DNA of 45,524 nt from Campylobacterales bacterium (GTDB lineage: Bacteria > Campylobacterota > Campylobacteria > Campylobacterales > Sulfurimonadaceae): NCBI GenBank assembly GCA_014859655.1, contig JACUTT010000015.1, positions 1-45,524 on the forward strand, read 5' to 3'. The notes beneath the pieces were generated by a model that made no database searches, was not told the DNA's origin, and worked only from the letters and a program-made list of their open reading frames with translations. Shown here piece by piece: positions 1 through 45,524 of this stretch. The position numbers and the translations under genes are program-made. Positions within the stretch are counted from its first letter, which is position 1. Each line of letters opens with the position of its first letter.

Positions 1-81
1 AAACTTTTTGCTTTGCAAAACCGCTTTCGCTAGTTTTCTGAAGAAACTTTTTGCTTTGCAAAACCGCTTTCGCTAGTTTTC
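1..81. repeat. Tandem 43-bp repeat overlapping the 3' end of pckA
   Basis: A 38-bp sequence beginning AAACTTTTTGCTTTGCAAAA occurs at 1-38 and again, identical, at 44-81, so the period is 43 bp. The second copy carries the last codons and the TAG stop of pckA (73-75, minus strand); the first copy therefore duplicates the gene tail. Each unit contains a small hairpin, TTTTGC-TTT-GCAAAA. More units may lie left of the window, which begins exactly at a unit boundary. Confidence 0.9.
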
Positions 82-1659
82 AACTTTTGGGCCGGCGGTT
101 GAGAAGTCGAATTCGTTATTTTCGTTAAGATAACGATTAAAGTTCTCGATAAACATTTCGGCAAGTTTGTCACGCGTACGGTCAAACTCCTCTTTATCTT
201 CCCAAGCATTGCGCGGGTTGAGAATGCTTGAATCGATCCCATTTAATGACTTCGGCACCTGCAAACGGAAGGTGACCGTGGTATCAAACTCGCTCTCGTT
301 GATCGAGCCGTCCAGGATGGTGTTGATGCAGGCGCGCGTATCTTTGATGCTCATGCGCTTGCCGACACCATAGACCCCGCCGCTCCAGCCGGTATTGACA
401 AGATAGACATTGACATTGTGCTGATCAATCTTTTCACCGAGAAGCTTTGCATAGACAGTGGGGTGAAGCGGCAAAAAGGCCTCTCCAAAACATGCAGAGA
501 AGGTGGCAACAGGCTCAACAATACCGCGCTCTGTTCCAGCGACCTTCGCCGTGTAGCCACTGAGAAAGTAGTACATCGCCTGTTCTTTGGAGAGTTTTGA
601 GACCGGAGGAAGGACACCGAAGGCATCGGCCGTAAGGAAGATGATATTTTTCGGATGGCCCGCTTTGAGTTGTGGAACATGGTTTTCGATATGTTCTATC
701 GGGTAGGAGACACGTGTGTTTTCGGTTTTGGAACGGTTTGTATAGTCAACATCGCCGTCGCCATTGGAAACAACATTTTCCAAGAGTGCGCCTTTACGGA
801 TGGCTCCGTAGATCTCGGGCTCGCTTTGTGCGTCAAGGTTGATCACTTTGGCGTAACAGCCGCCCTCGAAGTTGAAAACACCCTCATCATCCCAGCCGTG
901 CTCATCATCGCCGATCAGGGCACGATTCGGATCAGTAGAAAGGGTTGTCTTTCCTGTTCCCGAGAGGCCGAAGAAGAGGCAGGTGTCCCCCGCCTTGCCC
1001 ACGTTGGCAGAACAGTGCATCGCCAATTTTTTCTCCAGTGGCAACCAGTAGTTCATCATAGAGAAGATCCCTTTTTTCATCTCGCCGCCGTACCAGGTCC
1101 CGCCGATGATAGAGATATTTTCTTCGATATTAAAAAGAACGAAGACCTCCGAATTCATCCCCATCTCTTTCCACTTATCATTCACCGCCTTGCAGGCATT
1201 TAGGACCGTAAACTCCGGAGTAAAACTCCCAAGCTCTTCTGTTTTGGGACGAATAAACATGTTTTTGACGAAGTGCGACTGCCATGCGATCTCAGAGACA
1301 AAACGCACGGAACGTTTGCTCGACGCACTCGCCCCGCAGTAGACGTCGGTAACATAGACGTCTTTGTTGGAGAGTTGTTCTTTGGCAACGAGAAGAAGTT
1401 CATCGAAGATTGCTTTGTTGATAGGCTTGTTGACATCACCCCAAGCAATATATTTGTTGGATTCAGGCTGGTCTACAAAATATTTATCTTTTGGGCTTCG
1501 GCCCGTAAAAATACCGGTATCTACCATAGTAGCACCATTAGAAGCCAGTTTGCACTCGCCTTTTTGAAGCTCATGTTCAATCAGTTCATCAAAACTCAGA
1601 TTATAAAAAACCTGTCCTATATTTTCTAACCCTATCTTTTCAAGACCTGCTGGCTTCAT
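73..1659 (-). CDS. pckA: Phosphoenolpyruvate carboxykinase (ATP)
   Basis: This 528-residue protein is a full-length ATP-type PEP carboxykinase, which interconverts oxaloacetate plus ATP with PEP, CO2 and ADP in the cytoplasm. In an organism fixing carbon by the reductive TCA cycle it would feed gluconeogenesis. The phosphate-binding loop GLSGTGKTT is at residues 231-239 and the metal/nucleotide segment IGDDEHGW at about 249-256; [12 protein letters not shown] follows. Length matches the family (about 530-540). The ATG start follows a weak AAGG about 11 bases upstream. The gene stands alone, has its own promoter (see 1763-1790), and its last codons sit inside a tandem repeat. Confidence 0.97.
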
Positions 1660-1762
1660 GGTTCTTAATACCTTAGTGTTTGCATTTCAAACATAATATT
1701 CTCTATAATGTTTGGTATTGCTTAATATCATTGAAATTTTTTCAAGCGTATATATTGGCGAA

Positions 1763-1790
1763 ATTATAGCGACTCGGAGCACAAAACCAA
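1763..1790 (-). promoter_or_regulatory. Predicted sigma-70-type promoter of pckA
   Basis: On the minus strand a perfect TATAAT -10 box (1763-1768) is preceded after 16 bases by TTGGTT (1785-1790) as a -35 candidate. It would give a 5' leader of roughly 100 bases before the pckA ATG. The rest of 1660-1939 is AT-rich and shows no other gene or clear operator. Confidence 0.6.
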
Positions 1791-1979
1791 AGAAAAAAAT
1801 GAAATTTAGATAAAAGTTTTTACAATTTTTACAAAATATTATTCTTTCTTCAGATGAGATAAAAAAGATAGTTTAATTCTTTTCGGCTTTCGTCTACATT
1901 ACAAATAAAGTGCAGGCCTGCAGGCTTTAAACATTGCCATCAATCTATCTTCTTTTCTTTGTTTGCCAGCTGCTGTGCA

Positions 1980-2159
1980 TCAAAATCTGATCGCATCCAA
2001 AACTATGTTCCTTCCCGCTTCGATGCGCACGATGCAGTCTGCGATTTGAAGCACTTGTGAGCCTACCGGCCCTACCGTAAGCTGGCTGTAAAGTTTGTCG
2101 GCATTGAGTGTCGCTGTAAATAATAGCGCGGTAAGCATAACTGCAGCGGCTCTCTTCAT
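1980..2159 (-). CDS. Small secreted protein, possibly frameshifted
   Basis: A 59-residue ORF starts with ATG 12 bases after the antiporter stop, preceded by GAAGAAG as a ribosome-binding site. Residues 1-20 form a signal peptide ending LNA, with cleavage expected before DKLYSQLTVG. I do not recognise the family. Just past the TGA another frame continues with coding-like sequence (DFDAQQLANKEKKID, then a stop at 1940-1942). Removing one base near 1985 would join them into a protein of about 72 residues ending there, so the gene may have suffered a +1 frameshift or a sequencing error. It probably shares a transcript with the antiporter upstream. Confidence 0.6.
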   Translation of the reverse strand: MKRAAAVMLTALLFTATLNADKLYSQLTVGPVGSQVLQIADCIVRIEAGRNIVLDAIRF

Positions 2160-2171
2160 ACGCTTCTTCGA

Positions 2172-3530
2172 TTAATAATAGTACCCAAAAACGGCAAACA
2201 GAACCAAAGAGATCCCCCCGCTTAAAAGCGCGTAGGGAAGCTGGGTCCTGACATGCTCGATGTGATCGCAGTCAGCCGCCATAGAGGAGATGATGGTCGT
2301 GTCGGAGATGGGGGAACAGTGATCGCCGAAGACGCCTCCGGAAATCACGGCGGCGATGACAAGAGGAAGGTGTGCATCCAAGACCGCCGCCATAGGCAGG
2401 GCAATCGGGATCATGATACTGAAGGTCCCCCAGGAGGTCCCCGTAGAAAAAGAGATCAGCGCCGAGATTACAAAGAGCATAGCAGCCAGATAGGAGACAT
2501 TCAACAGACCCTCGGCCAAAGAGGCCAGATAGGGTCCTGTCTTCAGAGCGACCGTCACCTCTCCCAGAGCAAAGGCCAGGAGCAGAACCGCGCCAATGCC
2601 CACCATCTCTCCCGCACCGCTCTTCATCTCTTTGAAATAGCGCTCAAAAGACATAATCCCTTTCATACGGTAGTACAGCGAAATAAAGACAAGCGTCAAA
2701 AGCACGGAGTAAAAGATCGCGCTTGAGCCGCTCCCCTCCAGGATGTTCCCTCCTCCGCTGAGATACAAGAAGACCGGTACGCTTAAGAGCATCACGGAAA
2801 CGGGATAGTACATCGCTTTCATCGTGACCCCGCCGTGAAGCAGGGGTACATCGCACCCCTCTTTCTCCTGCAGCGCCATCTGCTCCGCCCGCTTCATCGC
2901 GCCAAAATCTCTGCCCGTAAAGATCACCAGAAAAAGAAGAAGCATGGTCACAATGGCGTAAAAGTTCAGCGGGATCGCATAGACCAGCAAAGAGAGGCTG
3001 TTTCCCTCGATCACACCCTCGGCGATCTGCACTCCGATAAGGCCCAAAAGAAGAGCGCCCCAGCCGTTAAAAGGAAAGAGCGAGCAGACGGGAGAGGAGG
3101 TGCTGTCGCAGAGATAGGCCAGTTTTGCATTGGAGATTTTGTAGCATTTGGCCAGAGGTTTTGTCACTGTCCCCACGACAAGTGCCGTGATAGAAGACTC
3201 CAAAAAGATCAAGATGCCAACGAAGTAGCCCATCAGCAAGGTACTGCGTTTTGTTTTGATCCGCTTCGTACGCACATAAACGACAAAGGTCTCTATCGCC
3301 CCGGAGACAGTGATGAGACGGATGATAGAGCCTACCATGATGACAAAAAAGAGGGTTTTTATCTTCCACTCCTCGCCAAACTGCGACAAAAGCCGCTCTA
3401 GCGTTGTCGGGACAAAGGCTACAAGATCTCCTCCTAGCAGTATCAGCTCGCCAAGAACGATCCCACTAAGCAGCGAGATGAAGACCTGACGCGTCAAAAG
3501 CGCCATGACAATGGAAATGGCAGGAGGCAA
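2172..3530 (-). CDS. Na+/H+ antiporter, NhaC family
   Basis: The 452-residue product is a polytopic inner-membrane protein with about eleven hydrophobic segments. The C-terminal half has the NhaC-type signature GGVFGDHCSPISDTTIISS followed by CDH and a THxPYA-like HVRTQLPYA, and an upstream SFSTGTSWGTFSIM segment. The family exchanges Na+ for protons, or amino-acid pairs in some members, so the exact substrates are open. The start is uncertain. The first canonical start is TTG at 3530 with no good ribosome-binding site. The frame is open back to 3567, and a good AGAGG lies six bases before an in-frame ATC at 3557. It is the middle gene of a GNAT-antiporter-small protein string. Confidence 0.88.
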   Translation of the reverse strand: MPPAISIVMALLTRQVFISLLSGIVLGELILLGGDLVAFVPTTLERLLSQFGEEWKIKTLFFVIMVGSIIRLITVSGAIETFVVYVRTKRIKTKRSTLLMGYFVGILIFLESSITALVVGTVTKPLAKCYKISNAKLAYLCDSTSSPVCSLFPFNGWGALLLGLIGVQIAEGVIEGNSLSLLVYAIPLNFYAIVTMLLLFLVIFTGRDFGAMKRAEQMALQEKEGCDVPLLHGGVTMKAMYYPVSVMLLSVPVFLYLSGGGNILEGSGSSAIFYSVLLTLVFISLYYRMKGIMSFERYFKEMKSGAGEMVGIGAVLLLAFALGEVTVALKTGPYLASLAEGLLNVSYLAAMLFVISALISFSTGTSWGTFSIMIPIALPMAAVLDAHLPLVIAAVISGGVFGDHCSPISDTTIISSMAADCDHIEHVRTQLPYALLSGGISLVLFAVFGYYY

Positions 3531-3569
3531 AAGGGAGAGGCTGCTTAGGGTTTCGATATGAGGCCTCTT

Positions 3570-4181
3570 TTAGAGATCCATAACATATCGGGTGATCCCC
3601 GCACGGCCGAAATCTTTGAAATAGTAGTCGCTTTTTTTCTGCTCTTTAGCAGCAAAGCCCATCTTCTCATACGCAAGCTGTGTCTCTATCGAACCTATTT
3701 CTATGCCGGTCTGCGCCTTTCTGAAACCTTTGAGACGGGCGTTCAGGAGGACTTTTTTGACCAGTTCTTTGACAACGCCAAGACCTCTGTACTCATCTTT
3801 TGTAACCATAAAATCAAGGATGATGGTGTTTTTATCGATTTCAGGTTCACACAGAAGATAGGAGGCGATGCGCTCTTTATAGTTGCCCTTGCACCCCATG
3901 CTGCTCAAGGCCTCGCTCATCTTGTCCCACGAAAGTCTGTAGCCGTCATAGCCGCACAAGGCGCCGACAGGCTCGCCGTCAATCTCTGCAATCAGAAAGT
4001 TGCTATAGTGGCAGATCGTTTTAATCTCATTTACAATTAGAGTTTCCAGCATCTTTGAGATATTGTCAGCAGGTGAAAAGATCAGATCAAATACTCCCTG
4101 CTTTTTACCGGCGCGTGACGATTCTAAAATTGCCCATGCAATAAATGATGCGTCTTCTACCTTTGCGGTACGAATTACCAT
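3570..4181 (-). CDS. GNAT-family N-acetyltransferase
   Basis: The 203-residue protein has a GNAT fold. The acetyl-CoA pyrophosphate-binding motif is EYRGLGVVKELV (around residues 131-142), preceded by the beta-4 strand IILDFMVTKD and followed by LAYEKMGFAAKEQ, the usual C-terminal beta-6 region. Length is slightly above the usual 150-190. The acceptor is unknown and cannot be read from the sequence. The ATG start has GGGAA a few bases upstream. Its TAA stop also closes the upstream frame of the antiporter, and the two genes are probably cotranscribed. It is divergent from the L,D-transpeptidase gene with 79 bases between them. Confidence 0.88.
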   Translation of the reverse strand: MVIRTAKVEDASFIAWAILESSRAGKKQGVFDLIFSPADNISKMLETLIVNEIKTICHYSNFLIAEIDGEPVGALCGYDGYRLSWDKMSEALSSMGCKGNYKERIASYLLCEPEIDKNTIILDFMVTKDEYRGLGVVKELVKKVLLNARLKGFRKAQTGIEIGSIETQLAYEKMGFAAKEQKKSDYYFKDFGRAGITRYVMDL

Positions 4182-4260
4182 TAAATTCCCTATGCTGTCG
4201 TTAAATTACGATTATGGTATTATAGTTATCTTTAAATCAAACTAAGTTGTCCTTATTATC

Positions 4261-4959
4261 ATGAAAAAACTCCTACTCCTTCTTTTTGCCTTCAATCTTT
4301 TTGCTCAGATCGCGCTGCCCCAAAGCACTAAGCAGCTTCTTCTTGTTACTGCTGAGGATTTCGATAGTGATCAGGCCCTGATGCAAGCCTATGAAAGATC
4401 AGACAAGCAGTGGCAAAAGGTCTTTGCGCCGATCCGCGTCAATCTGGGGCGAAATGGCCTTGGGTGGGGAGAAGGGATGATAGCCTTTGCCCGCCGTGAC
4501 GATGAGCCGGTCAAACACGAGGGCGACGGAAGGTCTCCTGCCGGTCTTTTCAGCCTGGATCTTTTTTTCGGGTACGAGGAGGAGGCCTTTTCCTTTGACT
4601 ATAAAAGAGTCGATGCCTCGACGCTGTGCATCGATGAGAGCGGCTCCGCGCAGTACAATCAGATCATTACACTAAAAAAAAACGAAGAGGCTTCGCAGCG
4701 CTTTAGCAGTTTCGAGTATATGCAACGCGAGGACGATCTCTACCGCCTGGGCATTGTAGTCGGGCACAACAAACGTGCCCTCAAAGCGCGTGGCTCTTGC
4801 ATCTTTATCCATATCGAAAAAGCAAAGGGCTCCGCAACCTCGGGTTGCACCTCTTTGGATGAAGCGCAGCTTATGCGTCTTATGCGGTGGCTGGATAGGA
4901 CAAAAGCGCCTCTACTTCTGCAGCTCCCTGCGCGCTATCTGCACGAGGGATTTAACTAG
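4261..4959 (+). CDS. L,D-transpeptidase (YkuD/ErfK family)
   Basis: The 232-residue product has an N-terminal signal peptide (MKKLLLLLFAFNLFAQ) and one YkuD-type catalytic domain. The active-site pattern is His184 in FIHIEK and Cys196 in SATSGCTSL, with the upstream DGRSPAGLFSL segment that these enzymes share. Such periplasmic enzymes make 3-3 peptidoglycan cross-links, attach proteins to peptidoglycan, or act as carboxypeptidases. In the related Helicobacter/Campylobacter group, YkuD proteins (Csd6/Pgp2) trim peptide stems and set cell shape, so a carboxypeptidase role is possible. It ends one base before the convergent gene at 4961, with no terminator between them. Confidence 0.9.
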   Translation: MKKLLLLLFAFNLFAQIALPQSTKQLLLVTAEDFDSDQALMQAYERSDKQWQKVFAPIRVNLGRNGLGWGEGMIAFARRDDEPVKHEGDGRSPAGLFSLDLFFGYEEEAFSFDYKRVDASTLCIDESGSAQYNQIITLKKNEEASQRFSSFEYMQREDDLYRLGIVVGHNKRALKARGSCIFIHIEKAKGSATSGCTSLDEAQLMRLMRWLDRTKAPLLLQLPARYLHEGFN

Positions 4960-4960
4960 A

Positions 4961-5842
4961 TCAGCGGTGGCAGGCAGCCTCTGCCTGGAAGAGTCTCTTT
5001 CCGGCGTAGGGTTTGATGCGGCCGTGCCATTCGATATAGCGCATTGAATTGCGTCCGCATGTCTTGGCCGACTTTTTGTCATAGCTCTTCATCTGCTTGA
5101 TCGCATCGCTGAGCGCACAGGCATCTCTCTCATTTTCCAAGATCTTGATCATCCAGTAGTTGATCGCCGTTATATCGTTGAGACACGCGGTCTGCGTCTG
5201 CTCTTCGCTCTCTCGCAGCACGCAAAGCTCTTCTTTCAAATTTGCCAGACTCTGCTGATAATATTCGAGTTCGCTAAGCTCTCTTTGCGGAGCGGCTATA
5301 GACGGTTTCTCTTCTGCTGATTTCTCCATGCTTGCGGCAGAGACAAGAGGCAAGGAAGGTGCAATGTGGCGTTCAGAAGAGCTTTTTTCTGTTTTCACGC
5401 CCTTGTTCTTTTTGTTCTCATCAATTGACTGCTGCATCTTTTCACTCAAAACGAAACCGGCTTTGCCCATCACCTCAAGACTCTCAAACTTTTTTTGCTG
5501 ATAAAGCCAGAGCATATCTTTTTTTATCTGCTTGGAAATATGCTCGTCTTTTTGGCTCAGAGAGCGAAGCTCTTTGGCATAAGACTTTATCATGTTTTTG
5601 TCAACCTTAGCTTCAGGGTCAGCTTGTATCGCATCCAGGGCAAAGCCTCTGCGCATCGTCTTGTTTGCGTCTTGACAGAAGGCTTCCAAAAACTCCGGTT
5701 TCTCTTGATAGATCTGCAGATGTCTGATCTTCATATATCTGTGCATACTTTCATACACTCTGTCCCCCGCAGAACTAAATGTTTTTGGAAACTCTGCGGA
5801 AAAAGCCAGGACAGAGACCAAAAATAGTGCTATAAAATGCAT
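4961..5842 (-). CDS. Secreted protein of unknown function
   Basis: I do not recognise this 293-residue protein. The start at 5842 is preferred over in-frame ATGs at 5869 and 5905 because AAAAAGGAG lies just upstream and the protein then opens with a clean signal peptide (MHFIALFLVSVLAFSA). The mature part is highly charged and largely helical, with a Lys/Ser-rich linker around the middle and a coiled-coil-like stretch (LEYYQQSLANLKEELCVLRE). Several cysteines lie in the C-terminal third (CVLRE, TACLND, DACAL, KTCGR), which could form periplasmic disulfides. It is monocistronic and convergent with the L,D-transpeptidase. Confidence 0.75.
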   Translation of the reverse strand: MHFIALFLVSVLAFSAEFPKTFSSAGDRVYESMHRYMKIRHLQIYQEKPEFLEAFCQDANKTMRRGFALDAIQADPEAKVDKNMIKSYAKELRSLSQKDEHISKQIKKDMLWLYQQKKFESLEVMGKAGFVLSEKMQQSIDENKKNKGVKTEKSSSERHIAPSLPLVSAASMEKSAEEKPSIAAPQRELSELEYYQQSLANLKEELCVLRESEEQTQTACLNDITAINYWMIKILENERDACALSDAIKQMKSYDKKSAKTCGRNSMRYIEWHGRIKPYAGKRLFQAEAACHR

Positions 5843-5959
5843 CCTACTCCTTTTTCTATACGCATTCATCTGCTTGCCGGCCATATATTTAATGCTCGTG
5901 TGCAAAGAGATGTCAAAGAGAGAAGATTATACCAAAACACACTTTATCTAAGAGAGATG

Positions 5960-8260
5960 TTAATGGCAGAGCGCCTGCAGGACCGTCTGCCGCCGTGTTG
6001 TATCATGTTTTTTACAGCCAGCACTAAACGCCGAACCCTCCCCGACAAGATAGCACTGCCCCTTCGCTCGGGTGATGGCCGTGTAAAGAAGCTTGCTGTT
6101 GTGCATGATGAAGTGCGAATAGCTGATAGGAATGACCACGCTCTCATACTCCATCCCCTGCACCTTGTGAATCGTCAGCGCATAGGAGAGAGAAAGATAG
6201 AGCTTGAGCTGCTCAAAGTCGTACTGGACCACCATCTCTTCATGCGGATAGAAGACAAAGAGCAGTTCGTCTTCTGTACTGATCTTAAAGACCAGACCGA
6301 CCATCCCGTTAAAGACCCGCTTTTCAAAACTCACATCACCGTTTTTGAAGCCATCAGGGCTATAGCAGGGCATATTCTCATTTTTGACGTGCACGACCTT
6401 ATCCATCAGGCGGTACTCGTATTTCCCGGATTTGACTGCACTTTTTGATGAAGGGTTGAAATAGGTCTGAAGCACAGTGTTGAGATTTTCGCTTCCGAGC
6501 GTTCCTCCTTTCATTGGCGTTATCACCTGAAAAGCGTTGAGATAGCCCAGGATATTTTTTGCCATCAGAAGCTCTCTGGAGTGGGGTATGTTTTCAACCG
6601 CCAGATGCATCATCCTGGCTAAGATTTGATGCGACTGCTCCTCCCTGAGACTCTGCAGATCGCTCTGCGAGAGGGAGTTCTTGAGCTGATAGTAGTTCTC
6701 GATACTTGTCTCTTGAAAGTGGAAGTCATCATAGTTTCCGTAAAACTCGGGAACCTGGCCCTGGCGGATCATATTGGCCACCAGAGCGATCGCCTGCTTC
6801 TCGTTTTGGCGGTACAGACGTGTGAGTTTTACCATGGGTGCGAGTTCGAGGGAAATCATATCCGAGAGGACATTACCCGCACCTATGGGCGGAAGCTGTC
6901 CGTCATCGCCGACGATGATAAAAACAGCCTCGTCATCAATCATCTTGATCAGCTGGAAAAAGAGCATGGAGTTGACCATCGAGGCCTCGTCGAGCAAGAT
7001 GACCTTATAGGGCATCTTCTCCTTCTCCTCATAACGCACGATCAGACTCTGTATCGTCGAACTCTGATAGCCCGTCGTCTCCGCAATGCGCTGCGAGGCG
7101 ATACCGCTAAGCGCGGTGCACATAATGGAGTTTTCGCCGACTTTTTCTTTAAGAAGATCGAGGATCAGACGCGCGGAGGTGGATTTACCCGTTCCCGCGT
7201 ACCCCACCAGGAGGAGGATAGAGGAGCCGGCATTGAGTATCTCCACGGCCTTGTGCTGCTCCTCGGAGAGGGTAAATCCCGCCTGGATTTCGCGCTCTTT
7301 GATGAAGCCCTTAAGATCTTTTTTGATCTCACCGAACTCCTGTTTGCATTTTTTGCGGATAAAACGCAGTATCTGCTCTTCGGCGTAATAGTAGATATCG
7401 GGTGCGAGAAGCTCTCCGAACTGATGGAGATGCCCTCCATGCACCATCTCTAAAATCGTTTTTTCATACAGCTCATGCTGGTTAAAAAGGCCCAGCTCCT
7501 CGTCCAGACGTCCGTAAAGCGCATTTTTCGAGATACAGGAGTTTCCCTGCATATCGCATAGCTCCCGGATAAGATAGTTTGTGGCGGCATGCAGGCGGTT
7601 GTCGTCCAAATCCCCGACCCCCATCTTCTTCGCGATCTCGTCGGCGCGCTTGAAGCCTATGCCTTTGAGGTTGGTCAGCACATAGGGGTTGTTCTTGATC
7701 TTTTCTGCGGGATTTGGCACACCTTTGAGCTGGGTCGCGATGAGATGGATCATCACCGGACTGACATCATAAGGGGCCAAAAACTCCCCGAGCTGGCGCA
7801 CAGAGCGAAACTGTTTCCAGCTCTTCTGGATGCGCTCGAGCTTCTTCTCTTTGACTCCCTTATACGCCAGAAGCTTCTCAATGTTGTTATCCAAAACCTC
7901 GACCAGCCCCTCTTGGCCAAAATGCTCGATAAGTTCCGCCGTGAGCTTTTTGGTAAAGCCCTTTACGACACGGTTCAAAAAATAGAAGAGTTCGGACTGG
8001 TTGACTTTGACCGTGCTGCACTTGAAGGTAGAACCGTGTTTCTTGTGCTCCAGCCACTCCCCTTCAAGCGTCACCGCCGCCCCCTTGAGGCTCTCGATCG
8101 GCGCTTCGACATATTCGCCCGAGATCTTCGTCTTGTCGCTCAATACAGCGATAAAAAAGCTCTCATTTTCGTAGATGATGGTGTCGATCTGGCCGATGAG
8201 TTTTACCGAAGAAACATCTGTTTTACAGAGCGCCTCGGCTTGTTTTGTGGGAGAATTCAT
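5960..8260 (-). CDS. recD2: RecD2-type ATP-dependent DNA helicase
   Basis: The 766-residue protein is a superfamily 1B 5'-3' DNA helicase of the RecD2 type, which works without RecB and RecC in repair and replication-fork restart. An N-terminal OB-like and helix-hairpin-helix region (about 1-220, including the GIGF motif near 200) precedes the motor. Walker A is GYAGTGKST (353-361), the DEAS box is at 424-427, and motif III is GDDGQLPPIG (451-460). C-terminal motifs SYALTIHKVQGMEYE and YTAITRAKGQCYLVG complete the second RecA fold. Length fits RecD2 (720-800) and not the shorter RecD. The start is probably leaderless (see 8267-8272). Confidence 0.95.
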   Translation of the reverse strand: MNSPTKQAEALCKTDVSSVKLIGQIDTIIYENESFFIAVLSDKTKISGEYVEAPIESLKGAAVTLEGEWLEHKKHGSTFKCSTVKVNQSELFYFLNRVVKGFTKKLTAELIEHFGQEGLVEVLDNNIEKLLAYKGVKEKKLERIQKSWKQFRSVRQLGEFLAPYDVSPVMIHLIATQLKGVPNPAEKIKNNPYVLTNLKGIGFKRADEIAKKMGVGDLDDNRLHAATNYLIRELCDMQGNSCISKNALYGRLDEELGLFNQHELYEKTILEMVHGGHLHQFGELLAPDIYYYAEEQILRFIRKKCKQEFGEIKKDLKGFIKEREIQAGFTLSEEQHKAVEILNAGSSILLLVGYAGTGKSTSARLILDLLKEKVGENSIMCTALSGIASQRIAETTGYQSSTIQSLIVRYEEKEKMPYKVILLDEASMVNSMLFFQLIKMIDDEAVFIIVGDDGQLPPIGAGNVLSDMISLELAPMVKLTRLYRQNEKQAIALVANMIRQGQVPEFYGNYDDFHFQETSIENYYQLKNSLSQSDLQSLREEQSHQILARMMHLAVENIPHSRELLMAKNILGYLNAFQVITPMKGGTLGSENLNTVLQTYFNPSSKSAVKSGKYEYRLMDKVVHVKNENMPCYSPDGFKNGDVSFEKRVFNGMVGLVFKISTEDELLFVFYPHEEMVVQYDFEQLKLYLSLSYALTIHKVQGMEYESVVIPISYSHFIMHNSKLLYTAITRAKGQCYLVGEGSAFSAGCKKHDTTRRQTVLQALCH

Positions 8261-8266
8261 GAAGGA

Positions 8267-8272
8267 ATTGTA
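8267..8272 (-). promoter_or_regulatory. -10 box placing transcription start at the recD2 ATG
   Basis: TACAAT on the minus strand is followed by six bases and then the recD2 ATG (A at 8260). The usual seven-base distance from the -10 box puts the +1 at the A of the start codon. No ribosome-binding site could fit between them, which suggests a leaderless mRNA. Confidence 0.45.
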
Positions 8273-8344
8273 CTATAAGAAGAGTGTTGTAAAGCTAAAG
8301 CAGTCATTTTGCCATAGCTATCTTAAAACGCGAAGAGGCACTTA

Positions 8345-8367
8345 GGCGGAAAATATGAATTTTCGCC
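8345..8367 (-). terminator. Stem-loop downstream of the outer-membrane protein gene
   Basis: GAAAAT and ATTTTC pair around ATGA, flanked by GGC/GCC with one bulged G, giving a nine-pair hairpin about 25 bases past the stop of the barrel gene. It is not followed by a U tract, so it may be a weak terminator or a 3' stabilising structure. Confidence 0.4.
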
Positions 8368-8390
8368 CAGACCATTCACAGAAGGAAGCG

Positions 8391-8930
8391 TTAAAAACGG
8401 AAGTTGGCACCGATATACCATAGCCCAATATTATCAAGCTCTACTCTTCTGGCTGCCAATGTTTGACTTCCAGTTTCAACCAGATATCTATAGCCTGCCT
8501 CGATTTCAAACTTGGGCACGATTCTCACTATAGCCCCAGCCTGTGCACCATAGTGTATTCCGTCCACATCAGCTCCATTATCAAATTCTAAACGCGTATA
8601 GCCAACTGTTGGCCCGGCGTAGAGTGCAAACATCTTGCCCAGCGGCAAAATAAAATCATAAGAGAACGTTATGGCATCGCTGTGCTTCATATCGTCGCCG
8701 ATGTCAATGTATGTGTATGTTGCCGATACTCTCCCCTGCTCGCCGTAATAGTGGCCTAGCGTGAAATTATACGCGGTCTCTTTGAAGTCGGCTTTTCCGA
8801 TAGTGCCAGTGTCATTTTTTACTCTAAAATCTAAAGTGGCCTGTCCTGCGCTTACTCCAATATAATCCTGTGCTCCCGCTGCCATCAACCCGCTCGCAAG
8901 CAATACCGCCAATACGATTTTTTTCATCAT
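8391..8930 (-). CDS. Outer-membrane beta-barrel protein (OmpA/Omp-like, 8 strands)
   Basis: The 179-residue product has a signal peptide (residues 1-20, ending MAAGA) and a mature domain of alternating hydrophobic/polar strands typical of small eight-stranded barrels. Characteristic pieces are IGVSAGQATLDF, FTLGHYYGEQGRVSATYTYI, ALYAGPTVGYTRLEF, AGYRYLVETG and a C-terminal GANFRF ending in Phe, the usual BAM recognition end. There is no C-terminal peptidoglycan-binding domain. It could be a structural porin-like protein or an adhesin; specific function cannot be told. The ATG has AGGACAAGAG upstream. It lies downstream of glyQ with a 144-base gap. Confidence 0.85.
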   Translation of the reverse strand: MMKKIVLAVLLASGLMAAGAQDYIGVSAGQATLDFRVKNDTGTIGKADFKETAYNFTLGHYYGEQGRVSATYTYIDIGDDMKHSDAITFSYDFILPLGKMFALYAGPTVGYTRLEFDNGADVDGIHYGAQAGAIVRIVPKFEIEAGYRYLVETGSQTLAARRVELDNIGLWYIGANFRF

Positions 8931-9064
8931 CTCTTGTCCTGTCTTAATTTTTTGCCTGCTTTAGCGAGATTCTATTAGCATAAGACTTCAAGCTGGTTTA
9001 AGCGGTTTATATACGAAGTTTGTCGGCATAGCGGAACACTTAGACACAAGTCCCCCCCAAGCGC

Positions 9065-9094
9065 AAAGAGCCGCCTAGTTTTTGGCGACTCTTT
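9065..9094 (-). terminator. Hairpin at the end of glyQ
   Basis: AAAGAGTCGCC and GGCGGCTCTTT form an eleven-pair stem (one G-U) around a loop that holds the last codons and the TAG stop of glyQ. There is no U tract after it. It may slow degradation or assist termination of the glyQ mRNA. Confidence 0.4.
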
Positions 9095-9998
9095 CATTGC
9101 GTTCGGCTTCTTGGGCCTTATAAAGTTCTGCGCAGCCTTTTGAGAGTTCGCGGATCTGCAGGATGTAGTTGGCGCGCTCGGTGACGGAGATCACCTTTCG
9201 TGCGTCCAGGACGTTGAAGGTGTTCGACGCCGACATGCAGAGGTCATAGGCGGGAAGAGGAAGGCCCGCTTCAAGCACGCGCTTACACTCTTTTGCCTTG
9301 GCGTCGAACTCGGCGAAAAGCATATCGGTATCGGCGACTTCAAAGTTGTACTTAGAAAACTCGATCTCGCTCTCTTTATGGATGTCTCTATAGAGGGTCT
9401 TGCCGTGTTCATTCTGCCCCAGGGCACCCTCTCTGTCTTCGCCATTCACCTTGTTGTTCCAAACAATGTCAAAAACCGAATCAACGCCCTGCAGGTACAT
9501 CGCCAGACGCTCCGTTCCGTAGGTGATCTCGACAGCGACAGGATCGCAGGCGATACCGCCGACCTGTTGGAAGTAGGTAAACTGCGTCACTTCCATGCCG
9601 TTTAGCCACACTTCCCAGCCCAGCCCCCAGGCGCCGAGCGTCGGCGATTCCCAGTTGTCTTCGACAAAACGGATGTCATGCTCTTTGAGGTCAAGTCCGA
9701 GATACTCCAGACTCTTGAGGTAAAGTTCCTGAATATTGTCAGGGCTTGGCTTGATCAGAACCTGAAACTGGTAGTAGGAGCCCAGGCGGTTCGGGTTTTC
9801 ACCGTAGCGGCCGTCAGTCGGACGGCGTGAAGGGGCGACATAGGCCACAGACCAGGGCTTGGAGTCGAGTGAACGTAAAAATGTCGCCGGATGAAAGGTT
9901 CCTGCGCCTGCCGAAATGTCGTAAGGCTGAACAATGTTGCACCCCTGCTCTTTCCAGAAGATCTGAAGCTTTAAAAGTAAGTCACTGAAGGTAATCAT
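9075..9998 (-). CDS. glyQ: Glycyl-tRNA synthetase, alpha subunit
   Basis: The 307-residue protein is the catalytic alpha subunit of the bacterial alpha2beta2 glycyl-tRNA synthetase, which charges tRNA-Gly. Class II motifs are evident: [13 protein letters not shown] near the N-terminus, [14 protein letters not shown], and [16 protein letters not shown]-type text (here [18 protein letters not shown]). The start at 9998 (MITFSDLL) is chosen over 10025 because GGAGACAAG precedes it and the family begins here. The beta subunit gene glyS is not in this window, so the genes are split, as in other Campylobacterota. A TATAAT box at 10037-10042 supports its own promoter. Confidence 0.96.
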
Positions 9999-10036
9999 CT
10001 TGTCTCCGTTGCAGATACGCTGCATAAATTGCGCGT

Positions 10037-10042
10037 ATTATA
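10037..10042 (-). promoter_or_regulatory. -10 box upstream of glyQ
   Basis: TATAAT on the minus strand lies about 39 bases before the glyQ ATG, preceded by TAG (extended -10 style). No good -35 box was identified. Confidence 0.5.
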
Positions 10043-10119
10043 CTAGAGCAATGGTATAAAATGGCTTATGGGGGTGTGAATAAAAGCCCGCAATGAAACG
10101 GGCCTGCAGTTCGCAGTTG

Positions 10120-10473
10120 TTATTCGATGACAGACTCGACGTTGCCGGCTTTTCTGTCTTCCATGGAGATCTCTTTGCGGTGGGGCTGGTTGTTGTCTGC
10201 GTTGTCCTCTATCTTGTAGAGAGGATTTCCCTCGAAATGCGCACGGTTCTCCTCGTCATAAGGAAGATCCCAGACGATGCAGCCCTCCGTCGGACAGGCC
10301 GCCTGGCATGCCGGAGAGTCATGATCGCCTACGCATTCCGAACAGGTTTCGGGGTGAACATAGTAGTACTCTTCGCCTGTCGGATTGTCATCATCGTCCA
10401 CGATCGAACTGGTCGGACACTCATCTAAACACGCATCGCACGAGATACACAAATCGGTAATTCTAACTGCCAT
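10120..10473 (-). CDS. 2[4Fe-4S] ferredoxin, Alvin type
   Basis: The 117-residue cytoplasmic protein carries two 4Fe-4S binding sites. The first is C9-x2-C12-x2-C15-x3-C19-P and the second C44-x2-C47-x8-C56-x3-C60-P. The eight-residue insertion in the second motif and the C-terminal extension of about 55 residues mark the Allochromatium-vinosum (Alvin) type, which has very low redox potential. The protein is strongly acidic, as expected for an electron carrier. In Campylobacterota such ferredoxins serve 2-oxoacid:acceptor oxidoreductases and the reductive TCA cycle; this role is inferred. AAAGGA precedes the ATG with good spacing. Confidence 0.95.
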   Translation of the reverse strand: MAVRITDLCISCDACLDECPTSSIVDDDDNPTGEEYYYVHPETCSECVGDHDSPACQAACPTEGCIVWDLPYDEENRAHFEGNPLYKIEDNADNNQPHRKEISMEDRKAGNVESVIE

Positions 10474-10532
10474 TTTCTATCCTTTGGTATAAGTTTGAAA
10501 ACCATCATATCTTCTACTATTTTAAAAAGGTG

Positions 10533-11450
10533 TTAAGTATTTTTTGTAGTTTCTTTTTCTATATATCCTGCCATGTCACTGTGTAAAAAACCGCGAAAGA
10601 GCTTTAAAAAGCCCCAGAGCACAAGAAGCGGCAAGATAATGCTCTCGACGATAAAAATCGTGATCAGGGTCAAAATATAGGCTATGGCATGCTCAAACTT
10701 CTCTTCGAGGGTTTGCAGCTGGTGTTGAAACTTTTTGCTCAGGTTCTGATAGTGCTTCTTGATGTTAAAATACTCAAGCGTCTCAAAAAACCCTTCTTTG
10801 AAACTGCGCTCCTGCACTTCGATCTGGCTGTGTTTGCTGGAGCGCACCTCGCTGACGATCTCCTCGATCTGAGTGCTTGAAAGCTCCAAAGCCGCTTTTG
10901 CTTCCAGATACCTCGGCTCCAGCGCATAGGCGTAGATGCCCTGATTTGCCAGCACTACCATCGGTACGGCAAAGCGCAAAAAGAGAAAGACGACAAGAAA
11001 TTTAAAGATGAAGTTGAAGCTTTGAGCATGCCAGAGTTTCGACACCCAGAGCATCAGCAGCAAAAACAGAACGCTCAGCGCAAAGAGGAGTCTGACCGGC
11101 TGCGTCTGACCGAGATGCAATACGATCTCCTGCACGCCCAGAGATACCGAACTCATCAGCATGACCCAGGAGAAGCGCTCTACCATGTCGTTCATCGGAT
11201 CAACGATCTGCCCGACGGCAAAGTTTACGCCGACTCCCGCCGGTGTGGCATAGACCTCTGTGCCCTGCACGACCGATATCACGCCGTTGAGACCCCGTGC
11301 GATCGCGAAAACGCTCACAGCACGTGTAAATGCCCGGTCAAGCTGGTTCGAACTGATTTTGTCCACAATACTCATAGAGGAGAGTACAACCAAGATGAGC
11401 AGCAGGAATGAAATAAGAAGTTTTTTATACATAAGAGTGCTTGTACCCAT
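10533..11450 (-). CDS. Multi-pass membrane protein with coiled coil, unknown function
   Basis: I do not recognise this 305-residue protein. ATG at 11450 is chosen because AGAGGA lies eight bases upstream; an ATG further up (11537) lacks this. It has an N-terminal membrane segment (LLISFLLLILVVLSS), then hydrophobic segments around FSWVMLMSSVSLG, LLFALSVLFLLLMLWV and FLVVFLFLRFAVPMVVL. A charged helical stretch of about 90 residues follows, rich in Glu, Lys and Gln and likely coiled coil, and a last membrane segment (ILTLITIFIVESIILPLLVLW) lies near the C-terminus. Its neighbours (ferredoxin, Cys-rich lipoprotein) give no firm clue. Confidence 0.75.
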   Translation of the reverse strand: MGTSTLMYKKLLISFLLLILVVLSSMSIVDKISSNQLDRAFTRAVSVFAIARGLNGVISVVQGTEVYATPAGVGVNFAVGQIVDPMNDMVERFSWVMLMSSVSLGVQEIVLHLGQTQPVRLLFALSVLFLLLMLWVSKLWHAQSFNFIFKFLVVFLFLRFAVPMVVLANQGIYAYALEPRYLEAKAALELSSTQIEEIVSEVRSSKHSQIEVQERSFKEGFFETLEYFNIKKHYQNLSKKFQHQLQTLEEKFEHAIAYILTLITIFIVESIILPLLVLWGFLKLFRGFLHSDMAGYIEKETTKNT

Positions 11451-11543
11451 TTTTAAATCCTCTGTTGAAAAGAAGCTATCCGCGGGCTTGAGATACCTGC
11501 GAATACATCGGTGAAGAGGGTGTTGAGTCCTCTTCACGGCAGG

Positions 11544-11882
11544 CTATATTTTACAGTGTGGGCAGGCGGGTTTGCTCTTTTGCGCGCATTTTGCACAAGC
11601 GCAGTCGGCCTTGCCGGAGCATTTCATCTGGGCGCATTTCGGGCACTGGCACTCGTCCTGGCTAGAACACTTCATCTTTGCGCACTCAGGGCATTTGCAC
11701 TCGCTCTTGCCTGAACAGCCTGACTTCTCTTTTGTCGGGCAGGCTTTTACTTGCCCCATTTTGTCACAAGCCGCTTTCATCGCCGTCTGTGTGCTGTTTA
11801 CATCCAGGCCGCAGGCTTTGCCCTGCGGACAGGCCATCAGCGTCAAGGCGCTCATTAGTAAGAGAAAAAGTATCTTTTTCAT
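11544..11882 (-). CDS. Cysteine-rich lipoprotein with three 16-residue repeats
   Basis: The 112-residue product has a lipoprotein signal peptide with lipobox LMA-Cys18. It holds 18 cysteines in total. Residues 56-103 are three tandem 16-residue units, each Cys-x5-Cys-x-Cys-x2-Cys with register C56/C72/C88, C62/C78/C94, C64/C80/C96 and C67/C83/C99. Text of the units is of the type CSGKSECKCPECAKMK. A last CPHC pair closes the protein. The layout suggests a metal-binding (metallothionein-like or zinc-ribbon-like) envelope protein, but no known family is claimed. It lies 93 bases upstream of the unknown membrane protein gene and is probably cotranscribed with it. Confidence 0.8.
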   Translation of the reverse strand: MKKILFLLLMSALTLMACPQGKACGLDVNSTQTAMKAACDKMGQVKACPTKEKSGCSGKSECKCPECAKMKCSSQDECQCPKCAQMKCSGKADCACAKCAQKSKPACPHCKI

Positions 11883-11963
11883 TTTTGTCCTTTAAATTTG
11901 TTGCAAAATAATATCTTTTTTTATCCAACAAACAAATTTAATACGTCTTTATAAGAATACTTT

Positions 11964-12002
11964 ATGCCAAAAGAGGATTCAATTCAGGAACTTACCGTGT
12001 AG
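11964..12002 (+). CDS. Possible 12-codon upstream ORF before the dksA-like gene
   Basis: ATG at 11964 opens a 12-residue ORF (MPKEDSIQELTV) whose TAG ends 12 bases before the next ATG. A -10-like TATAAG (11950-11955) would put transcription start within a few bases of this ATG. It could be a leader peptide or chance; only the position supports it. Confidence 0.2.
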   Translation: MPKEDSIQELTV

Positions 12003-12014
12003 AAAGGCGCATCC

Positions 12015-12365
12015 ATGCAAGCCAAAGAGTTGGAATTTTTCAAAGAACAGCTGCTCAACGCCAAAGAGCACATCCTCCAAAACCTTATCCTGGCCCAGAA
12101 AGAGCTTGACCAGCTCCAGGCACAGGAGAACAATGACGACATGGACTTCGCCTCCATGCGCAGCGATGCGATGATAGAACAGCTCAGCTCGGACCAGCAA
12201 AGCGCGGAGCTCAAAGAGATTGAGCATGCCCTCGAGCGGATCAGAAACGGAAGCTACAACATCTGCGAGATGTGCGGCGAGAAGATAGGCATTGCCCGCC
12301 TAAAAGCCAAGCCTTATGCGAACTACTGCATGACCTGTCGGCCGCTGTTTGAAAAGTCGCATTAG
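12015..12365 (+). CDS. dksA: DksA/TraR-family zinc-finger transcription factor
   Basis: The 116-residue protein is a DksA/TraR-type RNA polymerase secondary-channel factor, which with ppGpp adjusts transcription in the stringent response. An N-terminal coiled coil (about 3-80, many Glu/Gln/Leu) carries DDMDFASMRSD, where the acidic tip residues of DksA lie. A four-cysteine zinc finger follows: C84-x2-C87 (CEMC) and C105-x2-C108 (CMTC) with the family text IGIARLKAKPYANYC between. It is shorter than E. coli DksA (151) and matches the short forms of Campylobacterota. AGAAAGG precedes the ATG. Confidence 0.92.
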   Translation: MQAKELEFFKEQLLNAKEHILQNLILAQKELDQLQAQENNDDMDFASMRSDAMIEQLSSDQQSAELKEIEHALERIRNGSYNICEMCGEKIGIARLKAKPYANYCMTCRPLFEKSH

Positions 12366-12407
12366 TCCAATAAACGCCCTTTAGTTTTGGGCTAAGCATT
12401 TATCTGC

Positions 12408-12413
12408 TATTAT
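12408..12413 (+). promoter_or_regulatory. -10 box directly before the aroK ATG
   Basis: TATTAT is followed by seven bases (CATTTCC) and the aroK ATG at 12421, so the predicted transcription start falls at 12420-12421. No ribosome-binding sequence is present, which suggests a leaderless mRNA. Confidence 0.45.
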
Positions 12414-12420
12414 CATTTCC

Positions 12421-12960
12421 ATGAAAAACAACAATATAATATTAATGGGTTTTATGGGTGTCGGCAAGGGTTCGCTTGCGCGTGAGCTTTCAAAACTGAC
12501 CGGACGCGTGAGCATCGATACGGACGACCTCATCGAAAGTATGGAAAACACACGCATCAAAAAGATCTTTGAAAAAGAGGGCGAGGCCCATTTTCGCGCT
12601 ATCGAAAAAAAGCTCTCTCACTGGCTTGAGCAGAGTGTAAAAGATGCGATCATCTCAACGGGAGGAGGCTTTTTCCATGTCGGAAACCTTCAGGAGATCG
12701 GCCATGTCATCTACCTGGAGTCCTCTTTTAACGCGATCCTGGATCGCATCAACACCTTCGAGAATGCCAAGAAAAAACTCAAAAAACGCCCCCTTCTAAA
12801 AAACATAGCCAAGGCAAAAGAGCTGGTCAGCGAGCGCCATCCGAAATACATGGCCTGCGCGGACACTATTATCCAGACCGAGGGAAAAAGCTCTCAGCAG
12901 ATCGCCAAAGAGATCATCAAAAATGTCATAGAGAAGAACGCAGAGACAGAAGCAAAATAG
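12421..12960 (+). CDS. aroK: Shikimate kinase
   Basis: The 179-residue enzyme phosphorylates shikimate at the 3-hydroxyl in the chorismate pathway. Family motifs are the P-loop GFMGVGKGS (10-18), the metal/shikimate-binding DTDD (33-36), the shikimate-binding Arg59 in HFRAIE and GGG (81-83), and a lid with KKRPLLK. The P-loop reads GKG-S where most shikimate kinases have GK-[ST]; adenylate kinases also have GKG-[ST], so this is a tolerated variant. The start is probably leaderless. It follows the dksA-like gene by 55 bases and is convergent with the DUF1566 gene. Confidence 0.93.
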   Translation: MKNNNIILMGFMGVGKGSLARELSKLTGRVSIDTDDLIESMENTRIKKIFEKEGEAHFRAIEKKLSHWLEQSVKDAIISTGGGFFHVGNLQEIGHVIYLESSFNAILDRINTFENAKKKLKKRPLLKNIAKAKELVSERHPKYMACADTIIQTEGKSSQQIAKEIIKNVIEKNAETEAK

Positions 12961-12981
12961 CCCAATTCAGTTATAAAAATA

Positions 12982-13449
12982 CTACTTGTTATAAAAACAT
13001 TCAAGGCAGCGCTTAAAATCGCTGCAGCGCACACAACGTGTATGAAGCTGCTGCTCTTTTTCAACCGCGACTGAGAGGCCGTTTTGAAACGAGATGGCCC
13101 AGGCATGGGGCGCATTCCAGGCATAGGTCGTGGATGTCCAGTAATGGCGCGGCTTAAAGTAGATAAAGCCCTTTTGGATCATCCTCCCCTTTGAACGGGA
13201 AGTATCGACGATGCTAGAGAGCTCCTGCTCGCTCGGAAGCCACCAGTCAGAAAACTTACCCTCATTCAAACTCTCGCAATACTCTTTGGCCTCATTCCAG
13301 GTGTGCAGCGTCCCCTTGTTCTCAGGGCTGTCTTGCCACATCAGGTAGGTCTTGGGGTCAACGAGGACCTCGGCAGAGAGAAGGGTGTAAAAGAAGAGCA
13401 GCGCATACAATGCTCTTGCAGAAAAAAGATTTTTTGCTTTTAAGAGCAT
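12982..13449 (-). CDS. Secreted DUF1566 (Lcl-type) domain protein
   Basis: The 155-residue protein has an N-terminal hydrophobic signal (about residues 11-26) and then one DUF1566 domain. Family text includes DPKTYLMWQD, WNEAKEYCESLN, FSDWWLPSEQEL, YWTSTTYAWN and the closing TRCVR. The domain is found in secreted and surface proteins of many bacteria and resembles the C-type-lectin-like FGE/sulfatase-modifying fold; molecular function is unknown. A cysteine cluster CVRCSDFKRCLEC ends the protein. AAGG lies before the ATG, 16 bases downstream of the TonB-receptor pseudogene stop, so it was likely the second gene of that operon. Confidence 0.85.
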   Translation of the reverse strand: MLLKAKNLFSARALYALLFFYTLLSAEVLVDPKTYLMWQDSPENKGTLHTWNEAKEYCESLNEGKFSDWWLPSEQELSSIVDTSRSKGRMIQKGFIYFKPRHYWTSTTYAWNAPHAWAISFQNGLSVAVEKEQQLHTRCVRCSDFKRCLECFYNK

Positions 13450-13465
13450 GCTTTTTACCTTTGTA

Positions 13466-16127
13466 TTAGAACTTGGCGCTCACAGAGACGGAATAGGAGC
13501 GTCCTGTTTTATAGCTCAATGCAGTCTGCCCGCCCTGTGTCCACACCGTTTCGTCATCAAGCAGGTTTTGTGCCTTAAAGATCATGGCAAAATTGGCATC
13601 CACCGCGTCCCATCTAAATTTCTCTATCCAGGTAAGGTCAACAAGATCAGGCGGGATCTCATACTCATCGAGTCCTAAAACAACATCTCCGTTTTTCAAG
13701 GCGATACGCATAAGTCTCTTTGACATATTATTATATGAGAGGTTCACGCTTCTTGCGTCATTTTGGTAGGTAAGTGAAAGGTTGATCACCTCTGGCGAGA
13801 GACCTTGAAGTTCACGCTCGGATGTCACAAACTTTGCTTTTTGCTCAGGAGTGAGGCTTACCTCTGAGCGAAGATAGGTGTAGTTTCCTGAGAAGATAAA
13901 CTCTTTGAACATCTCATCAATAAAAGAGAGGTTTTTATACCAACTCAGCTCTAAGCCTGTAATCGTCGCGGAGTCAGAATTTTCAAAAGAGAAACGATCA
14001 AGCGTAGAGGTTGTAAAGGTTCGTACATCTTCTATAGGGTTTTTGAGCGCTTTGAAAAAGGTTGACACTGTAATGTTGTCGACATTGTCAAAATAGTATC
14101 CGTACTGCAGATCGTAACTGTCTATATCTGTCTCGACCAGATCGGGGTTACCTGCAACTTTTGCAACAAATTCAGGGTGAATAAACTCAGAATCGACAAA
14201 CTCCCTAAAGTCCGGGTAGATAAAAGTCTTTCCATAGGCAAATTTAAACTGGTGATTCTCATTGAGAGCGTATTTCGCGCTCAAACTTGGCAAGACTTTA
14301 TCAAAATCGAGTTTGTTTTGTTGCGTTACAACTACATTAGCATCTGTATTAAACTGATCGATTGTCTGTTTAAGCGACTCTTTACGTGCACCAAAAGTCA
14401 CATCAAAATTTTCACTCGGTTTGAGCATAGATTTCAAATAGAGCGCACTTCTTTGCAGCTTTGCATTGTAGTTATCTTTTGGCTGTGTTGTAAGACTGTA
14501 GGTAGCGAAGTTCTGCCGGGTCGGGATAGTTCATAATAGTATCAATACCATCTGAGATGATTGCTTCATCTGTAAGTCTACTTTGTACACGCAGTTTTTG
14601 TACACGACCCACGCGCTCTTTATCTTCCATAGAAACCCCAAGTTCTACGTAGTCTTCATCGCTAAAGAGCTCTATATTTGTTTTATTTTTGAGGTAAAAA
14701 CTTGTAAGCTCATCTTCTGTTTCACGATTTAGAAACTCTAGATTGCTCTGGTTTCTTACAAAGGTGTAGGTATCAGAGTTGCTGAGTTTTCTGTAATCGT
14801 AAATAACATCATTTGGTACATACTCGCCTGCTGTTGCCATCTGTCCGCCCATCTCTACTCTGTTTTTTAAAAGAAGCTTATAGTCAAGCCCCAGGTTGAG
14901 TTGGTTGACATCAAGCTCACGTTCATGCCATTCAAGGTAGTTTTGCTGCTCATCTGAGTTGTTCTCACCAAAGGTTCCTTGAATATCACGTGTCTGATCC
15001 AAGGTATTGAGCACATAAAGCTTTGTATATTTTGCATCAAAATTTTCATACTCATAGCCAATGTTAAGCATACCGCCGTGGCGAATAGTGTTATTGTAGA
15101 GCTTAGTGGCCGCTGTATTATCGGGGGTTGCGGTTTGCTCACCTGCAGCTGAGATGATATAATCATAACTTGTGTACTCACGAAGTTCTGCCGTGTTTTT
15201 ATAGCTGTAGGTTCCTAGAATACTTATTTTGTGTGCGTCTGCAAGTGTGATGTTTTTTGCGACTTCGAAAGCCATGTCACTCCCGAAAGGCACATCAATG
15301 CCCTCTTTGTTATAGGCTCTGTGCGTTGTCAATTTTTGAAGCTCTGCATTGCTGAGACCTCTGATTGAGGGAGTGTTTTGACCGACAACCGGAGTCATGA
15401 CAGATTGAAGTGCGCCATCAAAAGCTCTATAAGAGGTGTCATAACCGCTCCAATCCGAATCTGAACCTGCATACGTCGTAGCACTCTCGCCCGTACTTGA
15501 GTGCGCTTGAAGCCCTAATGTGAATTTAACATAGTCCTCATCGTTATTTGTTTTGGTACGCACATTGACATATCCACCCCCAAAGGCTCCGGTGATATCG
15601 GGTGAGAAACTTTTTTGTACCTGCAAACTGCCGATGACACCACTCGGGAACATATCCAGAGGCACCGTTCTTCTAACAGGATCAGGAGAAGGCAGACCCA
15701 TTCCGTTAAGCTCAGTGGCAGAGTAGCGATCGCCAAGACCACGAACATAAACATTCTTGCCGCCTATGATGGTAACCCCGGCGACGCGCTTGAGTGCACT
15801 GGCAGCATTGGAGTCACCTTGTTTACTCATCTGCTCGGAGCCGACGATATTGGCTATGGACTCGCTGTTTCTCTCTTCTGCGACCACCGAAGCCACACTT
15901 CCTTCGACCTGAGGGGCCAAAACAATAAACTCTTCAAGCTCCATAGACGCCGGCGAGAGTTCGACCGATTTTGCCACCAGTTCTTTGGGCAAAACAGTGA
16001 CTTTTAGCGTCTGTGCGCTATAGCCGCTGTGGATGATAGAAAGGGTGTATTCTCCTTCAAGTAGCTCCAAAGCCACGCTTCCATCCGCGGCATCGGCTAC
16101 GCCTTGCAGTAGTCGGCTGGGATTTGG
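13466..16127 (-). pseudogene. TonB-dependent receptor, 5'-truncated and frameshifted
   Basis: Two adjacent minus-strand frames are pieces of one outer-membrane receptor. The upstream piece (to 14472) begins inside a carboxypeptidase-regulatory-like domain (ADAADGSVALELLEGEYTLS), then the plug domain (LKRVAGVTIIGGKNVYVRGL, PSGVIGSLQVQKSFSPD). It continues as a barrel until a frameshift at about 14510, where an extra C after GAA moves the frame. The barrel then continues (FATYSLTTQPKDNYNAKL) to the terminal Phe (YSVSVSAKF). There is no signal peptide or start: the frame is open only to 16127, next to the promoter of the small gene at 16141. With lost secretion signal and a broken frame it cannot make a working receptor unless the frameshift is a sequencing error and the start lies elsewhere. 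Its substrate is unknown. Confidence 0.85.
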
Positions 16128-16128
16128 C

Positions 16129-16134
16129 TAAAAT
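16129..16134 (+). promoter_or_regulatory. -10 box directly before the ORF at 16141
   Basis: TAAAAT is followed by six bases (ACCCTC) and an ATG at 16141, which puts the predicted +1 at the A of the start codon. No ribosome-binding site is visible. Confidence 0.4.
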
Positions 16135-16140
16135 ACCCTC

Positions 16141-16329
16141 ATGAAAACACTCCTGCAACCCATAGAAGCACTCCAGCACACCCAAACGCTCAAAGAAGTC
16201 GAGCTGATGCTCACCCTTGACGAGCTCAAAACCTTCGGCGCCTACTGCACAGCGCACAATATAAAGTTTAACGACTGGATACGCCTCCTGGCCCATGAAG
16301 CCCTGGAAAAAGAAAAAAAGGAAGGGTAA
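16141..16329 (+). CDS. Small hypothetical protein
   Basis: The 62-residue ORF reads as soluble and helical, with no signal peptide or membrane segment. The second half (LTLDELKTFGAYCTAHNIKF, then NDWIRLLAHEALEKE) resembles the strand-helix-helix layout of small ribbon-helix-helix DNA-binding proteins, but the match is only by eye. A -10 box immediately upstream points to a leaderless transcript. It is divergent from, and directly abuts, the broken 5' end of the TonB-receptor pseudogene, so the ORF or its promoter may mark a deletion junction. Confidence 0.55.
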   Translation: MKTLLQPIEALQHTQTLKEVELMLTLDELKTFGAYCTAHNIKFNDWIRLLAHEALEKEKKEG

Positions 16330-16410
16330 ACCTTCACACATATTCTACACATCGAGCCATTATACTTTCAGCAGAAGTCAAGAGAGATAGCAACAAACCA
16401 ATTCATTCAT

Positions 16411-16438
16411 TGATCAAAGTTCCCCTAGCCTTTGATCA
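16411..16438. repeat. Inverted repeat TGATCAAAG/CTTTGATCA
   Basis: A perfect nine-base inverted repeat with a ten-base loop lies between the small ORF and msrA; a run of eight T follows eight to fifteen bases later on the plus strand. It could terminate transcription from 16141-16329 or be an operator. The rest of 16330-16530 holds a second small dyad (AATACTT-AG-AAGTATT near 16460) and no gene. Confidence 0.45.
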
Positions 16439-16530
16439 TCGTAACCTTTTTTTTAAAATACTTAGAAGTATTGTGGCCCCCTACACAATACACTCTTTAG
16501 CACGCTCTTGGCTTCTATACCATTCACCCC

Positions 16531-17052
16531 TTACCTGACAAATTCCCTAAACTTCATCATAAACTTTTGGACCTTCGGCGCCACTACCGCCTGACAATAA
16601 CCCTCAGAGGCATTATGCGTCAGATAGTCCTGGTGGTAGGCTTCTGCCGCGTAAAACTCCGGTGCCGGGCTGAGTTCGGTAACGATGGGTGAACGAAGTG
16701 TTTTTTGAAGCTCCTCTATCTTCGCTTCGGCCGCCTCATGCTGCTCCTCGTTTAGATAGAAGATGACGGAACGGTACTGTGTACCGCTGTCCGCACCCTG
16801 GCGGTTGAGCGAACAGGGATCGTGGATCTCGAAAAAGATATCCAAAATGTCCTCATACGCAATGACCGTTTCGTCAAAGGTGATCTTTACTACCTCCGCA
16901 TGTCCCGTTTCGCCCGTGCAGATCTCCTGATATGTCGGATTAGGATTTTCTCCGCCCGCATAACCGCTGATCGCCGAAAGTACCCCTTTTGCCCGCGAAT
17001 AGACCGCTTCCGTACACCAGAAGCATCCTCCGCCTAAAATTGCTGTTTGCAT
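16531..17052 (-). CDS. msrA: Peptide methionine sulfoxide reductase MsrA
   Basis: The 173-residue enzyme reduces methionine-S-sulfoxide in proteins and free methionine, repairing oxidative damage. The active site GGCFWC has catalytic Cys10 and Cys13; GYAGGENPNPTYQEICTGETGHAEVV and YHQDYL are further family landmarks. A resolving cysteine is offered by GYCQAV near the C-terminus. ATG at 17052 is chosen over TTG at 17058 because the family starts with the strand directly before GGCFWC and AAAGG lies about ten bases upstream. There is no fused MsrB domain. The gene stands alone. Confidence 0.96.
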   Translation of the reverse strand: MQTAILGGGCFWCTEAVYSRAKGVLSAISGYAGGENPNPTYQEICTGETGHAEVVKITFDETVIAYEDILDIFFEIHDPCSLNRQGADSGTQYRSVIFYLNEEQHEAAEAKIEELQKTLRSPIVTELSPAPEFYAAEAYHQDYLTHNASEGYCQAVVAPKVQKFMMKFREFVR

Positions 17053-17205
17053 AATCAATGACCTTTTTTAAAAATTTTCTATTTTTATCCAAAAGGAGTG
17101 AAGGCCAAGATTAAAGTTTCGAGCTAATTACAATCTAAATTTTTACTATTGAGAGAAAAAAGAGTATAATACTTCTTTTTAATATTTAAGGACAAAAAAC
17201 TTTAC

Positions 17206-17250
17206 ATGGACCCCTCGTTATATAGCTTACAATTAAGCATGGAAGCCTAA
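17206..17250 (+). CDS. Possible 14-codon leader ORF overlapping the CNNM gene start
   Basis: ATG at 17206 opens a 14-residue ORF (MDPSLYSLQLSMEA) whose TAA shares its last base with the ATG of the CNNM-family gene (TAATG). AAGGA lies 12 bases upstream. The GGAAG inside its last codons is also the ribosome-binding site of the larger gene, so translation of the two may be coupled. Confidence 0.35.
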   Translation: MDPSLYSLQLSMEA

Positions 17251-18290
17251 TGGGCTTACTTCTATTTTATCTTTTCACCGCACTTTTCATTTCTTTTATA
17301 TGTTCTGTTTTAGAGGCTGTATTGCTCTCTATAACCCCTTCTTACATAGGCTCCCTGCCACCGGGGTCTGTGCAAAGAGAGCGGTTGCAGGCACTTAAAA
17401 AGAACCTTGACAGTGCCCTCTCTGCTATTTTGATCTTGAACACCTTTGCGCACACTATGGGTGCGGCGGGTGTAGGTGCGGAAGCCATCAGACTCTATGG
17501 ACCGGAGTGGCAAAGCCTTATCGCCATTATCCTGACCCTTCTTATTCTTTATGTCTCCGAGATCATTCCCAAAACCATAGGGGCAAGCTATTGGAGAGAA
17601 CTGGCGAAACCTTCGGCAACATTTATTACCTTTTTGGTGAAGATTCTCTATCCGCTTATCTGGATCTCAAGACAGATCACCAGACGCATACAGAAAAACA
17701 AAACAGACGGGATGACCCGAGAAGAGATCTCCGCGATGCTGATGATGAGCGAAGAGAGCGGCATACTCGAAGAGAAAGAGGAGATGCTTATCCAGAACCT
17801 TCTTCTTCTTAAGCAGGTACGCGTCAGAGACATCCTGACTCCGCGTTCCGTTGTATTTTCACTCAATGCCGACGAGTCGATCGAATCCGCTCTGCAAGAG
17901 AAGGCGCTTTTTGTCCACTCCCGCATCCCTCTGTACGAGCAGAGCAGCGAAAACATCGTCGGAATGGTCTTTTCGCGAAACATTCTGCGCTCGACCGCGC
18001 TCGAAGAGGAGGAGGAGAAGCCGCTGAAAACGATCATGAAACCCGTCTTCAGCGTTTCGGAAAACCTTCCGGTCTTCTACCTGATGGACAAGTTCATCAA
18101 ACGCAAAGAGCACCTCTTTATCGTACGCGACAACTATGAGCAGTATGTCGGTATCGTCACCCTCGAAGATGCGATCGAGACCCTGCTGGGCGTAGAGATC
18201 GTTGATGAGGCCGATACCGTGACCGACATGCAGCAGCACGCCAAAGATCAGTCCGCCTACAAAAAACAAGAACGCAAAGAGCAGCAATAA
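17250..18290 (+). CDS. CNNM (DUF21) and CBS-domain membrane protein, CorC/HlyC-like
   Basis: The 346-residue protein has an N-terminal CNNM transmembrane domain (about 1-170; FICSVLEAVLLSITPSYI and LYVSEIIPKTIGASYW are typical) with about four membrane segments. A paired CBS domain follows (about 190-320; VRDILTPRSVVFSL, HSRIPLYEQSSENIVGMVF, HLFIVRDNYEQYVGIVTLED). CNNM/CorC proteins are linked to Mg2+ or Na+/Mg2+ transport, and the CBS pair binds ATP-Mg. The C-terminal CorC_HlyC domain seen in many homologues is missing; a short charged tail of about 25 residues replaces it, so this is a shorter variant. GGAAG precedes the ATG, within a possible leader ORF. Confidence 0.9.
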   Translation: MGLLLFYLFTALFISFICSVLEAVLLSITPSYIGSLPPGSVQRERLQALKKNLDSALSAILILNTFAHTMGAAGVGAEAIRLYGPEWQSLIAIILTLLILYVSEIIPKTIGASYWRELAKPSATFITFLVKILYPLIWISRQITRRIQKNKTDGMTREEISAMLMMSEESGILEEKEEMLIQNLLLLKQVRVRDILTPRSVVFSLNADESIESALQEKALFVHSRIPLYEQSSENIVGMVFSRNILRSTALEEEEEKPLKTIMKPVFSVSENLPVFYLMDKFIKRKEHLFIVRDNYEQYVGIVTLEDAIETLLGVEIVDEADTVTDMQQHAKDQSAYKKQERKEQQ

Positions 18291-18309
18291 TAAAGCTCTC
18301 TTAAGCCTA

Positions 18310-18360
18310 AGTGCGTCCAGAGTTTACACAGACGCTCTTTCGCACTCCCTCCCTTTTTTT
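18310..18360 (+). terminator. Rho-independent terminator after the CNNM gene
   Basis: AGTGCG (18310-18315) pairs with CGCACT (18341-18346), with AGAG/CTCT pairing inside, and a run of seven T ends at 18360. It lies 20 bases past the stop of the CNNM gene. Confidence 0.6.
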
Positions 18361-18397
18361 CCACACACTTTTCTTCTATGCTTTTGAAAATTTTAAA

Positions 18398-18559
18398 GGG
18401 CACCTCTAAAAACCCCAGTTGCCTTCAGCGATAGAGAGATGCTCACAATCAAGGCGGCCCTTTGAAGCCCTAGCCATAGCTAAGGCAAGAAGGGGCAACG
18501 CGGAGTGTGGGCATCTCTCTTTTTCCCTCTGAAGGCAACTGGGGTTTTTAGAGGTGCCC
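18398..18559. mobile_element. MITE-like palindromic element, full copy (162 bp)
   Basis: The element is bounded by perfect 31-bp terminal inverted repeats that begin GGGCACCTCTAAAAACCCCA. Further in, GAGAGATGCTCACA and TGTGGGCATCTCTC pair with one mismatch, and the centre is also nearly palindromic, so the whole unit could fold into one long hairpin. TAAA flanks both sides (18394-18397 and 18560-18563), as a four-base target duplication would. It holds no ORF of note. Shorter or broken copies lie at 18717, 19121, 25528, 45179 and 45474. It is probably a non-autonomous element moved by a transposase encoded elsewhere. Confidence 0.8.
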
Positions 18560-18575
18560 TAAAGGAAGAAGACGC

Positions 18576-18686
18576 ATGGAAGACAGCAACATCCTTTCAT
18601 TTGCCCTCTACGGATCTGTACTCCTCGCACTCACCGCCATCGCCATACGATACGTGGAAAAGACCAAAGAAAAGCACAAAAAGTAG
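18576..18686 (+). CDS. 36-residue single-span membrane protein
   Basis: ATG at 18576 follows AGGAAG with seven-base spacing and opens a 36-residue ORF. It has a short acidic N-terminus (MEDSNI), one hydrophobic span (LSFALYGSVLLALTAIAI) and a basic tail (RYVEKTKEKHKK), which predicts N-out/C-in insertion by the positive-inside rule. The family is unknown. It starts 16 bases after the full MITE copy, which separates it from the CNNM gene upstream, so it may have lost or gained its promoter by that insertion. Confidence 0.5.
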   Translation: MEDSNILSFALYGSVLLALTAIAIRYVEKTKEKHKK

Positions 18687-18716
18687 AAGAGAGATCAGTC
18701 TCTTTTATTCTATAAA

Positions 18717-18739
18717 GGGCACCTCTGAAAGTTTAGAGG
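18717..18739. repeat. Solo end of the MITE-like repeat
   Basis: GGGCACCTCTGAAAG matches the element's terminal sequence except for one change, again after TAAA. The second half is missing; CCTCT and AGAGG form a short dyad. The stop codon of the hypothetical gene at 18733 lies in it. Confidence 0.55.
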
Positions 18740-19017
18740 ACATTCTTAACAGTAATCAGCCTGTCTTTAAGCTCGATATAAATGCTCAGCTCATAAGCAT
18801 CATCATGATCGTGACGCACACAGAGCGTATAGCTGCCATCAGTTTTCAGTTCCGGCCACTCCTCAAACCCTACAATCTCTTCGACCTCGCCGCGAAAGCA
18901 GTAGCCGTTGAAGGCGTCGATCACCTCATCCTGCATCTGTTCAACAGCAATATTTTCTAATTTTTCCAGATTTTTTATCACCTGCTTGAATGTCATACCG
19001 ACGCCGGGAATAAACAT
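18733..19017 (-). CDS. Conserved-looking hypothetical protein
   Basis: I do not recognise this 94-residue soluble protein. ATG at 19017 (MFIPGVGMTFKQ) is chosen over 19047 because AAGG lies six bases upstream. The first half is helical and acidic (VIKNLEKLENIAVEQMQDEV). The second half looks like alternating strands (IVGFEEWPELKTDGSYTLCV, YELSIYIELKDRLITV). There is no signal peptide or membrane span. Its ends lie between two pieces of the MITE-like repeat (18717 and 19121), so the gene sits in a repeat-disturbed stretch but itself looks intact. Confidence 0.6.
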   Translation of the reverse strand: MFIPGVGMTFKQVIKNLEKLENIAVEQMQDEVIDAFNGYCFRGEVEEIVGFEEWPELKTDGSYTLCVRHDHDDAYELSIYIELKDRLITVKNVL

Positions 19018-19120
19018 ATTGGGCCTTTTTTCGCGAATTATAAACAAAAGAGCTTGAAAAGAGTCTGCCCTGAGCCTGCTCGCAAAAATATTAAAGAAAA
19101 AAGAAATATCGTAAGATTAA

Positions 19121-19171
19121 GGGCATCTCTAAAAACCCCAACTGCCTTCAACTGGGGTTTTTAGAGATGCC
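19121..19171. repeat. Minimal hairpin copy of the MITE-like repeat (51 bp)
   Basis: GGGCATCTCTAAAAACCCCA and TGGGGTTTTTAGAGATGCC face each other with only about 12 bases between them, so nearly the whole 51 bp is a hairpin. The core of the 162-bp copy is deleted and ACC is changed to ATC on both arms. The GGDEF-EAL pseudogene begins at its right edge. Confidence 0.75.
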
Positions 19172-19173
19172 TT

Positions 19174-19920
19174 ATATTCTGTCTCTGTTTTCTCTGGTGC
19201 GGAGACGAGTTTATTTTTCTGGGCAGGGATTTTGCCGATAAAGAAGCCTGTCTCGAAAGAGCCCTGGAGATCTCACATCAGCTTTTAGAAAGCGTTAAAT
19301 CGACCTATCTCCTTGGCGACCACCACCTCTACATCAGCGCAAGTATCGGGGAGATCTGCCTGCACTATCAGCCTCAAGTCAACCAGGCCCAAAAGATAAT
19401 CGGCTGTGAGGTTCTGGCGCGCTGGAAGAACAAAGATCTCGGCATTGTCCTGCCGGATCTCTTTATCCCCATAGCCGAACAGACGGGCTTGGTGATCGAA
19501 CTGGGCTCGTACATCCTCGAAGAAGCCTTAAAACCTTGGTATCGTAGTAGGATTGAGGGGTCACATTAGAGCAGTTTTCCATCAACATCAGCATACGGCA
19601 GTTTTTTTTCACAACAACTTTATCGGCGAGGTAGAGCGCCTCTGTGCCAAGTATCTCAGAGAGACACTCAGATACACTCTCTTCTTCGAAGTGACCGAGA
19701 CCTTTTTTGGCCGAGTATGCTCCCAAGGTGATCTCTGTTATGAAGATGCTGCAACAATTGGTAATACGTTTTTCTATGGATGACTTCGGGACCGGCTACT
19801 CCTCGCTGAACTATCTACAGCAGATGCCCATCTATGGACTCAAGATCGACCGTTCCTTCATAGCCGGCTCAGCCGGCACAAAAAGGATCAGACGATGGTC
19901 GGCATTATTTTAATGAGGGA
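19174..19920 (+). pseudogene. GGDEF-EAL cyclic-di-GMP gene, heavily decayed
   Basis: The open frame from 19174 shows the end of a GGDEF domain (WCGDEFIFLG, then LGDHHLYISASIGE). It passes directly into an EAL domain (ICLHYQPQV, CEVLARWKNKDLG, FIPIAEQTGLVIELG), so the GGDEF C-terminus and the linker are deleted at about 19357. A frameshift near 19558, one at the T8 run near 19603 and one at the T6 run near 19695 break the rest. Later pieces are QFSINIS, FFEVTET, SMDDFGTGYSSLNYL and GLKIDRSFIAG, then a further frame change (HKKDQTMVGIILM). The 5' end is cut at the hairpin repeat and the 3' end of the EAL domain is missing. A working gene would make or break c-di-GMP; this one cannot. Confidence 0.85.
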
Positions 19921-19926
19921 TTTGAA

Positions 19927-19952
19927 GCCTGCTATAGCAAGAAGCTATAGGC
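19927..19952. terminator. Hairpin at the end of the small lipoprotein gene
   Basis: CTATAGC and GCTATAG pair around AAGAA, extended by GCC/GGC with a bulge. The stem overlaps the last codons of the minus-strand lipoprotein. No U tract follows, so the terminator call is weak. Confidence 0.35.
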
Positions 19953-20070
19953 CGTGTAGGCTCTTCTCAGAAGCTCTATTCTGGCGATCATATGAGCGCT
20001 GATCAAACTCTTTGGGTGCACATCCCGCCAACACTGCAACAGCCAAAACAGTAAAAACTACACTTTTCAT
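19945..20070 (-). CDS. 41-residue small lipoprotein
   Basis: ATG at 20070, with AAAAGGAAAAAAG upstream as a ribosome-binding site, opens a 41-residue ORF. Its N-terminus is a lipoprotein signal (MKSVVFTVLAVAVLAGC) with lipobox LAG-Cys17. The mature part is about 25 residues, polar and rich in Arg, Ser and Gln (APKEFDQRSYDRQNRASEKS). The family is unknown; tiny lipoproteins of this kind are usually missed by annotation. It is divergent from metH with 133 bases between the two start codons. Confidence 0.65.
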   Translation of the reverse strand: MKSVVFTVLAVAVLAGCAPKEFDQRSYDRQNRASEKSLHGL

Positions 20071-20203
20071 CTTTTTTCCTTTTAACTGGTGGCTAATCAT
20101 ACTGATTTAAATTTTATATACAGATTACACCTACTCCCAAGGCCTCATTCTTTTTTATGCTCGCTTTTGCTAAAATTGCCTACCTTATTTTTAAAAGATC
20201 ACA

Positions 20204-23200
20204 ATGTCTACAAAACACTACATTCTCGATACTATTAAAAAACGCCCCCTTATCATCGACGGTGCCATGGGAACCCAGCTTCAAGACCGCTCTGATCGCA
20301 TCAGCGAGGAACAGTGGGAAGGCAACGAGGGGTGCAACGAACTGCTTAACGTCACAGCTCCCAAGATCCTCGAAGAGATCTACCACGCCTACCTGACCGC
20401 CGGTGCCGACCTTCTCACCACCAACACCTTCGGCGCCTTCGACTGGGTACTTGACGAGTATAACATCGGCCACCGCGCCTATGAGCTTGCCAAGGCAGGC
20501 GCCGAGATCGTCAAGCGAGAGTGCGACAAATTTTCCACACCCGAGCATCCGCGTTTCGTGCTCGGCTCCATCGGACCGGGGACCAAGCTTCCCTCGCTGG
20601 GGCACATTCATTACGACACCATGCTCAAAGGCTACACCGAGTGTGCGCTTGCGCTGATCGACGGCGGCACCGATATCTTCCTGCTCGAAACCTGCCAGGA
20701 CCCCCTGCAGATAAAAGCCGCACTTCATGCCTGCCAGGCGGCCAACAGCGAGCGTGGAACCGAACTGCCTATCATGGTTTCGGCCACCATCGAGCTTGCC
20801 GGAACGATGCTGATCGGAACAGACGCGCAGACGATCGCAACGATCATGGAGCCTTTTGACATTCTCAGCCTCGGCTTCAACTGCGGAACAGGACCGGAGC
20901 AGTATGGAAAACATATCAAGATACTCTCCGAAGTCTGGGGCAAGCCTATCTCCGTGCATGCCAATGCGGGCCTGCCGCAAAACCGCGGGGGCTATAGCTT
21001 CTATCCGATGGGACCCGATGAGTTCGCGGACAAGCAGGAGTCTTTTCTCGCCTACGACGGGGTTGCCTTTTTGGGCGGCTGCTGCGGAACAACCCCTCAG
21101 CATATCCGTGCTCTGGTCAACCGCGTCAGTGCTATAACACCCAAGGCTCCCGTCGGCTCTCAGCCGGCCGCTCTCGCCTCGCTTTTCAACACCGTTGCCC
21201 TGATGCAGGACCCGGCACCTCTGCTTATCGGCGAGCGTTCCAATGCCACGGGTTCAAAGGCCTTCAAAGATCTTCTGCTTGTTGAGGATTATGAAGGAAC
21301 GCTGAGCGTGGGGCAGCAGCAGGTGCGCGCAGGTGCGCATATTTTGGATGTCTCTGTCGGTTTTGCCGGGCGGGACGAGACGCGCGACATGAACAAGATC
21401 ATGGCGCTCTACGCCCAAAAGATACCCCTTCCACTGATGCCCGACTCCACCCAGACCGCGGCACTCGAAGAGGCCTTGAAGATGATAGGCGGAAAGGCCA
21501 TCATCAACTCGGTCAACCTCGAAGACGGGATAGAGAAGTTTGATGTCATCTGCGCCTTGGCCAAAAAATTCGGCGCCGCCCTGGTCTGTCTGACTATCGA
21601 TGAGACAGGCATGGCCAAGAGCGTCGAACGCAAACTCGAAGTCGCCGAACGCATCTATGAGCGCGCAACGCAGCTTCACGGCATCAAGGCTGAAGATCTG
21701 GTCTTTGACGTGCTCACCTTTACGCTCGGTTCGGGCGATGTGGAGTACAGAGACGCCGCCATACAGACCATCGATGCTATTCGTGCCCTGCGCCAGAAAC
21801 ACCCTGAAGTAGGAACGACACTCGGCCTTTCTAACATCTCTTTCGGTCTGGATAAGGATGCACGCCCTTACCTCAACTCCATCTTTTTGGACCACTGTAT
21901 CAAGGCGGGTCTGACCTCGGTTATCATCAATGTCAAGCACATCATCCCGCTCAATAAGATCTCTCAGGAGGAGCAGGATATCTGCAACGATCTCCTCTTT
22001 GACAAACTGCCAAACGGGAAGGCGCTTTTTGACTTCATCGACCACTTCTCCACCAAAGAGGCCGTCGACAACGAGGCGGAAGACGAAGCCTACAAGATGC
22101 TCAGCGACGAAGAGAAGATTGCGAAACTCCTGATGGACGGGGACAAGGATCGGATGATCCCGCTGGTAGAAATTGCCCGCCATGCTATAGCCCCCGAAAA
22201 GATCGTCAACGAGATCCTCATTGATGCAATGAAGGTCGTCGGTGAACTCTTCGGTTCGGGCCAGATGCAGCTGCCATTCGTACTGCAGTCGGCCGAAACG
22301 ATGAAGACCACCGTCGACTACCTCAACCCCTACCTTCCAAAACAGGACAAGGTGACGGAAACGACTCTAGTTCTGGGAACGGTCAAGGGAGACGTGCATG
22401 ATGTGGGCAAAAATCTTGTCGATATCATCCTGACCAACAACGGTTTCAATGTCATCAATCTGGGCATCAAAGTCGATCTTGACAAGTTTTTGGAGGTACT
22501 CAAAGAGGGCAATATCTCGGCTATCGGCATGAGCGGTCTGCTCGTCAAATCGACGCAGGTGATGAAAGAGAACCTTGTCGCGATGAAAGAAGCCGGGATC
22601 ACCATCCCTGTACTGCTCGGCGGTGCGGCGCTGACCCGCTCCTTTATCGATGACTTTTGCCGTACCAACTACGACGGACCCATCTACTACTGTAAAGACG
22701 CCTTTGACGGGGTCACCGCAATGGGGCGCATCGAAGCGGGCAATCCGGATACCAACCTTCACGGCGATGCGGGACTTGAAAAAGAGAAGACGCCAAAGAA
22801 AGAGATCATCATCCCTCCCTTTGAGCAGCTCAACATGCCATCAAGAGATGTGCTTGTGCCGACGCCGCCGTTTTGGGGTCGACGCGTGATGCAAGTCGGA
22901 AAAGATTTTCAACTCGAGCTTGCCTTCGAGTGGATCAACCACAAGATCCTCTTCAAACAGCGCTGGGGTTACAACTCCAAGGGGCTGAGCAAGGCCGAAT
23001 ACGAGAAACAGCTGGAGACAAAGGTCTGGCCGGCCTATGAGCGCATCAAAAAGCTCTTTTTGGATGAAAATCTTTTCGATCCGACGGTGCTGTACGGCTA
23101 CTACCCTGTGCGCTCAGACGACAATTCTCTGCTCGTCTTTGATGAAAGCGAAGGATGGAACAGCGAAAGTGACATCAACACTGAGCCGCTCGCAGAGGTC

Positions 23201-23698
23201 ATCGGCCGTGCGGAACATATCTTCACCTTTCCACGCCAGAGCAAAAAACCGCACCGCGCGCTTTCGGACTTCTTCCACCGCGACCGCCACGATGTTCTGG
23301 CCATGACCTGTGTCTCGGCGGGAAGTAAGCTGAGCGAGTATGAAAAAACGCTTTATGACGAGGGGAAATACACCGAATACTACCTGGTGCATGGACTAGG
23401 CGTCGAGCTTGCCGAGGCCCTGGCGGAGATCGTGCATAAGCAGATCCGCCTCGATCTGAACATCTGCGACAATGAAAAACCCGTTCTCTCGGATGTGCGC
23501 ATGAACAAGTACCAGGGATCGCGCTACTCTTTTGGGTATGCCGCCTGTCCGGATCTTGAGCTCAACAAGCCTCTTTTTGCGCTTTTACGCCCCGAAGAGT
23601 TCGGCATAGAGCTCTCCGAGACCTTTCAGATCCATCCCGAGCAGTCGACCTCAGCCCTGGTGGTCTACCACCCGAACGCCAGCTATTACAATGTCTAA
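20204..23698 (+). CDS. metH: Cobalamin-dependent methionine synthase
   Basis: The 1164-residue protein has all four MetH modules and transfers the methyl group of methyltetrahydrofolate to homocysteine by way of cobalamin. The homocysteine-binding barrel (about 1-310) has zinc ligands Cys227, Cys293 and Cys294. The folate-binding barrel (about 340-620) includes IGERSNATGSK. The cap and B12-binding domains follow, with GDVHDVG at 729-735 and cobalt-ligand His732, as in the base-off/His-on form. The AdoMet-binding activation domain closes the protein. The gene needs finished B12, which the cluster at 26-38 kb helps to make. It is followed 16 bases later by a dsbC-like gene. No riboswitch was seen upstream. 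Confidence 0.97.
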   Translation: MSTKHYILDTIKKRPLIIDGAMGTQLQDRSDRISEEQWEGNEGCNELLNVTAPKILEEIYHAYLTAGADLLTTNTFGAFDWVLDEYNIGHRAYELAKAGAEIVKRECDKFSTPEHPRFVLGSIGPGTKLPSLGHIHYDTMLKGYTECALALIDGGTDIFLLETCQDPLQIKAALHACQAANSERGTELPIMVSATIELAGTMLIGTDAQTIATIMEPFDILSLGFNCGTGPEQYGKHIKILSEVWGKPISVHANAGLPQNRGGYSFYPMGPDEFADKQESFLAYDGVAFLGGCCGTTPQHIRALVNRVSAITPKAPVGSQPAALASLFNTVALMQDPAPLLIGERSNATGSKAFKDLLLVEDYEGTLSVGQQQVRAGAHILDVSVGFAGRDETRDMNKIMALYAQKIPLPLMPDSTQTAALEEALKMIGGKAIINSVNLEDGIEKFDVICALAKKFGAALVCLTIDETGMAKSVERKLEVAERIYERATQLHGIKAEDLVFDVLTFTLGSGDVEYRDAAIQTIDAIRALRQKHPEVGTTLGLSNISFGLDKDARPYLNSIFLDHCIKAGLTSVIINVKHIIPLNKISQEEQDICNDLLFDKLPNGKALFDFIDHFSTKEAVDNEAEDEAYKMLSDEEKIAKLLMDGDKDRMIPLVEIARHAIAPEKIVNEILIDAMKVVGELFGSGQMQLPFVLQSAETMKTTVDYLNPYLPKQDKVTETTLVLGTVKGDVHDVGKNLVDIILTNNGFNVINLGIKVDLDKFLEVLKEGNISAIGMSGLLVKSTQVMKENLVAMKEAGITIPVLLGGAALTRSFIDDFCRTNYDGPIYYCKDAFDGVTAMGRIEAGNPDTNLHGDAGLEKEKTPKKEIIIPPFEQLNMPSRDVLVPTPPFWGRRVMQVGKDFQLELAFEWINHKILFKQRWGYNSKGLSKAEYEKQLETKVWPAYERIKKLFLDENLFDPTVLYGYYPVRSDDNSLLVFDESEGWNSESDINTEPLAEVIGRAEHIFTFPRQSKKPHRALSDFFHRDRHDVLAMTCVSAGSKLSEYEKTLYDEGKYTEYYLVHGLGVELAEALAEIVHKQIRLDLNICDNEKPVLSDVRMNKYQGSRYSFGYAACPDLELNKPLFALLRPEEFGIELSETFQIHPEQSTSALVVYHPNASYYNV

Positions 23699-23714
23699 AC
23701 CCTAAAGGATACCT

Positions 23715-24410
23715 ATGAAACTCTATCTTCTTATTATCACACTCGCCTTTTCCCTTCTGGCCAAGGAAATCGACCCGGCACCGTTCAAGAGTGTACCGAT
23801 GCTTGCACCCTCTCATATCAACGTCACCAGCGCCTATGACCACGGCACACTTTATGAGCTGCAGCTTGAGGTGAAAACCTCTCAGGGGCCGCAGCGCACT
23901 ACCGCCTTTGTAACCAAAGACAAGAAAGTCGTACTTTTTGGAGAAGCGGTAAATGCGGCCACGGGCGAAACCATCAAGCGTCCTCTGGACATGGCATCTA
24001 TCCGCAAGAACGCCGATCTCGTCTATGGTACGGGCAAGGAGGAACTGATCGTCTTTACCGACCCCGAATGCTCCTACTGTGTGAAATTTGAGCGTATGTG
24101 GCCAAGTCTGGAGAAAAAAGTAAAACTCTATGTCTACTTCATGCCGCTCTCCAACCACCGCAACGCGGTCTCGATGAGCTTTCACATCATGAAACAGCAG
24201 GGGCAAAAAGCCAAGGCGGAGGCGCTTTTGCAGATGGCAGGGGGAGACAGAAGTTTTGAAAAACTCAGCATGAACTCCGAGATGCATGAGCTGTTTGCTC
24301 AGAAGATAGAGCAGAACAGAGACCTGGCGGAGGAGTTTGGCGTACGCGGGACCCCTTCGGTATTTAACACCAAGGGCGAAAATGTAGCCTGGAACAGCTT
24401 AGGAAAATGA
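23715..24410 (+). CDS. Periplasmic thiol:disulfide isomerase, DsbC/DsbG-like
   Basis: The 231-residue protein has a signal peptide (MKLYLLIITLAFSLLA) and an N-terminal region of about 90 residues resembling the DsbC dimerisation part. A thioredoxin-fold domain follows with active site DPECSYC (Cys119 and Cys122) and cis-proline loop RGTPSVF. It would shuffle or reduce disulfides in periplasmic proteins. The C-terminus is short after the cis-Pro loop. AAAGGA precedes the ATG, 16 bases after metH, so the two are probably one transcript although no functional link is obvious. Confidence 0.87.
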   Translation: MKLYLLIITLAFSLLAKEIDPAPFKSVPMLAPSHINVTSAYDHGTLYELQLEVKTSQGPQRTTAFVTKDKKVVLFGEAVNAATGETIKRPLDMASIRKNADLVYGTGKEELIVFTDPECSYCVKFERMWPSLEKKVKLYVYFMPLSNHRNAVSMSFHIMKQQGQKAKAEALLQMAGGDRSFEKLSMNSEMHELFAQKIEQNRDLAEEFGVRGTPSVFNTKGENVAWNSLGK

Positions 24411-24413
24411 TGA

Positions 24414-24458
24414 CCTACGCCCAACGGCTCACGATGAATGACGTTCTGCGGGCATAGG
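24414..24458. repeat. Bulged hairpin downstream of the dsbC-like gene
   Basis: CCTACGCCC (24414-24422) pairs with GGGCATAGG (24450-24458) with one mismatch, and AACG (24423-24426) pairs with CGTT (24442-24445), leaving a bulge CTGC. It begins three bases after the stop codon. There is no U tract. It may be a 3' structure or a REP-like remnant; the rest of 24459-24658 shows nothing else. Confidence 0.4.
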
Positions 24459-24658
24459 GAGACGGGGTGTTCCCTGGATTTCATCCCATACGTTTTAAAC
24501 GCATACACCTTATAAACATTCAATTCCAAATAAAACAGTATTAGACTTGACGCTGCTATAAAGGCCGCACTTTTAAAGCCTTGAAAAAGTTAATGCGTTT
24601 AAGCAGATCAATCTTCACATTGGCAAACATGCTGCTTTATACTGCGCAAGGGCTGGAG

Positions 24659-25432
24659 TCAAGCCTCTATAGCAGCTAAAACCCCGTCCCAGAACGCTAT
24701 CCGTGCTTCTATCGCCAAGATCGCGGCAGCTTCCGCTTCGGCAAGTTTTACGGGGTCGTTGTCGCACAGAATGTCCAGCATCCTGAGCGAGAGGGGACCG
24801 TGATGATCGGAGTCAAGATGAATGTGGCGCTCGAGATAGTAGTGGAAGACAGCCGCTTCATCTTTGGAGACATTCATCCTCTCCAGCAGGGCCTGAAACA
24901 TCTCAGGGATGATGTGCTCACGCCCCAAAGCAAAGGCGGCCGCGATGACGTGCGGCTTGTCACTTCGGATAAACTCAAAGGTCGTTTTCATAAATATTTT
25001 TGCAGGCTCAGGGACCGGTATCGTTTCAAGGGCAGTCGCCAGAGAACGCTTTGCCACCACATCGACAAAGGTCACGATATCCCCACTACTGCCGCTTGAA
25101 ACCTCCTCCATCGCCTTCACATAGAGCTCGAAATGGCTGGTATGTGTCGTCGTCCCGTCTTCCAAAGGCAGCCCCTCATCGGACTCCTCTTCAAGCACGA
25201 TGTCATTGATAAAACGGCGCACATTGGCGTCACCCTGCGGAAGCCAGGGCGTTCTCGCAGGAGCAATCTCATTTTGCAGGTACTTGACAAGGGACATAAA
25301 ATCCCAGACCGAGTAAACATGGTGAGCCATAAAAAGCGCAAGGTCATCTCTGTCTTTAACGCTGGCATAAACAGGATGCGCAGCAAGCTTGCTGCGCAAA
25401 TCTTTTACTCTGTCTAAAGAAAATAGTGCCAT
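24659..25432 (-). CDS. DUF3050 (heme-oxygenase-like fold) protein
   Basis: The 257-residue protein matches DUF3050 in its landmarks: HPVYASVKDRDDLALFMAHH, YSVWDFMSLVKYLQ, LEEESDEG near the middle, FALGREHIIPEMF and HIHLDSDHHGPLS. The family is all-helical and related to the heme-oxygenase-like group, in which several members are diiron oxygenases or oxidases. The conserved His and Glu residues (HH, EE, REH, ERHIHLDSDHH) fit a metal site, but no reaction is assigned. There is no signal peptide. The gene is alone and convergent with metH-dsbC. Confidence 0.85.
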   Translation of the reverse strand: MALFSLDRVKDLRSKLAAHPVYASVKDRDDLALFMAHHVYSVWDFMSLVKYLQNEIAPARTPWLPQGDANVRRFINDIVLEEESDEGLPLEDGTTTHTSHFELYVKAMEEVSSGSSGDIVTFVDVVAKRSLATALETIPVPEPAKIFMKTTFEFIRSDKPHVIAAAFALGREHIIPEMFQALLERMNVSKDEAAVFHYYLERHIHLDSDHHGPLSLRMLDILCDNDPVKLAEAEAAAILAIEARIAFWDGVLAAIEA

Positions 25433-25527
25433 TACTCTACCTTTTTTGCTGACATTTTAACAAAGAAAACTAAAAGAAACCTCTCAAGGCGCCTTGTCGA
25501 CGAAGGCGTCATTAATCATTTTAAAAA

Positions 25528-25565
25528 GGTGCCTCTGAGAGTGCACAGGATGCATAGAGGTGCCC
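25528..25565. repeat. Degenerate MITE-like repeat remnant
   Basis: GGTGCCTCTGAGAG and GCATAGAGGTGCCCC look like worn ends of the element with about 10 bases between. The rest of 25433-25652 has a short hairpin (CGCCTT-AAGGCG near 25493-25508) and no convincing gene. Confidence 0.4.
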
Positions 25566-25652
25566 CATAGTCCAAAATAAGCCTTGCCCTGATTGACAAA
25601 AACTCCGCTTTGCATTAGAATGCGCAAATAATTTACACCAAAAAGGGGTTAA

Positions 25653-26030
25653 GTGCGCAGTCCAAAGGGTTTTGGTAAGAACTATTTTTCGCTTAGCTCC
25701 ATCTGTGCGCACTCCTCCGCGAGCGTCTTGCATGCGCAATGCACGGCCTTTACCCACGCCAGCCGCAACTTCTCCTTCGAGACGCTGGAGGAGGATGAGG
25801 AGCCGTTGATTGACGAACTCGAGCTGATCGAGTGCAGCTCGCCTCGCTCAAAGAGCTCCTCCAGGCACTGCAACTGCTACTTTAAACGCCTTCTCTACAT
25901 CCTCACGCAGCTATTCAAATTTCACCCCCAAACTTTTTTCATCCACCTCTACAACCGTTCAGGCATTGCTCCGCCTTTTTCATTTTTATTTTCATATTTG
26001 CAAACAAAAAACAAAATTAGGAAATATTAA
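25653..26030 (+). CDS. Hypothetical ORF overlapping the btuB start
   Basis: A GTG at 25653, preceded by AAGGGG with good spacing, opens a 125-residue ORF whose TAA overlaps the ATG of the TonB receptor (TAATG). The middle (about 25720-25870) has G/C-rich third codon positions like the neighbours and reads FSFETLEEDEEPLIDELELI, an acidic patch followed by Ser/Cys-rich sequence. The start has a weak secretion-like stretch. The last 40 codons look AT-rich and less coding-like. I do not recognise the protein and the call is weak. Confidence 0.3.
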   Translation: MRSPKGFGKNYFSLSSICAHSSASVLHAQCTAFTHASRNFSFETLEEDEEPLIDELELIECSSPRSKSSSRHCNCYFKRLLYILTQLFKFHPQTFFIHLYNRSGIAPPFSFLFSYLQTKNKIRKY

Positions 26031-27880
26031 TGACAAAAAAAATAACAGTATCCCTTTTAAGCATGCTGCTTCTAAACAACGTCTATGCGGCGCCCATTGA
26101 ACTTGATGAAGTCACTGTAGAAGCGGCCAACAGAACCGAACAAAATATCAAAGACCTGACAGAATCTGTTACAGTTATTTCGGCACAAGAGATTGAAGAG
26201 TCCCGTGTAACTACTCTTTCCCAAGCATTGAACCGTCTTGGAAATATTGCGATGACATCCAACGGGGGGCCCGGTCAATCAAGTTCTATGCTTGTACGCG
26301 GTTTTGATTCAAAACGTGTCTTAGTCTTGGTCGATGGCATTCGTTATAACGATATCACTGGACTCAGTGGTGCACAGTTTTCTCAAATCATGCTAAATGA
26401 TGTTGAACATATAGAGATCATCAAAGGCGCCCAATCGGGCATCTGGGGTGCGGATGCATCTGCTGGTGTCATAAACATTGTCACTAAAAAAGGGAAAAAA
26501 GGAACACAGGCTACTGCCAATGTTGAGTATGGTTCATTTGCAACAAAACAGGCCAGTGCTCAGATTTTTCATAAAACAGACAGTTATGATTTCTCTTTTG
26601 GCGCATCCCGTTATGACACACGTGGGTTCTCCGCAGCAGAGCCAAAAAGTACGAGTGCGGATTATGGAAAACGTGGGGATGAACTAGGGTGGGAAGATGA
26701 TGCCTACGTCAACAAAACATACAACGCAAAGGCTGCCTACAACCTCACTGAAAACGACAGAGTAGAGGCAAGTTTTCGTTACATCGACAGCTATATCGAA
26801 TATGATGATGGAGCAGGTTTAGACGCGCCAAATGGTCCCTATACAGTAAATGATTTAGACAGTTATTTTTATTCTGCTGCATATAAACATAAAGACAAGC
26901 TCAATGACCTTGCTTTGCAATACAGCCTTTCACGCTTCAAGCGCTCCCAGTACGGCGGATATAGCGGAGATGTAGAGGAGATCTCTTTGCAAGACAAAAT
27001 TGCTTATGCCGAAGACTCTTTTGCTAGAGTTGGCGCCTCCTATCAGCGCTATCAGCAACAGACATCAGCCGGATCCGATCTTGATAAAAAATACAATGCG
27101 AAATCAGTCTATGCAACAAACTACAATAAGTTTCTTCTCTTGGAAGAGCTCGGAAGCACCATTTTCACCCAATCTCTGCGATATGACAGGTACAGTGTTT
27201 TCAACAATAAGACAACGGGAAAAGTTGGCCTTAAACAGTTTGTTCATAAGGATATTTACCTAAGTTCAAACTATGGCACGGCGTACAACATTCCAACACT
27301 TGACCAACTCTTTGGACGTTTCGGCACTTCTGAGCTCTCTCCTGAAGAGACAAAAAGCCTGGATCTAACCCTTGGAAACGACAATCTGACGCTCACCTAT
27401 TTCTACAACAAAGTGACAGACATGATCGAATGGACCCGGGTACAGTCAGACGCAAGCTATAACAACATTTCAGGAGTCTCGCGTCTCAAAGGTGTAGAAC
27501 TAGGCTATAAAGATGACTTTTTTGATCTACTCAGTTTAGGAGTAAACTATACCTATTTAGACGCTAAAGCTGCCGACGGAAGCACTCTTGCCAGGCGCCC
27601 CAAGCACCAGCTTGACGGAAATGTTTTCTACTTCATTACCGAAGGATTAAATATCGGTCTAAACGGTCAATACATCGGTACACGATACGATGGCAAAGAC
27701 AATTCTGGTGCCCAAACAGGAAAATATGCTCTCTTTAATACCGTTGTAAACTACACGATTAATGATAACTTCACGCTCTATGGAAAAATTGATAATATTA
27801 CCGACAAATATTATCAGGTCGTTGACGGATATGCCACCGCGGAACGCTCCTATTATGCCGGTCTGACGGCTAAATTTTAG
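26030..27880 (+). CDS. btuB: TonB-dependent cobalamin receptor, BtuB-like
   Basis: The 616-residue outer-membrane receptor has a signal peptide ending VYA, a TonB-box-like LDEVTVEA directly after it, a plug domain (SVTVISAQEIEES, GFDSKRVLVLVDGIRYND, VEHIEIIKGAQSGIWGADAS, VINIVTKKGKKG) and a 22-strand barrel ending in Phe (SYYAGLTAKF). Length matches E. coli BtuB (about 614). Position at the head of a cobalamin uptake and assembly operon supports cobalamin or cobinamide as substrate; the sequence alone would allow another chelate. AGGA lies eight bases before the ATG. I found no cobalamin riboswitch in the roughly 600 bases upstream. Confidence 0.9.
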   Translation: MTKKITVSLLSMLLLNNVYAAPIELDEVTVEAANRTEQNIKDLTESVTVISAQEIEESRVTTLSQALNRLGNIAMTSNGGPGQSSSMLVRGFDSKRVLVLVDGIRYNDITGLSGAQFSQIMLNDVEHIEIIKGAQSGIWGADASAGVINIVTKKGKKGTQATANVEYGSFATKQASAQIFHKTDSYDFSFGASRYDTRGFSAAEPKSTSADYGKRGDELGWEDDAYVNKTYNAKAAYNLTENDRVEASFRYIDSYIEYDDGAGLDAPNGPYTVNDLDSYFYSAAYKHKDKLNDLALQYSLSRFKRSQYGGYSGDVEEISLQDKIAYAEDSFARVGASYQRYQQQTSAGSDLDKKYNAKSVYATNYNKFLLLEELGSTIFTQSLRYDRYSVFNNKTTGKVGLKQFVHKDIYLSSNYGTAYNIPTLDQLFGRFGTSELSPEETKSLDLTLGNDNLTLTYFYNKVTDMIEWTRVQSDASYNNISGVSRLKGVELGYKDDFFDLLSLGVNYTYLDAKAADGSTLARRPKHQLDGNVFYFITEGLNIGLNGQYIGTRYDGKDNSGAQTGKYALFNTVVNYTINDNFTLYGKIDNITDKYYQVVDGYATAERSYYAGLTAKF

Positions 27881-27902
27881 GACCGGTTTGATATAGTAAG
27901 CA

Positions 27903-28943
27903 ATGCAGAAAATATCACTTGACAATTCACCTTTTAAAGAGAAAAAAGCCGACTTCCTCCTCGCGGCTAGCGTGACGCATACCTGCGAGATCCCTCTGCT
28001 TACCCAGGCGGGAATTCCGGGGAAGATCCCGCTTACGCCGACGCTGGATGCGGAGTTTGTCTCCACGGGAAGGGTCTTTTCTCTGGGCGAGATCGCCGAA
28101 ACGCCCAAGGGCGTGCCAACGCCTGCACTCATCACCCGGGCCGTGCATGAGCTCTGTTCTTTTTCAAAAATCCAGATCCTGGATCTAGGGCTTGTCACTG
28201 CGCCGCAGCAGTGCGACCTCATAGGCTTCGATATTCTCCCCACGCCCAGCATAACAGATGAGAAGGGGTTTGATGCGAAGGCTGTTTTTGAGAAGGGCTT
28301 TGAGTTCGGCAAGCACTATCAGCTTCAAGGCGACTATCTGATCTTGGGCGAAAGCACTCCTTCTGGGACGACAACGGCCCAAGCCTCGGTCACTGCCCTG
28401 GGATACGCAAGCGAAGGACTTTTTGCCTCCTCCTTTAAAGATTCCCCCAAGAACATAAAAGAGCAGACGATTGCCAAAGCCCTTGGCAAACTCAACGCCA
28501 ATATGGGCCTCTTTGAAAAGCTCGGCCATACCGCGGACAACATGCTTCTCTTCACCGCAGGTTTTGTCCTTTCCGCTTCGCGCCGTTTCAACATCGTGCT
28601 CGCAGGCGGCACGCAGATGGCCGCCGCCCTGCTGATTGCCAACAAGATCGCCAGGCTCAGGGGCATCCATCATGACAACCGCCATATCCACCTCTGCACG
28701 ACCCGATGGATCGCCGAAGACAAAGACTCGGACATCCTCTCCCTTATCGGCCAGCTTGATTTCAGGCTGAAGGCCTATTACGCCGACTTTAGTTTTGCGG
28801 ACTCTGCTCACCCTGCCTTGAAGCTCTACGACAAGGGAGAGGCCAAAGAGGGCGTCGGCGCGGGAGCTGCCATCGCCTATGCCTATGCCCGGGGCATCTC
28901 TCAAAAAGAGCTGAGCAGAAAGATCGAGGAGTACCTGCTGTGA
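27903..28943 (+). CDS. cobT: Archaeal/cyanobacterial-type CobT (nicotinate-nucleotide:DMB phosphoribosyltransferase)
   Basis: The 346-residue protein belongs to the TIGR00303/UPF0284 group, found mainly in archaea and cyanobacteria as the CobT counterpart, and not to the common E. coli/Salmonella CobT family. The family landmark GESTPSGTTTAQA is near residues 148-160, and GHTADNMLLFTAGF and LAGGTQMAAALL follow. The reaction is transfer of phosphoribose from nicotinate mononucleotide to dimethylbenzimidazole, giving alpha-ribazole phosphate. It lies 22 bases after btuB, and its TGA overlaps the cobU GTG, which supports the assignment by context. Confidence 0.85.
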   Translation: MQKISLDNSPFKEKKADFLLAASVTHTCEIPLLTQAGIPGKIPLTPTLDAEFVSTGRVFSLGEIAETPKGVPTPALITRAVHELCSFSKIQILDLGLVTAPQQCDLIGFDILPTPSITDEKGFDAKAVFEKGFEFGKHYQLQGDYLILGESTPSGTTTAQASVTALGYASEGLFASSFKDSPKNIKEQTIAKALGKLNANMGLFEKLGHTADNMLLFTAGFVLSASRRFNIVLAGGTQMAAALLIANKIARLRGIHHDNRHIHLCTTRWIAEDKDSDILSLIGQLDFRLKAYYADFSFADSAHPALKLYDKGEAKEGVGAGAAIAYAYARGISQKELSRKIEEYLL

Positions 28944-29434
28944 AGGCGCTCTTCATCGGCGGGATCAAAAGCGGCAAATCCCTCCATGCCGAAGCCTTTG
29001 CCCTTAAGCACTCCAAGCTCCCGCCGGTCTATCTGGCCACGACGGAGTTTATCGATGAGGAGATGAAAGAACGCATCGATCTGCACAAGATCCAAAGAAG
29101 TGAAAACTTCCTGACCCTCGAGGAGCCGATGAACCTTCTCGAAGCGATCCGCCCGCTCAAGACCCTTGTACTGCTCGAATGCACCTCGATGTGGATCAAC
29201 AACATGCTCCACCACGGCTTTAAAGATAAGGATATCAAAGAGCATCTCGAAAAGCTTCTCTGTCTTCCTCAGGATATCGTCTTTGTCCTCAATGATGTCG
29301 GCTCAGGGATCATCCCCGATAATGCCCTGGCCAGAGAGTATGTCGATATCTCCGGAAAAAGTGCCCAGCTCCTGGGAAAAAACTGCGACAGGGTCTTTCA
29401 CTGTATCGCAGGCATCTGTACGAAAATAAAATAG
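28940..29434 (+). CDS. cobU: Adenosylcobinamide kinase / adenosylcobinamide-phosphate guanylyltransferase
   Basis: The 164-residue protein is a CobU/CobP enzyme that phosphorylates adenosylcobinamide and then converts it to adenosylcobinamide-GDP. The P-loop is GGIKSGKS (7-14); His49 in RIDLHKIQR is placed like the histidine that takes GMP in Salmonella CobU. LLECTSMWINNML and VLNDVGSGIIPDN are further family landmarks. It is slightly short (usual 170-190). The GTG start overlaps the cobT stop (GTGA), so translation is coupled. Confidence 0.93.
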   Translation: MKALFIGGIKSGKSLHAEAFALKHSKLPPVYLATTEFIDEEMKERIDLHKIQRSENFLTLEEPMNLLEAIRPLKTLVLLECTSMWINNMLHHGFKDKDIKEHLEKLLCLPQDIVFVLNDVGSGIIPDNALAREYVDISGKSAQLLGKNCDRVFHCIAGICTKIK

Positions 29435-29445
29435 ACGGGCCGACG

Positions 29446-30201
29446 ATGCGCAACAGAGCAGCACAGATTCTTTCCAACATAGCCAAAGGCTTTTCCCTTG
29501 CCGTCTCTATGCTGACGACGCTCCCCTTTTTCCGCGTGCATGATTTCTTTAGCGGGATCAACGGCTATGCCGTGATGTTCTACCCTTTGGTCGGCTTTTT
29601 GCTCGGTGCCCTCCTCTATCTTTTTCACTTCCTGCTTGCGCCCTACCTCCCCTTAGAGCATCTCAACATCCTCCTCTTTGCCCTTTGGATAGTCTTGACG
29701 GGAGCCCTTCACCTCGACGGTTTTTCCGACACCGTCGATGCCCTCTTTGTCCCCAAAGAGAGAGCGGCCGAGGTGATGAAGGATCCCCATGTTGGGGCGA
29801 TGGGGATGGGCTTTAGTGCTGTTTTTCTTATCGTAAAAGCCTCTGCGCTTTGGCATCTTGAGGCTGTATGGGCGCTTCCGATCATCTTGATGTTTTCGCG
29901 TTTCACTGCCGTCTTGGCGATCTACTTCTTCCCCTACATCCGTGAGAACGGGATGAGCACCCTGGCCAAGCAGGAGTTCACATTGACGCAGCTCCTTTTC
30001 TCTTCGTTTATGGTCGGCCTTGCCGCTCTGCTCTTTCCCTCGGGGCTTCTTCTTCTGGGGACGGCGCTTATTGGCCTGCTTCTTTTCACGCTCTGGTTCA
30101 AGCGCCGTTTCGGAGGATTCAGCGGTGACCTTTACGGTTTTATGATCGAGATGAGCGAGCTGATCCTTTTGCATATCCTGCTTATAGCTGCTCTCTCATG
30201 A
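29446..30201 (+). CDS. cobS: Adenosylcobinamide-GDP ribazoletransferase (cobalamin synthase)
   Basis: The 251-residue inner-membrane protein joins adenosylcobinamide-GDP with alpha-ribazole or its phosphate. Family motifs are GALHLDGFSDTVDAL, MKDPHVGAMGMG and FGGFSGDLYGF. About six membrane segments are visible. It follows cobU by 11 bases and its TGA overlaps the ATG of cobC (ATGA), so the genes form one coupled operon. Confidence 0.95.
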   Translation: MRNRAAQILSNIAKGFSLAVSMLTTLPFFRVHDFFSGINGYAVMFYPLVGFLLGALLYLFHFLLAPYLPLEHLNILLFALWIVLTGALHLDGFSDTVDALFVPKERAAEVMKDPHVGAMGMGFSAVFLIVKASALWHLEAVWALPIILMFSRFTAVLAIYFFPYIRENGMSTLAKQEFTLTQLLFSSFMVGLAALLFPSGLLLLGTALIGLLLFTLWFKRRFGGFSGDLYGFMIEMSELILLHILLIAALS

Positions 30202-30767
30202 TTATCACCCTTCTGCGCCACGGCGAAGTCGATGAGGCCTATAGAGGCTGCTATAACGGCCATATCGATATCGGCCTCTCACCAAGAGGAAAAGCAGAGG
30301 CAAAAGCCCTCGCAGGCGTGCTTAAAACAGAAGCTTTCGAGGCTGTCTTCTGCTCCGATCTGAAACGCTGCAGGCAGATGCTCGAAGCCTTCGATCTAAA
30401 GACAAAACCCCTCTACACGCAGGCCCTGAGGGAAAAATCCTGGGGACGCCATGAGGGGAAGCGCTTTGAGGAGATCATCCAAACGGAAAGTTTCGCTTAT
30501 GAGAGTTTCGAGCAGTGGATCAATGCCCTCGACGGAGAGCAATATCCCCTCTATATAAAACGCATAGAGCACTTCTTCAAAAATTTTCTTCCCCTCAGCC
30601 CCCATAAGAACATCCTCGTCGTGACCCATGCCGGCGTTATCCGTGTCCTGATGCATCTTCTTCAAAACATCTCGCTCGAAGAGGCTTTTTCCAAGGGCTT
30701 TGGGTATGCAAACTACATCTGTCTCGACACGCAAAACTGGACATTCGGAGAGATCCAGTGCCTCTGA
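30198..30767 (+). CDS. cobC: Alpha-ribazole phosphatase, histidine phosphatase family
   Basis: The 189-residue cytoplasmic protein has the phosphoglycerate-mutase/histidine-phosphatase core: LLRHGE with nucleophile His8, SDLKRCRQM, a second catalytic Glu in REKSWGRHEG and the C-terminal THAGVIR histidine. In cobalamin pathways CobC removes the phosphate of alpha-ribazole-5'-phosphate or adenosylcobalamin-5'-phosphate. Sequence alone gives a broad phosphatase; the operon position after cobS decides the name. It overlaps cobS at its start and btuF at its end. Confidence 0.87.
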   Translation: MIITLLRHGEVDEAYRGCYNGHIDIGLSPRGKAEAKALAGVLKTEAFEAVFCSDLKRCRQMLEAFDLKTKPLYTQALREKSWGRHEGKRFEEIIQTESFAYESFEQWINALDGEQYPLYIKRIEHFFKNFLPLSPHKNILVVTHAGVIRVLMHLLQNISLEEAFSKGFGYANYICLDTQNWTFGEIQCL

Positions 30768-31579
30768 TCCTTTTGCTTCTGCTTCCTCTGTATGTTTTCG
30801 CCTCCGAGCGGATTATCACCCTTGCGCCCTCTTTGAGCGAGATCGTCTATGCCCTGGGAAAAGGAGATGAGCTGGTCGGCGTCAGCGAGTTCTCCTCCTG
30901 GCCCGAAGAGGTGAAGGAGATCACTAAAGTCGGCGGCTACTCCAACCCCTCCCTTGAAAGAGTCCTCTCGCTGAACCCGACCCTTGTCATCGGCCAGGGG
31001 AAATATGCGCATACGATAAGCCAGATCAAAGAGCTGGGCGTCAAGACCCTCAGCTTCGAGCTCGATACGATAGAAAATATCAAAAGCGCGATCCGAAAGA
31101 TTGCAGACGAACTTCACAGCGACGCATCCCCTCTGATAAACCCGATCAACGAAGCGCTTAAGCAGGTCAAAGAGGACAAACGGCTCGGTTCTGCGCTCAA
31201 GGGGAAAAAGGTCCTGATCATCTACGGCCTCTCTTTGGATATGAACCGCGGGATGTACATCGCCGGACACCATATCTTCTATGAGGAGATCATAGAGCTT
31301 GCCGGGGCGCAAAATGCCTTTCAGGGCGAGTTCCCGGGCCAGCCCGTAATCCACTACGAGGCTCTTTTACAGCTCAACCCCGATATCGTCATTTTGATCC
31401 ACCAAGAGGGGACCGACGGAAAGATCGACACGGAAAAAGCCAAAGCGCTCTGGTACACCATTCCCATCAACGCCTCCAAAAACAGAAGGATCCATATTAT
31501 GCAAAAAAGCTACCTCTCCATCCCCTCCCACCGCATTGCCAAAACGATCAGAGAGATCGCCGAGGTGATAGCACAATGA
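30758..31579 (+). CDS. btuF: Periplasmic cobalamin-binding protein of the ABC transporter
   Basis: The 273-residue protein is a class III (BtuF/FhuD-like) solute-binding protein with a signal peptide (MPLILLLLLPLYVFA). Family text includes RIITLAPSLSEIVYALG, WPEEVKEITKVGGYSNPSLE and LLQLNPDIVILIHQEG. It would hand cobalamin or cobinamide to BtuCD. The GTG start lies 10 bases before the end of cobC, and the stop overlaps the btuD ATG. The substrate is inferred from the operon, since the same fold also binds siderophores. Confidence 0.88.
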   Translation: MPLILLLLLPLYVFASERIITLAPSLSEIVYALGKGDELVGVSEFSSWPEEVKEITKVGGYSNPSLERVLSLNPTLVIGQGKYAHTISQIKELGVKTLSFELDTIENIKSAIRKIADELHSDASPLINPINEALKQVKEDKRLGSALKGKKVLIIYGLSLDMNRGMYIAGHHIFYEEIIELAGAQNAFQGEFPGQPVIHYEALLQLNPDIVILIHQEGTDGKIDTEKAKALWYTIPINASKNRRIHIMQKSYLSIPSHRIAKTIREIAEVIAQ

Positions 31580-32310
31580 TCCTCTCAGAACTCTCCCTCG
31601 CCTACGGGAACACGACTGTCCTCGATGGCATAGATCTTCAAACCAAGCGGAACTTTTCCATCCTCGGTGCCAACGGAAGCGGGAAGAGCACTCTGGCCAA
31701 GGCGCTCTGCGGACTCATCCCCTACGAAGGGAGTATCCTTATAGACGAGCAGGAGCTGCGCGGGATGGAGCCCAAAGAGAGGGCCAAAAAGATCGCCTAT
31801 ATCCCCTCGAAGATGCAAAGCTTCGAGCAGTTCACCAGTGTCGAAGAGTTCGTTCTGCTGGGGCGCTACCCCTATAAGAGCAGCTTCAAAGACTACTGCG
31901 ACAGCGACAAGAAACGGGTGAAAGAGATCCTAGAGGAGCTCAATATCAGTTCCCTTGCCAAGTCGAACCTCGATGCCCTCAGCTCCGGCCAGCAGCAGCT
32001 TGTCTTGATTTCGCAGGCCCTGGCCCAGGAGAGTGACTACATCATCTTTGACGAGCCCACGGCAAATCTTGATCCCAGGAACACACAGCTTTTTCTGCAG
32101 GAGTTCAAAAAACTGCGCCAAAACCATACCACTGTTTTGATCACCCATGACATCCAGCTTGCCTCGCATCTGAGTGATCCCGTACTCTTTATCAAAGAGA
32201 AGGCGGCAAAGTTTTACGAAAGCGGTTTTTTTGAAAAAGAGTTTTTGAGCCTCTCCTATGATGTTAAGTTTAAAAATGAAAACGGCCTGATTGGGATAGA
32301 GTATGTCTAA
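31576..32310 (+). CDS. btuD: Cobalamin ABC transporter, ATP-binding protein
   Basis: The 244-residue ATPase has Walker A GANGSGKST (31-39), signature LSSGQQQL, Walker B YIIFDEPTANLDP and switch LITHD. It powers import of corrinoid through BtuC. The usual LSGGQ is LSSGQ here, a common variation. Start overlaps btuF (ATGA) and end overlaps btuC by eight bases, so the three transporter parts are coupled. Confidence 0.92.
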   Translation: MILSELSLAYGNTTVLDGIDLQTKRNFSILGANGSGKSTLAKALCGLIPYEGSILIDEQELRGMEPKERAKKIAYIPSKMQSFEQFTSVEEFVLLGRYPYKSSFKDYCDSDKKRVKEILEELNISSLAKSNLDALSSGQQQLVLISQALAQESDYIIFDEPTANLDPRNTQLFLQEFKKLRQNHTTVLITHDIQLASHLSDPVLFIKEKAAKFYESGFFEKEFLSLSYDVKFKNENGLIGIEYV

Positions 32311-33262
32311 GGCGCTCATATGGATTTTTCTGCTTCTGCTGGCCCTGCTCTCCCCCTTTGTCGGAATCGCCACACTTGATATTGATACCCTTTTGGAGAG
32401 CGGCTCCCTCTCCAACCGTATCTTTTTTGACCTTCGCCTTCCGAGGATACTCTTGGCCTTTATGGTCGGAGGGAGTCTGGCCCTGGCCGGCCTTCTCTTT
32501 CAGACCCTCTTTCGAAATGCCCTGATGACTCCCTTTACCCTTGGTGTCTCTGGCGGGGCCGTTTTGGGCGCAGGGATTGCGATAAAACTGGGGCTCGGTC
32601 TGACGCTCGGCATCTCCGCCGTCTCCCTCTTCGGCTTTGGCGGCGCACTCTTTACCATCGTCCTGCTGATCCTTCTTTCGCGCTACCTTCTCAAGGCACG
32701 TCAGGAGTCGCTTCTTCTTCTGGGGATCGCCCTCTCCTTTTTCTACTCCTCGGCGCTGATGGTGCTCTTTTACCTCAGCTCTTTTACGGAGACCGCGACG
32801 ATCATGCGCTTTACGATGGGAAGCCTCTCCATCGTCGGCTACAGCAATGTCATCATTATCTCCATAGCCTCGCTCTTCTTGCTGCTTCTGCTCTGGTTTA
32901 AGCGTTTCGAGCTGCAGCTTTTGGCCCTCTCGGACGAGCAGGCTGCACTGAAGGGGATCAATACCCGCCGGCTAAGCTACCTCCTGCTGCTGATCACCTC
33001 CATCATCATCGGCGTTGTCGTGAGTCTGACGGGGCCTATCGGCTTTATCGGCCTGATCATCCCGCATATGGTGCGGCGCCTCTATCAAAAGAGTGTCGTC
33101 TCGCTGATCGTACCGGTGTTTCTGATCGGAGGGCTCTTTCTTCTGGCCTGCGACACCCTGACGCGGTTCCTCTCAAGCAGCAGCGAGATCCCCATCGGTG
33201 TCCTCACGGCGCTTATCGGCGGGCCTTTTTTCATCTATCTCATCATCTCCAGACAAAGGTAA
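32303..33262 (+). CDS. btuC: Cobalamin ABC transporter, permease (FecCD/BtuC family)
   Basis: The 319-residue inner-membrane protein has about ten hydrophobic segments and FecCD/BtuC landmarks: LRLPRILLAFMVGGSLALAG, FRNALMTPFTLGVSGGAVLG, the coupling region GPIGFIGLIIPHMVRRL and EIPIGVLTALIGGPFFIYLI at the end. It forms the translocation channel with BtuD. The order btuF-btuD-btuC inside a B12 assembly operon supports corrinoid as cargo over iron-siderophore. Confidence 0.92.
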   Translation: MSKALIWIFLLLLALLSPFVGIATLDIDTLLESGSLSNRIFFDLRLPRILLAFMVGGSLALAGLLFQTLFRNALMTPFTLGVSGGAVLGAGIAIKLGLGLTLGISAVSLFGFGGALFTIVLLILLSRYLLKARQESLLLLGIALSFFYSSALMVLFYLSSFTETATIMRFTMGSLSIVGYSNVIIISIASLFLLLLLWFKRFELQLLALSDEQAALKGINTRRLSYLLLLITSIIIGVVVSLTGPIGFIGLIIPHMVRRLYQKSVVSLIVPVFLIGGLFLLACDTLTRFLSSSSEIPIGVLTALIGGPFFIYLIISRQR

Positions 33263-33267
33263 TATAA

Positions 33268-33699
33268 ATGAGTTATATCTCATGGTTCCAAGAACACGGC
33301 AAAAAGCACAAGGCCATTATCGACAAGCTGCTTTCGCGCGGCTATAGCAAAGAGCAGATCATCGACTATTTCGACTTTGACGCGATGGTCGTAAACGAGC
33401 CCGACTTCTGCCCTCTCTACGCTGAAAACAAAAAGTGCCACGATATGCAAAGCCTCAACTGCTACCTCTGCTCCTGCCCGAACTTCCGTTTCGACGACGA
33501 GGGTGTGGACATCATAGAGGAGAAAAAACGCTACAGCTTTTGCAGTATCGACTCCAAGGATGGCCGCGTCGGCGTCTATGGAGAGAAGATCCATCAGGAC
33601 TGCTCGAAATGCACCGTGCCCCACCACAGGGCCTATGTAGAGAAGCATTTCGATCTGGAGTGGTTCAAGATCATGAAAGCATGCCCCTGTGGGGATTAA
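33268..33699 (+). CDS. Cysteine-rich small-domain (PF04071-like) protein
   Basis: The 143-residue soluble protein has a helical N-terminus (about 1-40) and then a cysteine-rich metal-binding-like domain. Cysteines occur in DFCPLY, KKCHDM, LNCYLCSCPNFRF, SFCSID, QDCSKCTVPHH and ACPCGD. This pattern matches the cysteine-rich small domain often encoded in cobalamin gene clusters; its role is unknown, and metal storage or delivery is only a guess. It lies five bases after btuC and overlaps the kinase gene by 11 bases, which ties it to the operon. Confidence 0.82.
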   Translation: MSYISWFQEHGKKHKAIIDKLLSRGYSKEQIIDYFDFDAMVVNEPDFCPLYAENKKCHDMQSLNCYLCSCPNFRFDDEGVDIIEEKKRYSFCSIDSKDGRVGVYGEKIHQDCSKCTVPHHRAYVEKHFDLEWFKIMKACPCGD

Positions 33700-34546
33700 G
33701 ACGGAGCTCTGCGTCTCGCAGGCCAGGGCACTTTTCCCGCATCTAAATATCCTCTCTCTGCAGCCGACGCATGAGGGCGTTATCGATACGACCTATATCC
33801 TTGAAACGCCAGGCGAAAACTATATCCTCAAAAAATATGAGCGTGCGCTCAAAGAGCAGAGAGAAGAGGAGGCAAGGCTCCTTAAGCATCTGCGTGCCCA
33901 TGGGCTGAATGTCCCTGTTCATCTGGACAGCTCTGATGAGTGGCAGCTTTTCAGCTATCTCAAAGGCCATACGCCAAAGAGACCGAACCTTTCGCAGCTG
34001 AGATCTCTGGGCGCTTTTCTGGGAAAGATGCACGCGCTTACCAGGGGGAAAAAGGCTTCTTTCACTCCCTTTGAGAAAAGCAGCTTCATTAAGGCAGTTG
34101 GGAAGCTGCGCCGGCACGACCTTCTGCTTGCCAAACGGCTCAATCCCCTGCTCTATTTTGAGCAGCGCTTCGACGGCATTATCCACGCCGACCTTTTTCC
34201 CGACAATGCGAAATTTGACGCTCTGCGGATCGGGGTCTTTGATTTTATCGAAGCGGGAAACGGGAGCTTTGCTTTTGACGCGGGGGTCACGGCGATGAGC
34301 TGGATTTCAACACACAGACAGCTCAGCCGATCAAAACTGCAGCTCTTTTTAAACGCCTATAACCAAAATGCACCCTGCAAACTGACCCTGGACCTTCTCT
34401 TGACACAGATGCAGAGTGCCTCCCTTGTCTATGCCCTGCAAAGACGCCTCAATGACGGGCATGATCTAAGCCATAAGCCGATGCTGCGCAAGCACTCCGG
34501 CATCAGACGCTTCAGAAAAGATATTTTAAAAAGAGCCAGGCTGTAA
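33689..34546 (+). CDS. APH/choline-kinase-fold phosphotransferase, candidate L-threonine (or serine) kinase
   Basis: The 285-residue protein has the aminoglycoside-phosphotransferase kinase fold like homoserine kinase ThrB type II. An ATP-binding N-lobe (EGVIDTTYILETPGENYILKKY) is followed by the catalytic loop HADLFPDN (166-173) and metal-binding Asp185 in VFDFIEAG. It starts with GTG inside the end of the Cys-rich gene, so it is part of the B12 operon, and it runs into cbiB tail to tail with 35 bases overlapping. CobD needs L-threonine phosphate (or serine phosphate), and no PduX-type GHMP kinase is seen here. This protein is the natural candidate to make it. That function is inference; homoserine or ethanolamine are alternatives. 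Confidence 0.75.
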   Translation: MGIKTELCVSQARALFPHLNILSLQPTHEGVIDTTYILETPGENYILKKYERALKEQREEEARLLKHLRAHGLNVPVHLDSSDEWQLFSYLKGHTPKRPNLSQLRSLGAFLGKMHALTRGKKASFTPFEKSSFIKAVGKLRRHDLLLAKRLNPLLYFEQRFDGIIHADLFPDNAKFDALRIGVFDFIEAGNGSFAFDAGVTAMSWISTHRQLSRSKLQLFLNAYNQNAPCKLTLDLLLTQMQSASLVYALQRRLNDGHDLSHKPMLRKHSGIRRFRKDILKRARL

Positions 34547-35420
34547 ATATGCAGAGCAAAATCAGCAGGTCTATGCCTGTGCGCATGCCGAGCGCCTTGA
34601 ACAGGTCCTCCTTCTCTATCTCTTCTCTGCCATGCCCGAAATAGGCCTTGGGCTGGAGCTTTCCGAAATAAAAAGTCGGCCCGCCGAGCCTCACCCCTAC
34701 GGCCATCGCCATCGCCGTTATAGGGTGTCCCGCATTGGGGCTGGAGTGTTCTCTGCCCTGGGTGTAAAAGGAGAGAAGAGCTCTCTGCCGCCCCAGCAGC
34801 ATGATCATCATAGCCGTCAGACGCGAAGGGATAAGATTGGCCGCGTCATCCAGGCGGGCCGAGACCTTTCCGAACTTCTCATACCTCTCGTTTCTATAGC
34901 CGACCATAGAGTCCAGAGTATTGACCGCCTTGTAGAGGATGATCCCCGGCAGACCGAAAAGAAGAAGGTAAAAAAGCGGCGCCACCACCGCGTCACTCAG
35001 GTTCTCCGCATAGGTCTCTATGCCCGCCTTGTATACCTCGCTCTCACTGAGCCCGGAAGTGTCCCGGCTGACGAGCATTTTCAGCTTCTCTCTAGGCTCT
35101 TTCGCCCCGATCAGCTCGGCCACCGCGTCATAGAGCATCCGGTGCGCCAAAAACATCGAGGCCAAAAAAGAGCTCAATGCCATCTGCAGATACCAGGGCA
35201 GCAGCGCAAGAAGGGAAACGGCCAGCAAAGAGGCCGAGCCGCTTAGAAGAAGGATAAAGAGCGTCAGCAGAACTCCTCTGAAAATGCTGTCTGCATAAAA
35301 ATGCTTCTCGAACCAGCTTATCGCCTCGCCGATAAGGATGACCGGATGCTTGACAAAGCTAAACTCCCCAAAGAGCCGGTCCAGCAGGTAGGCAAAAAAA
35401 GAAATGGCAAGATTACTCAA
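34512..35420 (-). CDS. cbiB: Adenosylcobinamide-phosphate synthase
   Basis: The 302-residue inner-membrane protein attaches aminopropanol phosphate (or ethanolamine phosphate) to adenosylcobyric acid. CbiB landmarks are LLDRLFGEFSFVKHPVILIG, VSRDTSGLSESEVYKAGIET, ENLSDAVVAPLFYLLLFGLPG, YKAVNTLDSMVGYRNERYE and SPNAGHPITAMAMAVGVRLGG. The TTG start overlaps the cobQ stop by eight bases and AAGG lies seven bases upstream. Its 3' end overlaps that of the convergent kinase gene by 35 bases. Confidence 0.95.
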   Translation of the reverse strand: MSNLAISFFAYLLDRLFGEFSFVKHPVILIGEAISWFEKHFYADSIFRGVLLTLFILLLSGSASLLAVSLLALLPWYLQMALSSFLASMFLAHRMLYDAVAELIGAKEPREKLKMLVSRDTSGLSESEVYKAGIETYAENLSDAVVAPLFYLLLFGLPGIILYKAVNTLDSMVGYRNERYEKFGKVSARLDDAANLIPSRLTAMMIMLLGRQRALLSFYTQGREHSSPNAGHPITAMAMAVGVRLGGPTFYFGKLQPKAYFGHGREEIEKEDLFKALGMRTGIDLLILLCIFTAWLFLKYLF

Positions 35421-36801
35421 TCAGTGCCTTCATCAGCCTGTCCATATCCATGTTCTCCTCCACATGCGCCGCAAAGCTTCGGATGCTTTCTTCCTTGTAG
35501 GCTTGAAAGTCGAAACCTCTGTAGGCGGGATTGATCTGCGAAAAAAGCATCTTCCTGAAATCATTGTTATCAAATATTCCGTGTACGAAGGTGCCGTAGA
35601 CCTTCTCTTTTTGCGCCCAGAGAGGCTCCGCCATCCCGTTATGGATCTCATACCCCTCGATCTGCAGACCGAAGAGGGAGTAGACTCCTTTTTTCACGCG
35701 CTTCTCTCTCTCGAAACAGACCTCGCCTTTTAAAAATCCAAGCCCTTTGACGCTCGCAGGCTCGTCCGATTCGATCCCCTCTGTGTCCGAGATCGTCTCA
35801 AACATCATCTGATACCCCCCGCAGATCGCCGCTATGGGCTTGCCCGATTCTTTCAAAAAGGTGTCAAATCCCTGTTTTTTCAGCCACTCCAGGTCGTTCA
35901 TCGTCCGTTTCGTCCCCGGAAGGATAAGAAGATCGCACTGCTGCGCCTCGTGCAGGCTTTTGATAAAGCGCAGATCGATCTGCCTGTCGGCGACAAGCGG
36001 CTCGAAGTCCGTAAAGTTGCTGATATGGGGGAAATGGAGCACGCCTACGGTGATGATGCTCTGACTGACGTCCTGCGTGTAGTTCAGAAGCGACTGCGAA
36101 TCCTCAAAACCGAGGTTGAAACTTTTGTAGGGGATGACGCCCAGAACGGGGATGCCGAACTCCTTTTCGATGATCTCTCTCCCCGCGTCAAAGAGGCTCA
36201 TATCGCCTCTGAACTTGTTCACCAGCACGCCGACGACATTGGCCCTCAAAACCTCGGGAAGAAGGTTGTACACCCCCCAGATGGAGGCGAAGACCCCGCC
36301 TCTCTCTATGTCTGCGACAAGGACGATCTTTGTGCGAAACTCCGTAGAGATGTAGATGTTGCTCAGGTCTCTGCTCATCAGGTTGAGCTCGACTGGACTC
36401 CCCGCCCCCTCGGCGACGATACACGCAAACTCTGAGCGCAGGCGAAGAAAGGCCTCTTTAACGACAGGCTTTAGCGTCTGTATCTCATCATAATAATCCA
36501 GTACGCTCTTGATCCCTCGGCTCTGGCCGTTGATGATCAGCGAAGAGCTTTTTCCCTTTCCCGACTTAAGTAGGACCGGGTTCATATCGGAGCTGGTGGG
36601 CAAGCCGATGGACTCGGCCGCAAAGTACTGCGCCTGCGCGATCTCTCCGCCGCTGTCGCAGACCCTGGAGTTGTTGGATACATTCTGCGCCTTGAAAGGA
36701 GCCACCTTGATGCCCCGATGGTGCAGCAGATAAGTCAATGCGAAAGAGAGGGTTGACTTGCCGGCGTCCGAACTGGTCCCGAAGATACTAAGCGAGTGCA
36801 T
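35413..36801 (-). CDS. cobQ: Adenosylcobyric acid synthase (glutamine-hydrolysing)
   Basis: The 462-residue enzyme amidates four side chains of adenosylcobyrinic acid a,c-diamide. The N-terminal dethiobiotin-synthetase-like ATPase has P-loop GTSSDAGKST (8-17) and KAQNVSNNS. The C-terminal class-I-like glutamine amidotransferase has PGTKRTMNDL, nucleophile Cys in AAICGGYQMMFE and the late GIFDN region (TFVHGIFDN). It overlaps cobD by 14 bases. Its presence suggests that corrin amidation, and perhaps full corrin synthesis, is encoded elsewhere, or that imported cobyric precursors are finished. Confidence 0.95.
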   Translation of the reverse strand: MHSLSIFGTSSDAGKSTLSFALTYLLHHRGIKVAPFKAQNVSNNSRVCDSGGEIAQAQYFAAESIGLPTSSDMNPVLLKSGKGKSSSLIINGQSRGIKSVLDYYDEIQTLKPVVKEAFLRLRSEFACIVAEGAGSPVELNLMSRDLSNIYISTEFRTKIVLVADIERGGVFASIWGVYNLLPEVLRANVVGVLVNKFRGDMSLFDAGREIIEKEFGIPVLGVIPYKSFNLGFEDSQSLLNYTQDVSQSIITVGVLHFPHISNFTDFEPLVADRQIDLRFIKSLHEAQQCDLLILPGTKRTMNDLEWLKKQGFDTFLKESGKPIAAICGGYQMMFETISDTEGIESDEPASVKGLGFLKGEVCFEREKRVKKGVYSLFGLQIEGYEIHNGMAEPLWAQKEKVYGTFVHGIFDNNDFRKMLFSQINPAYRGFDFQAYKEESIRSFAAHVEENMDMDRLMKALIE

Positions 36802-37786
36802 CGAGTGCCTTTTTCAATAGATCCAAAGAGGCTCTCTCTTTGACGGCAAAGCGCAGATGCTCGTCTCCTAGAAAGTCGAAATTGCCGCATTGGCGCACAA
36901 GAAGCTTCTGCTTAAGGAGTTCGTCATAGATCCTCTGTGCCTGGGGCGATCTGACGAGAAAAAAGTTCGCACTGCCGGGGTAGATCTTGCTGAAAAGCCC
37001 GCTGCTTTGAAGTATTTCAAAGAGCATCTCCTTGTGTTTTAGATGCTCCTTCTGTGCTTTTGAGACAAAACCCTTCTCCTGCAGGCGCTCCGTCAAAAAG
37101 GCCGCGTCAAAGGAGGAGAGGGCCCATCTTGGGCTGCTGAGTCTTTGGATGTTCTTCTTGTTTGAGAAGAGCGCACCTATCCTTACCCCAGCGCAGGCGT
37201 GAAACTTTGTAAATGAGTGGATGATGTAGAGCCTTTTACAGCTCCTGATCTTTTCTCTGAAAGAGGGAAGGTTCTCAAACTCCACAAAGGACTCGTCCAG
37301 CACTATCGTACACTTCTGTTTTTCCCAGATCGCAAACAGGGCCTTCAGATCGTAAAATTTGCCCTCGGGAGTAGAAGGGTTGACAAAAACGACGATGGAG
37401 CCTTTTTTCGGTTTTTTGTAGAGTTCTTTAAAGCGGTTGATCTTGCTGATTTTTTTGGACGCTGCAAGGGCAGCCGTCTCATACTCGCCATACAGCGGCG
37501 CATACAATACGACATTCTTTTCCTTCAGGCTTCTGAAGAGTTCGAAGATGGCCGCCGTCGCCCCGTTGAAAAGCGCCATCTCTCTCTTTTTTACCCCATA
37601 TTTTTTCGATATTGCCGCTTTGAGGGAGCTATAGGAGGGGTCTGCGTATTTAAGGATCATCTCCTGCGTCGGTATTATCTCTGTTTTGGGATGAAAGGCA
37701 TTGATGTTGGAGGAGAAGTCGACGATCTCTTCGCTTTTACAGCCGAGTTTTTTTGAAATCTTGTAGATATTTCCGCCGTGCTTCAT
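36788..37786 (-). CDS. cobD: Threonine-phosphate decarboxylase (aminotransferase fold)
   Basis: The 332-residue PLP enzyme is of the CobD family, which decarboxylates L-threonine O-3-phosphate to aminopropanol phosphate. The family opening KHGGNIYKISKKLG is present, as are IVDFSSNINAF, FNGATAAIFELF and the PLP lysine Lys194 in HSFTKFHACAGVRIG. Related CobDs of Sulfurospirillum act on serine phosphate and make ethanolamine phosphate for norcobamides, so the preferred substrate here is open. It heads a cobD-cobQ-cbiB operon, divergent from bluB. Confidence 0.92.
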   Translation of the reverse strand: MKHGGNIYKISKKLGCKSEEIVDFSSNINAFHPKTEIIPTQEMILKYADPSYSSLKAAISKKYGVKKREMALFNGATAAIFELFRSLKEKNVVLYAPLYGEYETAALAASKKISKINRFKELYKKPKKGSIVVFVNPSTPEGKFYDLKALFAIWEKQKCTIVLDESFVEFENLPSFREKIRSCKRLYIIHSFTKFHACAGVRIGALFSNKKNIQRLSSPRWALSSFDAAFLTERLQEKGFVSKAQKEHLKHKEMLFEILQSSGLFSKIYPGSANFFLVRSPQAQRIYDELLKQKLLVRQCGNFDFLGDEHLRFAVKERASLDLLKKALDALA

Positions 37787-37821
37787 CTGAACTCTTCGTG
37801 TAAAAATTTTACGAAATTATC

Positions 37822-37850
37822 GCATAACTTTTCTGCCATAGGGGTTATGC
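37822..37850. promoter_or_regulatory. Inverted repeat between cobD and bluB
   Basis: GCATAAC (37822-37828) and GTTATGC (37844-37850) are perfect complements spaced by 15 bases, midway in the 101-base divergent gap. It could be an operator for both promoters. A near-palindrome GTAAAAATTTTAC lies beside it on the cobD side (37800-37812), and TAAAAT for bluB follows at about 37863-37868. Confidence 0.45.
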
Positions 37851-37887
37851 AAGAAGCCTATTGTAAAATACGCCAAAAAGCATTCCC

Positions 37888-38541
37888 ATGAACTTTACGC
37901 CCGGCGACACCCAGACACTTTTAGACATTATGCGTTCCCGTCGGGACGTCAGAGGCAAGAGCTTTTTGGCCACGCCCCTTGAAGAGGAGAAGATCGAACT
38001 GATCTTGCAAGCAGCCCTTGCCGCACCCTCGGTAGGCTATTCCCAGCCGTGGGAGTTCATCCTGATCGATGATGAAACCATCAAAGAAAAGATCCATAAA
38101 AACTTCTGTTGTGAAAATGAAAAGGCCAAGGAAATCTTTGCCGAGAAGGAAAAATACAGGGAGCTGAAACTTGAAGGGATACGCGAAGCGCCCTTGAATA
38201 TCGCCGTGCTCTACTCCCCACAGAAAAAACCCGTATTGGGGACGACCTCGATGCAGAAGATGGGAGAGTACAGCGTTGTCTGCGCCATCGAAAACATGTG
38301 GCTGATGGCAAGGAGCTTGGATATCGGGATGGGCTGGGTCAGCATCCTAAATGAGAAGTCTGTGTTAAATACGCTCAAAGCTCCCCCGCAGAAACAGCTC
38401 ATCGCCTACCTCTGCCTGGGTTATGTCTCTTCCTTCGCATCTGAGCCGGAACTGAAGACGCTTAAATGGGAGAAAGAGAAGCAACGCAGCGAGCTTCTCC
38501 ACCGCAACCGCTACAACAACTCCTCTTCATCTAAGCCATAG
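37888..38541 (+). CDS. bluB: 5,6-dimethylbenzimidazole synthase
   Basis: The 217-residue flavoenzyme is of the nitroreductase fold and uses O2 to break reduced FMN into dimethylbenzimidazole, the lower ligand of true B12. BluB landmarks are SRRDVRGKSF with the conserved Asp20, APSVGYSQPWEF, AIENMWLMARSLDIGMGWVSIL with Ser152, and the FMN-contacting Arg cluster at the start. It argues for DMB-cobalamin, not norpseudocobalamin, and for at least micro-oxic life. The ATG has no clear ribosome-binding site. It completes the gene set on its left. Confidence 0.92.
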   Translation: MNFTPGDTQTLLDIMRSRRDVRGKSFLATPLEEEKIELILQAALAAPSVGYSQPWEFILIDDETIKEKIHKNFCCENEKAKEIFAEKEKYRELKLEGIREAPLNIAVLYSPQKKPVLGTTSMQKMGEYSVVCAIENMWLMARSLDIGMGWVSILNEKSVLNTLKAPPQKQLIAYLCLGYVSSFASEPELKTLKWEKEKQRSELLHRNRYNNSSSSKP

Positions 38542-38550
38542 ACCTCCTCC

Positions 38551-38588
38551 AGAGTTAAAATCAAAAAAATTTAAAACTCTTTATTTTT
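38551..38588 (+). terminator. AT-rich terminator-like hairpin after bluB
   Basis: AGAGTT (38551-38556) and AACTCT (38575-38580) pair, with AAA/TTT inside, and TTATTTTT follows directly. It begins nine bases past the bluB stop. The low GC makes it weak. Confidence 0.4.
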
Positions 38589-38665
38589 CAATCAATGTGT
38601 GCTACTATTAAAATTATAATTCAATGTTTACGTTGATTTATATTACTATATTAAAGGAGTTTGCA

Positions 38666-39088
38666 ATGTTGCTAACACGCTATCAGCCCTTCAATGAGTT
38701 TAGAGATATCACCAGCCGATTCAACACGCTTTTGAGCGGGCTTAATGAGGAGTCTGATTGTTTCAGACCGATCGTTAACACGCGCGAGGGGGAGTTCGCC
38801 TACCATATCGATGTCGATCTGCCCGGTGTCAAAAAAGAGGACATCAAGATCGATGTCACCGGCAACCGCCTCACCATGACAGGCGAGCGCCACCACAAAA
38901 AAGAGCTCAAAGAGAAGGATTACCGCCGCATCGAATCCTCTTTCGGGAAGTTTGAGCGCAGCTTTACCCTCCCGGATGATGCCGATGTGGAAAACATCAC
39001 CGCGGCAAACAAAGACGGGGTACTTGAAGTCATCATTCCCAAGCTAAAAACCGAGCCCAAAGGGATCAAGCAGATCCCCGTCAAATAA
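38666..39088 (+). CDS. Small heat-shock protein, Hsp20/alpha-crystallin family
   Basis: The 140-residue chaperone has the alpha-crystallin core: VDLPGVKKEDIKIDVTGNRL, ERHHKKE, YRRIESSFGKFERSFTLPDD and the late ANKDGVLEVIIPKL. The C-terminal anchoring I-x-I/V type motif is KQIPVK. It holds unfolding proteins in the cytoplasm under stress. ATG at 38666 is chosen over 38624 because AAAGGAG lies seven bases before it. No CIRCE-type operator was found upstream. A clean hairpin follows the gene. Confidence 0.95.
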   Translation: MLLTRYQPFNEFRDITSRFNTLLSGLNEESDCFRPIVNTREGEFAYHIDVDLPGVKKEDIKIDVTGNRLTMTGERHHKKELKEKDYRRIESSFGKFERSFTLPDDADVENITAANKDGVLEVIIPKLKTEPKGIKQIPVK

Positions 39089-39098
39089 GAAGCAACAC

Positions 39099-39117
39099 GA
39101 GAGTCCAAACGACTCTC
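39099..39117 (+). terminator. Hairpin after the hsp20 gene
   Basis: GAGAGTC-CAAAC-GACTCTC is a perfect seven-pair stem with a five-base loop starting ten bases after the stop codon. There is no U tract, so it may be a weak terminator or an end-protecting structure. Confidence 0.45.
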
Positions 39118-39204
39118 TATGCTCCAAACCCCCGTTTTATGCGTCCCTCATCTCAACAATTTTCCAATTTGGCAGCGTTATAGTAGCACTTTAACCTCGC
39201 TCTT

Positions 39205-39254
39205 ATCCCCTTTGCGTTAGTCTGAAAGCTTTTAACAAATATCACAAAGGGGAT
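39205..39254 (+). promoter_or_regulatory. Inverted repeat that would hide the putA ribosome-binding site
   Basis: ATCCCCTTTG (39205-39214) is the exact complement of CAAAGGGGAT (39245-39254), which contains the AAGGGG ribosome-binding site ending a few bases before the putA ATG (39257). In the mRNA this ten-pair stem with a 30-base loop would block initiation. A TATAGT -10 candidate at 39179-39184 puts the start of transcription near 39191, so the whole stem would be in the leader. Confidence 0.6.
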
Positions 39255-39256
39255 CT

Positions 39257-42200
39257 ATGCCCATCACAACAGCGACATTCGAGAATGTAAAAACAGTTGC
39301 CGCCAGATGGCAGAGCGAGATAGAGCATACCCAGGGCAAGACTGAACAAAAGTTTCATGCCCTGATGGAACGGATGCTCAAAGACCCCATGAACAAGCTC
39401 TTTTTGATCGAGCTTTTGGATCAGAGCTTCCGCTCAAAGGAGAGCCGGCGCGTTGCAGAACAGCTGGAATATCTCTTTGACAAGTACGGCAAGACAGATG
39501 TGTTCAGCCCCTTTGAAGAGATGCTTGTCTGGCTCTTCCGGCATGCAGGCATCTATCTTCCCGATATCTCCGTTGCGCTTTTCATCCGCTACTTGCGAGA
39601 CGACATCAGCAACGTCGTCATCAAGGGCGAGGACTCTGCACTTTCGCGCCATCTCAGACTCCGACGCAAAGAGCATACCCGCGTCAACATCAACATCATC
39701 GGCGAGGCGGTTCTTGGCGAGCAGGAAGCAGCTGAACGCATCCAAAAGTACATTCGCGCCCTGCAAAACCCCGACATAGACTACCTCTCCGTCAAGATCT
39801 CGACCCTCTTTTCGCAGATCGTCCCGCTGGCGCACGACTACTCGGTCACCGAGATCTCGCACCGTCTACAGAAGATCTATGAAGCGGCGATGCAGCACAG
39901 TTTTGTTAATGCAGAGGGAAAAAGACAGCACAAGTTTGTCAACCTCGACATGGAAGAGTACCGCGATGTTCAGCTCACCCTTGATGTCTTTATGCAGACC
40001 CTTTCGCAGGAGCGTTTTCACGCTATGCATGCGGGCATTGTGCTTCAGGCCTACCTGCCCGACACCCTGAACCATCTCAAAAGACTCATCACCTGGGCAA
40101 AAGAGCGGGCAAAAAACGGGGGTGCTCCCATAAAGGTCCGCCTGGTCAAAGGCGCAAATCAGGAGATGGAACTCACCGAGGCAAGTCTGCGCGGCTGGCC
40201 CTGCGTCACCTACCTCAACAAGGCCGAGACAGACGCCAATTTCAAACTGCTTCTCGATCTTCTGCTATCACCCGAGGTGGCGCCTTATGTGCACACCGGG
40301 CTTGCTTCACACAACCTTTTTGACCATGCTCTGGGAATGGCGCTTGCGCGAGAACGTCATCTTGAAGCCTACTACACGGCGGAGATGCTAGAAGGAATGA
40401 GCGAAACGGCCTACCGCCTCTTAAAAAAAGAGAAGCTGCAGGTTATCTTATATGCCCCTACGGCAACGGCGGAGACCTTCACCAATGCCATCGCCTATCT
40501 GGTGCGCCGCTTCGACGAAAACACAGCCGAACAAAACTTTTTGCGCCACAGTTTTGGACTAAAAGTTGACTCGCCCGCCTGGGTAAAACTGGTCAAAAGC
40601 TATGATGATGCCCTGAAAATGCTGCCGCAGCTAAGGCTTGAACCTTATCGCAAACAAGACAGAAACGCAGAGGTGTACACCCAGCAAAGCGATCCGGACA
40701 CCTATCGCTTCGAGAATGAGAGCGATACCGATTTTGCCCTTCCCAAAAACCGCAGATGGGCCGAAGCAGTACGCGACACATGGAAAAATATCTCCGAAAA
40801 CGGCGGCTATCATGCCGACCCGGTAGTCGCCGGCAGAGCCCTTCATTCCGAACAGCGCACCGAAGTTCCGGACAAATCCCAATACCACAAGAAGGTAATC
40901 GTCGGAAGCTATAGCACGGCCTCCTCAGCCGATCTGGATGAGGCCGTACGGATTTCGCAGGCCGATCCCGACGGCTGGAGAACACTCGATGTGCCAAGCC
41001 GACAGAAGATACTGATGGATGTTGCCCAGGAGTTTAAAAAGAGCCGGGGCGACCTTATCGGGATTGCCGCTGCGGAAGTGGGAAAAGTCTTTACGGAGAC
41101 TGACGTAGAGGTCTCCGAAGCAATCGACTTTTTGAACTTCTATGCCGACAGCGTCAAGAAGATCTCAGCGCTTGAGGGCATACAGACCGAGGGAAAAGGG
41201 GTTGGTCTGGTTGTCAGCCCCTGGAACTTCCCTATCGCCATCCCCGTGGGCGGAATAGCGGCCGCTCTGGCTTCGGGAAATACCGTCATCCTTAAACCCT
41301 CCTCCAATGCCGTGCTCTGTGCCCAGCGCCTCTGCGAGTGTTTTTGGGAGGGTGGTGTCAGCCGAAACACCCTGCAGTTCGTTCCCTCAAGTGGCGCACT
41401 GGCCGGGGAGAAGCTCATTCCCAATCCTGCTATCGATTTTGTGATCTTTACCGGAGGCGAAGAGACGGCCTATACAATGATACAGAGCCGTCCAGAGATC
41501 CATATCAGCGCCGAGACCGGCGGGAAGAACGCGACGATCGTCACTTCCCTGGCCGACCGCGACCAGGCGGTAAAAAATGTCGTCGCCTCCGCCTTCAATA
41601 ACTCCGGGCAGAAGTGTTCGGCGACTTCGCTGCTTGTCCTTGAAAAAGAGCTCTACGAAGACGAGGCCTTCAAGCGGATGCTCATCGACGCGAGCGCATC
41701 GCTCGAGGTCGGCTCGGTCTGGGAGTTCAAAAACCGTATCGGCTCATTAGTCGCTGCACCTTCGGGCAACCTTAAGCATTCACTTGCCCTGCTGGATGAA
41801 AACGAAAGCTGGGCAATTGCCCCCTCTTACGCCGACAACAGCAACCCTTACATGCTAAAACCCTCTATACGCTGGGGAACAAAAAAGGGCGACTTTTGCC
41901 ATATGAACGAGCTCTTCGGTCCCGTATTGAGCGTTCTCTGCGCCAATGACCTTGAAGAAGCGATAGCGATCGTCAACGCGACAGGCTACGGGCTTACCTC
42001 CGGCCTGGAGAGTCTGGACGAACGCGAGCAGGCGCTGTGGAAAGAACGTATCCTTGCGGGAAACCTCTACATCAACCGCATGACGACAGGGGCCATCGTA
42101 CGCCGCCAGCCCTTCGGAGGCATGCGGAAGTCGGCCATAGGCAGCGGCAAAAAAGCGGGCGGATTCAACTACGTAGCGCAGTTTATGAAGATAGAGCATG

Positions 42201-42841
42201 ACAGGTCCACACTTGGCGAGACAAGAACTCATCCTTATATACAGAAGCTAGAGGCCCTGCTGGAAAACGAAGTGGACTTTGCAGATGAGATAAAAAACGC
42301 AGCAGAAACTGCCTCGTATTTTGCCTACTGGCTCGACACTGAGTTCTTTAAAGCACATGACTACTCTAATATCCGAGGGGAGCACAACACCATCCGCTAT
42401 CTACCTTTAGGGAGTGTCCTTTTGCGTTTTGAAGAGAGTGACACCCTTTATGAGATGCTCAGCTCTGTTGCGGCAGTGAAGATGAGCGGTGCCGAGCTAC
42501 ATATCTCTCTGCCCGCCTCGCCTCAGAGCAAAAGTCTCTTATGGCTAAGCTCGAAACGAGAGCTTCTGCTTGATGGCACCGACTCCTTTGTCCTGCAGGA
42601 GACATCTGCGCTTCAACGCGCGATGAGAGAGGTGGAGCGTATCCGTTTTCTGCATGCGGAGAATGTCTCTGCACAGATCTATAAAGACGCCGCCAAAGAC
42701 ACCCTCCATATCGCCTCTGAACCCTTTGTCCCGCATGGCAGGATAGAACTGATGCACTACTTTATCGAACAGAGCATCTCTGACTCATTCCACCGCTACG
42801 GAAACCTCGGGCTTCAGGGCATGCAAGAAAAGGAACACTAA
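39257..42841 (+). CDS. putA: Bifunctional proline dehydrogenase / glutamate-semialdehyde dehydrogenase
   Basis: The 1194-residue protein oxidises proline to P5C with FAD and then to glutamate with NAD+. The proline dehydrogenase barrel (about 60-450) includes SVKISTLFSQI and VRLVKGANQEME (near 296). The aldehyde dehydrogenase domain (about 520-1000) includes GLVVSPWNFPIAIPVGG, Glu753 in SAETGGKNA and the catalytic Cys787 in NNSGQKCSATS. The remaining 190 residues are a C-terminal domain seen in long PutA forms. There is no N-terminal ribbon-helix-helix repressor domain, so it should not repress its own operon. It lies one base before putP. Confidence 0.96.
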   Translation: MPITTATFENVKTVAARWQSEIEHTQGKTEQKFHALMERMLKDPMNKLFLIELLDQSFRSKESRRVAEQLEYLFDKYGKTDVFSPFEEMLVWLFRHAGIYLPDISVALFIRYLRDDISNVVIKGEDSALSRHLRLRRKEHTRVNINIIGEAVLGEQEAAERIQKYIRALQNPDIDYLSVKISTLFSQIVPLAHDYSVTEISHRLQKIYEAAMQHSFVNAEGKRQHKFVNLDMEEYRDVQLTLDVFMQTLSQERFHAMHAGIVLQAYLPDTLNHLKRLITWAKERAKNGGAPIKVRLVKGANQEMELTEASLRGWPCVTYLNKAETDANFKLLLDLLLSPEVAPYVHTGLASHNLFDHALGMALARERHLEAYYTAEMLEGMSETAYRLLKKEKLQVILYAPTATAETFTNAIAYLVRRFDENTAEQNFLRHSFGLKVDSPAWVKLVKSYDDALKMLPQLRLEPYRKQDRNAEVYTQQSDPDTYRFENESDTDFALPKNRRWAEAVRDTWKNISENGGYHADPVVAGRALHSEQRTEVPDKSQYHKKVIVGSYSTASSADLDEAVRISQADPDGWRTLDVPSRQKILMDVAQEFKKSRGDLIGIAAAEVGKVFTETDVEVSEAIDFLNFYADSVKKISALEGIQTEGKGVGLVVSPWNFPIAIPVGGIAAALASGNTVILKPSSNAVLCAQRLCECFWEGGVSRNTLQFVPSSGALAGEKLIPNPAIDFVIFTGGEETAYTMIQSRPEIHISAETGGKNATIVTSLADRDQAVKNVVASAFNNSGQKCSATSLLVLEKELYEDEAFKRMLIDASASLEVGSVWEFKNRIGSLVAAPSGNLKHSLALLDENESWAIAPSYADNSNPYMLKPSIRWGTKKGDFCHMNELFGPVLSVLCANDLEEAIAIVNATGYGLTSGLESLDEREQALWKERILAGNLYINRMTTGAIVRRQPFGGMRKSAIGSGKKAGGFNYVAQFMKIEHDRSTLGETRTHPYIQKLEALLENEVDFADEIKNAAETASYFAYWLDTEFFKAHDYSNIRGEHNTIRYLPLGSVLLRFEESDTLYEMLSSVAAVKMSGAELHISLPASPQSKSLLWLSSKRELLLDGTDSFVLQETSALQRAMREVERIRFLHAENVSAQIYKDAAKDTLHIASEPFVPHGRIELMHYFIEQSISDSFHRYGNLGLQGMQEKEH

Positions 42842-42842
42842 T

Positions 42843-44339
42843 ATGCAAACACCGGTACTCATCTCATTTTCGCTCTATATGCTCGTCATGGTAGGCATAG
42901 GATTCTATTTCTACTTCAAAACTGACAGCCTGAGCGACTATGTCCTCGGCGGCAGAGGGCTGGGGCCCGGCGTTACGGCGCTAAGCGCTGGCGCCTCTGA
43001 TATGAGCGGCTGGCTTCTGCTGGGACTTCCGGGTCTTATGTATACCGAAGGGATCGCGGGAAGCTGGATCGCGGTGGGACTTATCGCAGGGGCCTATCTC
43101 AACTGGCACTACGTCGCCAAAGCGCTGCGGGTCTATACACACAGACTCAGTGACGCGATCACCATTCCCGACTATTTTTCAAACCGTTTTGAGGATAAGG
43201 GGAACATCCTTCGTGTGGTCACCGCCGTCGTTATCCTCCTTTTTTATACCCTCTACACCTCCTCAGGCCTCGTCGGGGGAGCGAAACTCTTTGAAGCGAC
43301 CTTTGGCCTGGACTACGACACGGCATTGTTGGTCGGAAGTGTCATCATCGTCTCCTATACCTTCCTCGGCGGCTATAACGCCGTAAGTTGGACGGACTTT
43401 ATCCAAGGGATACTCATGATGCTTGCCCTGGTCATCACGCCCCTTGTTGTCTTGTACGAGATCGGCGGCGTGGATGAGGGGCTCAGACTTATCGAGTCCG
43501 TCGATCCCGCGAGACTCGATCTGTTCAGCGGCGCCTCTATTGTCGGCATACTCTCCCTGCTCGCCTGGGGACTTGGCTATTTCGGCCAGCCGCATATCCT
43601 GGTACGTTTTATGTCGATCCGCCATGAAGACGAGATGCTGCGCGCCAAAACGATCGGCATGAGCTGGATGGTGCTCTCCGTCATCGGTTCTCTTGCCGTC
43701 GGTTTTTTCGGTCTTGCCTATGTCCTGGCCGAGGGGGTAGAGCTGCACGACAGCGAAAAGATCTTCATCACCCTCTCGCAGCTTCTCTTCAATCCTTGGA
43801 TAGCGGGTTTCCTACTGGCGGCCATACTTGCGGCGATCATGAGCACCATCGATTCGCAGCTGCTGGTTTCCTCTTCGGTGCTGACGCGTGACATCTACCA
43901 CGCCCTGCTGCGCAAAGAGGCATCCAATCGCGAACTCGTCTGGGTAGGGCGTGCCACTGTTATCATCATCGCGGTGATCGCCTGGTATATCTCTACGGAC
44001 AAGGATTCCAGTGTTCTTCAGCTTGTCGCCTACGCCTGGGCAGGCTTCGGTGCGGCCTTCGGTCCGCTGGTCATTCTCTCGCTCTACAACCCGAACATAA
44101 CACGTCTTGGGGCAATTGCGGGTATGATTGTCGGCTCAATAACTGTCATTGTATGGAAACAGCTTGAGGGAGGGGTCTTTGATCTTTATGAACTGCTCCC
44201 TGCCTTTGTCGCTGCCTGGGCATCCATACTGATAGTTAGCAGCTTAGGGTCCAAGAGTTCACAACAGAGCAAAGCAATTTTTGATGAAGTATCAAGTAAA
44301 CTCAACACTAAAACATTAATGAACAAGGAAAACAAATGA
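42843..44339 (+). CDS. putP: Sodium/proline symporter
   Basis: The 498-residue inner-membrane protein belongs to the sodium:solute symporter family. PutP landmarks are DYVLGGRGLGPGVTALSAGASDMSGWLLLGLPG, YTLYTSSGLVGGAKLFE, FLGGYNAVSWTDFIQG and AAIMSTIDSQLLVSSS, with twelve or thirteen membrane segments. It imports proline with Na+ for PutA. It starts right after putA and its TGA overlaps the ATG of the kinase gene. Confidence 0.95.
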   Translation: MQTPVLISFSLYMLVMVGIGFYFYFKTDSLSDYVLGGRGLGPGVTALSAGASDMSGWLLLGLPGLMYTEGIAGSWIAVGLIAGAYLNWHYVAKALRVYTHRLSDAITIPDYFSNRFEDKGNILRVVTAVVILLFYTLYTSSGLVGGAKLFEATFGLDYDTALLVGSVIIVSYTFLGGYNAVSWTDFIQGILMMLALVITPLVVLYEIGGVDEGLRLIESVDPARLDLFSGASIVGILSLLAWGLGYFGQPHILVRFMSIRHEDEMLRAKTIGMSWMVLSVIGSLAVGFFGLAYVLAEGVELHDSEKIFITLSQLLFNPWIAGFLLAAILAAIMSTIDSQLLVSSSVLTRDIYHALLRKEASNRELVWVGRATVIIIAVIAWYISTDKDSSVLQLVAYAWAGFGAAFGPLVILSLYNPNITRLGAIAGMIVGSITVIVWKQLEGGVFDLYELLPAFVAAWASILIVSSLGSKSSQQSKAIFDEVSSKLNTKTLMNKENK

Positions 44340-45157
44340 AAAAAACAAAACGGCTTGTGTTCAAGGTCGGCAGTGCCGTCCTGACAGAAAACAATCAGAT
44401 TGCCAAAAAACGTATGCTCAACCTAGTCAAACTCATCGCCAGACTAAGAGAAAAGTATGACATTGTCCTAGTCACTTCCGGCGCCGTTGCCGCGGGCTAC
44501 TCTGCGCTGAAGCTCGACCGAGCCAAACAGATAGGAAAGAAGGCTATAGCCGCGGCCGGCCAGCCTATTTTGATGTCCAGCTACAAAAGAAAGTTCGATA
44601 TCTTTGACATTGACACGGCGCAGATACTCCTGACGGAAGACGACTTTGACTCAAGAAAACGCACCAAAATGTTCCAGGAGATCATTGATGCCCATCTTGA
44701 GAACGACATACTTCCCATCATCAACGAAAACGACATCACCTCCACTCCTGAGCAGCTTTTCGGTGACAATGACCAGCTCTCTGCCCATGTCGCCCACGCT
44801 ACCAATGCAGAGCTTCTCGTTATTTTCAGCGACATTGACGGCTATTATGACAAGAACCCTTCCGAGTTTGACGATGCCAAGATCATCAAGATCATGACAG
44901 AGATACCAAAAGAGACGCTTGCCGAGGAGTGCTCGCCCAACAACGTCTTTGCAACAGGCGGTATCGTCACCAAACTCAAAGCTGCCGACTTTTTGATGAA
45001 GCGCGGCAGAAAGATGTTCTTGTGCAACGGTTTTGACCTGAGTGCAGTGCAATCGCTTCTGTTTGAAGGAAAACACACCCTAGGTACGATCTTTATGCCC
45101 AAAGACGAACACGATGAAGTGCCTGCGCCCAAGCCAAAGAAAGCCGTCTCCAAGTAA
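44336..45157 (+). CDS. proB: Glutamate 5-kinase-like protein without PUA domain
   Basis: The 273-residue protein has the amino-acid-kinase fold of glutamate 5-kinase, the first step of proline synthesis. Landmarks are VFKVGSAVLTENN, VTSGAVAAGY, KKAIAAAGQPILM, LLTEDDFDSRKR, INENDITST and FGDNDQLSAHVA, then ATGGIVTKLKAA. The PUA domain of E. coli ProB is absent, as in other Campylobacterota, and a Lys/Pro tail ends it. It is coupled to putP by an ATGA overlap, which places a synthetic enzyme in a proline-degrading operon. It may be a second ProB copy, with the housekeeping one elsewhere. Confidence 0.88.
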   Translation: MKKTKRLVFKVGSAVLTENNQIAKKRMLNLVKLIARLREKYDIVLVTSGAVAAGYSALKLDRAKQIGKKAIAAAGQPILMSSYKRKFDIFDIDTAQILLTEDDFDSRKRTKMFQEIIDAHLENDILPIINENDITSTPEQLFGDNDQLSAHVAHATNAELLVIFSDIDGYYDKNPSEFDDAKIIKIMTEIPKETLAEECSPNNVFATGGIVTKLKAADFLMKRGRKMFLCNGFDLSAVQSLLFEGKHTLGTIFMPKDEHDEVPAPKPKKAVSK

Positions 45158-45178
45158 AAACTGTGCCGAATCAGCTCA

Positions 45179-45199
45179 GGGCATGCTCTAGAGGTGCCC
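45179..45199. repeat. Worn MITE-like repeat remnant
   Basis: GGGCA-TGCTCTAGAGG-TGCCC is a short dyad made of the two outer ends of the element with the core lost. The stop codon of the EAL fragment (45199-45201) touches it. Confidence 0.5.
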
Positions 45200-45381
45200 T
45201 ATAGGTAGAAGGACTCGAACTTCTCCACACAGAGCGGTTTTGAACAGTGATGCCCCTAACAGAGGTCACAGCCGATTGAAAGCAGGTACTCCAGCTGCTC
45301 CTTCTGCTCTATCCCTTCTGCTATGATCTTCATCTGCTGTCCCATCTTTACGATCGTCTCAAGGAAAACAGCCCTCGAAAG
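45199..45381 (-). pseudogene. C-terminal fragment of an EAL-domain gene
   Basis: Read on the minus strand, the segment gives FLETIVKMGQQMK, IIAEGIEQKEQLEYLLSIGC, a TAG where the family has Gln before Gly (QG), then SKPLCVEKFESFYL and a stop. This is the last part of an EAL c-di-GMP phosphodiesterase domain with a nonsense codon inside. It has no start, catalytic EAL or DDFGTG part. Its first residues overlap the region where the pseudogene at 19174-19920 ends and differ from it, so it comes from another EAL gene. The rest of 45382-45473 shows no gene. Confidence 0.75.
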
Positions 45382-45473
45382 TATAATACCCCAAGATTCA
45401 CAAAACACCCTGAGAAATTAAGAACTGGTTCTATCCTCTGGCTTCAACAACGTGGTGGAACCCGACAACTAAA

Positions 45474-45524
45474 GGGCACCTCTAAAAACCCCAACTGCCT
45501 TCAGAGGGAAAAAGAGAGATGAGA
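45474..45524. mobile_element. MITE-like element, cut by the window end
   Basis: GGGCACCTCTAAAAACCCCA starts a copy that continues through CTGCCTTCAG and AGGGAAAAAGAGAGATG, matching the reverse complement of the right arm of the 162-bp copy at 18398-18559 with two changes. TAAA precedes it at 45470-45473, the same flank as the full copy. Only the outer 51 bases are inside the window. Confidence 0.75.

Follow-up and report, generated by a model that had tools for sequence, protein, structure and literature searches.

A candidate APH-fold L-threonine kinase associated with cobamide gene clusters in Campylobacterota

The decarboxylase CobD requires threonine phosphate (PMC6249242), and the source of this compound is unknown in most cobamide producers. 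pduX annotations are absent from most verified cobamide producers, and signature genes for norcobamides are lacking (Shelton et al., PMC6461909). We examined this supply question at a cobamide locus from a Campylobacterales bacterium of the Sulfurimonadaceae, whose genome (2.17 Mb) is 99.6% complete with a contamination estimate of 4.84%. Sulfurimonas is a member of its family-level clade. The stretch analyzed, hereafter the window, comprises 45,524 nucleotides and contains a gene for an APH-fold kinase, which we call KIN, beside genes for corrinoid uptake and cobamide assembly. We infer that KIN is likely an ATP-dependent kinase dedicated to cobamide assembly, with L-threonine as its presumed substrate and threonine phosphate as its presumed product.

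Organization of the locus and the KIN protein

KIN is the last gene of a plus-strand operon with the order btuB-cobT-cobU-cobS-cobC-btuF-btuD-btuC-cysR-KIN (Table 1). An earlier note on this DNA had described the kinase gene as coupled to btuC and a Cys-rich gene, and we confirmed this arrangement: KIN follows btuC and cysR and overlaps cysR by 11 bp. The same note had the operon running on into cbiB-cobQ-cobD, which proved incorrect. These three genes lie on the minus strand, convergent with KIN, and the 3′ ends of KIN and cbiB overlap by 35 bp on opposite strands. KIN and cobD-cobQ-cbiB thus belong to two operons, not one.

Table 1. Cobamide-related genes and KIN catalytic positions in the window
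Feature	Position	Strand	Basis
btuB-like TonB-dependent receptor	26030..27880	+	
cobT, TIGR00303/PRK04447 type	27903..28943	+	
cobU	28940..29434	+	
cobS	29446..30201	+	
cobC-like histidine phosphatase	30198..30767	+	
btuF-like binding protein	30758..31579	+	
btuD-like ATPase	31576..32310	+	
btuC-like corrinoid ABC permease	32303..33262	+	
cysR, Cys-rich PF04071-like, conserved cobamide-cluster partner	33268..33699	+	17.6 bits, under Pfam cut-off of 27
KIN, APH-fold (ThrB-II-related) kinase, candidate L-threonine kinase	33689..34546	+	profile, fold
KIN Lys48 codon, canonical APH ATP-binding Lys	33830..33832	+	residue alignment
KIN HADLFPDN catalytic loop, H166-N173	34184..34207	+	alignment
KIN Asp185 codon, metal-binding aspartate	34241..34243	+	alignment
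cbiB, convergent with KIN	34512..35420	-	TIGR00380, 227 bits (cut-off 165.9)
cobQ/cbiP	35413..36801	-	475 bits (cut-off 273)
cobD, threonine-phosphate decarboxylase-like	36788..37786	-	TIGR01140, 229 bits: best family, under cut-off of 290.6
bluB, DMB synthase	37888..38541	+	TIGR02476, 216 bits (cut-off 150)

Other features of the window were also recorded. The cysR product carries a strongly conserved motif (N-C-x2-C-x-C-P ... C-x2-C-x3-H) and is a divergent PF04071 relative; cysR also occurs in clusters that lack KIN. Its counterpart in the Sulfurospirillum norcobamide cluster is a clear PF04071 protein (L194:13149-13406). The B12-dependent methionine synthase MetH, a likely cobamide consumer, is encoded at 20204-23698. 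No cobalamin riboswitch was found within the window at the Rfam threshold.

The genome encodes CobQ, CbiB, and CobD, and we found neither CbiD nor CbiZ in it. Without CbiD, its cobamide pathway would work on an imported late corrinoid, and the organism probably finishes such a precursor. We considered KIN as a marker of de novo ring synthesis and rejected this idea, as most KIN genomes of the same family, including this one, lack CbiD. A remodeling role via CbiZ is likewise unsupported in this genome.

The KIN reading frame proposed earlier was confirmed. It encodes 285 amino acids from a GTG start that agrees with the conserved N-terminus of its relatives, MG(I/V)KT. The description of the product as an APH/ThrB-II-fold kinase with an intact HADLFPDN loop and Asp185 also held. 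The Pfam APH family (PF01636) matched KIN with an E-value of 7.5e-26 and 91.8 bits against a gathering score of 23.2, and this match together with the HxD...N / D motif places KIN in the APH superfamily. Among solved structures, the closest to the AlphaFold2 model (mean pLDDT 95.4) was that of homoserine kinase 2PPQ, with 23% identity, a Z of 26.3, and an rmsd of 2.7 across 270 residues. Residues H166, D168, D172, N173, and D185 were invariant in 12 KIN orthologues and across 50/50 sequences when ThrB-II proteins were included.

Relationship of KIN to known kinases

We compared KIN to homoserine kinase type II (ThrB-II; TIGR00938, NF003558, 2PPQ), with which it shares homology over the full length, a similar N-terminus (MxVxT in ThrB-II), the HxDLFxDN loop, and the DF motif. 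KIN scored 99 bits with NF003558 and 65 bits with TIGR00938, for which the cut-offs are 271 and 256 bits. With the homoserine kinase model whose cut-off is 271 bits, true ThrB-II controls scored 331-432 bits and KIN members 62-128 bits; KIN falls 130-210 bits under the ThrB-II cut-off. Eight residues that are nearly invariant in ThrB-II (N33, N35, T48, Y187, D192, N203, R228, and R247) are replaced in KIN. Position 48 is Lys in 16/16 KIN sequences and Thr in 33/33 ThrB-II sequences, and the replaced positions may line the substrate pocket. In a tree with ThrB-II, the KIN sequences formed one clade with support of 98/96. Two other APH kinases (L029 and L030, from genomes G123 and G122) fell outside the clade of KIN and ThrB-II as a family of their own and were excluded. 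Scanning GTDB genomes returned mostly proteobacterial ThrB-II. Within the examined flanks, 0/75 ThrB-II relatives from outside the phylum were near cobamide genes, compared with 3/5 Campylobacterota loci. Unlike ThrB-II, KIN is linked to cobamide genes and coexists with a canonical ThrB encoded elsewhere in the genome. Judged by cut-off and residues, KIN does not classify as a member of ThrB-II, nor is it a member of the PduX family. Its low score, the replaced signature residues, and the separate ThrB together indicate that KIN is not a homoserine kinase.

The only GHMP kinases in the genome are IspE and ThrB, the latter a canonical enzyme that matched TIGR00191 with 286 bits (cut-off 168). 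The GHMP model behind this census gave Salmonella PduX a score of 45.7 bits; because it recognizes PduX, the lack of a further GHMP match in this genome is meaningful. The ispE region appears on contigs C39 and C40 with equal scores, probably through assembly duplication. A direct search of 397 Campylobacterota genomes found no PduX (best score 18.6 bits). GHMP loci from 30 genomes bearing cbiB or KIN comprised 29 IspE, 26 ThrB, and 4 further loci that did not match PduX, and no PduX was found in the KIN-negative cbiB genomes. The genome scan and the direct search bear out the view that a PduX-type enzyme is missing here. The earlier note would have abandoned its reading for a genome with pduX or bluE and no other homoserine kinase, and what we found is a genome with no pduX and a separate canonical ThrB. 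It also proposed asking whether KIN orthologues are absent where pduX exists, a comparison that has no power in this phylum because pduX occurs in no genome searched.

PduX and BluE had been named as the known threonine phosphate suppliers. Both belong on the list, which is incomplete. MM2060 (MmCobD) from Methanosarcina mazei is a bifunctional kinase/decarboxylase according to a title cited in PMC6461909, and cbiU, a phosphoglycerate-mutase-like gene, has been proposed for Dehalobacter (PMC4285132). Salmonella PduX has the reaction and the place in the pathway that we propose for KIN, but it has the GHMP fold, whereas KIN has the APH fold and no GHMP match, and the two proteins aligned with an E-value of 1.0. 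BluE is described as a unique L-threonine kinase of Rhodobacterales in a title cited in PMC7242693, and its reaction is the one proposed for KIN. MM2060 and cbiU are, as KIN would be, non-PduX answers to the same missing step, but their folds differ from that of KIN, MM2060 being an aminotransferase-type CobD. The microcompartment aminopropanol kinase 6EF6 shares the APH fold with KIN and uses a related small amino-alcohol substrate, but it is a more distant match (Z 19.2, 16% identity) from a catabolic context. KIN thus probably represents a known reaction performed by a fold unreported for it in the searchable literature, outside which most subscription papers lie.

Co-occurrence and linkage with cobamide genes

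The earlier note had proposed checking whether KIN orthologues co-occur with cobD/cbiB, and they do. We surveyed the 397 Campylobacterota genomes for KIN (profile A1 at 183 bits or more) and for cbiB (TIGR00380), which we chose as the pathway marker because the cobD model TIGR01140 matches HisC-like proteins in 150/150 genomes. KIN was present in 43 genomes, spanning 19 genera, and cbiB in 62; 41 genomes had both (Fisher p ~1e-37, which is uncorrected for kinship and reads only as "not chance"). In an earlier sample of 150 genomes, 11 had both genes. The distance from KIN to cbiB is at most 12 kb in 34/41 genomes, and in 4 others KIN is that close to cbiD (38/41 together). It often adjoins cobD, cobT, bluB, or cbi ring genes, and gene order varies by lineage (KIN-cobD-cbiB, cobT-KIN-bluB, or cysR-KIN-cobD), with another setting beside a cbiL-like tetrapyrrole methylase, cbiK, and cbiM. 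Such repeated re-linkage with cobamide genes is stronger evidence than a single inherited operon. KIN is associated with cobD/cbiB in genomes where PduX is absent.

Only two genomes carried KIN without cbiB. In one (G010), KIN lies beside cobD near a contig end. The other (G234) is a real exception: its KIN relative (L064:8001-8903; also L192) has no cobamide genes nearby. This protein scored 141 bits with the homoserine kinase model and retains the ThrB-II residue Asn203, and it is possibly an intermediate with another substrate. Conversely, 21/62 cbiB genomes lack KIN. In G009, cbiB, cysR, and an intact cobD are kept and KIN appears, from the sequence, to have been lost. A 70-aa ORF (L031:11530-11742) is all that occupies its place between cobD and cysR.

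In about a dozen genomes of the Arcobacter type, cbiB occurs with cobD or cobQ and usually with cysR, and both KIN and PduX are missing. Their clusters (L173-L183) show the order cobT-cobU-cobS-cobD-cobQ-cbiB-cysR. Another source of threonine phosphate, or use of serine phosphate, must therefore exist in the phylum. These bacteria may draw on serine phosphate, have a bifunctional CobD, or employ a different kinase, and norcobamide production and another threonine kinase are both candidate explanations for their KIN-less clusters.

Substrate of KIN and alternative roles

Five of the KIN-less cbiB genomes belong to the Sulfurospirillum norcobamide genus. Across 16.9 kb, the cluster in one of them (G056) shares 99.8% identity with the Sulfurospirillum sp. 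SP cluster, in which the CobD-like gene is annotated as a norcobamide serine-O-phosphate decarboxylase, and the gene order in G056 is the one published for S. multivorans (PMC7755780). cbiB and the decarboxylase are present in the G056 cluster and KIN is not; the other four genomes likewise have cbiB without KIN. Serine synthesis normally passes through serine phosphate, which SerA/SerC make. The norcobamide pathway in Sulfurospirillum thus requires no kinase, and the absence of KIN from this cluster favors threonine as its substrate. We also looked for a CobD residue that separates KIN-positive from KIN-negative genomes; only position 275 (F/Y) was skewed, which kinship alone could explain.

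These findings divide the earlier proposal of a non-orthologous threonine or serine kinase. Co-occurrence, linkage, and the lack of PduX support an amino-acid kinase feeding CobD, and the Sulfurospirillum cluster argues against the serine variant. A serine kinase supplying CobD for ethanolamine phosphate and norcobamides would perform the same chemistry, and the CobD-like enzyme of Sulfurospirillum is annotated as decarboxylating serine phosphate (PMC7755780). We nevertheless regard it as very improbable, since KIN is missing from the norcobamide cluster and serine synthesis already provides the phosphorylated substrate. If KIN instead phosphorylated free aminopropanol (or ethanolamine) to salvage it for CbiB in parallel with CobD, its occurrence in salvage-type genomes without CbiD would make sense, and 6EF6 shows that the APH fold can act on aminopropanol. 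Such a role seems quite improbable because 6EF6 is farther from KIN than ThrB-II is, because the activity would be redundant beside cobD, a frequent neighbor of KIN, and because the source of threonine phosphate would still be missing.

It is most unlikely, in our estimation, that CobD itself is the threonine kinase and that KIN has another cobamide role. MM2060 sets a precedent, and a bifunctional CobD would account for the cobD/cbiB genomes without KIN, but the tight association of KIN with cobD/cbiB would be left unexplained. MM2060 has a long C-terminal extension, and the CobD encoded in the window (332 aa) lacks one. Among named families and structures ThrB-II comes closest to KIN, yet it is hardly credible that KIN is an ordinary homoserine kinase placed in a B12 cluster by chance: besides the low scores and lost signature residues, this genome has its own GHMP ThrB, ThrB-type matches occur across the KIN genomes checked, and the distribution of KIN tracks cbiB, not threonine synthesis.

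As a threonine kinase, KIN would phosphorylate the hydroxyl of L-threonine. CobD would then decarboxylate threonine phosphate to (R)-1-aminopropanol O-2-phosphate, which CbiB would join to adenosylcobyric acid, and CobU, CobT, CobS, and CobC would complete the nucleotide loop with DMB from BluB. KIN would stand in for the GHMP-fold PduX in many Campylobacterota. By descent it is related to homoserine kinase type II, yet it retains the canonical ATP-binding lysine, and its conserved residues, presumed to line the pocket, are different.

It is conceivable, though we are doubtful, that KIN is the first APH-fold cobamide L-threonine kinase and that its presence or absence beside cobD/cbiB marks the linker, with KIN-positive Campylobacterota making aminopropanol cobamides and KIN-negative cobD/cbiB genomes (the Sulfurospirillum and Arcobacter types) using serine phosphate to make norcobamides. 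If KIN is a dedicated threonine kinase, it would close the gap in threonine phosphate supply for many Campylobacterota, it would no longer be misannotated as a homoserine kinase or an aminoglycoside phosphotransferase, and it might serve as a simple genomic test for linker type.
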